Part shown: piece by piece, positions 1-64,000 of the stretch
Numbering within the stretch: the first letter of the stretch is position 1
How the letters are laid out: every line of letters starts with the position of its first letter
DNA from: Cystobasidiopsis lactophilus
Taxonomy: Eukaryota > Basidiomycota > Agaricostilbomycetes > Agaricostilbales > Chionosphaeraceae
NCBI GenBank assembly: GCA_001599975.1
Contig: BCIO01000003.1
Coordinates: forward strand, 3,520,762-3,584,761
Direction: 5' to 3'
DNA length: 64,000 nucleotides
Program-made: the position numbers and the translations under genes
The notes under the pieces: model-generated
The model's database searches: none
The model's input: only the letters and a program-made list of their open reading frames with translations
What the model was told of the DNA's origin: nothing

Positions 1-795
1 GGCGATGCACACTAAACGGTGGGTGAACCAGCACGACGGGTCTGTCGAGGTGTAGTGGTTCATAACGGCAAAGTCGTCCGGGATGAAGGCGACCTGGGTA
101 AAGTGGTAGAGGGTTTGCCACTCGGCTGCTGGGTCGGCGCGCTGCTGGCAGAACCAAGCTTGGGACTCGGGGCGCAGCGGGATGCCGGGAACATGTTGAT
201 GCACAAGTCTTAGTTCTGCGGTGCCCACACCGGCGTAGGGTTGGCCGTCGAATGGAAGAGGGTGACAGGTGTTGGCCGCGAAGCCAATGTCAACTGCCAA
301 AGGCTGATTGTTGAGGGTGACAATATTGAGCCTGGTCATTGTTCAGCATATCAAAATGCCAGAAATCGCAAGGGAAAGACGAACATGTGCGACCTGAGCC
401 CGAAAATGAGGTTTGCCACCGCGCCGCCAAAGAGCAAGATCGACTCACATGCCAGATACACCGGATGCGCCATGCACTCTGGCTCCAGTAGCATACACAT
501 CAAAGCCCAAGCTCTTCAGCACGTAGCCAAAGAAGGTGTTGAGCTCGAAGCAGTAGCCGCCCCTCTTGCGCTGGACGATCTTCTCAAACAGCGCGTCCTT
601 GTCCAATAGCAGCCTGCGGTAGGGCGAGTAGTGCAAGGAGACGTTCTCAAAGGGGACCGAGGCGAGGGTGTACATCATGAGCAGCTTGAGCACGTTCAGG
701 CTGGCGGGCTCGTTGAGCAGAAAGTTGCCCATTGGGCCAGTCAGCCGGATGCGCTCAAAGTAGGCGAGCAGTTGTGCTTGCGTGTACGTGTCCAT
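1..795 (-). CDS. Arylamine N-acetyltransferase, 3' part beyond the left edge
   Basis: NAT enzymes move acetyl from acetyl-CoA onto arylamines and hydrazines in the cytosol. Exon 1 is 449-795, starting at the ATG at 795. It carries the NAT motif RGGYCFELN, which holds the catalytic Cys, preceded by the usual N-terminal region with SVPFENVSLHY. A GTGAGT donor follows at 448. Exon 2 runs from about 331 off the left edge and reads LNIVTLNNQPLAVDIGF, the NAT segment with the catalytic Asp (VDIGF). The intron is about 117 nt, long for this window. The His of the Cys-His-Asp triad normally sits just before the LN(I/L)V segment; with this join a Gly-Met precedes it, so either the splice is slightly different or the His is absent. 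Family is certain; the exact junction is not. Confidence 0.88.
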
Positions 796-1268
796 GGTCT
801 AGAAGCAAGCAAACGCACGGTCAACACGAAGCACTGGGACGAAGCAGGGCAGAGAGAGCAGTACAATCGACGGGCGGGCGGGAGAGGCCAAAAGCTCAAT
901 AGCACAGCCGGCTTTTGAAGCGCCGCCTTGAGACTTGGCCAGCAGCTCTGGAGGGCCGCCCTTGAACAGCCCAGAGCAGCCGAGGGAGCCTTAACAGGCG
1001 CAGAGAGTGGTAGAACGGCGTCGACCTCAATCGAAGGCAGGTCACGCCTCAGGAGCCGAGCCCGAGACCTGCAGGCGCTGGCGTCTCTCTCGCTTGCTCA
1101 GCGACTTTTGCCACTCGGTTTGCTTGCTTGCTTTGGTACTTTGTCTGTAGGCGTTGCTCCAGTCCGTTGCCAGCGCCGGGCGCCAGCTGAACCCATCGCT
1201 TGAGAAGCCCGTCCGCCCTCGCTTCGCTCCCTTTTTTCGCGGCCTCGCTCCTGTCAAAGATTTCAGCC
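796..1268. other. Intergenic, divergent promoter region
   Basis: This stretch separates the N-acetyltransferase (reading left) and the Hsp40 gene (reading right), so it should hold both promoters. It is GC-rich. I see no convincing coding exon, repeat or recognisable operator in it. Confidence 0.5.
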
Positions 1269-2984
1269 ATGGTGGCAGAGACCAAGTTCTACGACCTGCT
1301 GGGCGTGGCGCCCAGCTGCTCTGATTCGGAGCTAAAGAAGGCCGTGAGCATTGAAGTCATGCAGAGGGCGAAGGCCGTTCATTAATCTTTTCTCGCGGCG
1401 CTGCAGTACCGCAAGAAGGTGCGTTGCCCGCTGCCCATAGCCCCCGTTGACTTGAGCTTAGCGTTTGCGTGCTCGACAGGCCATGCAATTGCACCCAGGT
1501 AAGAACGGGCGACGTTGATCTGCGTTCAGAATGCGTCTTCTCACTCGCCTTCCTTGCAGATAAGAATCCCGACACGGCAGACTTGTTTAAGGAGGTGCGC
1601 TTGCGGTTAACTGCTGGCCATAAGTAATTTGATCCTAACGGCCGGCTCGCAGGTCTCGCACGGTTGGTGGATTTTGCCCATTGATAAAGCGATCTCGACT
1701 TAAGAGGGCCATTGTCACTTCGCAGCCTACGAGACGCTCTCCGACCCGCAAAAACGAGACATGTACGACCAGTTTGGCGAGAAGGGCTTGTCAGAAGGCG
1801 GCGGCATGGGCGGCATGGACCCCCAAGATCTTTTCTCCCAGCTCTTTGGCGGCGGCATGTTCGGCGGCGGCGGTCGCGGTGGCGGTCGCCCGTCCGGCCC
1901 GCGCAAGGGCAAGGACCTCGTCCACCGCGTCAAGTGCACCTTGGAGGAGCTCTACGCCGGCAAGACGACCAAGCTGGCCCTACAAAAGCACGTCCTCTGC
2001 GCAAAGTGCGACGGCAAGGGCGCCAACAAGGAGGGCGCCGTCAAGACCTGCCAGGGCTGCCGCGGCCAGGGCATCAAGATTGTCCTCCGCCAGCTCGGGC
2101 CCATGGTCCAGCAGATGCAGCAGCAGTGCCCCGACTGCAACGGCGAGGGCGAGATCATCAACGCCAAGGACCGGTGCAAGGGCTGCGCCGGCAAGAAGGT
2201 CATCAACGAGCGCAAGGTGCTCGAGGTGCACGTCGACCGCGGCATGAAGGACGGCCAGACCATCACTTTTAACGGCGAGGCCGACCAGGCGCCCGGCATC
2301 GTCCCCGGCGACGTTGTCATCGTCATCGAGGAGAAGCCGCACGAGCGGTACAAGCGCAAGGGCGACGACCTCTTCGCTGAGGTCGAGGTCGATCTCTTGA
2401 CCGCCTTGGCCGGCGGTTCCTTCCCGCTCAAGCACCTCGAAGCCCACAAGGTCCTCAAAGTCACCATCCTCCCCGGCGAAATCATCCGGCCAGGTGGGTT
2501 GCCCTTCTTTTACTCTTCAGCTCTTTCCCTTGTGCTGACACCACGAGACCCTCACAGGCGCCCTCAAGGTCTTGAAGGAGCAGGGCATGCCCTCCTACCG
2601 CCACCACGAAGCTGGCGACCTCTACCTGCACCTGAACGTCACCTTCCCCGAATCCCTACCTGAGACGGCCTTCCCGGCTTTGGAGGCAGCCCTGCCGCCC
2701 CGCGCCGACCACACCTACCCTTCAGGCGAGGACCACCTCGAAGAAGTGTTCAGTGCGTCCTCGCTCTCTTCCTGCCATCAGCATTTTCATGTGCTGATTC
2801 CTGAGTTGCAACTCCGTACAGTGTCTGAGCCCGACCAGGCCAAGCAAGCACGAGCGCAAGCGATGGATCTCGACGACGACGACGAAGATGGCCATGGTGG
2901 AGGGTGAGCTCACTCTTCTTCCTTGTCAATCGGATGATCATGTCTGACGCCCTGTTCTTCAGCGTGCAATGCGCCCAATCGTAG
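1269..2984 (+). CDS. YDJ1: Type I Hsp40 co-chaperone, Ydj1/DnaJA-like, farnesylated
   Basis: Co-chaperone that stimulates Hsp70 ATPase and delivers unfolded clients. Nine exons: 1269-1343, 1407-1418, 1480-1498, 1560-1594, 1653-1662, 1726-2493, 2558-2752, 2822-2903, 2963-2984. The J domain (YDLLGVAPSCSDSELKKA... LHPDKNPDTADLFKEVSHAY) is spread over the first six exons and the HPD codons span a splice. A Gly/Phe-rich stretch (FGGGMFGGGGRGGGR) follows, then four zinc-binding repeats (CAKCDGKG, CQGCRGQG, CPDCNGEG, CKGCAGKK) and the client-binding C-terminal domain. The last 22-nt exon adds VQCAQS and a stop, so the protein ends in a CAQS CaaX box, as in Ydj1 and DNAJA1, pointing to farnesylation and ER or cytosolic membrane association. 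Without that splice the frame stops at 2905-2907 and the CaaX is lost. Confidence 0.95.
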
Positions 2985-3528
2985 AAAAGCACTCTTCCCC
3001 CTTCCGCGCGCATTTCCCACGTTGTACTTCTTCCCCTGCGAGATCCGGCTTCTAATCCTCCTCCTAGACTCTCCCTCTCTCCAGCATATCCCCCTTTCTT
3101 CTCACGCTCGTGCATTTTACCCTTTGGCTTGACGGTTTCTGAGCACGACGATGCATCCAAAAACTTGAGAACCTGAAGTTTCCGACTGGCAGCACTGTGG
3201 TGGCGACTCGCCGCGAAGTTTGGTTGCGCTCGCTCTGCGGCTTTGCGCTCTCAAACCCGAGACTTATCTCATTGCTCAGGCCTGTTGCCTTCCAGTCGAG
3301 GATCAGGAGAAATGATGCTTCTCATTGCTCGCTGCTCCCGGGGCCATCTTTGCGCTTTCAAGGTGCTCGTCGCCGAAGAAGACTGCAGCCACTGCATTCG
3401 GTGCCCAACCCGCTCACGGTGTATGCTTTGGTTGCAGAAGGAGACCTTATGAAACACCAGAAGCTGCACTCCGTGGTCCTGCCGAAAATGTCGGGCCCTT
3501 TCTCTTTACAGTGATCGAAGGCGTTATT
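2985..3528. other. Intergenic
   Basis: Spacer between the Hsp40 stop and the first in-frame ATG of the next gene. Frames from 3316 onward are open and may be 5' coding sequence of the following gene. Otherwise I see nothing recognisable. Confidence 0.35.
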
Positions 3529-5320
3529 ATGCCCTTGCTGTTATATCCTCCTCTTCATTGGCACTTCAGGTCATTCTGTGGTGCAAATGAGGGCCTGTGG
3601 CAGTGGGTAAGACTGCGGACGTCTTCCAGGTACGACGCAAGACGGGTTCACATCCTTCTGGCCATGCAAAGTCCCCGGCCCAGACCTCTTCCTCCCCAAC
3701 TACCACGCAAGATTGCAATGGCTGGGGCTATAAATCAGCAAGTAGATCGACGTCATTCGTATGGCGACAAGACAGGCGTCGACTCGAACCCTGTCGGTCC
3801 AATACGACCTCGTGCTCGGTCACTTCCCAAACCTCTCATCCCATTCTGGTTGCTGCGACGTGATCATCCTCTTTTCCACCCCGAAGATTGGCCAAAGTTC
3901 TTCATTCACCGCGTGGAGCGCACCATTGGGGACTGTAGACAGGTTGTTAAAGAGCCGCTCCTCGTGTTGGTTAGCAACGTTAGTAATGTTGTTTCTTCTA
4001 TCATTTGGATATTTCTGACTTGGTCGATCTTGAAGGCAGGAAGCCAGGAGGCTGCCATTTGCTTTGGCCCTGCTCACGTTTTCTACGTAGTCAGACTTCC
4101 GCAGACCAGGACTGACAAGATTCCTGGTCAACCACACCGCACTGAAACTTTTCACGACTTGCAATTGGTCGCGAGCACCCCTCTTCAGCCTCTGCGCAAG
4201 CAGCCTCTGGAAGCAGTTTCGACCGTGCTTCAAAACAGTCTCGCGCAACTCAAAGGCCTTCACATCTTCCGCGGCAGCTTTTCCATCAAACTTATCAAAT
4301 GGACCTTCGAGCCTATAGGAGTTCAGCTTGGAGGCCGAAAGGATGATTTTGGGTACGTCCGCTATGCAATTGTCAAGGTGAGTGGGATCACCTATTCCCG
4401 AAACTGCGGGTTAAGATGTAACCATAGAGCACGCGTACTCAAAGAGGCCAAGACTCTTCAGGGGCACAAAAACAGGGCCAATCTGCCGTTCTTGCCCTGC
4501 AGTCTTGTTTTGCGGGTTGGGCCGACTCCGATTTCCAGGACGATATGGCCCGCGACAGATCATTCGATAAAGCCAAGAGTCGATCCGATCACATTCTGAC
4601 CTATGTATCCCACCTCCTGGACATCTTGAAGCAAAAAGGCTACGTGCTATGGCATGATGCTTCGCTGCTCAAAAGCACTTTGCCGGCTTCGGTCGTAGTC
4701 TACTCCTGTAGCGACCCCAGCGATCCAGGTTCTGCCGACAAGCTTATGGCTGTGTTCTATTTGGCGGCGACCTTGCCGGGAGGAGTCGTGGTGCCCTGGC
4801 CTTGTGAATGGCCGTTTCGTCTCGGAAACACGTCCAGAAGAGAGCCGAATGGACAAGATGTTCTGGAAGTACCGACACACTTAATTCCTCTCCTAGTGGC
4901 CCCAGACCCGTTCGGCATGCTCCGATGTCAAAACCTCAAATTGCTCCAAAAAGTAGAAGGGGAGGTTTGCGTGCACGGCTCGAATACTCTCGCTCTTCGT
5001 CGGAGAGTCCCTTATATCGTCAAACGGCTGCAAGATTTGTCGAAGATCCTAAAGCTTATGGTGAGTCTCTTGACTGGCATCCCTGTGTCGTAATCCTGAG
5101 CGTGCTTTAGGGCATCCCTACAACTCCCTTTCATTTTGTAGATGAAAAGGTGGCGTTTGGCCATCATGGAGTGTGGACTGTTACCACTTGGAAGACTGTG
5201 CAAGGTCAAAAGATGGAGGAAGATTCGGTTCGCAAATGGCTGAGGTTTCAATGTCAAGTGGCGGCTCCCCGACCCTTGCCAAGTAAAGGGCTCCCGGACC
5301 GCTATTCGATTTCTGGATGA
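3529..5320 (+). CDS. Unrecognised spliced gene, hypothetical protein
   Basis: I do not recognise the product. One frame is open from 3316 to 4377 (over 350 codons); the first in-frame ATG is at 3529. A GTGAGT donor at 4378 and an AG at 4426-4427 remove 50 nt and join to 4428-5060. A second GTGAGT...TTTAG intron (5061-5110, also 50 nt) joins to 5111-5320, ending in TGA. Both joins keep frame, giving about 563 residues from 3529. The last two exons look most protein-like (for example DHILTYVSHLLDILKQKGYV and VWTVTTWKTVQGQKMEEDSV). No clear membrane segments, signal peptide or known motif was seen. Codons here are less GC-rich at third positions than in neighbours, which would fit a young or fast-evolving gene. 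The 5' end is uncertain; an upstream exon may be missing. Confidence 0.5.
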
Positions 5321-6193
5321 ACGAATGTTGGCGGGACGCCCACCACATCACATACCTATACCTTTCTCTTTGATAATTTATACAGTATGCATTCCTCGTT
5401 CAACTTCGGCACGCCGCCACTGGCTGGACTTTGGGAGGCGTTACTACAAATGCGATGAGCCTTGGCCCCTCTTTGACAAATCACTCTCACTGCCACGGCA
5501 AGGCTCTTGATCTCCCGACCAGAAGCTGTGGGCTCGGCCGGTGGATGACCTCCGTGGCTGATTCTTCTGCCAGCGCAGTGCACAAGTTGACGGAGTACGA
5601 CCGTCTCGTTTAGACGGGCTGCCCTCGTGTCTCGAATATGAAGAAATGAAAGTCTTCATTGTAAATTTAACAGCACATTGATCTTGTGCTTTCCAAGTCG
5701 CGCTCTGCAGCTTGCTACTAGAGCCCAGCGCGAAGACGTCGAACCTCGGACCTGTGCTGCCCTTTCCTTCGGCACTGGCGGCATTTCTTCCCATGCCTCT
5801 GTCATTCTGGGTGTCTGGCTTCCTGGTATCCGCATTCTTGGGACCTCTACACGCATCCGAAAGCTTCGAGCCTGCCTTTTCTTCATGCACGCCGGCTGCT
5901 TCCGGTCAGCAGTGCGACCTTTGCGGAAGGTGCTCTGGTCTCGAACGAGTTGATGATGCTGAAGGGCGGTGGCAACTCTGGATAGCGACTTTGCCACTTG
6001 ACGAGTTGGAGAAGGTCAGTCGGAAACCCTCTTGACACAGGTGCGCGGTTACATTCTCGAAGTCTCCAAAACACTTGCCGAGACTTGTCTCAGAAGTGAG
6101 GCGACCTGGAAGTGTCCGACTGAGGCTCTTCTCTTTCGCATCCGCCATCCCACTTTGATACCAGTTTGCAACTCCTTGCCGTCCTCCCACAGA
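5321..6193. other. Intergenic, no supported gene
   Basis: About 870 nt between the unknown spliced gene and the first secreted-protein copy. Short open frames occur on both strands, but none has a convincing start, splice set or resemblance to the neighbouring family. Confidence 0.4.
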
Positions 6194-6730
6194 ATGCTTT
6201 TCTCTACTCTCGCTTTCTTAACTCTCTCTCATCTTGCCTCAATCGCCCGCGGTATCATCTTGTACGAAGGCGCTGGCTGCACCGGAAACGTTCTCTTCAG
6301 GATGCAGCTCCAGGACGGTCAGTTCTTCTACAGTTTCCTTAGAGCTTGGGAGCTTAAACCATTTGGTGAATTCAGGACAATGCGCTGATATGTTCAATGC
6401 AAAGAGCGTCCGCATGTCGGGCAATCTTGGCATCATGAGCCTTTACACCGAGTCCGTCACCTGTGACGACATCAAAGCCAACAAAGGTGGCAGCGTCTTC
6501 ACCATCAAAGGCGACGACGCCGTTGGCTGCAAGGTGAGTTTTTGCTGGACAGTCAATTGGCTCGGGCGAGACTGATTTACGGTTGGGCAGGACGTGCACA
6601 ATACAGCTGGCGATGGGTTGGTGATTCATCTGGATCGACGGGCCATCCGACTCATGCTCTTCTCATATATGTCAGATTCAGCTTCCACGCCGCTTCGTAT
6701 GTTCTCAACCCCAAACGTCGCCTTGCCTGA
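6194..6730 (+). CDS. Small secreted Cys protein, tandem copy A
   Basis: Four exons: 6194-6317, 6376-6533, 6591-6616, 6676-6730, encoding 120 residues. An N-terminal hydrophobic signal peptide (MLFSTLAFLTLSHLASIARG) is followed by a mature part with four Cys, in contexts GCTG, GQCAD, TCDD and VGCK, so two disulfides are possible. Conserved landmarks shared with the other copies are ILYEG, NAKSVR, LYT, NTAGDG and FSFHAA, and the protein ends in a basic KRRLA. No domain is recognised by eye. The alternation of short hydrophobic strands with a Y.....C.G start loosely recalls small beta-sandwich secreted proteins; that is inference only. The gene is one of four direct tandem paralogues spanning 6.2-10.7 kb, all on the plus strand. 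Confidence 0.85.
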
Positions 6731-7549
6731 AGGGGGAAGGGGACTTCGGTGGCGTCCGTGTCGCTATTCCGTATCACAAACTATCGTTGCTTATTCACTC
6801 GTTATGCGTCCAATTCTTGTATCTCTACACCGTCCTTGTAATTTTGAGATCAGCCACCAAAGGCTGCGGTTAGGAATCCCCCGCCAGCGGAGGACTTTTG
6901 CTTGTTGCGCTCGCCCGGCCAAACCTGCCTTCCCTGCCTCTCTCGCATGGTGTACGAGCCCAGCCCCCAATAGTCAGATCTCTTCGCTCGGTTGGTGTGC
7001 GTAGAAGGGCCAGAGCAGGACGATTTCCAGCTACAGCCCGCCGGCAGCTCAGCGAGGCCCTGCGAGGGGCCTCTAGCGTCTGCCAAGTCTTGCTTCAGTC
7101 GCCCTGTTTCTGCTTAGCTTTCGAAAGTGTTAGAAAGACGTCCTGGCTGTCGTCACCTTGCCCTCGGTCCCGTGGCTTCATTTCTTTGGGCCGGCTGTGA
7201 GGTTTGGTCCGACAGCTCGAGTTTCCCGCTGGATCCTTTTGCGTCACTCTGCATCCCCAAAGCACTTCACGACGCTTCTGGCCAGCCACTAGCAGGGTTA
7301 ACACTGCTTCATGACAACCACCAGCTTCTCGCTGGGCCCCAAAGTCGCATGCTAGCTGAAGATGCCCAGCCAGCTCAAAGTTTGGCGCCACGAGCGCCGC
7401 GGGAAGGCCCAGCTGCGCCCTTGGGGGCATCTGGTCTTCGCAGGCAACCCTTTCTGCTAGCAAAACCGCAACGTTGCCTCTCTTTCTCGTTCCACCACTT
7501 CCTCTTGCCACACACACACACACACACACAAATCCCAAACTCTCAAACC
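6731..7549. other. Intergenic between secreted-protein copies A and B
   Basis: About 820 nt. The start holds a short match (GGTGGCGTC) to the 3' flank of copies C and D. The end holds a (CA)n tract just upstream of the copy B start. No other gene supported. Confidence 0.4.
7509..7530. repeat. (CA)11 dinucleotide microsatellite
   Basis: Eleven uninterrupted CA units lie 20 nt upstream of the ATG of secreted-protein copy B, in its likely 5' UTR or core promoter. Such tracts vary in length between strains. Confidence 0.9.
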
Positions 7550-8000
7550 ATGCGATTCACCGTTGCTTGCCTGTCCGCTTTGGTCGCTTTCACATCGACT
7601 GCCCATGCATTGGTTGCCTACGCCGGAGCAGACTGTACCGGTGCAATCACGTTCAATCAACAATTGAGCAGCGGTGCGCACCAGCTTTGTTCATTCTCAT
7701 ACACGAGATTGGGACTCATGTTGGTGACGACCTACCTGCAGGACAATGCATTGGCCACATCAACGCCAAGAGTGTCAAGCTCTCCTCCACCCAGGGTCAT
7801 ATGACCATGCATCTTCAAATCGACGACTGCGGCAACATCGGCTCTGGAGCTCCCGATGCCACTGTCGTTCTTGCCGGTGACCTCAACTGCCACGTAAGCC
7901 TCTGCAATTCAGTTTTCACACTGAGGGTGTGTATTCATCCCCACCCCCTCAGAACGCCCCTGTTGGCTTCAACTTCCTGTCTGCTCAATACTCTCTCTGA
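7550..8000 (+). CDS. Small secreted Cys protein, tandem copy B (divergent)
   Basis: Three exons: 7550-7673, 7742-7893, 7953-8000, encoding 107 residues. Exon 1 is 124 nt, as in all four copies, and encodes a signal peptide (MRFTVACLSALVAFTSTAHA). The mature part keeps the four Cys (DCTG, GQCIG, DDCG, LNCH) and the NAKSV and LSS landmarks, but diverges elsewhere. It lacks the separate 26-nt third exon of copies A, C and D, and ends in FLSAQYSL instead of the basic RRL tail. It is thus the outlier of the array, either older or under different selection. Confidence 0.8.
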
Positions 8001-8735
8001 ACACCTTCTCCCGAACTCGTAAGCCTTGCTTTGCAGTAACCTCTCTCTTTCCTACTTGTGTTTATCGTTGAGTATCTAGGACATTCGCCCAGCCGGAGGC
8101 CAGCTCAAGGGGGGCGAGCCTGCTGGTAGCGTATGAGACATCTCCAGAATTTTTCGACCGTACCTTTTCTGCTTCATCATCTATCCCGCCCAATGATATC
8201 GCTTCTACGGACCGGGATGAACCTTGCTTGGCTTGATTGCAAAGTCTTCTCGATTGCTTTCCCCTTTCACTGTGCTGCCTTCCTCCTTTCTTCTTCTGAG
8301 AGCACAAACGGACCGAATGTCCTTGAGCGCGAAGATATTGGTCTTTCTCGTCATGTTCATCGGACTCTCGAGCGGCCCTTCCTGGGCCGAGAATTTGTCT
8401 CCTCGGCGACGCCTTCTTCTCTTTGCCCTCGAACAGGCGCAACCTTGCCGGCCAAGCTCCCTCTCACAGATCCCTGTCTGGATACTTGTTATAGTAATAC
8501 TCTCTCGTGTCTCAAGAGAGAGAGTTGCTCAGATTGCAGAGTGTGCGCAAACAGGCTCGGACATTGGTTGGCTCTTTGACAAGAAGGCTCTTCTCGTTTG
8601 AGCCCAGACAGGTTTCTAAGCCTGTCCAGAAGAAGTCCAGCACCCAACATGTTTGAAGTCTGCCCCTAAAGATTCGCCTCTTTGCTGGTTGCCCTTCACA
8701 AACCACGTCCTCTTCAGCCCCTCCACCCTTCCAGT
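8001..8735. other. Intergenic between copies B and C
   Basis: About 735 nt. Apart from one weak small reading frame listed separately, nothing is supported here. Confidence 0.35.
8317..8601 (+). CDS. Possible 94-residue secreted or membrane small protein
   Basis: A single uninterrupted frame from an ATG at 8317 opens with a signal-peptide-like segment (MSLSAKILVFLVMFIGLSSG then PSWAEN), followed by a second hydrophobic stretch (IPVWILVIVILS). It shares no landmark with the flanking secreted-protein family. No homologue recognised. It could be chance in a pyrimidine-rich spacer. Confidence 0.2.
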   Translation: MSLSAKILVFLVMFIGLSSGPSWAENLSPRRRLLLFALEQAQPCRPSSLSQIPVWILVIVILSRVSRERVAQIAECAQTGSDIGWLFDKKALLV

Positions 8736-9275
8736 ATGTTCATTAAACCCATAGTCCTGGCGACTTTTTCTTTCGTGGCCTCCGCTGTGCGCGCCATTAT
8801 ACTGTACGAAGGTGACTACTGCCAGGGAGCGATTGTCTTCAGGCTGCCGCTCGCGGATGGTAAGGCCCATTTCCGCTTGTTACCAGGCCTGGGCTGACGG
8901 ACCCCAGGTCAATGCGCCGACTTATTCGACGTTAAGAGCGTCAGCTTGACAGCGAGCCTCGGCACCATGACCCTCTACACGACGCCGGGGGTGACTTGCG
9001 ACCAAATCAGGCAAGGCAAAGGCGGGCCCTCGGTCAGTCTCACCGGGGACGCTGGCGTCAAATGCACTGTGAGCTCCGTGTTCTCGGACTTGTTGGTCTT
9101 ACCAAGACTCTGACGACTTTGCCGCATAGGATCCCAAAAACGGAGCGGCCAGCGGGTTAGGTCCTCCTTTCATAGGTCCTCGGAACCTTGACCTTATTCA
9201 TTGTCTTTCTGAAGCTACAACTTCCACGCAGCCGTGTACAATCTGCCCAAGTCGGCGAAGCGTCGCCTTTCCTGA
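8736..9275 (+). CDS. Small secreted Cys protein, tandem copy C
   Basis: Four exons: 8736-8859, 8908-9068, 9130-9155, 9215-9275, encoding 123 residues. Signal peptide MFIKPIVLATFSFVASAVRA, then the family pattern: ILYEG, four Cys in YCQG, GQCAD, TCDQ and VKCT, then KSVSL, MTLYT, ASG, YNFHAA, and a basic tail AKRRLS. Exon sizes 124, 161, 26 and 61 nt and all intron phases match copies A and D. The 3' flank shares GCGCCCCGGTGGCGT and TTTTGTACATCTGGAATG with the flank of copy D, so the duplicated unit included the 3' UTR. Confidence 0.85.
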
Positions 9276-10170
9276 ACCTCAGAGCGCCCCGGTGGCGTCG
9301 TCTCATTCTAACAGCTTTTCCATCCACTCTCCCTTCGACTAGAACGCTCTTGTTTTGTACATCTGGAATGCTAACTTGACCGAGCCCCGCTAGAGAACTC
9401 GCTGACCTCTGCTGGATTTGCGAACGACATCTTGAGGTCAATCAGCCGCCACGCTCCCTTGGCAGCACCTCGAGCCGACCGGAAGACGTCTTCATCGAGT
9501 CTCACTCCTACTCTAATAGACATTCAAATGTTCCCCAAGCCACTGCCGGACTGCCATGCCCTGGCGGGAGCCTGGATCGCCTCCCGTGTTCGGTCGAATC
9601 TGGCGCTCTTGCTCTTGCTCTGGTCTGGCTTTCTTAAGCTGCTCTGGGACCTTGAATAGCATTTTTTGATCACTTGAGAGCCCAATCTGCGCCGTGGACA
9701 ATGTCCGCTTTTGCCTCTTTGCCGCGATGAAAATTGCGAAGGGCGTCTGCCTGGCCTGGGGGCTCTCGGGTAAGTCGGCATTCCTTCTTGGCGAACCCTC
9801 ACTCGTTCAAACAATGGGCACTGTACGGACTCTGCCCGCCTCTCAAGTCTTCTCGTTTGCCTTGGACCGTCTTCAATCGCTCCTCGGGCAACCCCTCCGG
9901 ACTATCGCCTCTGCCTTGCCAACATTGACCACATCACAGTATAGCCAGCAATGGGATCTTGGCGGGTAAACAATGACCAGACATTGATTGACCAGAATCA
10001 CCTTCTTTGCGTTTGACAGATTCCGTCCTGTTCGGTTGACTTGCCCCCCTCCTTCCTTTGGTCTCCGTCCTCAACCACCATTTCTAACGCGGGTCGTTTT
10101 CTCTCATTTTACTCAACGCCGGTCGTTTTCTTCCTCTCCTTCCGAAAGCCATCCTTAGTCGACGAGAGCC
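9276..10170. other. Intergenic between copies C and D
   Basis: About 900 nt. The first part is the 3' flank of copy C with blocks that recur after copy D. No coding exon is supported in the rest. Confidence 0.4.
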
Positions 10171-10723
10171 ATGATCTTGACCGCCGTCGCCTTTTGGTTC
10201 TTACCTCTTCTGGCAGCCTCGGCCCGAGCGCTCATCTTATACGAAGGCGCTGGCTGTACCGGAACCGTTATCTTTCGCTTACCCCTCGCAGACGGTGAGC
10301 CCCTTCCTCTTCTTAAGAGACCAAAAAAAAGGCTGAGAAAGATCGAGCGGACAGGACAGTGCGCGGACATGTTCAACGCCAAGAGCGTCCGCTTGTCTTC
10401 CAACCAGGGCACGATGAGCTTGTACACGGACGCGTCGGTCGGGTGCGACGCCATCAAAGGCGGCAAAGGCGGCAATGCGGTAGTCCTCAAAGGTGACGCT
10501 GGGGTCGGGTGTACTGTGGGTCGTCTCCCTCTCTCCTTTTTGCATGCTCAAGCTCTGATTCTCAATGGCATGGTCTATAGGACGTCAGCAACACCGCAGG
10601 CGACGGGTTGGTTTCTCCCCCCTTGATTGCTTATGACCCAAGACTGCCTAGCTCATTTCCCATCATTTCAGGTTCAGCTTCCACGCTGCTGAATGGACGT
10701 ACAGCGGCAAGCGGCGTCTATAG
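10171..10723 (+). CDS. Small secreted Cys protein, tandem copy D
   Basis: Four exons: 10171-10294, 10355-10515, 10581-10606, 10672-10723, encoding 120 residues. Signal peptide MILTAVAFWFLPLLAASARA. The mature part begins LILYEGAGCTGTVIFRLPL and keeps GQCADMFNAKSVRLSS, MSLYT, four Cys, DVSNTAGDG and FSFHAA, ending in GKRRL. It is closest to copy A in the centre and to copy C in the 3' flank. The three 124-161-26 nt leading exons repeat exactly in size between C and D. Confidence 0.85.
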
Positions 10724-10955
10724 CTTGATCTTTGGCTTCAGACAGGGCGCCCCGGTGGCGTTCTCTTGTTTTGTTTGTTGCCCCTCCTTCTCCTTTACGT
10801 TCTTTATTAGACGCTGCTTTTTTGTACATCTGGAATGTCATTTCGAGCGCGGATCCAGCACCTTTTGTGTTGACTTTTGAGTATTTCTTACCCGCACGCC
10901 GACCACGAACCCTCTCTCTCGGTGTTTTGCCTGTCAAGGGCGGCGCCTTCGGCAA

Positions 10956-13711
10956 ATGTCGAACGACTCGAAGCTGTTCGTGAGGGGTGCGTTGTCGCCA
11001 CTCAGCCATAAGCTCCAAGGCCCCAGAGCTGAGGGAAGGGCACAGGCAAGGTCAGCGAGCTCAGAGCGGAGCTGCAGGCCGAGCAAGTCTTCCTCTACCT
11101 TTAGTGCTTAGCGTGCACTTATATGGGGTGGATGCATGCAGCAAGAAGGACAAGGGCTTCACCAAGCGGAAAGCGACCCTGTGAGTCTCGCTCGGGCGCG
11201 CACCTCCTCGGAGCTGAGATGTGCGCGAACAGCAAGAAGGTGGTCGCTGGCATGACTATGGGCATGGTGCGTTTAAGACACTTCTCTAAGCATTTGGCTT
11301 AAGGCAAGCGTGGACAGGACATGAGCGGCTTGTTCACCGACATTGTCAACTGCTTGGAGGTCCCTTCCCTCGAGGTCCGTCCCTTGCCCCTTGCACTTCT
11401 ATACCGCCTGTGTATTGAACTAGTTTTTGGGTGGACAGGTCAAGAAGATGTGCTAGTTCGTAGACTCCCACTGTATTGACCTCAAGGACAATGCTTGAGA
11501 GGTGCCCACGAACAGCCTGTATTTGATCAACTACGCCCGGTCCAAGCCCGACATGATCCAATACGCCCTCGAATCCATGTCCAACGTTTGTCCTCTCTCA
11601 CCCACCATCTGCGTCGAAGATGCAGTAAATCAGAGCGAAAACAGGACTGCAACGACCGGAACCCGTTGATCCGGGCGCTCGCCCTGCGCACCATGTCCTA
11701 CATCAACCTCCCCGTCGTCCTCTCCGCCCTACTCGACCCGCTGCACCACGCTCTTAAAGACTCAGACCCTTACGTGCGCAAGACGGCGGCTGTCTGCGTC
11801 GCCAAGCTCTACATGCACGACCGCCAGCTCGTCGACAAAGAGGGCTTCGTCGCTAACCTCCGCGACCTGCTTGCCGACTCCAACCCCACTGTCGTAGCGA
11901 ATTGTGTTGCGGCGTTGATTGAGATCAGCGAGAAGAGCGACAACATCCAGCTAAGGCTCAACATGACCATCGCTTCTAAGTTGGTCAATGCCATGGCCGA
12001 GTGCTCAGAGTGCGTTTCTCCTCCCCTACGCTTTATTGAGCCTTCTTTTGTAGCTCATGAATGAGGCGTGGAACAGCTGGGGGCAAACCTACATCCTCGA
12101 GTCGCTCATGTACTTTGTGCCGGAGGAGCACACCGACGCCGAGCTGCTCGCCGAGCGCATCTCCGTCCGCCTCCAGCACGCCAACTCGGCCGTCGTGCTC
12201 ACCACCATCAAGGTCATCCTCTACCTCCTCAACTACATGGCCAACCAGGACACCGTCGACGCCATGTGCAAGCGCCTCTCCCCGCCCCTAGGTTTGTGTC
12301 CTCTTCCCACTATTGAAACCCTTTAGCAAATGGTTTCTAAAATGACGCTGGTAATGGCAAACAGTAACGCTGCTCTCGTCCGGCTACGAGGTGCAGTACG
12401 TGGCCTTACGCAACATCCTCCTCATCGTCCAGCGCCGCCCCACCGTCTTGAGGCGGGAGGTGAAGGTCTTCTTCTGCAAGTACAACGACCCGATCTACGT
12501 CAAGCTGGCCAAGCTCGAGATCATCTACCGCCTGGCCGAGGAGAAGAACGTGGAGCAGGTCCTCGCCGAGCTCAAGGAGTACGCCAACGAGGTGGACGTC
12601 GACTTTGTTCGGAAGGCCGTGCGCTGCATTGGGCGCTTAGCTATCAAACTCCAATCCGCCGCCGACCGGTGCATCGCCACGCTGTTGGATCTGGTCGCTA
12701 CGAAAATCAACTACGTCGTCCAAGAGGCCATCGTCGTCATCAAGGACATCTTCCGCAAGTACCCCAACACGTACGAAGGGGTGATCGCCACGCTATGCGA
12801 GCACATCGACGCCCTGGACACGCCGGAAGCGAAGAGCAGCATGATCTGGATCGTGGGGCAGTACGCGGACCGGATCGAGAACGCGGACGAGCTGCTCGAC
12901 GACTTCTTGCGCACCTTTTTGGAGGAGACCGTCGAGGTCCAGCTGGCCTTGCTCACTGCCACCGTCAAGCTGTTCATCATGCGCCCCACAGCCGGCCAGG
13001 AGCTCGTGCCTAAGGTGCTCAAGTGGGCGACGGAGGAAGTCGACAACCCGGATCTACGGGACCGAGGCTTTGTGCGTCCTTTCTTCCCCCCCTTCTCAAG
13101 ACACTTTCAGTGGTCTTAGTTCCAATGCGCGCGCACAGATGTATTGGCGGTTATTATCAACAGACCCGAAAGCGACTAAGGACATTGTCCTCTCCGAGCG
13201 GCCCTCGATCACCACCGAGTCCGAAGCGATGGACCGGGGCGTGCTGGACCGCCTCTTGCTCCACACCGGCAGCCTGTCCTCCATCTACCAGCAACCCCCG
13301 GAGTCCTTCATCCGCAACGCCAAGCCCAAGCACCTCCACTCCTCCCCCGCGCTCGACCCGGACGCCAAGCGCTCCTTCCTCGAGTCCCTCAACCTCCCCA
13401 AGCACGTCGTGCCCGAGAACGTCGTCTCCACCGTGCCCTCCTCCTACTCGGCCCAACCGCCGGACCTGCCGCCCAAGCCGCTCAATGGCTCCACCGCCTC
13501 CGCAGCGCCCGGCCAGTACTCGGCCGAACCGGACCAGCTGCCGGACGAGGAGGAGGACGAGTTGGACGAGGAGGACACGTTCAACGAGATGGCCGCCGCC
13601 TCCAACGACCCTTACGCCGCGCTGGGCCAGATGGGCGGCGGCTTAGGGAAGCAGTTCTCAATGGACGAAGAGACGGCCGAGCTGGATGGGCAAAGGCCAA
13701 TCTTAGGGTGA
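10956..13711 (+). CDS. APL2: AP-1 adaptor complex beta subunit (beta-adaptin)
   Basis: Large subunit of the clathrin adaptor for trans-Golgi/endosome traffic. Eleven exons: 10956-10986, 11046-11082, 11142-11180, 11233-11266, 11318-11374, 11439-11455, 11516-11585, 11645-12009, 12077-12291, 12365-13071, 13139-13711; 714 residues. The N-terminal HEAT/armadillo trunk follows the family closely ([97 protein letters not shown]). The acidic, Pro/Ser-rich hinge forms the C-terminus; no full ear domain is visible, as in other fungal AP-1 beta chains. The intron at 11083-11141 is GC-AG (donor GCAAGT). Exon 6 is only 17 nt. Length is close to yeast Apl2; AP-1 rather than AP-2 is judged from overall similarity. 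Confidence 0.92.
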
Positions 13712-13813
13712 CACGCATTAATGAAAAACAAACGAAAAAGAAGACACAACAAAAGTGGTCCGCGAGTGGCCTTCACGCATTATTTGGCATGGCAATGTAC
13801 TATAAGCGGAGAT

Positions 13814-15184
13814 CTATTTTCGCCCGAGGGATGGGAAGCGCTGCTCGACCGTGCCCTGCGGTTCGTTCTTGAACGTGTTCTTGTCCCAGTCGTCGAAGCC
13901 CTGGCACAGTCTCAAGCCGAGCTGTGGTGGTCAAGGGCGACAAAAGGGCTCACCATGTCAGAGCCCCATGGAGGTGCGATCAGACGCAATTGTTTGCCGC
14001 GCGCAGCCATACCATCTCTGTTGTGCATTTCGAGCGATTAATTTGGGATTGAGAGAGTGGCAAACGAGAGGGAACTGACAGGAACGCCACATCCTCCTTT
14101 GAAACATCGACCAAGACAAAGTTGCTCTCGATTCTAGCAGGCGTCACACTCTTGGGCAAAACAATGACGCCGCGAGCGACTTGGTAGGAGATCAAGAGGT
14201 TGGCAGCGGTGGTGTGGTACTTTTCGGCGAGCGCCAGGATCTCTTCGTCTTTGAGCAGTGGCGAATCTGTCCCGTCGTTCTGTGAGCATTATCGTCGATT
14301 CGGAAGCAACAGAAGGCTTACTGTCTGATCCCAGCGGAGAGTAGGCTTGGAACAGGATGCCCTTGGACTCGCAGAATTGCTTGAGCTTGAGTTGGGGCAG
14401 GAAAGCATGCAGCTCGAGCTGGTTAACGGCAGGCGGCACCTTCCAGGACTTCTCCAGGCCCTCAATCACCTTTTGTGAGGCGTTGCTCAGCCCGATGGCC
14501 CGCGTCTTGCCTTTCGCCAGCATGTCCTCCATTTGGGCCCAGGTCTTCGACAAGTCCCAATCCCAGTCGATGTCCCGCGAGCCGTCGGGCTTGAGGGGCA
14601 TGTGGTCCTTGGCTGCATTGGGGACAAGACGCAAGGGCCAGCTGCGACACAGCCTGTTAGCTTGTCGCGAAGCTGGGATGTCAGGACCCACTGAATGAGG
14701 TAGAGATCCACATAATCCAGTTGAAGCTTCTTCAGGCTGGTGTCCAAGTTCTCTTCGACCTTGTCCACAAAGGTCATCCAGCTGGGCACCTGTAAGCTGT
14801 GCATGGAACGACAGTGCTCGAGGCAGCGCACAGCTTGGTGGTCACAAAGATCTCCTCTCGCGGAATGCCAGACTCCTTGATGGCTTCTCCGACTTCTTCC
14901 TCTGTCGCTTACGTATTAGATGCGTGTAGGTATGGGAGGAGAAGAGAAGGCTGCGAACCATTGAAGTAGCTGTAGGCCGTCTGAGTAAATCATGAGCTCC
15001 ATTCGGTCGACAGGACTACGCGCTGGCAGAAAGCAAAACTGCCTACGTCGATGTGTCTGTAGCCACAATTCAAGGCATGCAGCACCGCCTGCTTGGTGTC
15101 AGCCCGCGAGCTCTTCCAGCAACCCAAGCCCACAGCCGGGATTTTTACGCCATTGTTCAAGACGAAAGTGGGAACAGCAGACAT
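13814..15184 (-). CDS. Aldo/keto reductase (Gcy1/GLD-type)
   Basis: NADPH-dependent reduction of aldehydes or ketones in the cytosol. Eight exons, high to low: 15047-15184, 14959-14980, 14832-14901, 14692-14796, 14322-14641, 14080-14266, 13954-14017, 13814-13900; 330 residues, a normal AKR length. The tetrad is visible: Asp and Tyr in HIDTAYSYF, Lys in IFVTTKL, His in DLYLIHWP. The cofactor loop reads [15 protein letters not shown] and the C-terminus [10 protein letters not shown]. The intron at 14797-14831 is only 35 nt. Substrate cannot be told; fungal relatives act on glyceraldehyde, xylose or galacturonate-type sugars. Confidence 0.92.
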
Positions 15185-15527
15185 GGTCAGCCTCAAAAGT
15201 CGCTATCAAATGTCGGAAAGCTATCAAATGTCGAGAATGCTCGCCGTCCCACTCCAACCCAACGTGGCGGCGGAAAATCGCTGGCTACGTAGCCGGGCTG
15301 CAGCGACGCAGCCAGACCTTGTGCCCGACTCTGAGGAAAAGCACTATGGTGGTAAACACATTGCCAAAAGCGTTGACGGGCCCTTCGCAACGCTACGAAG
15401 AGCGTGGCACAATCGGCTGGCTGCCGACCAGTCCCTTTCGGTGGCAAAACGCGACAGTCCAATGTGGACAGATCATTGTGGCCTCGTGGGCGCTCTTTGG
15501 ACAGTTTCGAGATTTCAAGGAGTGAGT
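15185..15527. other. Intergenic
   Basis: Spacer between the hydrolase stop (right) and the reductase start (left), both on the minus strand, so it likely contains the reductase promoter. Nothing else recognised. Confidence 0.4.
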
Positions 15528-17117
15528 TTATTCCAGGGACTTGTACAAGGCGCTCTCGGTCTCGATCCAAGCGGTGAACCTACAAGAGCAACGTCTCGTG
15601 AGCTTGATATGGGAAGCAGCAAATTAAACTCACACATCAGCATTTCCGAATGGGAAGATCTGGGAGGCAATGATGCCAGCAACTCCAGAAGCCGGATCGG
15701 CCCACCAAAACACGTTGGACAAGCCACACCTGCGTGGCTGAGGTCAAACTCGGAGCGGAGGTCAACAGGCCGGCAACTCGCCACCAAACCGAGCCAGCCT
15801 TCCTTCCGGTCGGGGAGTCCGTTTGGTGGACAATGAATGTCAATCCCCATCCACGTTTTTCGTCAGGAGACCATTTTGGAATAGTCCCGTCGTTTGCCAA
15901 ATCAGTTCTAGCTCCAGGCAGCATCACCTCTAGAGGGTCGGTAAGGTGCGAAACTTGGTCCGTCATGGCCTCCTTGAAAGTTGCCTCGTTGATGATGGGA
16001 GCGCCTTTGTTGAGCAACACTGTCATGATCTGGAGTTAACGATGTCAGCCTAGTTCGTTCAGGATCCAGTATCACATATCTCACCTTGCAGTAGTCCGAG
16101 ACGGTCGAAAACAATCCGCCGCCCTGGTGAACTGTCAGTGGTGGAAAGTGTGCCAGGACAAGGACACTCACTCCGGAGTGAAATTCGGACTGCTTGGTGT
16201 GGATACCAGGCTGAGGGTCTCGGACTGTCATCTTGCCTTCCGGAGAGACCTGGTGCAGAGTAACCAGTCGTTCCTTCAGGTCGGGACGCTTGCTCAGATC
16301 AAACGCGGTGTCCTTGACACCCAGGGGCTCAAAAATGTTTTTCTCGAAGTAGCTGCGAAATGTTAAGAAGTCTTCTTGGAGGGCAGAAGCGGAACACTTA
16401 CTCGCCGAGCTGCAGGCCCGAAATGCGCTCCACAAGTTGGCCGGCCCAGTCAACCTGCTCAAATCTGAGCGACAATAATCGAATCAGAGATCGCGAAAGC
16501 GTACACCGATGCCATAGTACCATTTAGAGCCTGGCTCAAAGAGGATAGGTGCGTCGAAAGAAGCAGCTCCGCCACCGAATTCATCGACGCCGCGCTCAGA
16601 GTTCCATTCGCGGATGCCATCGTCGAAGAAGGAGTACGAAAAGCCTGCCTCGCTAAACATAAGTCTAAAGTGAAACCCGAACTGGCCATCACTCACCAAC
16701 GGTGTGGGAAAGCAACATCCTCAATGTGATGGGTGTCTTAGAAGGCCCTTTGCCCAAGATCTCTTTGTTCTTGAGCTCTGGCAACCACTTGGACACATCC
16801 TCGTCAAGGGTGACCTTGCCCTGCTCGACCAATTGCAAGCAAGCGAGGCCAGTGACCATCTTGGTGCAGCTCGCGATCCAGAAGACGCTTTCGAACTCGA
16901 TGGGCTCGGTGTGGTTCAGGCCTTGCTTGCCACTCGTCGCTGCACACAGGAGCGTCAATCTCGGACGCTGCGGCCCAAAGAAAGGCGTCAGCTCACACTG
17001 CACCAAGGTCTTGCCCGTCTTGTCGACAGCCTTGAAGACGAGGCCAGGGGGGCCGTCCACCTTGCCGGTCCTGGAATCCAGGATCGTTTGGATCGTTTGC
17101 TGCAAAGTGGCCGACAT
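15528..17117 (-). CDS. Serine beta-lactamase-like hydrolase (esterase EstB type)
   Basis: Member of the beta-lactamase/transpeptidase fold family whose fungal members are mostly esterases or acyltransferases. Nine exons, high to low: 16997-17117, 16697-16939, 16505-16644, 16402-16454, 16172-16352, 16085-16123, 15785-16029, 15634-15729, 15528-15579; 389 residues. The nucleophile motif SxxK is SCTK in FWIASCTKMVTG. LLSHTVGFSYSF and the tyrosine region KWYYGIGVDWAGQLVE follow, then HSGGGGLFSTVSDYCK and VWCGLSNVFWWADP. No signal peptide, so probably intracellular. An in-frame ATG at 17153 would add 12 residues. It is divergent from the Nudix gene, with about 200 nt between. Confidence 0.9.
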
Positions 17118-17320
17118 GCTGACTACTCCTCGCTGTTCTCGAGCAGGAGGCATCAGCGCGCTCCCGGCGATGCCCCACTGCGGAGAGCGCCTTCATCATC
17201 CGGATTATCCGGCCCAGCAAGCCTTGTTACCTTATTCTAAGCTTTTTGAAACGGACGGTGAAACGCGCAGAGAGCCAGAGAGAAGGGCATGGCTAAGACG
17301 AGCAGAGACCCAAAGTCAGC

Positions 17321-18136
17321 ATGCTGGCAGCCATCCGCGACGGCATTGACCAGCTGGCGAGCCTGAGCGCGGGCGGCATAGAAAAAGACTGGTTGCTTTG
17401 CTCGGACAGCTTCAAGCTGTACAATCTGGTGTTCTGCTTGAACGAAGAGCAAGAGCATGTCCTCTTAGGCCTCAAGAAGCGTGGGTGGGTCGATGTCCTT
17501 GCCCAAAAACGACGAGCAAGAAGTCATTAAGGCGCGTCGTCCAGGATGTGCGCCGGCTACGTGAGGTCCACTTCGCTTCTTTTGAGTAAAAAAAGCTGAT
17601 TGCGTTGTGCAGTACAACGGATTCGGAGGCAAGCCGGAGGGGCAGGAAACCAACGCAGCAGCTGCAGTTCGCGAGCTCGAAGAAGAGAGCGGCCTTGTCG
17701 CCCAGAACATGACCCACTTGGGCTGGCTGCTTTTCGTTGAAGCTGGAAGAGAAGCCTCCAATCTCGTCGAGGTCTTCCTGTGCACCCAATGGGTAGGGGA
17801 GCCGGTCGAGAGTGTGAGTTCGCCGCGATGTTTGTGGCATTCGAGCGCAGGTTGACGAAGGCTTCCTTGCTGCACCAGGACGAGATGAGACCAAAGCTTT
17901 TCTCATACAAGGACTACGACAGTGTGCTCTGCCCACTACTCGAAGGCACTCCTCCGCCCCTCCCAATTGCCCAGATGCTTGTCGAAGTCCCGACCTACCT
18001 GCGCTTTGTGTTTGCCAAACAACCTTTTTGGTGTCGCGTCGACTTCTCACCTCACTCAGAGGACAACAAGAGCCCGCGTGGCTTTGAAGAGGTCGTATTG
18101 AAGTGGAAAGTCGGAGCAGCTCCGACGCCACCGTGA
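17321..18136 (+). CDS. Nudix hydrolase, MTH1-like (oxidised purine dNTPase)
   Basis: Four exons: 17321-17480, 17532-17560, 17613-17813, 17879-18136; 215 residues. The Nudix box is GKPEGQETNAAAAVRELEEE followed by SGL. The flanks match human MTH1 in order: LYNLVFCLNEEQEHVLLGLKKR, then MCAGYYNGFGGK (the MTH1 GRWNGFGGK region, encoded by a 29-nt micro-exon), then ESDEMRPKLF after the box (the MTH1 ESDEMRP element). The role is hydrolysis of 8-oxo-dGTP and similar oxidised nucleotides before they enter DNA. The C-terminal 60 residues are longer and less conserved than in MTH1, so one more intron there is possible. Confidence 0.88.
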
Positions 18137-18408
18137 AAGGCTTCCGGTTGTGCGCCTGCCAGAGCGCCCGGTTCAGTGTACGTCTTTACCTTACAAACAC
18201 AAGATGCCTTAGTCGAGTAACTGTTCAGATAATCGATTGGAAAGCGATCAGGGGCCAATCAAGCACAAAACGCGAGAACACCCAAGAAAAGCTTGGCTCC
18301 GCAGGCAGACCCCGCTCTGCCGCCCACCAAGCCAAGCATGCCTTTGCCTTCCCAAGCTGTTTCTTGTCCCCTTCCCACCTCTCCAAACGCCTCTTCAATC
18401 TCCACAAT

Positions 18409-19085
18409 ATGGTCCTCTTTCGTCGCCGGAGCTCAGAAGAGGCAGTGAAGCGCCCCCCTCAGCAACTGCCGTCTTACGACCCGACCATCGACGCATTCAG
18501 GATTGACGACGTGTTTCTGCCAAGACGTGAATTGAAGGCCTGTCTGGCCAAAGCAACGTACGAACTTCACAAGAGTGCAACGCTCGTTCGAGCGGATCCC
18601 ACGCCCGAGAATTTCTACAAGGCTGCAATCGTGGGTCTCGTGGTTTGGCTGCTGTTTTCCTCGACCGCTATCTTACACATCATTTTAGTGGATGGTCTTA
18701 AAGCTGGCGTACGAGTCTATCGATCTGGCCGCTTTCAAAGGCGAAGTGGATTTGGTGAGAGTCACACTTGGCAAGGCCAAGCATGCCGCTGACCTTTGCC
18801 GCTGTTAAACAGACATGCGATACCCCTCACCCTCCCGTCCTTTCTTGTGTTCCCATGTCGCACTTTCAGCGTCTGGAAGGCACCCCTTTTCCCAGAGTTC
18901 GGAAACTCGGCGTGTTGGTCGTCGACAAGAAGGCGCTACGAATGGCGGCTGAGCTATGGATCAAGGTCCGTGTTGATTTTCCATCGGTAACGCAACCTTC
19001 TGACTTTCAGCAGAACGACTGGCTTCATGGCGAGATCTTCGCGCCGCCCAAGTACGCAGAAGAGGACGAAGAACTATTCTCATGA
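18409..19085 (+). CDS. Unrecognised small protein, about 170 residues
   Basis: Exons 18409-18630, 18689-18754, 18813-18965 and 19011-19085 join in frame to 171 residues. A second acceptor at 18868-18869, after a pyrimidine-rich tract, would drop 19 residues and keep frame, so the third exon start is ambiguous. The sequence begins MVLFRRRSSEEAVKRPPQQL, has helical-looking centres (ELKACLAKATYELHKSATLV, VLKLAYESIDLAAFKGEVDL) and an acidic end (PPKYAEEDEELFS). No signal peptide or membrane segment remains after splicing. No family recognised. It ends convergently 177 nt from the dioxygenase gene. Confidence 0.6.
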
Positions 19086-19261
19086 CGGTCTGCGGTGAAT
19101 TACTGTGTGAAGGATGGAAGGCTTTCTTGGTGTACAACATACAATGTCACTGCTCGTTCAGAATTGCATCGATGCCAAGCAACTCCAGGCATATAACAAA
19201 AGAGCTCGCCACGGACGCCACCTCTCGTCCATCCTAGGGACCACTATGCTCTACGCGGCAC

Positions 19262-20565
19262 TCACGCCTCAAGAGCCCAGCCTGCGGGAAGCTCGAGCAT
19301 CTTGAAGACAGCGGGGCCGTCGGTCTGGTCCTCGTCGAAGAAAGTGCCATCACCATCCGGAACATCGACCCCGAGGTGCTTGAGAGGGTGACCATGGTCA
19401 TACCAGCCGAGCATAGGCAGAGCGACTGTCCAGCCGGCAAGCTCTTGCACGGGGCGCGGCAAGGTCTTGAGCTTCTCGTGGTCGAGGGCGAGGTACTGGT
19501 TCTCCTCTTGCTTAAGCCAGCCAGCAGCGTAGCCGATAAGGATGACTGAGCGGGTGCTGAGCGGGTCCTCGGGAGGCAAGATGTTGGTTCCTCCACCGTG
19601 GTAGCATGAGCACTGTTCGTCCAAGCGTCAAAGAAGCGCACCTGCGAACATAGAAATGGCAATGCTTACCAGCATCATAAAGCAGTCTCCGACTTCCATT
19701 TCAGCCTTGAGGGCGTCCTCCTCGTTCGGGTACGGGTCGTCGTCGGCCCACAGGTGCGAACCGGGCACGAAGAGGGTGCCGCCGTTGTCCGGGGTGACAG
19801 GGCTGAGGGCAACGAAGTTCAAGATGGAGACATCGCGGCCTTTGGTCCACACGTCAGCGCGGGGGAGGACATTATGATCTGTAGCGCGGCGAAGATGAGC
19901 ACTGGGTGGCGGCGAGAGGAGCTCAAAGCCTACAGATGTAGTCGTCGCGGTGAAGGACCTGGGCCTTGCCACCAGAGTGGATCTCGAGAAGATCAGTGAC
20001 GTGAATCTGGGGCTTGCAGGTGGACCACTTGGGAGGGTCGGAGAATCGGTTCTTGTGGCGGACGGCGAACAGGTCGTGGCTTTCAGCAGCTCGGCGTCAG
20101 CCTGACACCCATGAGAAAGGAAGATGGAGAAGTAATAGAGCTCACGCAACGTGGAGGAGAGTCTCGTTCATCATCATCTTGGCGTAAGTGTCAGACTTGG
20201 TGATCAAGCCGGCGACCTTCTTGGTAGTGGCAGGGAAGAATTTGCCGTTCCCTTTAATGCCCGCAACGGTATCAGTTGGAAGAGTTCAAGGCCGAAGAGA
20301 TAGAGAGCGGCTCACACTCGCTCTCGGTGTTCAAAGCGTCCAGATGCGGCTTGAACTCGGCCAAAGCCTTCTCGCACGTCTGCTTGCTGAACATGCCCTT
20401 GACGACGCAGCCGCCATAAGTCTTGATGCACGCCTCAATCTCGTCGACGGAAGCCGTAGCCGGCAGAGTCAGGTCCGCAAAAGTCACTTTCTGCGGTGGT
20501 TTGCGGCGTCGTTTAAGCTGGCTTCGCGCGCGGCAGGGCACGACGGCACTCACAGGAGCAGGCAT
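19262..20565 (-). CDS. Phytanoyl-CoA dioxygenase (PhyH) family protein
   Basis: Fe(II)/2-oxoglutarate-dependent oxygenase family. Six exons, high to low: 20554-20565, 20316-20490, 20146-20251, 19934-20079, 19670-19878, 19262-19612; 332 residues. The first exon holds only four codons. Landmarks: an N-terminal GGCVVKGMFS turn, the metal-binding HxD as HRDD in AQVLHRDDYIYHNVLP, GTLFVPGSHLWADDDP, the second metal-binding His in CSCYHGGGTNIL, and an RSVILIGYAAGW arginine that could hold 2-oxoglutarate. Fungal relatives act in secondary metabolism or amino-acid and lipid hydroxylation; the substrate cannot be told. No PTS2 or signal peptide is obvious. Confidence 0.85.
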
Positions 20566-21066
20566 GTTGCTTGAGGATCACGATGAAGCTGGAGAGCAGA
20601 CAAGAAGGAACATGGTCGGCGGGCGCTCTCCTTATCGCTGAGCCGCGATGCCCCTCTGCAGCTCGCTCTCTCTTTAGCGATCCCATGCGACAAGCCGCTC
20701 TTCATTAGTGCAGTTTCAGTGGTCCGAAGCAGGTCACAGAGCAGTTTCACAAGCAATCCTTGGAGTCAGCAAGTGGTGGGGCGAGATCAAGGGCATTTGC
20801 ATGTGAAATGGTTGCCACCCCGCGAAGCTCTTCGAAGCGTGAAGTCTCGAGCCACTCCCTCTTCTCCACGTTGGACGGTGCGGAGGCACTTTGACTGACA
20901 AGGCATAGCGAGGGCCTTAGTAGTGCCTTACCTCTCAGGACTGGAGGCTACTGAGGCCTGGACTTTGCGCTCCCCCTCGCAAGCGGAACAAATCTAGACA
21001 GCTCTAAAAGAAATTGCAATGAAATACAAGAAAGACATGAATGGTAAAAAGGGAGGAGAGACGTTG
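20566..21066. other. Intergenic
   Basis: About 500 nt between two minus-strand genes, likely containing the promoter of the dioxygenase. No supported gene or repeat. Confidence 0.4.
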
Positions 21067-23300
21067 CTAAGATTTGCGGCCAGGAGGGGGCGTTTGTCGG
21101 GGTCCTGCCCCCAGCGCCGCTCTCGCTTGGTCCTGCAGCTTCTTTGGACCCAATGGAGGGGTCGGGCTGTTTGTAACGGCCAATTGTGGGTGCGGTGAGG
21201 GACTGAGAGGAGTTTTGGGATCCTCCGCTTCCTTCGGCCTCTTGCCACCGGACTCGAAAGCAGGACTGCCCGCTCTTTTCTGGGCCGCTGTCTTGTTGGC
21301 CTTGCCGGTTTTGCCACCTTTGTTCGCTTCCATCGAACGATAGAATCTCTTCACTGCAAGCGCAAACTCGTTCGGCAGCTTGGCAAGAACTGTTCGTAAG
21401 CCTGGAGTTCGCGCGCGCGCGTAGGTATATCTCACCTCCTCGTCGGCGAAGCCAGTGAAATACTTCAGAAAGGCTTCAAAGGCAGTGCATTCCTGAGAAG
21501 GCTGCTCTCCGGTGCGCTTCTTTGCCGCCCAAACGGTCTCCTTCTCCTTGATGTAATCCATTCCTTTTTGGCCTAGGACCAGAATCGAGGCCACAATCAA
21601 GTCGAGATAACAGCGACCTGGCATTTGGTTGGGGTTACAGTGAGTCGCATTCAATTTGTATGTAAGTTGAGAACGCACCGTAGAATTGACGAAGCGACAT
21701 TTTTTCCTTCTGGGTCCAAGACGAAGGCGACTGATCCTTGATTGCTTGAAAAATTTCCTCCTGTTTGAGCAAGACCTGTGCAGGATTGTTTTGGTCGATC
21801 CCGGACCAATCGACAATGTCTTGAGGCCAGATCCGGTGGAGAACTGGTTGATGCTGTTTGAGAATCTCCGCCAAAAGAACCTTCTCGGCGACCTTTTGAT
21901 TGAGAGCTTCCAAGTGAGGGCGGACTGGTAGAAGTCATCTTCTGAGAGGTGACGACTTCGAATGCGAGTTCTAGATCGCTTACATTCGTCTGGAGGGAAG
22001 ATGCCAACGTGTTCGTAAGTGCGCTGATTTGAATGCCAGAGCAGCTCCTTGCCGCTTTTGATATGCGGCTGCAGAAAGTGCTCTATGTAGTAGGGCAATT
22101 CTCGCTGTCGCTGTCGTTCGGCAGAATGCACGTCTTCTGGGGACGGTTGGAACTTTGACATCGCCACCGGTAAGTTGTCTCTGTGGTGCGCTAGCAGATG
22201 GCTAGCATGGTCGGCGAATTCCTGGTCCGTCGCTCTGTACTTGGCGGCGAAAGCTTCAGACGCTTCGTGATTGATGCGCATACTTGGCCTCGTTTGCAAG
22301 AGGTTGCCCTTTCCTTCTTGTCCAACTTCGGGGTTTGATTCCTGGTGGTGGACAGTGAAACCCATGGTGGTCAAGTATGAGGTGACTTGGTTGAAAATTT
22401 CCGCACCCAAAATCGGTTCGAGCTCTGTGCCACTTCGATGGTGAGACAACATGCGCCCGTATTCGAGCACGATGCACACACTGTAGTAAGAGGTGAACCC
22501 AGTTCGGACGATAGTCTTGATCAGAGCTGCAGCCCTCTCCTTCAACGCAAGCTCGTGTTCGTGCGAAGCCAACAAGTGGCGATTGCGTTTCACGAGCCAG
22601 TAGCAAAAGCTTCGGTCGTTTTCATCCAACAAAGTATACTTGGTGCTTCCCATAAAGTTGTTAAAGGCCTTCCACCAATCCGAGTAGGGGGTCGTTTTGG
22701 CCCCGTCTTTGGCCCGCACGACTAAGGCGGTGGTGATGCCCTTGGACCAGCCAGAATCTTTGACCCAGTCGAGCTTGATATTAATGTATCAGAAACGGAC
22801 TGTGACGCGCGCTTGCAAAGCAAAAGATATGTTTCCCTACGTCGAAGATTCCCAGTTCGTGGAGAGCAGTTACAAGCGCCTGAAAATCCGCGATGTTGTG
22901 TAGACTGCGGCGGGCCACTGTCCCAGAAGCAGGGGCTGTGAGTATTCTTAAAGTACCCGCAGGCAATTGAAAATGGCTCACGGTCTAGGTCAGACAGCAG
23001 CTTGCAGCTTGCGAAGCGGTTGGTGAGGTCGTTCTTCTCGGCATGCGTTCGGCAGGAATAGTTGACTTGGAACAGAGCCAAGAATTTGCAATCGTCCTTC
23101 GATAGACCCAGGCAAGCGTCCGATACTTCTTTGATCCTAGCGTCCCGTTCTTTGCTTTGTATCGTAGGCCAGGCTCTGTGAGAAATGTCACCGAAGGGCA
23201 AGCCATCAATGTTCTTCTCGAGGAGCTCCATTCGGCAGCGAGCATAATATGCTGACACCAAAGGGAACGAGTTGCGTTCTGCGCTCGTTCGCTTTTGCAT
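21067..23300 (-). CDS. Large orphan protein with basic C-terminus
   Basis: Exons, high to low: 22982-23300, 22841-22917, 21984-22773, 21679-21924, 21067-21617; 660 residues. All joins use GT-AG and keep frame. I recognise no domain. The body is mixed alpha-helical in feel with many Trp and Tyr (SDWWKAFNNFMGS, TSYYSVCIVLEYGRM, HRIWPQDIVDWSG, YFTGFADEE). The last 100 residues are low-complexity, rich in Lys, Pro and Ala, with nuclear-localisation-like clusters (KANKTAAQKRAG, GGKRPKEAEDPKTP). A 34-nt segment at 21402-21435 has good splice signals (GTGAGA...CCAG). Removing it would replace the basic tail by a short different end. Probably lineage-restricted. Confidence 0.6.
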
Positions 23301-23983
23301 TCGTGCTCAGAAGAAAAGGTGGCGAATTGGGAACAAGAAGGCGACCGCCGTTCAAGGTTTTGAGTCCGCGGGGCAGATTCCGCGGAACAGATCACTAGGC
23401 AGACCTGGAGGTGTTCGAAACTTGGGCGTGCAACAGAGCAGAAACAAAGAAGGCAAAGCAGAGTCCCAAGCCTGATTCATGTGCCTAGCGCCAAACTGGC
23501 ACTACAGAGGCCAGGCCAGTCTTTCAGGCAGTCTGCATCCTTCCAACCTTTGGCATGTTTCAACGAGGCAGAAACAGGACAGAGACAGTCTTCTTTGGGA
23601 AAGGACCGGAAGGTCGCATGTTGCCACCGCGGGCTTTGCGAGTGGGCAGGCGATCCATCTTAAGCCTCGAAGCAGTCTCGGCGGCTTCTAATAGGGCATT
23701 ACAGCAAAAAAAGGCCGTCTGAAGTCACACGCAGAGTCGCCGTTCCGGTGCAACCGACCACAACTGCAGGCGGCCTGCGAAGCGCGCCCAAACCAAGGGC
23801 TGCCCTTCTTGAGCAGCGGCCAGCCCCTTGGTGGGCTTCTCTGAGCAGGCCAAGCGACTGCCAGAACCAGGCGACCAGCGACAGGCGGCCAGAAGCGAGC
23901 TGTAGAACCGACGTCGGGCGTCCAACGGCTTCTCGCGCTCCTCGAATTCGTCGACTTCTCCAACGCCCCGTGCGCGCCTCAAG
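23301..23983. other. Intergenic, divergent promoter region
   Basis: About 680 nt between the orphan protein (reading left) and the DUF4211 gene (reading right). No supported coding exon. Confidence 0.4.
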
Positions 23984-26900
23984 AATGGAGGACGACTACC
24001 ACTCGCAGCGCGACGATGTGTGGGTATCGCCTGCCAGGTGGGGACCCCGCCTTGGGAGCAAGCAGAGCGGTGCTGAATGCTGCCCGGTCGGACAACAACA
24101 GAGCGACTTACCACCCAGACGCCAAGGCCACGAACGAGAACGACCTGGACGCAGGCGACCTCATAGAGCAAGACCCAGACGAGTTCAGCGGCATTAAACT
24201 GTCCCCCAGCAAGGCCAGGGTCAGCACCTCGCCCTCGTTCGTCCCCCCGTTTGATATTTACATTTGGAACCCGCCCACTGAACCCGCGCCCGCATTTTCC
24301 AGCTCCAAGAGCGAAGTCAATCAACCGGACGTTTCGGACGACGAGCAGCCAATAGTTCAGTCGCCGGCGCGCAAAGCTGCAGCCAGACCTTCGACCGCCA
24401 GCGCGGTCATTGACCTCGCCGGCTCTTCGTCCGACTCTTCCGACGAAGATCCAGACGCCATCTCCCAAATGCTCTCTCCTCCTAAAAGGCCGGCGCCCGC
24501 TCCGTCCAAGCCAGCGCTGCGCAGAACCACGCCAAGGCGAGCCGCCGCTCCCAAACCGCCCGCGGCGCCTTCGCCCGGCGGCCTGCGAATCGTCTACGGC
24601 CTCAAGGCATCGAGGCCCACCTCTTCAGACGAGGAGAACGAGGAAATTCGGCCCAAAAAGAAGAAGAAGGTCATCCAAGCCTCGGACGACGACGACGACG
24701 CCCCGAAAGCGCCGCCCAAACCCAAGAGGCTCAGCAGAGGCGCCCCTGCTCCCAAGAAAGCGCCCTCTCCCGTCACACTCGACACCTCTGACGAGGACGA
24801 AGAGGAGGAGGAAGATAGCGCGGAGGAGCGCGAGCTGGCCAAGGCCGCCAAGTCCAAAGACACCCTCGCCGCCGCCGCTGCCCGCATGAAGCTCAAGGAG
24901 AAGCAGCTGCGCGACCGCCGCCGCGCTTTGGAGGCCAGCGACGAGGAGCTGCCGGACGCTGCGACCATGGAGCTGCCCAAGCGCAAGGCCAAGGCGGCCG
25001 AGCCGGAAAAGAAGAAGAAGTCGGCCAGCAGCTCCAAGGAGAACGGCAAGGCCAACAAGAAGGTCAGGCTCAACGGCAAAGTGCGCGACAAGACCAACCC
25101 CTTCTCCCTCGCCGCCAAGGCGTCCGGCTCCGGCTCGTCCAAACCTTCCTCGTCGTCCAAGCCGCCGGCTTCCAAGCCAAAGCCCAAAACCAAGGCGCAC
25201 GTCGTGGTCGAAGCGCCACCTCGCAAGTCGCTCAAAGCCTACTTTGACAAGCCGCCTCCTGCGAACAAGCCAGCCGCGTCCTCGTCCAAAGCGACCACTT
25301 CCAAGAAGCAACCCCAGGTCATGGATCTGGACCCTACAAGCGACGAAGAGTCCGAGGAAGAGGATGAAGAGGAGGAGGAGACGCAGCCCATCACTGGCAA
25401 AGGCTCCCAGCACGAGCCTGTCACTTTCACCGACTCCTCGGCCACGTCGGACAGCGACGCCGACGAACCAGCTCCAGCTGCCAAGCCCCAGCCCAGCGCA
25501 TCTAAGGGCAAGCAGCGAGCTGTCGAGAGCGACGACGATGACGAGCAGCCGGCGCGCCCTGCTCCCAAGAAGGCAGACACCACGAAGAAGCGCCAGGTGG
25601 TGGCCGAGGATAGCAGCGACGACGCTGCCGCTCCCGCCCCCAAGACCCGTACTTTCGCTCCCAAAACCACAGCCAAACCGACCGGCCACAAGGCCATCGT
25701 CGATTCCGAATCGGAGGAGGACGACGCTCCCCAGCAACCGCCCTTGTTCAGACCGGCCTCTCGCGAGAGGCCCTCGGCGTCCCAGTCGCCGAAGAAGAAG
25801 CCTGATGTCAAGCGCAAAGCCCCGACGCCAGATTCGGACGCCAACGACTCGGATGACACGGCGCAGATCAAGAAGGCTCTGACCGAACCCAGCAGCTCCA
25901 AGAAGCCCTCGCCGCTCAAACACAACGTCCCATCTAGCTCTCCAGCCTTGAAGGGCAAACCCATCTTCAGCTCAAGCTCGCCGGAAAAGAAGAAGGCTTC
26001 CACCAACGGCAACAGCGGCAAGCGGCAAAAGCTGTCCAAGGGCAAGGGCAAGGCCAAGGACACCAGCGGCAGGCTCTTTGGTCCTGCTTCTGATGAAGAG
26101 GCCCAGGAGTCGTCCTCCGAGTCGGAAGCCGAAGACGACCTGGAGTTTGACAGCCGCGAGGCGGTCGAGTCCCGCCTGCGAAGCCAAGTCTCGCCCGAAC
26201 GCCGCCCTCCCCGAGTCGACAAGCTTGAAGCTCTAAAGCTGACCCGCTTGCAGCGCGAGAAGAAGAAGGAGGACCGCCGCCGTGGCGTTGTGCCCGAGTC
26301 GGAGGATGAGGCGCAGGTGCAGGCTTCCCAGCCCGCCTTCGCCCAAGATTTCGAAAGCCTGCCCTCCGAGTCGGTTTCTGGCTCTGGGGAAGAGTCGCAG
26401 GTGGAGGACTTTGTCGAAGAGGACGGCTCGGATGCCGAAGATTTCCGCCACGAGATGCCTCAGCAATTCAGCACCGCGGCCTTGCAGCCCCTGTCCTGGC
26501 ACTTCAAGAATCTCATCGTGCTCTTCATCACTATCGAAATCATGCCCAAAGAGAAGATCACCGACTCCGAAGCCAAGATTTCCCGCGCCAAGGTGGAAGA
26601 CAAGATCGAGTCCATCACCAACTCGATCCGTTCCCAAGTTTGGCGACCAGCCTTCAATCAGGCACTCGAGCTGCCACATCAGGATACGGCCCGGCTACCC
26701 CGCACGATACCTGATTGCATGGCGTGCACCAGCGGCGGGAAGACAAGCTCGAACCGAATCACTTTCACGGGTCGGCCTTACAACACGAAGACACTGGAGC
26801 TCACGGCCAACGACCCCATACGCAAGAGCTTTGATGTAGGCTCGGAGTGCCTTCAGCGCGCCCAGCTTTTTCACACGATCAGACGTGGGGTTTCGCTCTT

Positions 26901-27251
26901 GGATTGGTTCTCATTCGTCAGCTCATCTGCGGTGCATCCATCTTAGATACTCTCTGGCATCTGCGCTCTCACATCCGAGTTCAGGTCCAAAAGCATAGAC
27001 AAACTGACGAAAAGGTATTTTCGAGCACCGGAGACCAAAGGTCAAACTCAGCCGGTACGCCTTTTTGCCAGGTTGCCAAACCCACGGACGACAAACACGG
27101 TCGAAGATGGCTCACCAACTATACGCAAGATGTCAACTACGTGAACGAATTGCTCGAAGCTGAGGGCTTCCACGACCACCAGTGGGAAACCTTCTCGACC
27201 TCGTTGAACACGGCCGAGTCGCGGTATGCCAACGTTGTTCTCACTGCCTAA
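23984..27251 (+). CDS. DUF4211 protein with long acidic/Ser/Lys-rich region
   Basis: Exons 23984-24018, 24102-26884, 26947-27014 and 27072-27251 give 1021 residues. About 800 residues after the start are disordered, alternating acidic-serine blocks (DLDPTSDEESEEEDEEEEET) with Lys/Pro-rich blocks and several NLS-like KKKKK or KRK runs, as in nuclear chromatin-associated proteins. The C-terminus is a DUF4211-like domain: HEMPQQFSTAALQPLSWHFK, SQVWRPAFNQALELP, a CMAC pair, FTGRPYNTKTLEL, then across two introns RAQLFHTIRHTLWHL and VNELLEAEGFHDHQWETF. The domain's function is unknown; nuclear location is inferred. The start relies on a 35-nt first exon; the central exon of 2.8 kb is unusually long here. 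Confidence 0.82.
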
Positions 27252-27525
27252 GCGAATCTCTGCGCCGCCTGCGGGTGATGGTCATTGGCGGGAGGTCGAA
27301 GAAGCGGGATATGCTTGATTTGCACCTGATCCCCTCAGTCGCGATGCGTGCGTCCTGTTGGGCGATCGCGCTTCCCAAAATATGCCACTGTCTTGTATTA
27401 TGGCTCGAGATGTCTTGTAGAGTTGACAGGCTTACGCACCAACAACCCCTTTTTTGGCGCGTGAAAAGGAAACCCGGTCAAACCCCCTCCCTCCTCACCC
27501 AACGTCCGAAGGTTGTCCACAGACC

Positions 27526-30500
27526 ATGCCTGCAGTGGCAGGGCGCAAGCGTACGCACTCTCAGGCTGCCATGAGCTCCCAGGAAGACGCCGCTGGCAGC
27601 GGCTCGGGCTTGCCTGCGTTCAAGAGACACCTCGACGAATTGCGGCAGAAGTGCGAGAACCCGGACAGCGTTGTGCGATGTGAGTGTCGTTTCCCCCTGG
27701 CGAAGTCTACGAACACACGCTGAATGCCTTTGCAGCTCTGGTAGGGCACCAGGCTCACTGTAATGCCGCATTCTGATTGTCGTTTTGTTCTGACAGCAAC
27801 GCGAGTCTGACAACCTCGTGCAGTTCAAGATGTCCCAGTAAGTCGCTTCTGCACAAGGCTTAGGACTACAACTGACCTCGAAGGCCAGCCCCAGGAACCC
27901 AAAACGAAACGTCCTGTGAGCGCCTCCAGTACCCCCAAAGTCGTCCGGGGCGATCGCTCACTTTGCGGTGTTTGACAGCTTGAATATGCTCATTCTCTCG
28001 CCTGAGACCTACCTCAATAACCACAAGACCACTGTGTGGTGCGAGGACGAGCTGAGCGACGCTCTCACCGAGGCTTTAGAGAACATTGCCGAGAACAACC
28101 CACGGACTCTGGCCGCCGCCATCGAGCAGGTCGTCCGAGCCCTGGGCGACGCTGCCGCCGTCTCTCAATGGTGCTCGAGCCCATCGACCCCAGGGAGGTC
28201 CAAGCTCACCAAGGTGGAGCCGGAGCCCGTCGAGGAGGAGGACGAGGATGACGAGGAGAGCGAGGGCGACTTTGAGGGCGACGATAGCGATCTTTTCGGC
28301 CTGAAAACCCTCACAGAGGCGACAAACGGTCCCTCCTCCCAGGTCAAGAAGGCCTTGGCGCTGGACTTTCATGCGATCGTCGAAGCCGGCTACCGCCCCG
28401 GTTGCACTGTGCTCGCCGATGGCAGCAACGTCGTTTCGCTGTCAGCTCTGGTCCCGAAACTTGGACTGGGTGCGAGCACGCTCAACGCATGGGATTCGCG
28501 CTTGCTCGATGGCACGATGTATCTTGTCTTGCTCATCTCGTTCCCGAGCGGCGTCTATCCCGTCCAGGCGAACGACAACTCTGCGGCCAACATCCGCTGC
28601 GTTGTCGGTCTATCCCGCAAGGCAAGTCATCATGTCACATATTGCAGTGCTGGGCGCATCTAACTTCCTTCGCCTTGCCTTTGCACAGCCCAAGCCAAAC
28701 AAGGAGGCCATCGCCGTGAGCTTCATTCTGCCGCACCTTCTTCGCTCGGCGAGTGACTAAACGTCCTGTGCTGATAGAACGCTTTCCGGGCTCACTCGGC
28801 CGTCTCACCGTGGACGCCGGATGAGCTCGAGTCTTTCTCTCTCAGCCATTCGCTCGCCCACGTCCTGAAGGACCACTTCCAGCAATTGGTCGCATATCGT
28901 CACCGACACGACAAGTGTTGTTGGGCTGCGGCTGAAGAACTCCTCATGGGGCCCAGCGAGGAAATAGGGGGTGCTGCTCCCAAGTTCGACCGCAAGATGT
29001 CGAAAAGGCTAGAGAAGAAGGAAGCCGAGGCCGACGTTGAGCTGCCCAACGACCCCTTCGAGAACAAGAAGACCAGAGACAATTTCCCTCTCTTGGCCTT
29101 CGCTTACCTCCTGCGCCGGTTCGCTCTATGCCCTTGGTTTTGCTTGATCTGCCATCGCACTGTCCCGGACGTCGCCATCCGCCCCTACGTGTGCAACTCC
29201 CCGCTGTGCAACTTCCAGTACCTTCATCACGATAGCCCACAAGTCGACTACGAGATCTTGCACAACAAAGAAGTCGTGGATCTCCTGATTTCGCTCGCTT
29301 ACGCTTCCGTCACCGATGGCCAAAAGATGCCCGCTGCCATGCTTCCACCCAAAGGGCTCGGCATCTTTGTGCCGCCAAATCCGACTGGCGCAGCGTTCCA
29401 AGACTCGCAGACGCTGTTGAAGTCTGCCACCGGGGACCGAAGCCAGCTTGTGGACTTCGATTCGCTGAACGCAACCACCAAGCAGTACTGGATCGCTGCG
29501 TTCATCAGCATTCTGCGTAAGTCCAGCGCGTCGCGGTCCAAACCTGTAAACTTTGCTCAGATGGCTGTGGCCAAACAGCCAAGGTTTCCGAGATGCAAGC
29601 TTGGTTAGAGGCCAAAGAAATGACCTACGAGGAGCGCAAGACGGGCAAGTCGCGCAAGCTGGCTGACATCAAAGGCGGCACGCTGCCAACCGGTGTCTGG
29701 AAGATCTTGCGTTGGATCATCGCGACCAACACATCCTACCTCAGGTGCGGCTTAGTCTTCTTGCACCTGGTCGGAGAATCTCTCTCTGAAGGTTCTTAAA
29801 GGGAGATTGAGGACCCGGCCCAGCAAGTGCAGAATCTCGGCAAGGATTATCGCCAATTCTTGTTCGTCTCCGGCAACCCCAATAAGGAAGTGAAGATGCG
29901 CAAGGCCATCAATGACCGCAAGCAAAACCACGCCAACCTTCGCCAGTTTCCGACCGTCTTCGCCTTCCACGGCTCGCCTGTCCGAAACTGGCACAGCATC
30001 TTGCGAGAGGGCTTGCACTTCAACTCCATCGCGAACGGACGGGCCTATGGCAATGGGTGAGTTTCTTTAGCCCTGTGATCTGCCGCGTTGTGTTTGGGGG
30101 AATGGCTGATGTGTCTGCAGTATTTACATGGCCACCGAGGCAGATACGAGTCTGTCGCATTATGCCAACTCCAACGCCCTGTGCTGGCCAAGTTCAGAGG
30201 TGCAAGTCAAGCGCGTCGTCGCCATTTGCGAAGTTGTCAACGCACCCGATGACTTTGTCTCTCGCAACCCGCACTTGGTCGTGGACAAGCTGGACTGGGT
30301 CCAAACTCGCTACCTTCTTGTTCAGTCTGGCACTGGATCCAGCAGCGAGAAGGTTGTGGCCCCGAAGGGTGTCAAGTACAAGCCGATGGATCCTGGCTTC
30401 CGGATCACCATTCATGGAAGCCGTGAGCCGTTCCTTCTGGGCTCCTGACTTTGCCACTGTAGCTGAAACAATACGCATAGCGCTGCAAATTCCCGAAAGC

Positions 30501-31589
30501 ACCGTCAAGTTCGACAGCCAGATCATGGAATTCGATGACGGCGAATGGAGCTTTGGTCCGTCGGACGACGAAATCCTCAACGGAGAGTACGACAGCGACG
30601 ACGAGCAAGCTCTATCTCAACAAAAAGCAGACCGAAGCCTCGCGCTTCAAACGCAAAGGGACTCTTACAAGCCCTTCGGCCCTTCGCTCATTCAGCTGGT
30701 CGGCACGATGCCGCCCCCCAGGTTCGTCCTGAATATCAATGAGCTTCCCTACGACGCGTCAGTTGACATCTCCTACAGATCTGCGACCGGATCTGCGGCC
30801 ATGTACCTCCAACGCGAGCTCAGGTCGATCATGACCGTGCAGGAGACCAGCAGCCCTCAGGAACTAGGTTTCTACTTCGACCCCGAGCTCACCAACGACA
30901 ATCTGTTCCACTGGATAGTCGAGATGGTGGGCTTCGACGCCGATCTCCCTTTGGCCAAGGATATGGCCTCTCGCAACGTGTCGGGCCTGCTCTTCGAAAT
31001 CATGTTCCCGTCCACTTTTCCGAACGCGCCACCCTTCTTCCGCATTGTCTACCCTCGGTTTCTGCCTTTTATCCGCGGTGGTGGAGGTCACGTCACTGGG
31101 TGAGTCCCCTCAGCCTTCAATTTCTTTCGCGGCCAGCGAATGATTTCATCGTATCAGTGGTGGCTCAATCTGCGTACGCGCTGTTCATTTTGCCTATGCA
31201 AAGAGGACTGACCGACTGACTTGATGGCTCCTCACAGATGGACCTCTTGACTAGCAGCGGTTGGGTCCCCAGCTACACCATCGAAGCGAGTAAGCGAAAT
31301 TTCTCTTCAGGCCTGTAGGACCGGAGGCTCATCCTTCTGTCTACAGTTTTGCTTCAGATCAAGATGGCCATCTCGAACTTGGACCCAAAGCCGGCTCGCT
31401 TGGACCCAGACGCCTGGAGCCGGCCTTACAGCGTCCACGAGGCCATTGAAGGCTTCAGGGTGAGCCTTTTCCCTTCAATTTGTTGTTGGGCGGTCCTAAA
31501 TGCTCTCGCACCTTCTTCAGAGGGCCGCTGCCACGCACAACTGGGTCGTGCCTCCCAACCTTGAGGCTGTTGCTAGCGGTCGCGGCTAG
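27526..31589 (+). CDS. PARP catalytic domain fused to UBE2Q-type E2 domain
   Basis: Fifteen exons: 27526-27679, 27736-27740, 27797-27837, 27889-27915, 27979-28621, 28689-28715, 28778-29516, 29579-29744, 29802-30056, 30121-30422, 30463-31099, 31158-31173, 31238-31289, 31347-31459, 31521-31589; 1081 residues. After an RWD-like start (SLQRESDNLVQFKM) and an acidic linker comes a PARP6/8-like Cys pair region (CLICHRTVPDVAIRPYVCNS). The PARP fold then has FAFHGSPVRNWHSI (His) and GRAYGNGIYMA (Tyr); the third position is probably Tyr (TRYLLV), so mono-ADP-ribosylation is likelier than chain formation. The C-terminus is a UBC fold with GGGSICMDLLTSSGWVPSYT, the UBE2Q active-Cys segment. Exon 2 is 5 nt; the intron at 28622-28688 is GC-AG. 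Confidence 0.9.
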
Positions 31590-31886
31590 ATCAGCTGCTT
31601 TCCCGTCATCTTTCGCTGGCCCTCACAGCGGGAACGAAACATCATCTTTAGACTCTGTACATAGAACAGTCTCATCGCTCGCTTCACGAAAACGGCCCCT
31701 TGTACCATAGCCCAACGACGTTCGCGTTTTGATTGCCATTCCACAACTCCTTTCATGTTGCATACTTTGTGCACGCTCGGACGCTTAGCAATGTCCCCGG
31801 ACAGCGAAGGACGAATATGTGGTAGTGGAGCAAGCGAGGGTAGACAATGCAAGAAGTGTGAGAATGGTGGGTTCTAAATGACAAGA

Positions 31887-33190
31887 TTAGAATGCAGCGA
31901 TGGGAATCAACAGAGGCTTGGGCGGCAGCTTGCGCAGTGAGTTGTAGTGCTCGCCCAGGCCGTACATGTAGCGGTGGTAGGAGAGGCGAATGGGCATGCG
32001 AGGCTTGAACTCCTCGCCGATTTTGAGGGGTTGGCCGCCTGCCTGGAAGACGTCGACGGGCGTTTCAAAATGCTTTGAAATGGCGATGATCTACGAGGGC
32101 AAGATGTCGGAGCTTGAGCCCGGGAAAGCTTAGAACTGGGAGTAGGGCACTCTCACCTCGGGTTGCCCTCCCCATTCCGCCGTCTCAATTATATCAGTGC
32201 AGTACTTTTCGAAGCGTTCTGTGCACCTCAGCTCCAGTTAGTCTAGTTCTGACGAAAGCGGGGCAAGCAAGCGCACCTGAGCTCATGACGCCGTCCGCGT
32301 CGTCGTCGGAAGTGAGGAAGAAGATAAAGTCATCTGGGTGGGCTCGCATGTAGTCGCCTGTCGCTTTCCGGACGTCTTGGAAGGTAAGCTACAGAAAGTG
32401 CAAGGCAAATGAGACTTTAAGAGTTCGCAAGCTTCCAATTGAGCTTGCTCACCGGTGGATTCAGCGCTCGCTGCCGGTTAATTTGGTCTGCTGCCGCCGC
32501 ATATAAGCTGTTGTTGCTGGTTAGTCTGTATGCTCAAGAATAGATGAAACGAGCAGACAACGGACCAATGCCCATCTGGCGGGACCTCTATCATTTGCAG
32601 GCCGAGGTTGGCGCAAATGGTCTCCATGCCCTGCTTCTCCCAGAGCGGCATGTTAGGCTCGCCGGCCTCATCAACCTCCTTCTGCGCCTGCTCCTTAGCT
32701 TCCTCGAATGCCTTGTTGCGCTTGTCCTGTGGAGGACAGTCACAAAATTTGATCAAGGCACAGATCTGTCCGAAATTTGATGCGCAGGACTGACTATTCT
32801 AGCTTGGGCTTTGTTACGCTTGGGCCATAATCCGCCGAGCTTAGATGACGAGCTGCTGGACTTGACGGACCCAGCAATCGAGGGCGGCGAGGGCGAGGTG
32901 GGAGCGCTGGATTGCACAGAGGAAGCCGCCGTCTTTTCGGACGACGCAATCGACTCGGAGGCATCCAATTGGCTTAGCAGCCTGTCCGCGAGGTCATCCA
33001 CAGCAGAGTCCGAGGCAGGCGACGCGGGTTCATCAGCGCCGGCACTGGCAGCAGCAGCAGCAGCGGGGGAGGCAGCCGCCGCAGGAGGGGTTGCGCTCTT
33101 GTTGCTCTTGGACTTGGACTTTGACTTGGCTTTGGGCAGTTTGCCGCGCGAGAACAGCGAGGATGACAGGTTGGAAGTGTCGACTGCCAT
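31887..33190 (-). CDS. OTU-domain deubiquitinase, OTUD6-like
   Basis: Cysteine protease that removes ubiquitin chains. Exons, high to low: 32795-33190, 32566-32726, 32453-32507, 32277-32388, 32157-32218, 31887-32090; 329 residues. The Ser/Ala/Lys-rich N-terminus (KAKSKSKSKSNKS, then poly-Ala) is followed by a helical KAFEEAKEQAQKEVDEA and the OTU domain. The catalytic segment is VPPDGHCLYAAAADQI (Asp and Cys, with Cys codon split by an intron). LTFQDVRKATGDYMRAHPDDF and the His segment YGLGEHYNSL follow. An in-frame upstream ATG at 33412 would add a Gln-rich 74-residue extension; 33190 is preferred because OTUD6 proteins begin near this point. Confidence 0.9.
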
Positions 33191-33769
33191 TGTCGCTGTC
33201 AACTGCTGCTCGTCGACCTGGAGCACAAGGCCGAGGGAGTTCGTTCCGCTCGCGCGCTTCAACGGATCTCGCCTGCTGCTGGTTGCCTTGGCCCACTTGG
33301 TTGCTTGGAGATGCTTGCTTGCCCGGCCGTGCTGTTGCTGTGATTGCGTTCCGGGTGGTGCCTTGTTAGATCGGCTTGTCTGTCGACTGGCAGTGGCAGA
33401 CGGAGACTGCATTTCCTTGCTGTCTGACTTCCCCGCGCGGTCTCTTCATTGAATGGCATTGAGCGTAAATCTCTCGGGCTGCCTTTACTAGATGCACCCA
33501 ATGGATTGACACCTATGGAATGAGACTGCTGCCGAGGAACCCTGGACACCGCCCGCCGTCTCCCCTTAGCTGCAATCCAAGAGGCCACCAAGCTTGCTCT
33601 TCTTCAAAATGACTCTGCTCAAAAGACTAAGTCCCTTGCCCGTCAATGGAATTCGATTGAGGCTGGGACCGCCGTCTGCAAGCGTTTTTGCCACTGGCCT
33701 TCTGTTCTTTCGACGCCACCATTCCTCTCCCGCGGCCCTTGATCAATAGCACGCCTCTGAAGAGACACC
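33191..33769. other. Intergenic, divergent promoter region
   Basis: About 580 nt between the OTU gene (left) and the next plus-strand gene. The first 220 nt are in frame with the OTU gene and could be a Gln-rich N-terminal extension of it. Nothing else is supported. Confidence 0.4.
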
Positions 33770-34376
33770 ATGGCCCCCGAAATGCTGGGCAAATTCCCTA
33801 ACGTTTACGACGAGGAGGGCTTTTGTTGGCACGATTTTACAGACAAGAAGGGGTTCGAGGCTCATCATAAGGACCAGTCAATCTACATACGGTACCTCTA
33901 TGGAGGGTGAGTCTCAGACCGTCTGACGTAGAATTCTCTCTAACAAGGCCACCAGAGGGGCTGTCGAGTTGAACAATCGGCCGCGCGATTGGCGTTTCAA
34001 TACCAAAGACTGGGCGTTCCATGGCTCTTCCGATGGCATTCCAGAGCATCTGGTAAAGCTTCTCGAAGCTATCAAGATGATTGAACAATCGGGCCATCAA
34101 GACCAGCCGGTCCGTCAGAGACTGCTCAAAATCATGAAGGAACTGCCCGCGAAGGACAAGCCGGAGCCCGTCAAAGAAAAGGACAAAAAGGATGCTGCCC
34201 CGCCAAAAGACCAGCCGGCTAAGCCCATCGCCCTCAAAGAACAGCCAAAGGCTGAAGCGGCCAAGACGCCACCCGCGGCCGCGAAAGTCGCGCCGGCCAA
34301 AGGGGAGCCGAAGCCTCCGGATCCTCCAGCGACCAGGTCTACTTGCTACATCGGATGTTGCGGTGGCAGGAAATGA
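33770..34376 (+). CDS. Unrecognised Lys/Pro/Ala-rich protein with Cys-rich tail
   Basis: Two exons, 33770-33906 and 33956-34376; 185 residues. The first 95 residues look folded (GFCWHDFTDKKGFEAHHKDQ, IYIRYLYGGGAVELNNRPRD, WAFHGSSDGIPEHLVKLLEA). The next 75 are a disordered Lys/Pro/Ala/Glu stretch. The protein then ends STCYIGCCGGRK. Three Cys within the last ten residues suggest acylation or membrane anchoring, but no CaaX is present. Family unknown. Confidence 0.6.
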
Positions 34377-34671
34377 ATCAACTTCAAGGGTGCCGACTCG
34401 CAAATTGGGGGTTGTCCAAGGGCGGTTGAACATGCCTAGCCCAAATTCAAACGGTCATCACTAGGCACCTGGAGATGTCTACCACTCAGTTCTCACCACT
34501 ACACCAGAGTTGACTGGACCATATTCACCTTGTCTACGCCATGGCTGCGCCGTGCCCGGACTGTCCTGAAACGGTCGCTGCACCACCTCGGGTCTTTCAA
34601 CACCTCTCAGTCCAGTCCGGTCGAGCTCTCGTTCTCGCTCTACCACCTTCGACTTTCCAAAAGCCTGCAAT

Positions 34672-35206
34672 ATGCCCGAAGACATTGCCAACGACGTCGA
34701 CTACATGTCCGGGAACATTGCGAGTTGAGTGCCGCCACCGCATTTCTCGTACGAGTCTAGCCTGACTTACTCCCTCGACAGCTCTTGGTGCAAGTGCATC
34801 CTACAAGAGGCCTCATCCCTCCGCTATCGATGTCTTGACATCGCCCGTGGCCAAAGACAAGTTCGAGTTGGTCGTGCGTCTCGCCTCTGACCTGATTCCC
34901 ATCCGGCATCTGAACGCCTGGCAATCTTCAGGTCGAAGAGAACCAAATTGAGGATCAAATTGTGGCATGCCAGGTAGGCCTCTCCGTAGCTGCGAGAGCA
35001 CAGGCTGAACGACGCATCGTCGGAAGGACGAGCTCGATGGCATCCGGAACATCGAGGCAAGCCTTTACGAAAGCCAAGGAGGCGGCGACCCGACTGCCGA
35101 GCGCTTTCTTGACGACGCAAAGGCGGCCGAAAAGCTTATGGAGGCGCGCATGGCCCACCTTCTGAAGGAGGGCAAAGAGATTGAGACGCTGCTGGAGCAG
35201 GAGTGA
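34672..35206 (+). CDS. Small coiled-coil-like protein, unrecognised
   Basis: Four exons, 34672-34723, 34782-34873, 34932-34973, 35027-35206; 121 residues. Joins keep frame with GT-AG introns of 53-58 nt. The sequence starts MPEDIANDVDYMSGNIATLG, then KDKFELVVEENQIEDQIVAC and a charged helix to the end (ERFLDDAKAAEKLMEARMAH). It looks like a small coiled-coil subunit of some complex. An upstream exon cannot be excluded. It ends 110 nt from the convergent ammonium transporter. Confidence 0.6.
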
Positions 35207-35316
35207 CGCTCTGGAAAGGCATAGAAGCTTCTAGCTGTGGATGCATATCTAGCTCTATCAACGCCCTCTATCCACATACAGACTCAATGAACATAGAACA
35301 AAGACAAGATAGATGT

Positions 35317-37236
35317 CTAGACCGACTCGACCACCGGCGTGCCGGCGACCTTTTCGGTGGAGCCATGGGCGCTGCCAGAGACGTGGCCAGAAGCCAGGCC
35401 TTCGAGTGGCTCATAGTGGTAGATCGACTCGCCGAACTGGGAGAGGTCGATACCGACGATCTCCTCCTCTTCGCTGACGCGAAACTTGAGACCAGGAATG
35501 TAGTTGATGATGAACAAGAGGATGTAGGAGATGGTGAAGCTCCACGAAAGGATGAAAGCAACGCCAGCGAGCTGGTAGCCGAGCCTACGAGTTGAGCGTC
35601 GAAGTTAGCCGCAGACCAAACCTCGAAATAAACATCAAGACATACTGGATGTAATGGTGGTCGAACCATCCACCGCCCGAGGTAGCGCCGTCCAAGGAGG
35701 TGTATTTATTCTCGGCGAAGAGGCCCGTGAGAATGGCGCCAGTGGCGCCACCGATACCGTGGGACGCGAAGATGTCGACAGCGTCATCGATGCCAGTTTT
35801 ACGGACAAGCAGGGTGCCAAAGTTGGCTGCAATAGCAGTGACGAAGCCGACAGCCATGGACGAGGGCGCGCTAACGTAACCGGCCGCAGGGGTAATGCCG
35901 ACCAAGCCAGCGATGGCGCCAGCACAGAATGAGACGGGCGACCACTTCTTGGTGAAGATGAAGTCGATGCCCATCCAGGTGAGGGCGGCAACGGAGGCGG
36001 CAATGTTGGTGACGACGGCGGCTTGGACGGAGCGCAAGTTCAAGGTCAGTTCAGAGCCGCCCTTTTCGAACAAGAGTATGAGCTTCGGTCTTATTTATGA
36101 ACAGTGGGATTTCCTCACGTTGAAGCCGAACCTTTTGTCGACGCCGGATCAATCAGTCTACTGGGCAAGAAGGAAAAATCCCCGCACTCACCAGCCAAAC
36201 CAGAGAAGGGTAGTGCCCAAGCAGACTTGCGCGATGTTGTGAGGAGGGTAGGAAACGGCGGTGGTGCCGTAGCCCCTGCGCTTGCCCAAGAACAAGCTGA
36301 TGGCCAAAGCCGAGGCACCGCTGGTCATGTGGACAGGTCCTCCACCGGCGAAGTCAAGGTCGCCCAGCTTGAAAAGCCAGCCGGTCGACGACCAGACAGC
36401 GCTGGCGACGGGGTCGTAGACGAGGGTGCACCAACAGAAGGTGAACACCAAGATTGGCAAGAAGCGGGAACGTTCGGCGAATGCACCTGCATAAATGACT
36501 GGGGTCACGGCAGCGAACATGTTTTGGTAGAAGAAGTAGAGGATGGCGGGGATGGCGAGGCCGTTCGACTTCTCCATCACGCCGATGAGGCCGAAATTGG
36601 AGAGAGTGCCCATGAAGGACGAGCCGTCGCCAGAGAAAGCCAACGAGTAGCCCCTATAGACACTCGTCAGCAATAGGCTCAGGGACTTAGATTTGAAGGC
36701 AGCATTGCTGACCAGAAGAAGAATTGAACTGCCCGTCAGTTCGATTTGAGCCTCTGACTTGCACTGCCCTTAAGGAACCGATGTGAAACTCACTGCTACC
36801 AACAGCATAGATAGACATAGAGAGGAAGAGCATGGACAACGCGCTCTTTTGTCGGAGTAGGCCCTGCCAAGATGATCGCGAGAAGGAAGGCGCGAAGTAA
36901 TGAGCTCTCTGAACGCATTCCTCCACAGCAACACACCACTTACAGCATAAAGCAGTCCGATACCGAAGCCCATGATCATCACCAAAACGGCAGCGGTCAA
37001 AATCCACGACTGTACGCCCACAACAAGCCTTCAGCATGGCCGCTCTTCGAAACTTGGAGTCCGCGATAGGCTCAACACCAGCCCATGTCCGACGGCTGGC
37101 GTGGAGCCTAGGGCAGCAAAAGGAGAAGGGAAAAACACACCATAGCTCCGAGGTCGTAGATCGTCGTCTCGTCCGGCTCCGAACCCCAAGTCGCCACCAC
37201 CCCTCCCGACACGACTGTCGACACGTTGTACACCAT
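35317..37236 (-). CDS. Ammonium transporter (Amt/Mep family)
   Basis: Plasma-membrane ammonium permease with 11 expected transmembrane helices. Eight exons, high to low: 37141-37236, 36944-37009, 36794-36863, 36713-36728, 36192-36653, 36119-36131, 35646-36061, 35317-35584; 468 residues. Family segments appear in order: SWILTAAVLVMIMGFGIGLL, GLLRQKSALSMLFLSM, FFWGYSLAFSG, FAERSRFLPILVFTFCW, DFAGGGPVHMTSGASALA (first pore His), WFGWFGFN, VTNIAASVAALTWMG, DIFASHGIGGATGAILTGLF (second pore His). The cytosolic tail follows (KFRVSEEEEIVGIDLSQFGE, then about 30 residues). Two micro-exons (16 and 13 nt) encode IQFFFW and WFGFN. Such genes are usually induced by nitrogen limitation; GATA sites were not systematically scored. 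Confidence 0.95.
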
Positions 37237-37880
37237 CTTTTGCGCGCGCTTTGCTGGTTACAGAGCAAAGGTCGTTCGAGATGTGTAGATTCGCCGGACG
37301 CAAAAAAGTTGGGCAGCCGGCGCGTGCCGCTCGAGATAAGGATCGGGGATTTAAGGAAGGGTGCGATATTTTAAGGGAAGCCAAGCCCAAAGATTTTTGT
37401 ATGCCATGCGAGCTTATCGCCTTGGCCCTTGAACGTGGGCGGCTTTCCTTAAGCGCCGACGCTCCAGGGACCAGCTTGGAGAAAAAGGCGTGAGAGCGCG
37501 CTCTAAGGGCAGGGCTTTACAGAGATCGACTAGTCCAACGCGGGGTGTAATGCTACGGACATCATTGTCGGCAGGAGTGCAGAAGGAAGGAACGCGTTTT
37601 CATCAAAAGACGCGTTAGAGGCGGCGGGCGACGGCGGCTTTGGCTTGCTTGTCTGCTGTTCACCCCATGGAGCCGCAGTTTGAAAGTCGTTTCGTGACCG
37701 AAACAGAGGAGAGCACCATGGATCTGTCACTCGCGCTCGCCACCGCCACACCGACCACGCAAGGTTTTGGACTCCCGCATGCTGACCTTGCCACGGATTT
37801 TGCTCCAGCACCATCACATCTCAATATGCCTGCTCTGGCTGACCAGCACAATCTCCAAACACGCGACCAGAAGACAAAAG
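37237..37880. other. Intergenic
   Basis: About 640 nt upstream of the ammonium transporter and of a possible tiny gene. A plus-strand frame from an ATG near 37667 is open for about 120 codons but overlaps the next candidate in another frame. I could not link it to anything. Confidence 0.35.
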
Positions 37881-38153
37881 ATGGACAGGGGAAAGAAGGC
37901 GCCGACCGGAGCCAGCGGCCTCCTCTCCTCACAGCGCTCTGGCAGCGGCGCGAAGCGAAACATCAAATGCGAAATTTGCCCAGTCCACGCTCTGTGTCGA
38001 TGAACAAAGGCTCTTTCTGTTTGTCCTAGATGCAAGAAGACAGCAGGCAGCAAGGTGCGAGCTGGGGCCAGTCCAAAACCGCGCGACCAGAAGGAGCCCG
38101 ATGGCAAAATTGTGAAGCACGACTGGCCCGTCCGCGGCCATCCTTGTCGATGA
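37881..38153 (+). CDS. Tiny Cys-containing basic protein, 78 residues
   Basis: Exons 37881-37993 and 38030-38153, joined across a 36-nt GT-AG intron. The product starts MDRGKKAPTGASGLLSSQRS, then KRNIKCEICPVHALCKKTAG (C-x2-C-x5-C) and a basic Pro-rich end (SPKPRDQKEPDGKIVKHDWP then VRGHPCR). The Cys pattern could bind zinc, but no family is recognised. The reading is supported by one splice that turns two short frames into one coherent protein. More exons upstream are possible. Confidence 0.4.
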
Positions 38154-38473
38154 TGTCGTCGAACAAGGTGCTCGAAACAGAGGAGAGGCAGGAATGTCGT
38201 GACGGTTTGGCGGAAGGGCACCAAGCAAACTCGAAGATCGCCTTGCACTCCTCATTGACTTGTCACTTTTGACTGCACCGCGCACGAGCATTCTCCCTTG
38301 GCGCCGCTTCGATTTTGTTTCTCTTGCACCACTCCCTGACTCCCTGCTCCTGCTTTGCTATCTGTCTTCTCCCTCTTGATACCCCTGCGCCTCTACGCCA
38401 CCCACCCAACGCAACGACGGCCTCCTTCAACCCACTCCGCCGCCTCCCGCCCGTCAGCAACGACCAGCGTAGG
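38154..38473. other. Intergenic
   Basis: About 320 nt, pyrimidine-rich toward its right end. It is the likely promoter and 5' leader of the glycosyltransferase gene. No gene seen. Confidence 0.4.
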
Positions 38474-41336
38474 ATGGCGAGGACCAGCTCGAGGCTACGC
38501 GTCTTCGTCTTTCTGGTCGCCGCCGTCGTCCTCTTCCGCGCCGACCTGTTCTTCAGCGGCGGCGCCACCAGCGGCGGCAACAATGCTGGCAGGACCAAAA
38601 AATCCGCGTCGCGCTTTGGCAACCGGGCGATTCACGATCTGTCAAAGCGCTTCACCGGCGGCCACTACTACGACGACAGCGAGAGCATCCACATCGCGCT
38701 CACCTGCGACGCTTCCCGCTACTCCTTGGGCCTGCTCGCCGTCCTCAACTCGACCTTGCAAAATGCCCGGGAGCCGGACAGGATCCTCTTCCACTTGTGC
38801 GTTGCTTTGTCCGCTTTATCTCAGCCTGGTGGGATGTTTGTTCACGCCGAAGCGTCACAGGGTCACCTCGGAGACGGACGACACGCGCGAGATGGAGACG
38901 CTCATCTCGTCTCACTTTGCCCGCTCAGCCTTGAAGCCGCGTTTCAAAACCTACCTGCTCGACCTCTCCCCCGAGCTGGGGCAGGACCAGAGCGTCAAGG
39001 TGTGGGCCAACTACCGCGCCTCGTCTCTGTCCAAGCCCATCGTCTACGCCCGCTTCGTCTTTGGCCGGCTGTTCGAGAATTTGGACAAGATCATCTACCT
39101 CGACCAGGACACGTTGGTCCTCCGCGACATTGCCGACCTCTGGGACAACGTCGGCCTAGAAGGCTATCCTTTGGCGGCCGTCCGCTTGTGCAGGGCCGAG
39201 TTCCGGAGGGCGTTCAACTTTCGCCAGGCCATCCTCGTCGACAAGCATTATGACCACGAGTGCGTTTCTTTGTCTCTGGCTGTGCCATCTGTGCTGGACC
39301 TCAAACTCCTCTTGTATCCACAGCGAATGCGTTATGAACAAGTCCGCTTAAGATTTCGTTTTACGTCAAACCTTGGTAGCGGACTGATAGCGACTTTCTC
39401 CAGCGGCGTGCTGGTGTACAACCTGACCCAGTGGCGCGAGCACAACTATTCAGACGAGCTCTTCAACTGGACAAAAGCCAATGCCCAGACTAAGCTCTAC
39501 GAATTGGGTTCTCAGGTATGCCTCCCCATCCCTTCCGCTTACATTCGACTTGGGACCTGAGGATATGGAACAGCCACCGTTCAACTTGGTCTTCTACAAG
39601 AACTACAAAGTCCTCGATCACCGATTGTGCGTGCTGCCCTTGCTTCGACGCTACGCTTCTAAAGTTTTCGGCTGTGATGCACAGCAACCTGATGGACCTC
39701 TCGGGCCTGAAAGACACGGATGGCAAGCCCATCACAGTATCTCCGTGAGTCAGAGTCTTCAATGGGGCTGCGCAACGGGCGCTGATTGCTGGTAATGGGC
39801 CATGGCAGCTTTGCAATTTCCCAGGCCGTCATAAGTGAGCTGGCTCATGGCCGCTTGTTGAGGAAGGTCTTCTCAGCTCATTGCATCCACCACAGTTCAC
39901 TGGAACGGCTCGTTCAAGCCCTGGTTTGGCTGCGACGGTTACTACTCCGAGCTGTTCGAACAGTGGGTCCAGTTCCACTTCTTCACACTGTCTCAGGGCA
40001 CTGAATGGAGTCACAGCTACTTCCCGGACTATCGAATGCACATTGGCAGCGATGAAGAGGAGCCGAGCCAGGCGCACGACCCCGCCTGTGATTCGCTGGT
40101 TTGGACGAAGAACCACGGCATGCACTCAGACACGGAAAAGGTGAGCCTTGGCGACCTCTATCGAGATTATGTGTCCGACGGTGTCGCTGCTCACAGTTCA
40201 CCGTCGTCATCGTCTCGTTCTTGCGGGTCGATAACTTGCTCAAGATTGCGCGGCATCTTCACAAGTCGGACTTTGTTGCTGGTGCGCGCTCTTTCCATTG
40301 GATTGTGTGCATCCACGTTGACACAAGGACTTGCACAGAGATCATCGTGCCCTGGAACAACCTGGAAAAGCCTTGCCCGCCCGAACTCGCACCGCTAGCC
40401 CGCTGCGTTCAGCAAGAGGCTAACCTGGTCCACAACCGCTTTGGAATTTGGCCCGAGGTCAAGACTGAAGCCGTGCTCCACTACGACGACGACATAATGG
40501 TGCCTTTGTACGACTTGGAGGCTGCATTCAAGATCTGGCGAGCATCGCGGGATCAAATGCTGGGCTTCGAGCCGCGCGTCGTCTTCACCGAAGGGGATCG
40601 GAAGGTGTACCGGTTCATCCTTAGCAAGGGATACTTCGACCTGGTCATCGGTTCGTTGTGTCCGCAATCTTTTGGCTCAGGGAGATTGGCTCACTAAGTG
40701 GTCGCAATGATGAACAGGCAAACTCTTCTTCGTCCACCGCCGGTTCATGGAGGCCTACATGGAGGCGCCTGCGCTACTCGAGCTCAGCACAAAAGCCCCT
40801 TGTGAAGATCTAGCAATGTCCTTCCTTGTGCGTTCCAGCCTGTTTTCCTCGATCACCTCCTCATCAAGACGTTGGGAGCAGGTCGGCTCGGAGACCGGCA
40901 AGCCGCCACAGTTCTTCAAGTCGAACCTGACAGAGATCAAGTCGTGAGTGCCGCTCCTTATTCCTTGTCGTTAAAGGTCCCAACGGCGACAACAGGGCGC
41001 ATTTTGCCGGCCTGAGTCAAGGGATTGACACAAAGAGTGAGCTCTCTCGCACAGAAACCAACGTGACATCGGGTCTTATGTTACTGCGCAGTCTGGCGAG
41101 AGGAACGACATAACTGCATCCAGATGCTCACCGACATCTTTGGCCGGGTGCCTGTCCGCCCGCAGAGGACGTATTTCGGTGAGTTCGAGACCTTGTTAAT
41201 TCCTTGATTAGCTGAGAAGTCCTGCGCATTCACAGAGCACAACCACGAGATCGACCGCACGGTCAAGCTCAAGATCCGGGAAGGCGACTCCTGGTGCTCA
41301 GACAAGTTCGGAAGCCGGCCGTGCCGGCAGCCATAG
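38474..41336 (+). CDS. Bifunctional GT8-GT64 glycosyltransferase
   Basis: Type II membrane protein: basic N-terminus, then one transmembrane segment (LRVFVFLVAAVVLFRADLFF), so Golgi/ER lumenal domains are expected. Fifteen exons: 38474-38796, 38861-39259, 39324-39341, 39404-39515, 39574-39626, 39685-39744, 39809-39834, 39896-40140, 40197-40281, 40339-40650, 40718-40827, 40882-40943, 40996-41036, 41092-41178, 41236-41336; 677 residues. Domain 1 is GT8-like: IHIALTCDASRYSLGLLAVL, the DxD motif as DQD in KIIYLDQDTLVLRD, NNGVLVYNLTQW, and IIHWNGSFKPW. Domain 2 is GT64, exostosin-like: FTVVIVSFLRVDNLLKIARH, EIIVPWNN, the metal motif HYDDDIMVP, GKLFFVHRRFM, CEDLAMSFLV. The two domains follow directly within one transcript. 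Substrate unknown; a GlcNAc or hexose polymer or glycolipid is a guess. Confidence 0.88.
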
Positions 41337-41723
41337 CAGGCTCTTTCTGATCCACCACTTTGGTTTTTCGCTGATGTGAATGTCTTTAACTTGGGTTTTG
41401 TGGAGAGGGAGTATAGACGAGGTGGTCTTCTCTTAGCGGTTTTGGAGAAGGACCCCTCAAACGCACAACGCACAACGCATTAGATTCGCTCCTTTCCTTT
41501 AGATTCTCACAAACGCACACCCTCGTTTGCTTCCCCCAAAAGTATATCTTCGTTGTGACAAACTTAATGCAAACGCACAGCCCGCAGAGCGGAATTTCCT
41601 TCGATCTCCTTTGCCGCCTCAATAATGACTGGCCCCTGGCAGCATTACGATTGAACGCCTCTGTCGCCTGACCTATTAATATCGCAAGCAGGCAGATTGA
41701 TAGGAGAATGATTCACATGGACT
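41337..41723. other. Intergenic, convergent 3' ends
   Basis: About 390 nt between convergent genes, presumably holding both transcript ends. No gene recognised. Confidence 0.45.
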
Positions 41724-44393
41724 TCACGAAAGCATCTCTTTGAGCGCCTCTTGTAACCGCTCCCATTCCGGCTCATCTCCAAAGGTGGCCTTGGTGCGAC
41801 CGAGGAAGGAGCGGACCATGCTCCTGGCCTGGGCTTTCCAGTTGGTGGAAGTAGTAGCGGTGTCTTTGGTCTGGCTGCCAATGTTCTGCCAGACTGCCAG
41901 CATCTCGTGCACCTCCTCCGCCGCCTCGTTGAAGCGCGCCAGGTTGGTGTCGATCAATGGGTCTTGGACGAGGCAGCGGTAAGCCTTGAGGTTGTCTTCC
42001 AGGCAGCCCTCCAGGTCGCCTTTCCAGAGACAGAGGCGGGCGTGGGCCTTGAAGATGCGGGCGTTGGTCGAGAACCGTGGGAGTAGGGTCTGGTCGAAGA
42101 GCTCGGTGACGCGCGCCGCCAGCCCGCGAGCCTGCTCGACTCCTGCTTCAGCGGCCGTGTCTCGAGTGACGGCATCGACCAGGCGCTCCATGACTGGCAG
42201 GTCCACGCTTTTGTCGCCATCCTTGTCCCCACGGAGCTCGACCATTGTTCTTAGCGCTCGGCAGGCTTCAGAAAGGTCGCCGACAGCAACAGCCACGACC
42301 ATGTAGTTGGTCCAAATGCGCCAGGAGCCTCGATCGTGCTTGACGGCTTGCTTGAGGCATTGGAACGCGGCTAGCTTGCGGTTCAGAGTGATGCGACCGC
42401 CATTGATCCCTGTCGTCGACAGCTCGTCATCGTCGGCGGCGTCCTCGACAGCGGCTCGGCGGTCCACCATTTGCAAATGGACAGACGCCAGGTTGGTCCA
42501 GCTCTCCGCGTCCTCATTGTCGAGCGCGACGCAGCGGGAGAAGGCTCTCTCTGCCTCGACCCAATTTTCGATCTTGATCTGGCTGCAGCCCAGAACGAAC
42601 CAAGAGCGAATGCTGAGTGGATTGATGCCGACTGCTCGTCCGAGGCATTCGGCAGCATCGATGTAGTCTTGGTTGGCGAAGTGGAAGCCGCCCAAGGACC
42701 GCATGGCGCGCGCTGATTGTCGTTCTGACACCACCCACGCCTTTTCAAAGTGCTGGGGATCCCGGGTGAGGTCGCCCATCAGGCAGTGAAGCTTGCTCTC
42801 GCGCTGCTTGTTCATGGTGGCGACTGGACCGCCTCGTCGTCGCTCCAGCATGACGTGCTCCGATTCCGCCTGTGTCCCATCCAACAAACTCTTGACCAGC
42901 TCCAACGCCTTTTCCTTCTGTTCGGTCGAGATGTAGCACTTGACCACCTGCTCCCACATTTCCAGCCTTGTGAAGATCTCCAGCGCTGACCTGGTGGCGC
43001 CAATGCCGAGATACCGCTCCGCAAGCTCCTTTTCAAGCTCCCATCGTGGAGGCAAGGCCAGAACGTGAAAGTATCGCAGGCGTTCGGCAGCCGTGGCACC
43101 GGTCTCCTGCTTTGGGGATTCGGCTTCGGATTCGAGCTTGAGTTGGTCGACTAAGGACTGCATTTGCAAGACGCCTCGCTCGACCGTTCGGGTTCGGGAG
43201 GCTTCCAGGCGAGAGCGGAGGAGAAGTCCCATGGAATGGACAGACCAATTGGATGCGGTTTCCAAACACCTCGAAACGAAAGCGGCCACTTGGGAAGTGG
43301 TCAGACCATGGCCCGGAGACTGGTTGGCGTGGTTGAAGGACAGAGAAAGGAGCAAGCACTGGTCAAATGGGTGGAGAGGAGGTTGGTGGTTGGGATCCAG
43401 GTGAGAGAGGACAGTGCCTTCGGTGACGGAAGAGGTGAACTCGGTCTTCTCCAAGAGCGTGTCGTCGTTCAAAGCGAGCGTCTTGGGCTCGTCTTCGCTA
43501 TTGCCGTTCTTGGAGGTGGCGGGTTTGGGTTCATCGTCATCTTGAGGTCGCTCCCTCCCTTGAGCCAGCACGACCAGCTGCGCCTTGTCGTCCCGCTGGA
43601 ACTTAGTGCGCTTGCCCATGACTCCCGTAAGGTCGTACTCCAACTTTGCTTCTTTTGCGGCTTGCAGGAAATAAAGGGAGGCGTGCTTTTCGGAGGAGGG
43701 CGCGACGACGGACACGATGCGGTGGTAGTGGCCCATCAAGAGAGTTTGCCCGGCTGCCAGGTCAATGTCCCCTTCCTGTAAGAGTCGATCTCGAGCGGTC
43801 ATGATGAGGCCGAGAAGGGGCAAAGGAAGTTCGGCAGGGTCGTCCAAAACGCGCAAGTGGACTAAGGACGTTCGAAGCTGCCAAGTCGAGAGCGAGGGCA
43901 AGAAGTCTTCATCAAGCGAATCTGACACAAAGGCCATCGGTTCCATGGTGAACATTTGTCGGGCCATCAAGAGCAAAGGCGCATGCCGAGTGAGGTGGTA
44001 GATCGGCTCGCCTCGAAACGTCAAAGCGTCGACAGAAGCCTCTTGGAGCTTGGACTCGAGCTCCTCGGTCTTTTCCGTGCCTTTTGGAAGGCAGACGTCC
44101 AGAGGGGTGAAGTGCAGCTCTGGGCCGGTCCAATTGGATTGAACGAAAGCGTGCAGCAAGCTGACTCCCACGGCCAGCTTGGTCTCCGTGTCTAGCGGCG
44201 CCCCGACGGGCTTGGGTTGGTTGCTCTCCGGATCTATTTTGAAGAACGTTTGCGAGGTCAAGACTTGCTGGAATTGACCTTGACAGGCCAGGCGGCAGAG
44301 GTCATTTTCTGGCGACGATGAGGTGCCAGTTTTCGGCCAGTGGCCCGCTAGGAGGGCCTTCTCCGCTTGACTCTGTCGTCCTTGCTTCAGCAT
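41724..44393 (-). CDS. TTC27: TPR protein, TTC27/Emw1-like, single exon
   Basis: One uninterrupted frame of 889 residues. The C-terminal half has tandem tetratricopeptide repeats, for example RSLGGFHFANQDYIDAAECL, SIRSWFVLGCSQIKIENWVE and AESWTNLASVHLQMVDRRAA. Before them come TTC27-type signatures: DQCLLLSLSFNHANQSPGHG, GLLLRSRLEASRTRTVERGV, LQMQSLVDQL, RLRYFHVLALPPRWELEKEL, YLGIGATRSALEIFTRLEMW. Emw1 in yeast affects cell wall and ribosome-related processes; the function here is inferred from similarity only. Absence of introns over 2.7 kb is striking beside its neighbours. Confidence 0.9.
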   Translation of the reverse strand: MLKQGRQSQAEKALLAGHWPKTGTSSSPENDLCRLACQGQFQQVLTSQTFFKIDPESNQPKPVGAPLDTETKLAVGVSLLHAFVQSNWTGPELHFTPLDVCLPKGTEKTEELESKLQEASVDALTFRGEPIYHLTRHAPLLLMARQMFTMEPMAFVSDSLDEDFLPSLSTWQLRTSLVHLRVLDDPAELPLPLLGLIMTARDRLLQEGDIDLAAGQTLLMGHYHRIVSVVAPSSEKHASLYFLQAAKEAKLEYDLTGVMGKRTKFQRDDKAQLVVLAQGRERPQDDDEPKPATSKNGNSEDEPKTLALNDDTLLEKTEFTSSVTEGTVLSHLDPNHQPPLHPFDQCLLLSLSFNHANQSPGHGLTTSQVAAFVSRCLETASNWSVHSMGLLLRSRLEASRTRTVERGVLQMQSLVDQLKLESEAESPKQETGATAAERLRYFHVLALPPRWELEKELAERYLGIGATRSALEIFTRLEMWEQVVKCYISTEQKEKALELVKSLLDGTQAESEHVMLERRRGGPVATMNKQRESKLHCLMGDLTRDPQHFEKAWVVSERQSARAMRSLGGFHFANQDYIDAAECLGRAVGINPLSIRSWFVLGCSQIKIENWVEAERAFSRCVALDNEDAESWTNLASVHLQMVDRRAAVEDAADDDELSTTGINGGRITLNRKLAAFQCLKQAVKHDRGSWRIWTNYMVVAVAVGDLSEACRALRTMVELRGDKDGDKSVDLPVMERLVDAVTRDTAAEAGVEQARGLAARVTELFDQTLLPRFSTNARIFKAHARLCLWKGDLEGCLEDNLKAYRCLVQDPLIDTNLARFNEAAEEVHEMLAVWQNIGSQTKDTATTSTNWKAQARSMVRSFLGRTKATFGDEPEWERLQEALKEMLS

Positions 44394-44618
44394 TGGTATG
44401 TTGCGTTGAGTGAGAACGCCCTCACCATCTTAACGCCCTTCATGGCTGCTGCTAGGTAGGCTTCGCGAACTTTTCGACTTTTTTTGTGGCAAAAAGGCTG
44501 ACAACCTTAAGGCAACCTTTGGATAGGGCAGCACGAAAGGCTGTGGAGCTTTCCCCGTTTCTCCTTGCCTATATTCATCATTGTGATACAAGAGCATGCT
44601 CCCTACTAATGCCCATCA

Positions 44619-45744
44619 CTACCACTCCAAGATGTCCGTCTGACGATCTGAAAGAAAAGTGCCAATCAGCTTTGAAAGGTTGACCACAAGGCATGAGGAA
44701 AGGCTGACCAGTGAACGTCTTGTCCGTGCGCTTGAAGTTGACAAACTTGCCGGAGAGAGTTTCACGAGTGGCTTGGTCCAGGCGCCGGGAGATGGCCTCG
44801 CCACACTCCTCTGGCGTGTGCGGAGCAGTCACCCCACGCCTCTGGGCGCCAGCCAGCCCAGGGTCCTAGACATCGTAGATCTTCTAAGGCAGTCTGTACA
44901 ATGAAAGAGGACTTTAATGAGACCGCACCGTGGCCACCCAGCCAGGTTGAAGCGCGATCGAGATCAGCCAGGGGTTCTCGACGTGCAAGGCCTTCATGAT
45001 GTAGTTGCAGGCTGCTCGTGATGATCCACTGAGATCACATAGCTGCATCAGTAAAGTCCGGCAGAATGAAGGAAAGACCAAGCTCACTAGGCCGTCACTT
45101 TGATGTCCAAAAAATCATTCATGGATCCCCCGAGAGAGGAGATGTACAGCAAAATGGGGCGCTTGGTCGGGCTGTTCTCCAAGAGTTCTCGGGCTGCCTG
45201 GAATAGGATGATGTGCCCCAAGCAGTTGGCCTCCCACTTTTCGCGAAAGTCGTGGACGGTCTGCTCCCAAAATGTCTTGGCACTATGCGCGGCTTGACCT
45301 GGTTAGGAAGGGCAGTGGTAAGAAGTTAGGAGAGCAGCCCGGGAGACGAGGTTCGTTCGGATGTACCTGCACTGCATACGATGGTGTCGAGTTGGCCAGC
45401 CTTGGCCTTGATGAATTCAATCAACTCCTTGTTGCCCGCCTCGTCGCAGGACACAAATTTGCATCCAAAAGCTCTTCCGGGGTACTCCTTCTCGATCTGG
45501 GCGATGTTAGGCCATTTCTCGTTGTCGCGTCCAGCGAAGAAGACAATGGACTCCGGGTGGTTCTTCAAAATGGCGACGCCTGTGTTGAACCCAATCCCGT
45601 TGGGTCGATTGGCACCAGTCACTATACTTTTGAAGCGTCAGTTGAGAGTTGTCCCTTGCTGAGCTTGGGCGAAAACGCACCGAGCGTCACCCGCTTGCCC
45701 TTCTCCATCTCTCCTGGGGTCGTCGGGAACTCAGGTGCATCCAT
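44619..45744 (-). CDS. Short-chain dehydrogenase/reductase with YxxxR
   Basis: Six exons, high to low: 45681-45744, 45367-45621, 45088-45298, 44929-45028, 44709-44865, 44619-44647; 271 residues. NAD(P)-binding glycine motif TGANRPNGIGF, the IVCSAG strand-4 motif, catalytic Ser in ILLYISSLGGS, then the catalytic Tyr in AYGSSRAACNYIMKALH. The position four after Tyr, normally Lys, reads CGA (Arg). LISIALQPGWVATD and FVNFKRTD complete the fold, and the end ILEW resembles other fungal SDR tails. The Tyr codon itself is split by an intron. Arg here would be expected to weaken or alter the proton relay. Confidence 0.87.
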
Positions 45745-46350
45745 TCTCAGATCAAGACACAATCTTCGTGGTAAAGAAAGAAGCAATGCTTGCTGATGGG
45801 TTCGCCAATTGATAGCGACGGCTGAGTCGTCAGTCAATTGAAAAACGAGCCGGCGGCCGGCGGTGGAGCCCAGGATTGACCAACTCTGTGGCGATCCGGC
45901 AATCCTAGGCCAAGTGAAGAGCACAACCAAATACAACCTAGTGAAGGGGATCGCTGCACGGAACAGCTTCGCGAGCGAGCCGACAGCCGCGGCCACAGTG
46001 AGCGAATGAGCTCAAGAAGGGCTAACAGTCGGGAAGGCATGCAGGGGCTCGACAGCTTCTGCTCATATGCGTGACATGGACTCCGATATAAAGCATCAGA
46101 GAACAGCGCATATCGTTGATGATCAGCCTGCGTGGGCGAGATTCACGGTGGCGCAACTGGCGGCAGGCACTTCAAGCACTTCAAGCACCCGCCACCAGCG
46201 GTATATCAAAAAGAGGCAAGACAACGTATGTTACAAAGAGTCTAGACGTTGCATATACTTGGAGTGGAAAAGCTTCTCCTTGAAAGTCAAGAATTCCGCC
46301 ACCAGCGGCACCAGCACGTTCCGTCGAGGTCCTAGTGACGACGCCAAAGG
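45745..46350. other. Intergenic
   Basis: About 600 nt between two minus-strand genes. It holds a short run of GCACTTCAA-like 9-nt repeats near 46167-46190. No coding exon supported. Confidence 0.4.
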
Positions 46351-47452
46351 TCAAGCGTGCTGGTTGATCTGATGAAAAGGGTGAAAGATTGGCTCAAAAG
46401 TGTGAGGGTCCGGGATGCAGAAGATCTTGTCCCAGTCGGCCGGCTTAGGAGCAGCTGGGCACGGGCCATTGATCAGCATGAAAGTATGACAAGCACAGCA
46501 AGAGCTTACTAGCAGCCCTGATGGTATGGTATGCACACGTATGATGGATAGCCCGACCAAGCCAAATCGCATGGCATGGCAAGTACCCGAACGGTGAAAT
46601 GTACGTGTTGAAGGCCATCTTGGCACCGGCCTCGGAAATGAGAACACGGTGGTCTCCGAGCGGGAACTCGACCTCAGGATCGGCCAGCTTAAGGGCCTGG
46701 TGGCATCCGTGTATAAGACTGAAATAATCGAAGTAGCGTTGGAGGCAGGTGTTGACTTTGCGCCAACGCCAACTGTGGCAGACCGTGGCACCGCCATTCT
46801 GCACCAAGTGAGAACCGTTCTTTTGCTCTACTTTGACAACTTTGACAGCGTCGGATGCATCGTGGAAAGCCGCCATAGCCTTGTGGCGGATCTTGAAGAG
46901 GGGGTCGTCGTACTCTTTAGCGTTCTCCATGTCCTTCATAGTCGCATCCGACAGGCATAGATCCTTGAGTAATAGGAGAGTACTGCAAGCGAGTACATGT
47001 CTCTCGCGGTGCTTGTCAAGCCTGGCCGCTAGTAAAAGGTGCACGTCCAGCCGCCAGCTCCGTAGATATGGGTCCCACACCATGGTGGACTGCTCCATCG
47101 TGGAAACCTTATCCAAAGGGGCAAGAACCAAATGATGTCCCAGGCCGTTAAGGATTTCGTCGATTCTTGCTTTGAGCTGAGCGACGGTTGGGGGCACCAT
47201 CAAGCTTTCGCCGGCCTTGGGCTTTCCTTCAAGGATTTCATGGATCTGTTCAATGATTTTGATCAAAGCATCATCCGTGTCTTTGGCAAGACGTGGAGCT
47301 GGCTGAGTCGCCACTAAGGCGGGCGCCGGCGAGGGGTTCTTGACAAAGATCAGGCAGAGCAGCGCTGGTTCAGTTGCCCCGTACGCTTGCAGCAGCTCAG
47401 TCAGAGTAGCAGGTACCGAAGTCTTCTTGAAGGGGGAGGCAGGAGCGGCCAT
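46351..47452 (-). CDS. Unknown-family protein, tandem paralogue 1
   Basis: Exons 46510-47452 and 46351-46454; 348 residues. It is a paralogue of the gene at 48098-49150: same start style (ATLTELLQAYGATEPALLCL), a central CLQRYFDYFSLIHGCHQALK, FNTYISPFGYLPCHAIW, and the same last exon, APKPADWDKIFCIPDPHTFE. Both have one phase-1 intron at the same place. No known domain recognised. Conserved Trp, Cys and His residues at the C-terminus may be functional. No signal peptide is obvious from the chosen ATG; an in-frame upstream ATG exists but is not conserved in the paralogue. Confidence 0.7.
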
Positions 47453-47790
47453 TGAGTTCGTTGTTGGCCGAAACGAGATGCACAGCCTGCCAACCTCAGG
47501 GCTCGGGGCGACTGACCAGCGAATGGTGGTCACTGCCGATGCCAGGCCTTCGAAGAGAACATCATGACCGAAAGGTAACACGAAGAATAAAGGCAAAGAG
47601 CGTCCCGACAGCCCCATCATTCCAAGCCGAGGGCTAAATCTGATGGCTTGACGCGGGATCTTGACAGCTCGGGCACCGGTTCTAGCAGTCCTAATTGAAC
47701 TGCAGCAGTGTTCATCGAAGCACGACTACATTCATGAGAAGAGCGAAGCCGCCAGGTCCAAGAGCTTGAGGCCAGCTTCGCCGGCGGGCC

Positions 47791-47973
47791 ACCAAGCCGG
47801 ACAACGCCCGCTCGGAGAACCTCTACAAGACGCTGGCCGAGTCGAAAAGTGTCGTGGTGCGCTTTCGGGGCAACGAGGTCGGCTGTGAAGCTTGCTTGCG
47901 GATCTCGGTTGGCACCCGGCAAGAGTGCGAGCTGACGGTGGCGAGCATCGAGCAGGTCTTGCAGCAACTCTGA
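47791..47973 (+). pseudogene. HIS5: C-terminal fragment of histidinol-phosphate aminotransferase
   Basis: A 60-codon plus-strand frame ending in TGA reads like the end of HisC/His5: NLYKTLAESKSVVVRFRGNE followed by VGCEACLRISVGTRQECELT and a final helix. The RFRG..VGC..CLRI.VGT element is diagnostic of the C-terminal domain. Upstream sequence (47640-47790) does not continue the enzyme and no other part of it occurs in the window, so this is a stranded last exon rather than a gene. It lies in the spacer between the two tandem unknown paralogues, opposite to their strand. Confidence 0.7.
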
Positions 47974-48097
47974 CCGCTTTATAGAAAGGGTAGCAGTTGA
48001 GAAAGTAGAGATATAAGATTGCAATGGTATGAGCTGTCCCTTCGCATCATCGAGGCCTGCCAGCAGATTACCCGTTGAGGCACAAGAGGCAAAGCGA

Positions 48098-49150
48098 TCA
48101 GCCCTTGTGATGGGAACTCTCGTTGTCGTGATGAGAGAGAAAGCGAGGAGCGAAAGTGTCAGGGTCCGGGACGCAGAAGATTCTGTCCCAGTCGGCCGGC
48201 TTGGGGGTGTCTGGGCGAACCGGATGAGGAATGAGCGGGCAAATGGAAGATGGGATCTCACTCTCAGCAGTAATTTCTTTATATGCCGCTGGCCACTCAC
48301 TCCAACCTTCGTGCCATCTAAAATGACAAAATCGGTATCCGAAACGTCGGACGTGTATGTTGAAGACCATGTTGACACCGGCCTCAGTACGTTCAGCCTC
48401 CTCGACGTCCTGTGGCCAAGCAAGCTTCACGACTTGACGGCACCCGTTGAGCAGACAAAAGTGATCAAAGTAAGGTTGGAGGCACGTTAGGATCTGGCGC
48501 CGTCGCCAAGTTCCCCACACACTAGCACCGTTCGATTTTGCCATACGGCTTTTCTTGTCGTTGGTAACTTCAATCTTCGGGTATATAACAGGGAATTGGC
48601 GAGTATTGGGAACGTGGGACAGCATCGCTTTATGACGGGCGTCGAAGGCGGCGGCTTGGGTCGGATCATCTCTTGGAGGCAAGTGGGCTGGCTTGTATTC
48701 GAACATTCCGATGTTCTCGTAAAGAAGGATCCCTGTGGCTGCCAGCAGTCGTCGCTCCTTCTGAATGATGGCGGTCAGAAGGAGCTCTCTGTCGAGGATT
48801 TTGATGCTACGTTCTCCGCCGGCAACGCCATGAAAGCCGCTTTTGATTTGAGCAGGGGTAGCTAGAACCCAATGCGGCTGGGCGGGTTTGGCAGTCCTCC
48901 GAATCATGGTCCAGATGTCGGCGAGTTTGGGTGGCAAATCGGTGTTTTGAGGCAGACTCTTTTGCAGAATAGCATGAAGTTCACGTGTCGCTTCGTCGTG
49001 CAAGTTGTGGGCGGTTTCTTCCTCTTCGTCGTCGGCGTCGACGCCAGGCGGAGGGCTTACCAAGGCTAAACAGAAGATATGCGGGTCGGTTGCTCCCAGA
49101 TCTTTCAGATCTTGCAAGAGTTTTGTGAGAGTAGGTACTTTGAAGTCCAT
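48098..49150 (-). CDS. Unknown-family protein, tandem paralogue 2
   Basis: Likely exons 48262-49150 and 48098-48210; 333 residues. The 51-nt intron (48211-48261) has GTGAGA and CCCAG ends and a length divisible by three, so the unspliced frame is also open (350 residues). The intron position and phase match paralogue 1, which supports splicing. Shared parts: TLTKLLQDLKDLGATDPHIF, CLQPYFDHFCLLNGCRQVVK, FNIHVRRFGYRFCHFRW and the last exon TPKPADWDRIFCVPDPDTFA. Family unknown. Confidence 0.7.
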   Translation of the reverse strand: MDFKVPTLTKLLQDLKDLGATDPHIFCLALVSPPPGVDADDEEEETAHNLHDEATRELHAILQKSLPQNTDLPPKLADIWTMIRRTAKPAQPHWVLATPAQIKSGFHGVAGGERSIKILDRELLLTAIIQKERRLLAATGILLYENIGMFEYKPAHLPPRDDPTQAAAFDARHKAMLSHVPNTRQFPVIYPKIEVTNDKKSRMAKSNGASVWGTWRRRQILTCLQPYFDHFCLLNGCRQVVKLAWPQDVEEAERTEAGVNMVFNIHVRRFGYRFCHFRWHEGWSEWPAAYKEITAESEIPSSICPLIPHPVRPDTPKPADWDRIFCVPDPDTFAPRFLSHHDNESSHHKG

Positions 49151-49552
49151 TCGGCCAGCAAGTCTCTATAAAGCGTTGGTCTTAAGGGGACAAGAACGAG
49201 AGAGACCGGCAGCCGTCTCTTGGGTGCGACTGCACAGCCACAATGCCAACTGTCCTCGGAAAGCCATTGCGCCGTACTCAATTCAGGGGTCTCAAATGAT
49301 GCGAGAAACACTCCAAAAGTCCACGGAGGTCAATACCCAATGGGACTACCGAGACGGGCTTGACCAGCAAGAAGGATTGACGCTCGTGCCCAGGCCCGGG
49401 CTTGGAGCTTCCAGCAGTCTTTGAGCAAAATATAAAAGTCAAGCAGCGTATTTGGCAGGCATGTAATTGGAAGCAAGACCACAGGGAGCACAAACAGCCA
49501 GAGGCAAAGTCGGCCGCTTGCGTCAGAGCGTTCTTCGACCCTCGACAACGAG
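49151..49552. other. Intergenic, divergent promoter region
   Basis: About 400 nt between unknown paralogue 2 (left) and the SHP1 gene (right). Nothing recognised. Confidence 0.4.
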
Positions 49553-51066
49553 ATGAGCGCCTCTGACGATTTCATCAACATCACTGGTGCGACGCCTGAA
49601 GTGGCTCAGGTAAGGCGTTAGGCCCCAAGCCCCAGGCAGGCCGCCCAGCTCACCGTGCATCGCGACAGCAATTCCTGGCCGCCGCGAATGGCTCGTTAGA
49701 AGAGGCCGTCGCGACCTTCTTTGAAGTGCAGAACGCCTCGTCCGAGCCTCCTGCTGAGGTCGAGGACACGTACACCGGCCCTCGCACCTTGTCCGGCGTG
49801 CCAGCTCCCCCTCCGCCTGAAGCCTCGTCAGCTGCTGCTGCTCCTCCTCCCCGGCCCTCGTCCAGCAACACGCGGCGCACGGGCATCAACACCTTCAGGG
49901 ACCTCAGCGCTGCTGGCCAAGACCCGCACGCCGGCCACGGCCACGGTCCAGGCGGGGGCCACGACGACGACGACTCGGACGAGGACGAGGCGGACAAGCC
50001 CCAGTCCTACTTCACCGGCGGCGAGAAGTCCGGCTTGTCCGTCCAAGACCCCAACTCTGGCAAGAAGAAGGCGCCGCACACCAAGGTCATCAACTCGCTG
50101 CTCAAAAAGGCCGCCGAGTGCGTTCGCTTTCACTTTTCTCGACCTTGTGTGAATTGGGCAATTGACTCCAACAACACAGGGGCGGCGTCGCTGGCCCTGG
50201 TGCACCCACGGCTTCCACTTCGAACGGCGCTTTCTTTGGAGGCTCGGCCAACACCCTTGGGTCGGACGAAACCCCTTCCCAGGCCATCCCTGACCCCAAC
50301 GCTCCCCGCCCGCGCCCAGGCGGAAGCATGCCCGGCCTCTTCCCTGGCGATTCTCAAGAGGACGAAGATGGCGCAGGAGGCGGAGCGGAGGACGAGGTGG
50401 CCACTCGGGTGCTGACCTTTTGGCAAGACGGCTTCACCATTGACGACGGCCCGCTCCGGGCGTACGACGACCCGGCGAACAAGGAGCTCCTCGACTCGCT
50501 CAACGCCGGCCGAGCGCCTTTGCACCTGCTCAACATCAAGTTCGGCCAGCGCGTCGACATCCAGATCGCCAAGCGTCTCGACGAGAAATACCGCCCACCG
50601 CCTCCTGGTCCGATGAGGGCTTTCGGCGGCTCGGGCAACCGACTGGGCTCGCCTGCTCCTGAAGCTTCCTCTTCGTCGTCGTCGGCGCCTCCACCGGCAG
50701 CGTCGGCCGAGGCAAAAGCGGACTCCAGCAAGGCCTTCGCCCCGACCAAGGCCGTCTTTGAGGTCGACCAAACTTTGCCCACCACCAACATCCAGATCCG
50801 CCTGCCCAACGGAGAGCGCATGGTCGCCCGCTTCAACCACACCCACACCGTGGGCGACGTCATGAACTATGTCAACGCGTTCGTGTCCCTTCCCTTCATC
50901 CTGCTCTTTAGGATTCACCAATCTCGCGAACAGATCTCAACCGGGCATGACCGCTCAGCCTTATGTGCTCCAGCTCACCTTCCCCAATCGGGATCTCAAG
51001 GACAAGAGCCAGACGATCAAGGACGCTGGGCTGCTCGGCTCTGTGGTCGTCTTGCGGCAGGTGTAA
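49553..51066 (+). CDS. SHP1: Cdc48/p97 cofactor Shp1/p47 (UBA-SEP-UBX)
   Basis: Four exons: 49553-49609, 49669-50117, 50180-50878, 50934-51066; 445 residues. The N-terminus is a UBA-like helix pair (FINITGATPEVAQ, QFLAAANGSLEEAVATFFEV). A Gly/Pro/His-rich linker with FRDLSAAGQD and YFTGGEKSGLSVQDP follows, which are p47 landmarks. The SEP domain starts at VLTFWQDGFTIDDGPLRAYD and includes LLNIKFGQRVDIQIAKRLDE. The UBX domain runs from TNIQIRLPNGERMVARFNHT through ASQPGMTAQPYVLQLTFPNR to LLGSVVVLRQV. Its role is adaptor of Cdc48 in ubiquitin-dependent protein turnover and membrane fusion. Confidence 0.95.
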
Positions 51067-51276
51067 TCTCAGGCCAGCAGGAACAGGAAGGAACGGGGAC
51101 CCTAGAGCTACCAAAAGGGAGCAAACTCCCAACAAACGAGGCCTGCAAAATTAAACGAACACCACACACGCATTCATGATCCGGTCTCGAGTCTGTCCCA
51201 TATGAGGTGCTAACATTTCATGGTGTCTTATGTTATGGTATAAGAGAATTACAGTGTCTTGTAGGGTCTTCTCAGT

Positions 51277-53913
51277 TCACTTCTGACGAGGGGCCATGGT
51301 GACGGCCGTGCGAGGGGTCTCGGGCAGGTTGCCATAAGGAGTGGTGTCGATCCCGAGCTCTTGGGCGTAAATGTTGAGGGCCAAGCGGGCGGAGGAGAAG
51401 CGGGAGTAACCGAACTGCTGGAAGATGGTGTACAAACCCTTCTGGGCCAGCGGGCGGCTGGAGGAAAAATGGGTTAGGTGGTGGCAAACGACCGCTGAAC
51501 AAAGCTCACTAGTAAGTGCGCAGCTCTCCTTCAGGGTCAATGATGAACGAGTTGCCCTTCTCCATCCATTCTGTGTTCAAGTTCGAAGGTCAGGGGTGAA
51601 GTGCAGAAAAGGAGGGCAGGAAAAACGAACCGTTGCACTTATCGGCCATCTTCTTGCCCATTATCGCCTCAATGGGTGTCTTAGAGTCGAAGTATCCGTT
51701 GGCGTAGACGACGAGGTCGGCTGGGAGCTTGGTGCCATCCTTGAGAACGGCGAAACCAGGCTCGAGCTTCTCGACCTCCGAATGCTCGATGCGGATGTGG
51801 CCATCGGCAACGACTTGAAGGAAGCCAGTGTCGAAGAAATAACCGCCCAGGTTGAAGTAGGTCAGGGCGCCAGCTCCACCGCCGTGGAAGCCATCGTTGA
51901 GGCGGTAGCCGTGCTTGGCGATGGCATCTTGGATGGGCTGGTCGGCAGCCTTGATGGCCTTGAACAGACGAGGGAAGAATTCCTGCAACCTAGCAGGTTA
52001 GGTGGTTCGGCAGCCATCGCATTGCGGCAAACTCACGTAGGTGACGGGGAACGGAGATCCAAGCCAAGTTGCGCGGTCCGCGCTGTCCAAAGTCCAGACG
52101 GAATCCGGCTTGTCGATAGTGTCATACTTGGCGTACATCATGCGCACGCCAGTCTCAACGGAGATGATGTGGGAAGAGCTGCGCTGGATCATGGTGACAT
52201 CCAATTTGTTGTCGTAGAGTTCCCAGCAGAGATCATGGGCCGATGTAGCTGCACCAACGACGACTGCCTTCTTGCCAGCCATGTCAGGAGTGGTTCGGTG
52301 CCTGGAAGAGTGAACGACGGTGCCGCCATTCTTCTCAAACTCCTGAATGCCGGGGATGTCGGGCAACTTGGGGAGGGTGCCAGACACGCCGACGGCGATG
52401 ACGATGTGCTTAGGGTGAAGGATCTTTTGAGATCCATCTTTGCGGTTCACGGTTACCGTCCTGCGCGATCCTCTCAGAAAGGGTCAGGCAGCTCGCTGGG
52501 AAAGGCGCTCACCATTTGCCGGTCGCCTCATCATAGACAGCGTTTTCGCCGTCAATTTCCGACTCGGTCCACACGTTGAAGTCCAGCATCTTGGCGTAGT
52601 ATTCCATAAATGCGCCGAGTTGTTGAGCGGCTGTCATTTGCACGAGTTGTCAGTCACACGGAGAGCCTAGGGCGATGGCCTGGTGCTCACGAATGAAGTC
52701 AGGGAAAGAGTCGGGGAACTTGATGCCAGGGAAGTGGTTAACGGAGGTGGTGTTGTGCAGGGAAAGCGAAGCGTAACTGCGATAGCGAGCGGATCAGCAA
52801 CGCAGAAGGCAACAAGGTCTTGGCTAACCGGTTGGACCAGCTCGCGCCAGGAGCAGTGCCTTTCTCAATAATCAACGTCTTGATGCCGAGGAACTTGAGG
52901 CGGGCTGCAAGCATGAGACCGCAGTGCCCGGCGCCGACGATGATGACGGTCGGCTCCCAGCCGTACATGCACTCGACCTCATCCGCACGGATTTGACGGT
53001 AAGTTCTTGCCTTGCCGAGAGGGTCGATGAGCTTAGCGCGGGGGTCCTTGACGTTGTCAGCCTTGTCGGGGAATTTGCCTTTGATGGAATCGATTGTGGT
53101 TGAAAAGTGGAAGACTTCCCAGGTCTTGACGTCGGCCAGCTCCTCTTTGGAGCCAGTTTTGGCCTTGGTGGGTGAAAGGCGGAACATGCCGCTGCCAGTG
53201 CCGACAGCGTGGTCAAAGGAGAAATGAGCCTGGATGAACGCAAGGTCCTCGCCCATGATCTCGAGCTCTGGAGGGTGATCGAAGATGATTTTAACGTTGC
53301 GGATGGCGGTCTTGGCAAGGCGCTCTTTGAGCATGGTCGTAATGTCGGCCTTGCCGCGAATTGATCGCACGTCCCATGTGAGCTTTTGCCGGCGAAAGTC
53401 AGCTGGCGTTCGACTCCCTGAGTGCTCGGGACCTACACAGTGGCAGTCCTTCCACCAGCCGTCATCGTACATCAAGGAAACGGTGGCCGCGACATCATCT
53501 TTCTCAATAGCAGCCTTGAACGCGACGAGGAATGCGTCCACGATCTTGGTCACATCGACGCTGGAGTAGTCCGGGTCGAAGCCGAGCTTGTCGTTAGTTG
53601 GAATGGTTGCTCGCTTGACTGTCGCCCCGCCATAATTTAGCCAGACGTCCCCCAAGAATTCCTTTATTAAACGCACTCATGCCTGCGTGGGCTTCCGTCA
53701 GTTTGGCTCCTCCAAGGGAGCTCTGGATAAATAGTGCGCACCGGTGTAGCCAGCGGTTTGCGAGAGAGGAACACCAGCCCAGCCAATGCGAGTGTCCGCT
53801 GCCAAAACGAATGCCCAAAGTCAGCATTGCCACCCAATCACCACTGCGTTCAACTCACCATCTTTGGGCTTGAGGAAGTCGTCGTTGTAGTCGAAATGAA
53901 AGGATTTGGGCAT
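51277..53913 (-). CDS. Flavin monooxygenase with NTF2-like N-terminus, copy 1
   Basis: FAD- and NADPH-dependent oxygenase. Eleven exons, high to low: 53859-53913, 53742-53798, 53677-53682, 53437-53618, 52829-53382, 52691-52776, 52513-52630, 52037-52460, 51631-51982, 51510-51570, 51277-51457; 691 residues. Residues about 60-210 look NTF2/SnoaL-like (VDAFLVAFKAAIEKDDVAAT, YDDGWWKDCH). Then the FAD motif IIVGAGHCGLMLAARL, an FMO-type GGTVVHSSRH, the second nucleotide motif VVVGAATSAHDLCWEL and LVVYANGYF. Exon 3 is just GCATGA (6 nt). The ends are conserved with copies 2 and 3: PLAQKGLYTIFQQFGYSRFS and ELGIDTTPYGN. Likely acts on a small secondary-metabolite or xenobiotic substrate. Confidence 0.9.
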
Positions 53914-54387
53914 TTTTGGTCTATGTCTAATGGAGGTCTATGGAGCAAAGCAGAGCAAGCCTCAGCGCTTGCCCAGCGAAACAATTTGAGAGTCCGGCCC
54001 CGGCGCGCCAAAGTGGGGAATCTGGCTGGAGAGCTGGAGAGCGTGTTTGCGCTCTCGGTTCCGATTAACGGGCCTATCCAGCCTGCTTGGGTCACAGCTG
54101 ATAAGTCCTTGATGACAAAGGCCGGCGAGCGGGTGAAAAGAGTGCACCCGACGAACGGATTTGATGCAAGAGGGAATACAGAGGGCAATGTGATGATTCT
54201 AGCTACGGTACGATTCTCTTTTCTAGCTACGGTACGATTCTCTTATTACGTGTCTGGCCATAGCTGAAGATGAGCGCGTGCAATGAGAAAAGTGAAAGGC
54301 CATCCGGAGCTCACAGGCGGTTCTAAAAAGCAAAGGCGTGTGGCAAATGCAATGCCACCACTTCATCCTCGACCGTCTGACTCTCAG
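53914..54387. other. Intergenic between monooxygenase copies 1 and 2
   Basis: About 470 nt; promoter of copy 1 and 3' flank of copy 2. Contains a 24-nt tandem duplication listed separately. Confidence 0.4.
54198..54245. repeat. 24-nt tandem direct repeat, two copies
   Basis: The unit containing CTAGCTACGGTACGATTCTC occurs twice with a 24-nt period, about 290 nt upstream of the start of monooxygenase copy 1. It could be a duplicated binding site or a replication-slippage product. Confidence 0.8.
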
Positions 54388-57037
54388 CTACTGCTTGCCA
54401 GCGCCCATGGCGACAGCAACTCTTGGAGTCTCTGGAATGGAACCATACGGTGTCGTGTCAATGCCGAGCTCTTGCGCAAGAATGTTCAAAGCCAGGCGGG
54501 CCGAGTAGTAACGCGAGTAGCCAAATTGTTGGAAAATGGTGTAGAGGCCCTTTTGTGGGAGTGCGCGGCTGCATAGAACGTCAGAGAAGTAAAGTTCTGC
54601 AAGCCAGCCGACTAACTAGTAGGTCCTCATCTCGCCTTCAGGATCGATGATGAACGAGTTGCCCTTCTCCATCCATTCTGCTCGAGATATGAGGATCAAG
54701 GGGGACAAGGCTGACGAAGAAAGAGAAAGAGAACGAACCGTTGCACTTGTCAGCCATCTTCTTCCCCATAACTGCCTCTATCGGGCTCTTCGAATCAAAG
54801 AAACCGTTCGCATAGACGACGAGATCTGCTGGGATCTTGGTACCGTCCCTGAGAATTGCGAAGCCGGGCTCGAGTCGCTCAAGTTCGGCGTGCTCGATTC
54901 GAATCTTCCCAGCGGCCACGACATCGAGGAAGCCAGTGTCGAAGAAGAAACCTCCGAGGTTGAATGGAGACAAGCTGGCTGCTCCAGCTCCGTGATAGCC
55001 GTCGTTGAGCCGATAGCCATGCTTTGCAATGCCATCTTGAATCTCCTGGTCAGCGGCTTTGACGGCTTTGAAAAGGCGCGGTGCTAGTTCCTGTGAGCTG
55101 GGTCAGTGGGTAGCTTTTTCCCAGACCGCAAGCTTACATAGGTGATCGGGAAGGGCGTGGCCATCCAGGTCATGCGGTCGGCAGCATTCAAAGTCCAGCC
55201 TCCTGGCTTGCCAACAGTTTCGTACTTCGCGTAGATCATACGGACACCCTTGTCCACAGAGACTACATGAGTCGAGCTCCGCTGGATCATGGTGACGTCC
55301 AGCTTATTGTCATAAAGCTCCCAACACAGATCGTGTGCCGAAGTTGCGGCACCGACAACGATTGCCTTTTTGCCCACCATATCGGGAGTGGTACGATGCC
55401 TGGACGAGTGGACCACAGAGCCGCCATTCTTCTCAAACTCGACTAAGCCAGGAATGTCCGGCAGCGCGGGCAGGGTGCCGGATATTCCAACCGCAACAAC
55501 CAAATGACTGGGGTGGAGGACTTTTTGTGATCCATCGCCGTGAGTCACAGTCACAGTCCTTGATAGAGCGTCAGAAGCCGTTGAGCAGAAGAACAACCGC
55601 AAGCACTCACCATTTTCTAGTAGCCTCATCGTAAACTGCGTTCTCGCCGTCGATCTCGGACTCGTTCCACACGTTGAAATCCATAATCTTGGCATAATAT
55701 TCCATGAATGCGCCAAGTTGTTGGGCAGCTGGTGACTTCAGCCTGTGTGTTCATTGATCGCAAAGCCAGGTGGCCGACTCACGGATAAAATCGGGAAACG
55801 AGTCTGGGAAGTGAAGGCCAGGGAAGTGGTTCACGCAGGTTTGGTTGTGCAGAGATAGAGAGGCGTATCTGGAAAAGCACGAATTAGGCGCATGCGAAAT
55901 TTCTGGGGGCAAAGCAAGAAAAACGAACCGGTTAGACCAACTGGCGCCCGGAGATGCGCCCTTCTCGACAATCAAAGTTTTAACACCAAGAAATTTGAGA
56001 CGAGCTGCCAGCATCAGTCCGCAGTGGCCTGCCCCGACGATGAGCACTGTTGGCTCCCAGCCGTGCAGCCCCTCCACTTCATCAGCGCGAATCTGACGGT
56101 AGGTGCGAGCCTTGCCCAACGGATCAATGAGCTTAGCCCGGGGGTCTTTGATGCTATCCGCGCGTTCAGGGTCGAGGCCCTTGACTGAGTCGATGGTGGT
56201 CGAAAAGTGAAATGCCTCCCAATTGTTGACGTCGGCCAGCTCTTCTTTGGAGCCAGTTTTGGCCTTGGTCGGAGTAAGGCGAAACGCGCCGCTGCCCGTT
56301 CCCACCGCATGGTCGAACTCGATCTGCACCGTGACGAAGGCCAAGTCCTCGCCCATGATCTCGACCTCGGGAGCGCGGTCGTAGAGAATGCGAACATTGC
56401 GAATGGCGGTTTTAGCAAGGCGCTCTTTTAGCATCTTCTTGACGTCCTCGCGACCTCGGATTGAGCGGACGTCCCAGGTAAGCTGCTCGAGTGTCAGTAT
56501 TGAGGCTGCCAGCCTCCAGAGGTGGCTCTCTTACAAGATGGCAGTCCTTCCACCAGCCGTCTTCGTATAGCAAATTTGCAACACCTTCAGCGTCGTCCTT
56601 CTCGACGACCGCCTTGAAGACGGCGAGAAAGGCCTCGGCCAGCTTCTGCGCATCGACGCTCGAGTAGTCCGGGTCGAAACCAAGCTTGTCATTTGTTGGA
56701 ATGGCAGCTCGCTTAACTGGTAGAGTGCAACTGGTTCAAGAAAAGGCCGCGTCATGTTAACCAGGGAGACCTCACTCATGCCTGAGGGAAATGAAATGGT
56801 AAGCGAAACGAAATGGTAAGCATTGACATGAACGCGTTCCAGCATCAAGTCTGCCCACCTGTATAGCCAGCTGTCTGAGAAAGAGGAACGCCGGCCCAGC
56901 CAATGCGAGTATCAGCTGGAAAAGTTCTTGAATGAGCCCTCACTGCGAAACCCCCCGGCGCACGCTCGAAATGGAAACGCACCATCTTTGGGGCGCAAGT
57001 ACTCGTCCGTGTAGTCAAACTGGAACGATTTGGGCAT
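54388..57037 (-). CDS. Flavin monooxygenase with NTF2-like N-terminus, copy 2
   Basis: Eleven exons, high to low: 56983-57037, 56859-56915, 56776-56781, 56535-56716, 55929-56482, 55783-55868, 55611-55728, 55138-55558, 54739-55090, 54617-54677, 54388-54568; 690 residues. Exon lengths equal those of copy 1 except one (421 against 424 nt), and exon 3 is again the 6-nt GCATGA. Sequence starts MPKSFQFDYTDEYLRPKDAD, carries VGAGHCGLMLAARLKFLGVK and VVVGAATSAHDLCWEL, and ends SIPETPRVAVAMGAGKQ. The intron between exons 2 and 4 contains an imperfect repeat of GAAATGGTAAGC. Same likely activity as copy 1. Confidence 0.9.
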
Positions 57038-57487
57038 TTTGGAGACGACTTTGGGTCCAAAAGAATCGAACAACTTGAAGCAAAATCATCATCAACAAGC
57101 GAAATAATTTGGATCCCGAGAAGAGGGGTGGCGCCGAGGCGGCATGCTGCTTCGCCGACAAAGGCGTGACCTGGTGGCGGCTCTGCTATTCGACTGCGAT
57201 CGTGAACGATGGGCGAGGGTCGAAGAGAGCCCGAAGCAAGACCGTCGGTCCTTGCGAACATTGAAAAACTGTTTGGCACACGCTGGATTGGGAATGGTGA
57301 TACTTGTGGATGAATGCTCAAAAGTGCAAGATTATATAAACGATAAACGCTCTATGTTGTCCAATGACCGCCAACTATAGCCCAGCGCCTTCGAAGAAAC
57401 CTATCGTGCAAGCGCGATGACGACCGCGAGGCCCCTTTTCTCTACAGGGTCATTGACATGACCACATTAAGATGCCTGCAACGACAA
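57038..57487. other. Intergenic between monooxygenase copies 2 and 3
   Basis: About 450 nt; promoter of copy 2 and 3' flank of copy 3. No extra gene recognised. Confidence 0.4.
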
Positions 57488-60144
57488 TCACTTCTTTCGA
57501 GGGTTCATCGCATCGGCCACCCGTGGCGTCTCTGGGATGTTGCCGTACGCAGTCGTGTCAATGCCAAGCTCTTGGGCGAGAATGTTCAGGGCCAAGCGGG
57601 CCGAGAAGAATCTGGAGATGCCAAACTGGTGGAAGATGCTGTAAAGACCCTTTTGAGGCAAAGCGCGACTGCAAAAGGCTTGCGGTGAGACTTGGTGGTC
57701 TGAGGGCAAAATTCGATCTTCACGCACTAGTAGCATCTCATCTCTCCTTCAGGATCAATGATCAAGGCGTTGCCCTTTTCAGACCATTCTATCGGAAGCA
57801 CATATTCAGCAAGGAGCATGAAGATTTTCGGAGAAAACAACCTACCGTTGCACTTGTTGGCCATCTTGTCGCCGAAGATAGCTTGAATTGGAGATTTGGA
57901 GTTGAAGTATCCGTTGCAGTAGACGACAATCTCGGCTGGCAGCTGACTGCCATCCTTGAGGATAACAGCGCCGGGAACGAGCTTCGCGACTTCGGAGTGC
58001 TCGATCTTGATCTTGCCGTCCGCCACCAGCTGCAAGACGCCGGTGTCGAAGAAAAAGCCGCCCAGGTTGAAAGGCCCAAGATTGGCCAGTCCTCCTCCGT
58101 GGTAGCCGTCGTTCGCTCGGTACCCACGTTGGGCGATGCCATCCAAGATGACCTTGTCTGCGGCTTTGATCGCTTTGTTGAGACGCGGAGCCAGCTCCTG
58201 TTGGCCATTCTCGCTGATCAGATCTGTCGTTCGGGAAAGCCAAGAGATGAACGAACATAGGTGATCTGGTAAGGCGTGGCCATCCAACTCATTCGGTCGG
58301 CAGATTCCAGCGTAAATTTGCCAGAACCGACGCCATCGAACTTGCCATAGGTCATGCGCACACCCTTGTCGACTGACATGATGTGAGTCGAGCCACGCTG
58401 CAGCATGGTGACGTCCAGCCCGTTGTCGTACAGCTCCCAGCATAGATCGTGAGCCGAAGTGGCGGCACCGACGACAACCGCTTTCTTGCCAGCCATGTCT
58501 GGAGTGGTGCGATGCCTGGAAGAGTGCACAACAATTCCACCTTCCTTCTCGAACTCGGCGGCACCAGGAACGTCCGGTAAATTGGGCAGGGTGCCGGTCA
58601 TGCCGACGGCGACAATGATGTATTTGGGATGCAGAATCTTCTGCGAGTCCTTGCGGTTCACCGTCACCGTCCTATCGACCTGGTCAGTGGCCTGAAGCGC
58701 CGAGGGAGAAAGAAACCTTACCATTTGCCGCTCGCTTCATCGTACACCGCGTTCTCGCCGTCAATCTCAGACTCATTCCAGACGTTGAAGTCCATGATCT
58801 TGGCATAATATTCCATAAAGGCGCCTAGCTGCTGAGCCGCTGTTGCAGAACCGCATGTCAGGACTTGTTCAGGACTTGGAATCTACGAAGACCACTCACG
58901 AATGTAGTCCGGGAAGGAGTCGGGGAAGGGAATGTTAGGGAAATGGTTGACGGCAGTAGGATTGTGCAGCGATAGAGAGGCGTATCTGCGTTTCATCAAG
59001 GCTAAGGAAAAGAGGTGGGGGTGGCAAAATTTGAACCCACCGATTCGACCAACTGGCACCTGGCGCGGTGCCCTTCTCGACGATCAAGGTCTTGATACCA
59101 AGCATCTTGAGGCGCGCAGCCATCATCAGGCCGCAATGCCCAGCGCCGACGATGAGAACTGTGGGCTCCCAGCCGTGGGTGCCTTCCACCTCGTCGGCGC
59201 GGATCTGGCGGTAGGTTCGTGCCTTTCCCAAGGGATCGATGAGCTTGGCTCGGGTGTCCTTGATGCTCTCAGCGGCCTTGTTGGGGTTGAAGCCCTTGAC
59301 GGTGTCGATGGTGGTCGAGACATGCATCGCTTGCCACGAGCTTAGCTTTGCCAACTCCTCTTTGGAGCCCGTCTTGGCTTTGGTAGGGGTGAGCCGAATG
59401 ACGCCAGAACCAGTGCCAACTGCATGGTCGAATTGGAAGTGGAAGGTGACAAAGGCCAAGTCTTCGCCCATGAGCTCGAGTTCGGGAGGCGGGTCATTGA
59501 GGACGCGGACGTTTCGAAGAGCGGTCTTCGCCAAGCGATCGGCCAGCATCTTCTTGATGTCTTCTCGTCCTCGAATGGTCCTCACATCCCAGGTGAGCTG
59601 CGACGGCAAAGCGCGCCTAAGCCCGCGAATTCAACTCCGCCGCCAGCAATCAGACTGACCATGTGAAGATCCTTCCAGTAGCCGTCCTCGTAGATGAGGT
59701 CGAGAGTGGCGTTGACGTCGTCCTTTTCGACGGCCGCTTTGAAAGCTGCCAAGAACTCGGAGACCAGCTTGTTGACATCGACACTGGAGTAGTCAGGATC
59801 GAAGCCGAGCTTGTCGTTGGTCGGGATGGTGGCCCTCTTGACTGTAAGACGTGTCTACAGTTTCAGGCGAAAGCGCGGCGATGGGGGAGACAGCTACGCA
59901 CTCATGCCTGTCCACACGATTTCAGCATGCGCGATCTCTCTCCTGGTGCAAAGCAACAAGCTCACCTTGGTAGCCGCACGACTGAGAAAGAGGGACGCCG
60001 GCCCAACCAATGCGAGTATCGGCTGTGGTGTCAACAAGCATGAGGCCCATTGAAAGTAGAAAAAGCTGGGGGAGCGGGCAGGCGCGCACCATCCTTGGGC
60101 CTCAAGAGCGAGTCCTCGAAGTCAAACTGGAAGGATTTCGGCAT
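57488..60144 (-). CDS. Flavin monooxygenase with NTF2-like N-terminus, copy 3
   Basis: Eleven exons, high to low: 60090-60144, 59966-60022, 59902-59907, 59660-59841, 59041-59597, 58900-58985, 58722-58839, 58257-58671, 57846-58197, 57728-57788, 57488-57668; 689 residues. Same plan as copies 1 and 2, with the same 6-nt exon 3. Starts MPKSFQFDFEDSLLRPKDAD; has LIVGAGHCGLMMAARLKMLG, GGIVVHSSRH and VVVGAATSAHDLCWEL; ends NIPETPRVADAMNPRKK. Differences cluster in exon 8 and the extreme C-terminus, as expected after substrate divergence. Confidence 0.9.
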
Positions 60145-61309
60145 GGCACTCGCTGTACTGGAGAGAAAGGTGCTTTCTGCAGAAGGAACAAAACGGGAGA
60201 GAGCAGGGATCAAATGCGGAGGCAGGCTAGAGAGAGTCTGGGGGAGCTGCCCGTGGGGCAAAATGACGGATTTGCCGGTTTTGCCGAGATCCTGCTCGCG
60301 AGGCGATAGAGGAGCCTCTTAACGAGTTATAGGCAAGGACAAGGGGTGGAGGTAAGCGCGTTGATAGTGAGATCTCAAGGTCGGGTCTAGGAGAGGAGGA
60401 GCCAAATCCGAGAGTCGGAGGAGAAGAGGCTTCCTGTTTTGGTGGCGCCGGGCAATCAGAAATTACAAGCAGAGCACACGTATTGAGATCGCACACACGC
60501 CTTCGGTAGTGACACATAAAAGATCGACAGCGCGGAAGGGAAATTTGGCAGCCGCCACCGTCTGTGAGGTGCCGACTTGGCCACCACATTCGCCGATCAG
60601 CTTTTGCGCAGTCGACGTCGTTGATACGTTGTGAGTGATATAGAGGTGACGTTCAACAACAGGGTGAGCGGCGGCAGCGAGCGAGTTGAGGGCGTCGACC
60701 GATCTGAATGCAAGATGGTTGTCGTCAGTTCGACGCCCAAGTCTTCACTTTAGATGTTTTGAGGCTGTAGGTTGTGCTTCACTTCAACCAGAAGCTCAAT
60801 TTGATGAGATGGATGAACAAAACTCACGATTGCGCTAGATCGATTCCACCGCGGCAGTCCTCATGTGCCTATCGAGAAGACACTTGTCCTGCATGGCGTG
60901 CAAAACCTCAAATTAGAGCGGTTCTTTCTGAATTGAGATTGGTCGCCATACGATCAATGCCAATGGCCGCTCCTTCAGCAGGGGGTCCACTCTTTGCGGA
61001 CCAAAGTTTGATCGTGCAGACAAGGCTTCTTGGTGCTGTAGTGGTCATCTATACGAGGTCAGAGACACTCTCTGGTGGTAATAAAAGACAGCCTACAGCA
61101 AGCTCAAGCCTCTGGAAAGGTTCCAGCGCAGAGGCTCAACTTCTTCCCAAAGCCAGCCCATGCAAAGTGGCCTGTTCTGTAGGAATTCGCTGTCCTCTTA
61201 TCAGAGGCGAATGCACTGATAAGGAGGAACAAGAACCTACAGCACCTCCTTGCTGCCCCTCCGGCCGCGGATCACCACTTTGCCACAAAGCTCGCCATCC
61301 GGCACAAGC
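60145..61309. other. Intergenic
   Basis: About 1.17 kb between monooxygenase copy 3 and the mitochondrial ribosomal protein gene, both minus strand. It should contain the copy 3 promoter. A plus-strand frame of about 200 codons overlaps the ribosomal gene 3' end, but it has no support. No repeat or RNA gene recognised. Confidence 0.4.
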
Positions 61310-62348
61310 CTATGCCGAGGTCTCCGCCGCCGCCGCCTCGCCCACAAGAGTAGCAGCAGCAGCAGCAGATGGTGCCTTAGAGCGCAGGGCCAGGTAGCCG
61401 CGCTTCTCCTCTGAGCTGTAGTACTGGATGTCCCTCGCCTTGAGCGGGTCGGCGAGCCTAGGGATGGTCAAGCCTTTCTTGATGCTGTGCATCGCAACAA
61501 TTGCTCAGAGAGACATGTCTGCAGATAAGTGGAGTTGGGGCCAACGCACAACTGTTCGGGCCTGGTGACCGCTCTGACGCCGAGCGCATTGTAGAAGCGG
61601 CAAACGACCCGGCCGCCTGCGGCCTCGATGGCCTTGATGGCGGACTGGGAGGCTTGGTTGACCACGATGTTCAGAGCGGGCAATGGCGTCTGAGCTTGTC
61701 TTCCCACCCTCTGTGACGAGCCAGTTCAAAACGTCAACCACCAAAAATTTTGGTCGAAGGAGCGAAGTCGAGAACGCACATCGCCCAGCAGCTTGATGCC
61801 TCCCGGCCCAACCTTGCCGATGCAGTTCGAGCTGTGGATCTCGCGCAGGGTGATGGGCTTGGAAGCGTCGATCCGGCCCTGGTCGATCCACTCCTGCAAT
61901 TTGCCCAGCTGCAAAGGCGTCGGCGAGTCTGGCGTTCTGTAAAACCCCGCGAACGCCTGAATACCCTTGCACAGTGTGTATGTAGTGGAGCAGCGGAGTC
62001 TCACCTGGAAGTGAAGCCCTTCTTGGGGAAGGCGCGGTTGATGGGCGACTGGCCGCCCTCGAAGCGAGCGTGGATGCCGCCGCCCGAGCGAGACTTTTGG
62101 CCCTTTTGGCCGCGCCCGGACGAGTTGCCTTTGCCAGACGAGTCGCCACGGCCTTTGCGCTTGCTCTGTGCAGTGGCCCGGCATTGAGCATCCGCGCGGC
62201 AGGGGCGAGGACGACGAGGGCTTACTTTTTTATTGGAGCCAGTCGCAGGCGACAACGAGCCTAGGTAGTTGGTCGATAGGAACCGCTTGCTCAGCACTCC
62301 AGTGTACACTCGTAGGCTGGTCGACGCAAACGAGGACAGGGCGAACAT
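61310..62348 (-). CDS. MRPL10: Mitochondrial ribosomal protein uL15m
   Basis: Five exons, high to low: 62226-62348, 62005-62165, 61780-61936, 61550-61710, 61310-61484; 258 residues. A mitochondrial-targeting-like N-terminus (basic, Ser-rich, no acids: [20 protein letters not shown]) precedes the uL15 signature [33 protein letters not shown] and [27 protein letters not shown]. The later parts [34 protein letters not shown] and [20 protein letters not shown] complete the fold. The C-terminus is an Ala-rich tail encoded partly by a GCT run. Component of the large mitoribosomal subunit. Confidence 0.93.
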
Positions 62349-62578
62349 GTTGTGTTTTTGGTTGGTGCGGAAGACGAAGCGGCGGGCGGGCTTTAGGTGG
62401 CGAAACATCAAGCCAGAAGCTGGTGGTAGTCTCTCGCTCGTTTGGAAAGAATAGACAAACACAGTAGCTTCTAATTGCAAGGAGGCAGGAAAACTAGGCA
62501 GAGTGGCCGAGTTGGCCAAGAAGACTAAGTTGAACAAGGCGCCTTGACAAAGGTGGCGTCGACCGCAACACCTCTCAG

Positions 62579-63319
62579 TCACGCCTTTTCAACCCCAGTG
62601 CACGTACGATTCTTGCCCTTCGGATCCGTGCAGGACTTTTCGCACTGCGCGCAAGGAAAACGGCCCGCAGAGCCGGGAGTGCAGCTCTTTTTCTGGCGCA
62701 CGCATCTGGACCAGCGCAGGCACTAATCAGCGAAAGGGCGGCCTCAGCTCGCGAAGAGAGCACTGCTTACTCTGGACAGCGGCTGTAGCGTGGTGCTAGG
62801 GTCCCGCGCAGTCCTTTCCTCCTCGAATTGCTGGGATAGAGCTTTGGTGCATCGACGCCGTGCGGAGCTGTTGGACGAGATGGACCTTGTGGCCCCAAAG
62901 CAACGTCTTGGGGCACTGGGTGTCTGCCACCGCCGTAATTTGGGTCGTTGGCGGGCCCGGCCCCCGAATGAAAGCCCGGGTGCGCTAGTCCCAGAGGACT
63001 CTCGAACTGGACCGGAGGGGGGGGTACGTTGCCGGAGTATAGGGGAGCCAGGAATGGCATGGCTTGCTTGATGGGCATGCCGGTCCCTGAGTCGCTCGAG
63101 ATACTGTGTCGGCTCTCTTCCGCTGGAAGGTTTTGGTCAACGTCAACCCTAGGTGCAAAAGCGAGAGACGCACTTGCAGGCAACCCAAACCCAGCCATTT
63201 CGATGTTCCTCCGCGTTGGGAGGGTCGTACACTTCCACGTTGTTGTTGGACCAGACGCGATAACGAAATAAATTCGGGAACTGGCCCCAGCCATATTCCG
63301 CGCAGGTGTAGTCCGACAT
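62579..63319 (-). CDS. Putative zinc-cluster protein, 201 residues
   Basis: Exons, high to low: 63174-63319, 62771-63103, 62579-62705. The start [20 protein letters not shown] leads, after a Pro/Ser-rich middle ([20 protein letters not shown]), to a C-terminal Cys cluster with spacing C-x2-C-x6-C-x9-C-x2-C-x3-C ([11 protein letters not shown] ... CAQCEKSC). This resembles a fungal Zn(II)2Cys6 DNA-binding domain, but the last spacing is short and the domain is at the C-terminus instead of the usual N-terminus. A 25-nt alternative for intron 1 (63149-63173) also keeps frame. Function uncertain; a transcription regulator is one possibility. Confidence 0.55.
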
Positions 63320-64000
63320 GAGTTGTAGCGAGCGAAGTATGACTATGGTGAGCTAGAGCGGGAAAAGGGCAAGCAAAGACCGGTCTCCGAGACAGGTCTG
63401 GACAAGGACAAGAGACGAGCGCGCCTTTTATGCCCTGCGTTGACGTCTGTCGTCTGACCTGCGCACTTTAGTCCGCGGGGTTTCATCGTAATTCACCTGA
63501 GAAGGACAGCTGCAGTTGCCCGCGGAGAGGGAGACTTGCGGAGGGAAGGAGACTTCTTGACGGGCAAAGGTCGAGAACAAGCAAACGACGCCAGAAAGAG
63601 AAAGTGGTCATTTGTAGACGTCCGAGCAGAAGTCCTTTGTGAACAGAAAGATCGTGCCCAGTGTCAAGTCACTTCGCCAAAAGAAGACGCCTTCCCGCGG
63701 TCTTGCCACCCGGGTCCTGGGTCTGATAACTCCGCGGGCTTGTTTTCCTCGCTGGCATAGTCATTGTTGAGAGGTCTGAGAGACCGGCAAGACCTAAAGA
63801 CGAAAGACGGGGCTTCCCTGCGACGACGTCTTCTCGCACTCTCCGCAGGAGTCGCAGGACCAGGACAGCAGCACAGGCAAACGACAGGCTTGCCAAATTC
63901 ACCTCGATTGAGTTATACGTTACTGCCTCTAATTGGAAGTTAAACAACGGCGCTGGAGCGAAGAGACTGAGTTGTTCAAAGGAGACCATCCGTCTTGAGA
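63320..64000. other. Right-edge region, little supported
   Basis: About 680 nt to the window end. Apart from one weak minus-strand frame listed separately, nothing is recognised. A gene may begin just beyond the edge. Confidence 0.35.
63669..63989 (-). CDS. Possible start of an unknown gene, weak
   Basis: A minus-strand frame from an ATG at 63989 is open for 106 codons. It includes one hydrophobic stretch (LASLSFACAAVLVLRLLRRV), which could be a membrane anchor, followed by Ser/Arg-rich sequence. No family resemblance. It may be chance or one exon of a spliced gene. Confidence 0.2.
   Translation of the reverse strand: MVSFEQLSLFAPAPLFNFQLEAVTYNSIEVNLASLSFACAAVLVLRLLRRVREDVVAGKPRLSSLGLAGLSDLSTMTMPARKTSPRSYQTQDPGGKTAGRRLLLAK

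What the first reader, a model, noticed from the sequence alone, without database searches (positions are those of the whole stretch)
6194..10723. Tandem array of four paralogous small secreted Cys proteins of unrecognised family
Four plus-strand genes share a signal peptide, four Cys in matching places, landmarks ILYEG, QC(A/I)(D/G), (A/V)KSV and FHAA (the last not in B), and exon sizes. Exon 1 is 124 nt in all four, exon 3 is 26 nt in three. I recognise no known family. Clustered small secreted proteins in fungi often act outside the cell on hosts, competitors or the wall; that role is inference.
Basis: partly seen in the sequence, partly recalled or inferred. Interest (0 to 1): 0.78.

Follow-up and report, generated by a model that had tools for sequence, protein, structure and literature searches.

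The report
Four tandem small secreted fungal proteins
A fungus carries four neighbouring copies of a gene for a small, cysteine-containing, apparently secreted protein; the copies are real and old, their sequence hints weakly at a barrel-like fold also seen in a yeast killer toxin and a plant antimicrobial protein, and their function is not shown.

Summary
Four plus-strand genes (A 6194-6730, B 7550-8000, C 8736-9275, D 10171-10723) splice cleanly. Exon 1 is 124 nt in all four, exon 3 is 26 nt in A, C and D, and four Cys are in register. Mature A, C and D show dN well below dS: old, constrained genes. The ILYEG landmark fails in B (VAYAG). Exon-by-exon searches of the own 22.1 Mb assembly with D and B list no place outside the array at E <= 10.

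No family or PDB sequence match is significant. There is a weak hint of the double-Greek-key betagamma-crystallin fold: Pfam MiAMP1 matches A and D below its cut-off, and a profile of 34 betagamma domains aligns one Greek key onto the first half. 1 of 300 Cys-fixed shuffles of that half do as well, but 31 and 24 of 200 block shuffles of the whole do. The second half is not placed. AlphaFold on the only admissible contiguous reading failed (pLDDT 43.9).

Best reading: an orphan family of small secreted beta proteins, probably betagamma-crystallin/killer-toxin-like, plausibly antimicrobial or wall-binding. Moderate to low interest.

The parts
6194..6730 (+). Gene A, exons 6194-6317, 6376-6533, 6591-6616, 6676-6730; 120 aa, 4 Cys in the mature part, C-terminal KRRLA
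   Evidence: spliced translation; alignment
7550..8000 (+). Gene B, exons 7550-7673, 7742-7893, 7953-8000; 107 aa, most diverged, no intron 3, no KRRL tail
8736..9275 (+). Gene C, exons 8736-8859, 8908-9068, 9130-9155, 9215-9275; 123 aa, tail KRRLS
10171..10723 (+). Gene D, exons 10171-10294, 10355-10515, 10581-10606, 10672-10723; 120 aa, tail KRRL; stop TAG at 10721-10723
   Evidence: for the first three exons; its last exon there ran 5 nt past the stop
6747..6755 (+). CGGTGGCGT in the 3' flank of A; also at 9290-9298 (C) and 10753-10761 (D)
   Evidence: 4 matches in the window (the fourth at 18125-18133, -); chance mean 0.49, 0 of 100 shuffles reach 4
9344..9370 (+). 3' flank block of C repeated behind D at 10811-10837 (89%)
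   Evidence: family D4

Best explanation
An old tandem gene family, seen so far only at this one place in the assembly, encoding proteins of about 87-103 aa after removal of a putative signal peptide. The mature protein probably folds as a compact two-Greek-key beta sandwich held by two disulfides. The first key (Y-x6-G ... C ... K-S-V) is like those of betagamma-crystallins and MiAMP1. It most likely works outside the cell by binding a microbial or wall surface, as HM-1 (WmKT) is reported to do, i.e. as an antagonist of competing microbes. Shown: genes, homologous splice pattern, paralogy, constraint on mature A, C and D, no other place listed by exon-by-exon searches with D and B. Inferred: secretion, fold (about 0.55), disulfide pairing, antimicrobial or wall-binding role (about 0.35).
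For: Genes and constraint. Fold lead: Pfam MiAMP1 (PF09117) matches A (E 0.032, 14.9 bits, residues 21-55) and D (E 0.029, 15.0 bits, residues 20-55) against a cut-off of 26; none of 24 shuffles matched MiAMP1. hhalign of the mature four-gene profile with 34 betagamma-crystallin domains scores 18.0, reached by 3 of 200 Cys-fixed column shuffles, reversed controls 11.74 and 11.84; without B it scores 21.03, D alone 21.34, C alone 20.9, A alone 17.29. First half alone: 35 columns, one Greek key, 1 of 300 shuffles; second half 3 of 300 but only 10 columns. [FYW]-x6-G in 4 of 4 first halves (read). Fold-mates: PMC12715866 (passages) calls HM-1's fold all-beta 'crystalline', cites a structure paper titled as a betagamma-crystallin precursor structure, and says HM-1 binds mannoproteins and inhibits beta-1,3-glucan synthase. 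PMC4695807 (passages) says MiAMP1 has eight strands in two Greek keys, is antimicrobial and resembles that toxin. PMC10462633 (passages) lists the betagamma-crystallin/WmKT double Greek key among 18 orphan-candidate-effector families found in over 80% of 20 fungal species. No other place.
Against: No family cut-off is reached. One of 24 Cys-fixed shuffles drew an unrelated Pfam family at E 0.024, so the MiAMP1 E of 0.03 alone is within chance. Pairwise with MiAMP1, only D's best alignment lies in this register; A's and C's best alignments lie elsewhere and B's is no better than shuffles. Block shuffles that keep short stretches reach the betagamma score in 31 of 200 (blocks of 5) and 24 of 200 (blocks of 8); without the two gamma-B seeds the score falls to 15.97; B alone scores 10.01. 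Reversed B scored best of 8 in hmmsearch. Gamma-B alone gives no signal. The two halves do not match each other (109 of 200 shuffles reach the score), and the second half lacks Y-x6-G in 4 of 4. AlphaFold models are poor (pLDDT 43.9 and 36.6); Foldseek found nothing with the first. MiAMP1 and betagamma-crystallins are thought to share one superfamily (recalled), so their agreement is not independent. Mature pI is 5.6-8.4, not strikingly basic. Expression is unknown.
Confidence: 0.45

Rival explanations
1. An orphan secreted Cys family with a fold other than betagamma-crystallin; the Greek-key resemblance is chance over a short motif. (The rivals here are not mutually exclusive.)
For: No significant family hit, block-shuffle controls 31 and 24 of 200, poor models, no internal repeat, no signal with gamma-B alone.
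Against: MiAMP1 and betagamma-crystallin profiles align to the same stretch with Y-x6-G on Y-x6-G; column-shuffle controls 3 of 200 and 1 of 300.
Confidence: 0.4
2. Host-directed apoplastic effectors rather than antimicrobials.
For: Small, apparently secreted, Cys-bearing, clustered; the betagamma fold is among fungal orphan candidate effector families (PMC10462633, passages).
Against: No host or lifestyle is known for this genome; mature A, C and D are under purifying selection on average; the nearest neighbours that Pfam recognises are a DnaJ and an adaptin-type protein.
Confidence: 0.2
3. Structural proteins of the fungus's own spore, cell or hyphal surface.
For: Protein S of Myxococcus shows that the fold can serve as a coat protein (recalled; one search gives only its PDB name, development-specific protein S).
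Against: No anchor or repeat sequence was seen by eye in the translations; this was not tested by any program.
Confidence: 0.2

Closest known systems
MiAMP1 (PF09117; PDB 1c01), plant antimicrobial protein
   Same: first half aligns with its second half, LYxxAGCxG...C...KS(I/V) (D)
   Different: below the Pfam cut-off; four Cys, not six; second half not placed; longer (87-103 against 76 aa)
betagamma-crystallin domains (PF00030)
   Same: Y-x6-G and the later S-(I/V) strand, one Greek key in profile-profile comparison
   Different: no Pfam match; no second Y-x6-G; no N/D-N/D-x-x-S/T-S calcium motif seen by eye (motif recalled)
HM-1/WmKT yeast killer toxin
   Same: small single-domain secreted protein of similar mature size (88 aa); its fold is the one proposed here
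   Different: not compared by sequence here except through the Pfam scan; 125-aa precursor, longer pre/pro part than the putative 20-residue signal peptide here
Cerato-platanins
   Same: small, secreted, four conserved Cys (PMC4024134, start of abstract in the listing); size about 120 aa recalled
   Different: not among Pfam matches at E <= 10

Membership tests
MiAMP1 (PF09117) | score over the Pfam cut-off of 26 bits | tested here: not met
   14.9 and 15.0 bits for A and D; no match for B and C
MiAMP1 (PF09117) | three disulfides (six Cys) | tested here: not met
   four Cys in the mature part of each of 4; three disulfides of MiAMP1 per PMC4695807, passage
betagamma-crystallin (PF00030) | Pfam match over cut-off | tested here: not met
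   no match for 4 of 4 at E <= 10; none in the assembly, exon by exon (the control rang in 2 of 14 genomes)
betagamma-crystallin (PF00030) | [FYW]-x6-G in each Greek key (recalled definition) | tested here: inconclusive
   first half 4 of 4, second half 0 of 4 (read)
betagamma-crystallin fold | eight strands, two Greek keys | tested here: inconclusive
   model of D lacking its last two exons and carrying a retained intron: pLDDT 43.9, pTM 0.30
betagamma-crystallin fold | profile-profile similarity beyond chance | tested here: inconclusive
   column shuffles 3 of 200, half-wise 1 and 3 of 300; block shuffles 31 and 24 of 200
Yeast killer toxin of the HM-1/WmKT type (Pfam accession PF09207 recalled) | Pfam match | tested here: not met
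   no killer-toxin family among matches at E <= 10 for 4 proteins; presence of the model in the library not checked
Yeast killer toxin of the HM-1/WmKT type | killing of yeasts | not testable with these tools
   needs purified protein
Cerato-platanin | Pfam match | tested here: not met
   not among matches at E <= 10 for 4 proteins; presence of the model in the library not checked

The most novel reading that the evidence does not exclude
A so far unrecognised fungal family of tandem four-Cys double-Greek-key killer-type proteins at a single locus, with a C-terminal KRRL kept in three of four, used in microbial antagonism and diversified by old tandem duplication.
Probability: 0.3. Interest if true: 0.5.

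Novelty: new member of a known kind. Interest (0 to 1): 0.33.

Why it matters
If the fold holds, this ties an unrecognised fungal array to a fold shared by a yeast killer toxin and a plant antimicrobial, and gives four natural variants of one small scaffold on which activity could be compared. If not, it is one more orphan secreted family, of which fungal genomes hold many (inference from general knowledge and PMC10462633, passages).

Tried and rejected
PDB sequence searches with the family profile, with D and with mature A: nothing relevant (one search's four hits at E 0.41-0.76 are three designed proteins and a spike S2' chain, read as chance). NCBIfam: none for 4 of 4. Prokaryote genome contigs and IMG/VR: 90 and 71 stretches matched a peptide pattern, none encodes a relative by tblastn. 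PF09117, PF00030 and PF14856 over the own assembly: none; for PF09117 and PF14856 no control genome rang, so absence is not shown. Internal repeat, first against second half: not supported. Gamma-B crystallin alone: no signal for 4 of 4. Single-sequence hmmsearch against the betagamma profile: 9, 94, 4 and 7 of 500 shuffles reach A, B, C and D, but reversed B scored highest of 8, so I do not lean on it. AlphaFold twice, Foldseek once: nothing usable. Further copies in the window by local tblastn at E <= 10: outside the array the best is E 0.063 (B at 44297-44401), not pursued. Cerato-platanin considered and dropped. Paper searches. I saw their listings (capped at 12-20 papers) and the passages; none of that names this array or its sequence. 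The library holds open-licence PMC papers only, so this does not show that the family is unpublished.

Full report
Observation. The four genes are real and well placed. Splicing at GT-AG sites gives open reading frames of 120, 107, 123 and 120 codons (for the search of the sites). Exon 1 is 124 nt in all four and exon 3 is 26 nt in A, C and D; introns 1 and 2 are at homologous positions and phases in all four, intron 3 in three. B lacks intron 3 and several residues around it. All four Cys are in register. NG86 gives dN 0.234 against dS 1.335 for mature A-D, 0.391/1.508 for A-C and 0.359/2.01 for C-D. dS is near saturation, so the duplications are old and the mature proteins of these three constrained. 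Pairs with B have dN 0.66-0.74 and dS of 1.62, 2.61 or undefined. The first 20 codons have higher dN (0.503 A-D, 0.62 A-C, 0.674 C-D), as signal peptides often do.

Extent. Searching the own assembly (22,136,282 bases in 8 contigs) with D and with B at E <= 10 lists 9 and 7 places, all inside the array. The search runs exon by exon and scores only the best candidates, so a very diverged copy could be missed; A and C were not used as queries. The assembly is fungal: 37 matches to Fungal_trans, none in the 14 control genomes. Of the ORFs that I gave to Pfam (10, 8, one in both), the nearest recognised neighbours are a DnaJ protein at 1761-2660 and an adaptin-type HEAT protein at 11495-12061; the two ORFs tested between DnaJ and the array had no match. 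The direct repeats of 24 nt or more in 5500-11300 (6 families) are stretches of the gene copies (4) and two 3'-flank blocks shared by C and D. A 9-base element CGGTGGCGT starts 17, 15 and 30 nt past the stops of A, C and D.

What family. Pfam at E <= 10 lists only MiAMP1, for A (E 0.032) and D (E 0.029), at 15 bits against a cut-off of 26. Of 24 shuffled sequences none matched MiAMP1, but one drew an unrelated family at E 0.024, so the value alone means little. Pairwise with MiAMP1, D scores 39 in this register and 202 of 5000 Cys-fixed shuffles reach it (191). A scores 38 and C 33 in other stretches (116 and 462 of 5000), and B is at chance (4235 of 5000). The profile score is reached by 12 of 200. 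I then built a betagamma-crystallin profile from 6 seeds and 28 domains from the loci. The mature family profile scores 18.0 against it; 3 of 200 column shuffles with Cys fixed reach that, and reversing either side gives 11.74 and 11.84. The first half aligns over one Greek key (35 columns; 1 of 300), the second half only over its first strand (10 columns; 3 of 300). Leaving out B raises the score to 21.03; D alone gives 21.34 and C alone 20.9. Against this, shuffles that keep blocks of 5 or 8 columns reach the score in 31 and 24 of 200, B alone scores 10.01, and dropping the two gamma-B seeds lowers the score to 15.97. The halves do not match each other. I read this as a lead of moderate strength, not as membership.

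Structure. The fold tool admits only proteins read letter for letter from the DNA, which spliced proteins are not. The one usable contiguous reading (gene D, intron 1 retained, last two exons missing) gave pLDDT 43.9 with strands at residues 2-5, 12-14, 43-45, 52-54, 60-65 and 83-88 and a short helix at 72-76, and pLDDT 36.6 with two strands when folded alone. Foldseek found one match, at E 9.6. In effect the fold is untested.

Mechanism. The proposal is a secreted, disulfide-stabilised beta sandwich acting on microbial or wall surfaces. It rests on the fold lead and on what fold-mates do: HM-1 binds mannoproteins and inhibits beta-1,3-glucan synthase (PMC12715866, passages), and MiAMP1 inhibits plant microbial pathogens in vitro (PMC4695807, passages). 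The same fold is widespread among fungal orphan candidate effectors (PMC10462633, passages). A Rosellinia necatrix study lists one MiAMP1-like candidate (PMC10796067, one passage). Another study describes a cluster of secreted proteins shared by pathogens and non-pathogens in which yeast killer toxin-like domains occur, without saying which killer-toxin fold in the section read (PMC9816061, section 16). A recent paper argues that conserved fungal secreted antimicrobials are common and old; it has no mention of crystallin (PMC13127573, abstract and passages). None of this is evidence about these four proteins themselves. The C-terminal KRRL of A, C and D holds a dibasic KR; whether it is a Kex2-type site or a basic tail is open.

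Verdict. A confirmed, tidy, old tandem family of small, apparently secreted proteins; probably a new member of a known kind. Relatives in other fungi could not be searched, so novelty at sequence level is open. Interest 0.33.

Noticed in passing
6747-6755, 9290-9298, 10753-10761 (+): CGGTGGCGT shortly behind the stop codons of A, C and D; one other copy in the window (18125-18133, -), chance mean 0.49. Possibly a shared 3'UTR element or a remnant of duplication.
   Followed up: partly
C-termini of A, C, D (6713-6727, 9258-9272, 10709-10720): KRRL kept at or next to the C-terminus although the residues before it differ in number; absent in B. Possible Kex2-type site or basic tail.
   Followed up: no
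9280-9370 and 10743-10837: C and D share two 3'-flank blocks (88-89%), while D's protein is closer to A (65%) than to C (53%); gene conversion or uneven rates are possible.
   Followed up: no
24016-26943 (+): 976-codon ORF with a DUF4211 domain near its end (E 2e-19).
   Followed up: no
38355-39557 (+) and 41724-44390 (-): Glycosyl transferase family 8 ORF (E 2.8e-20) and a TPR-repeat ORF of 888 codons as scanned.
   Followed up: no
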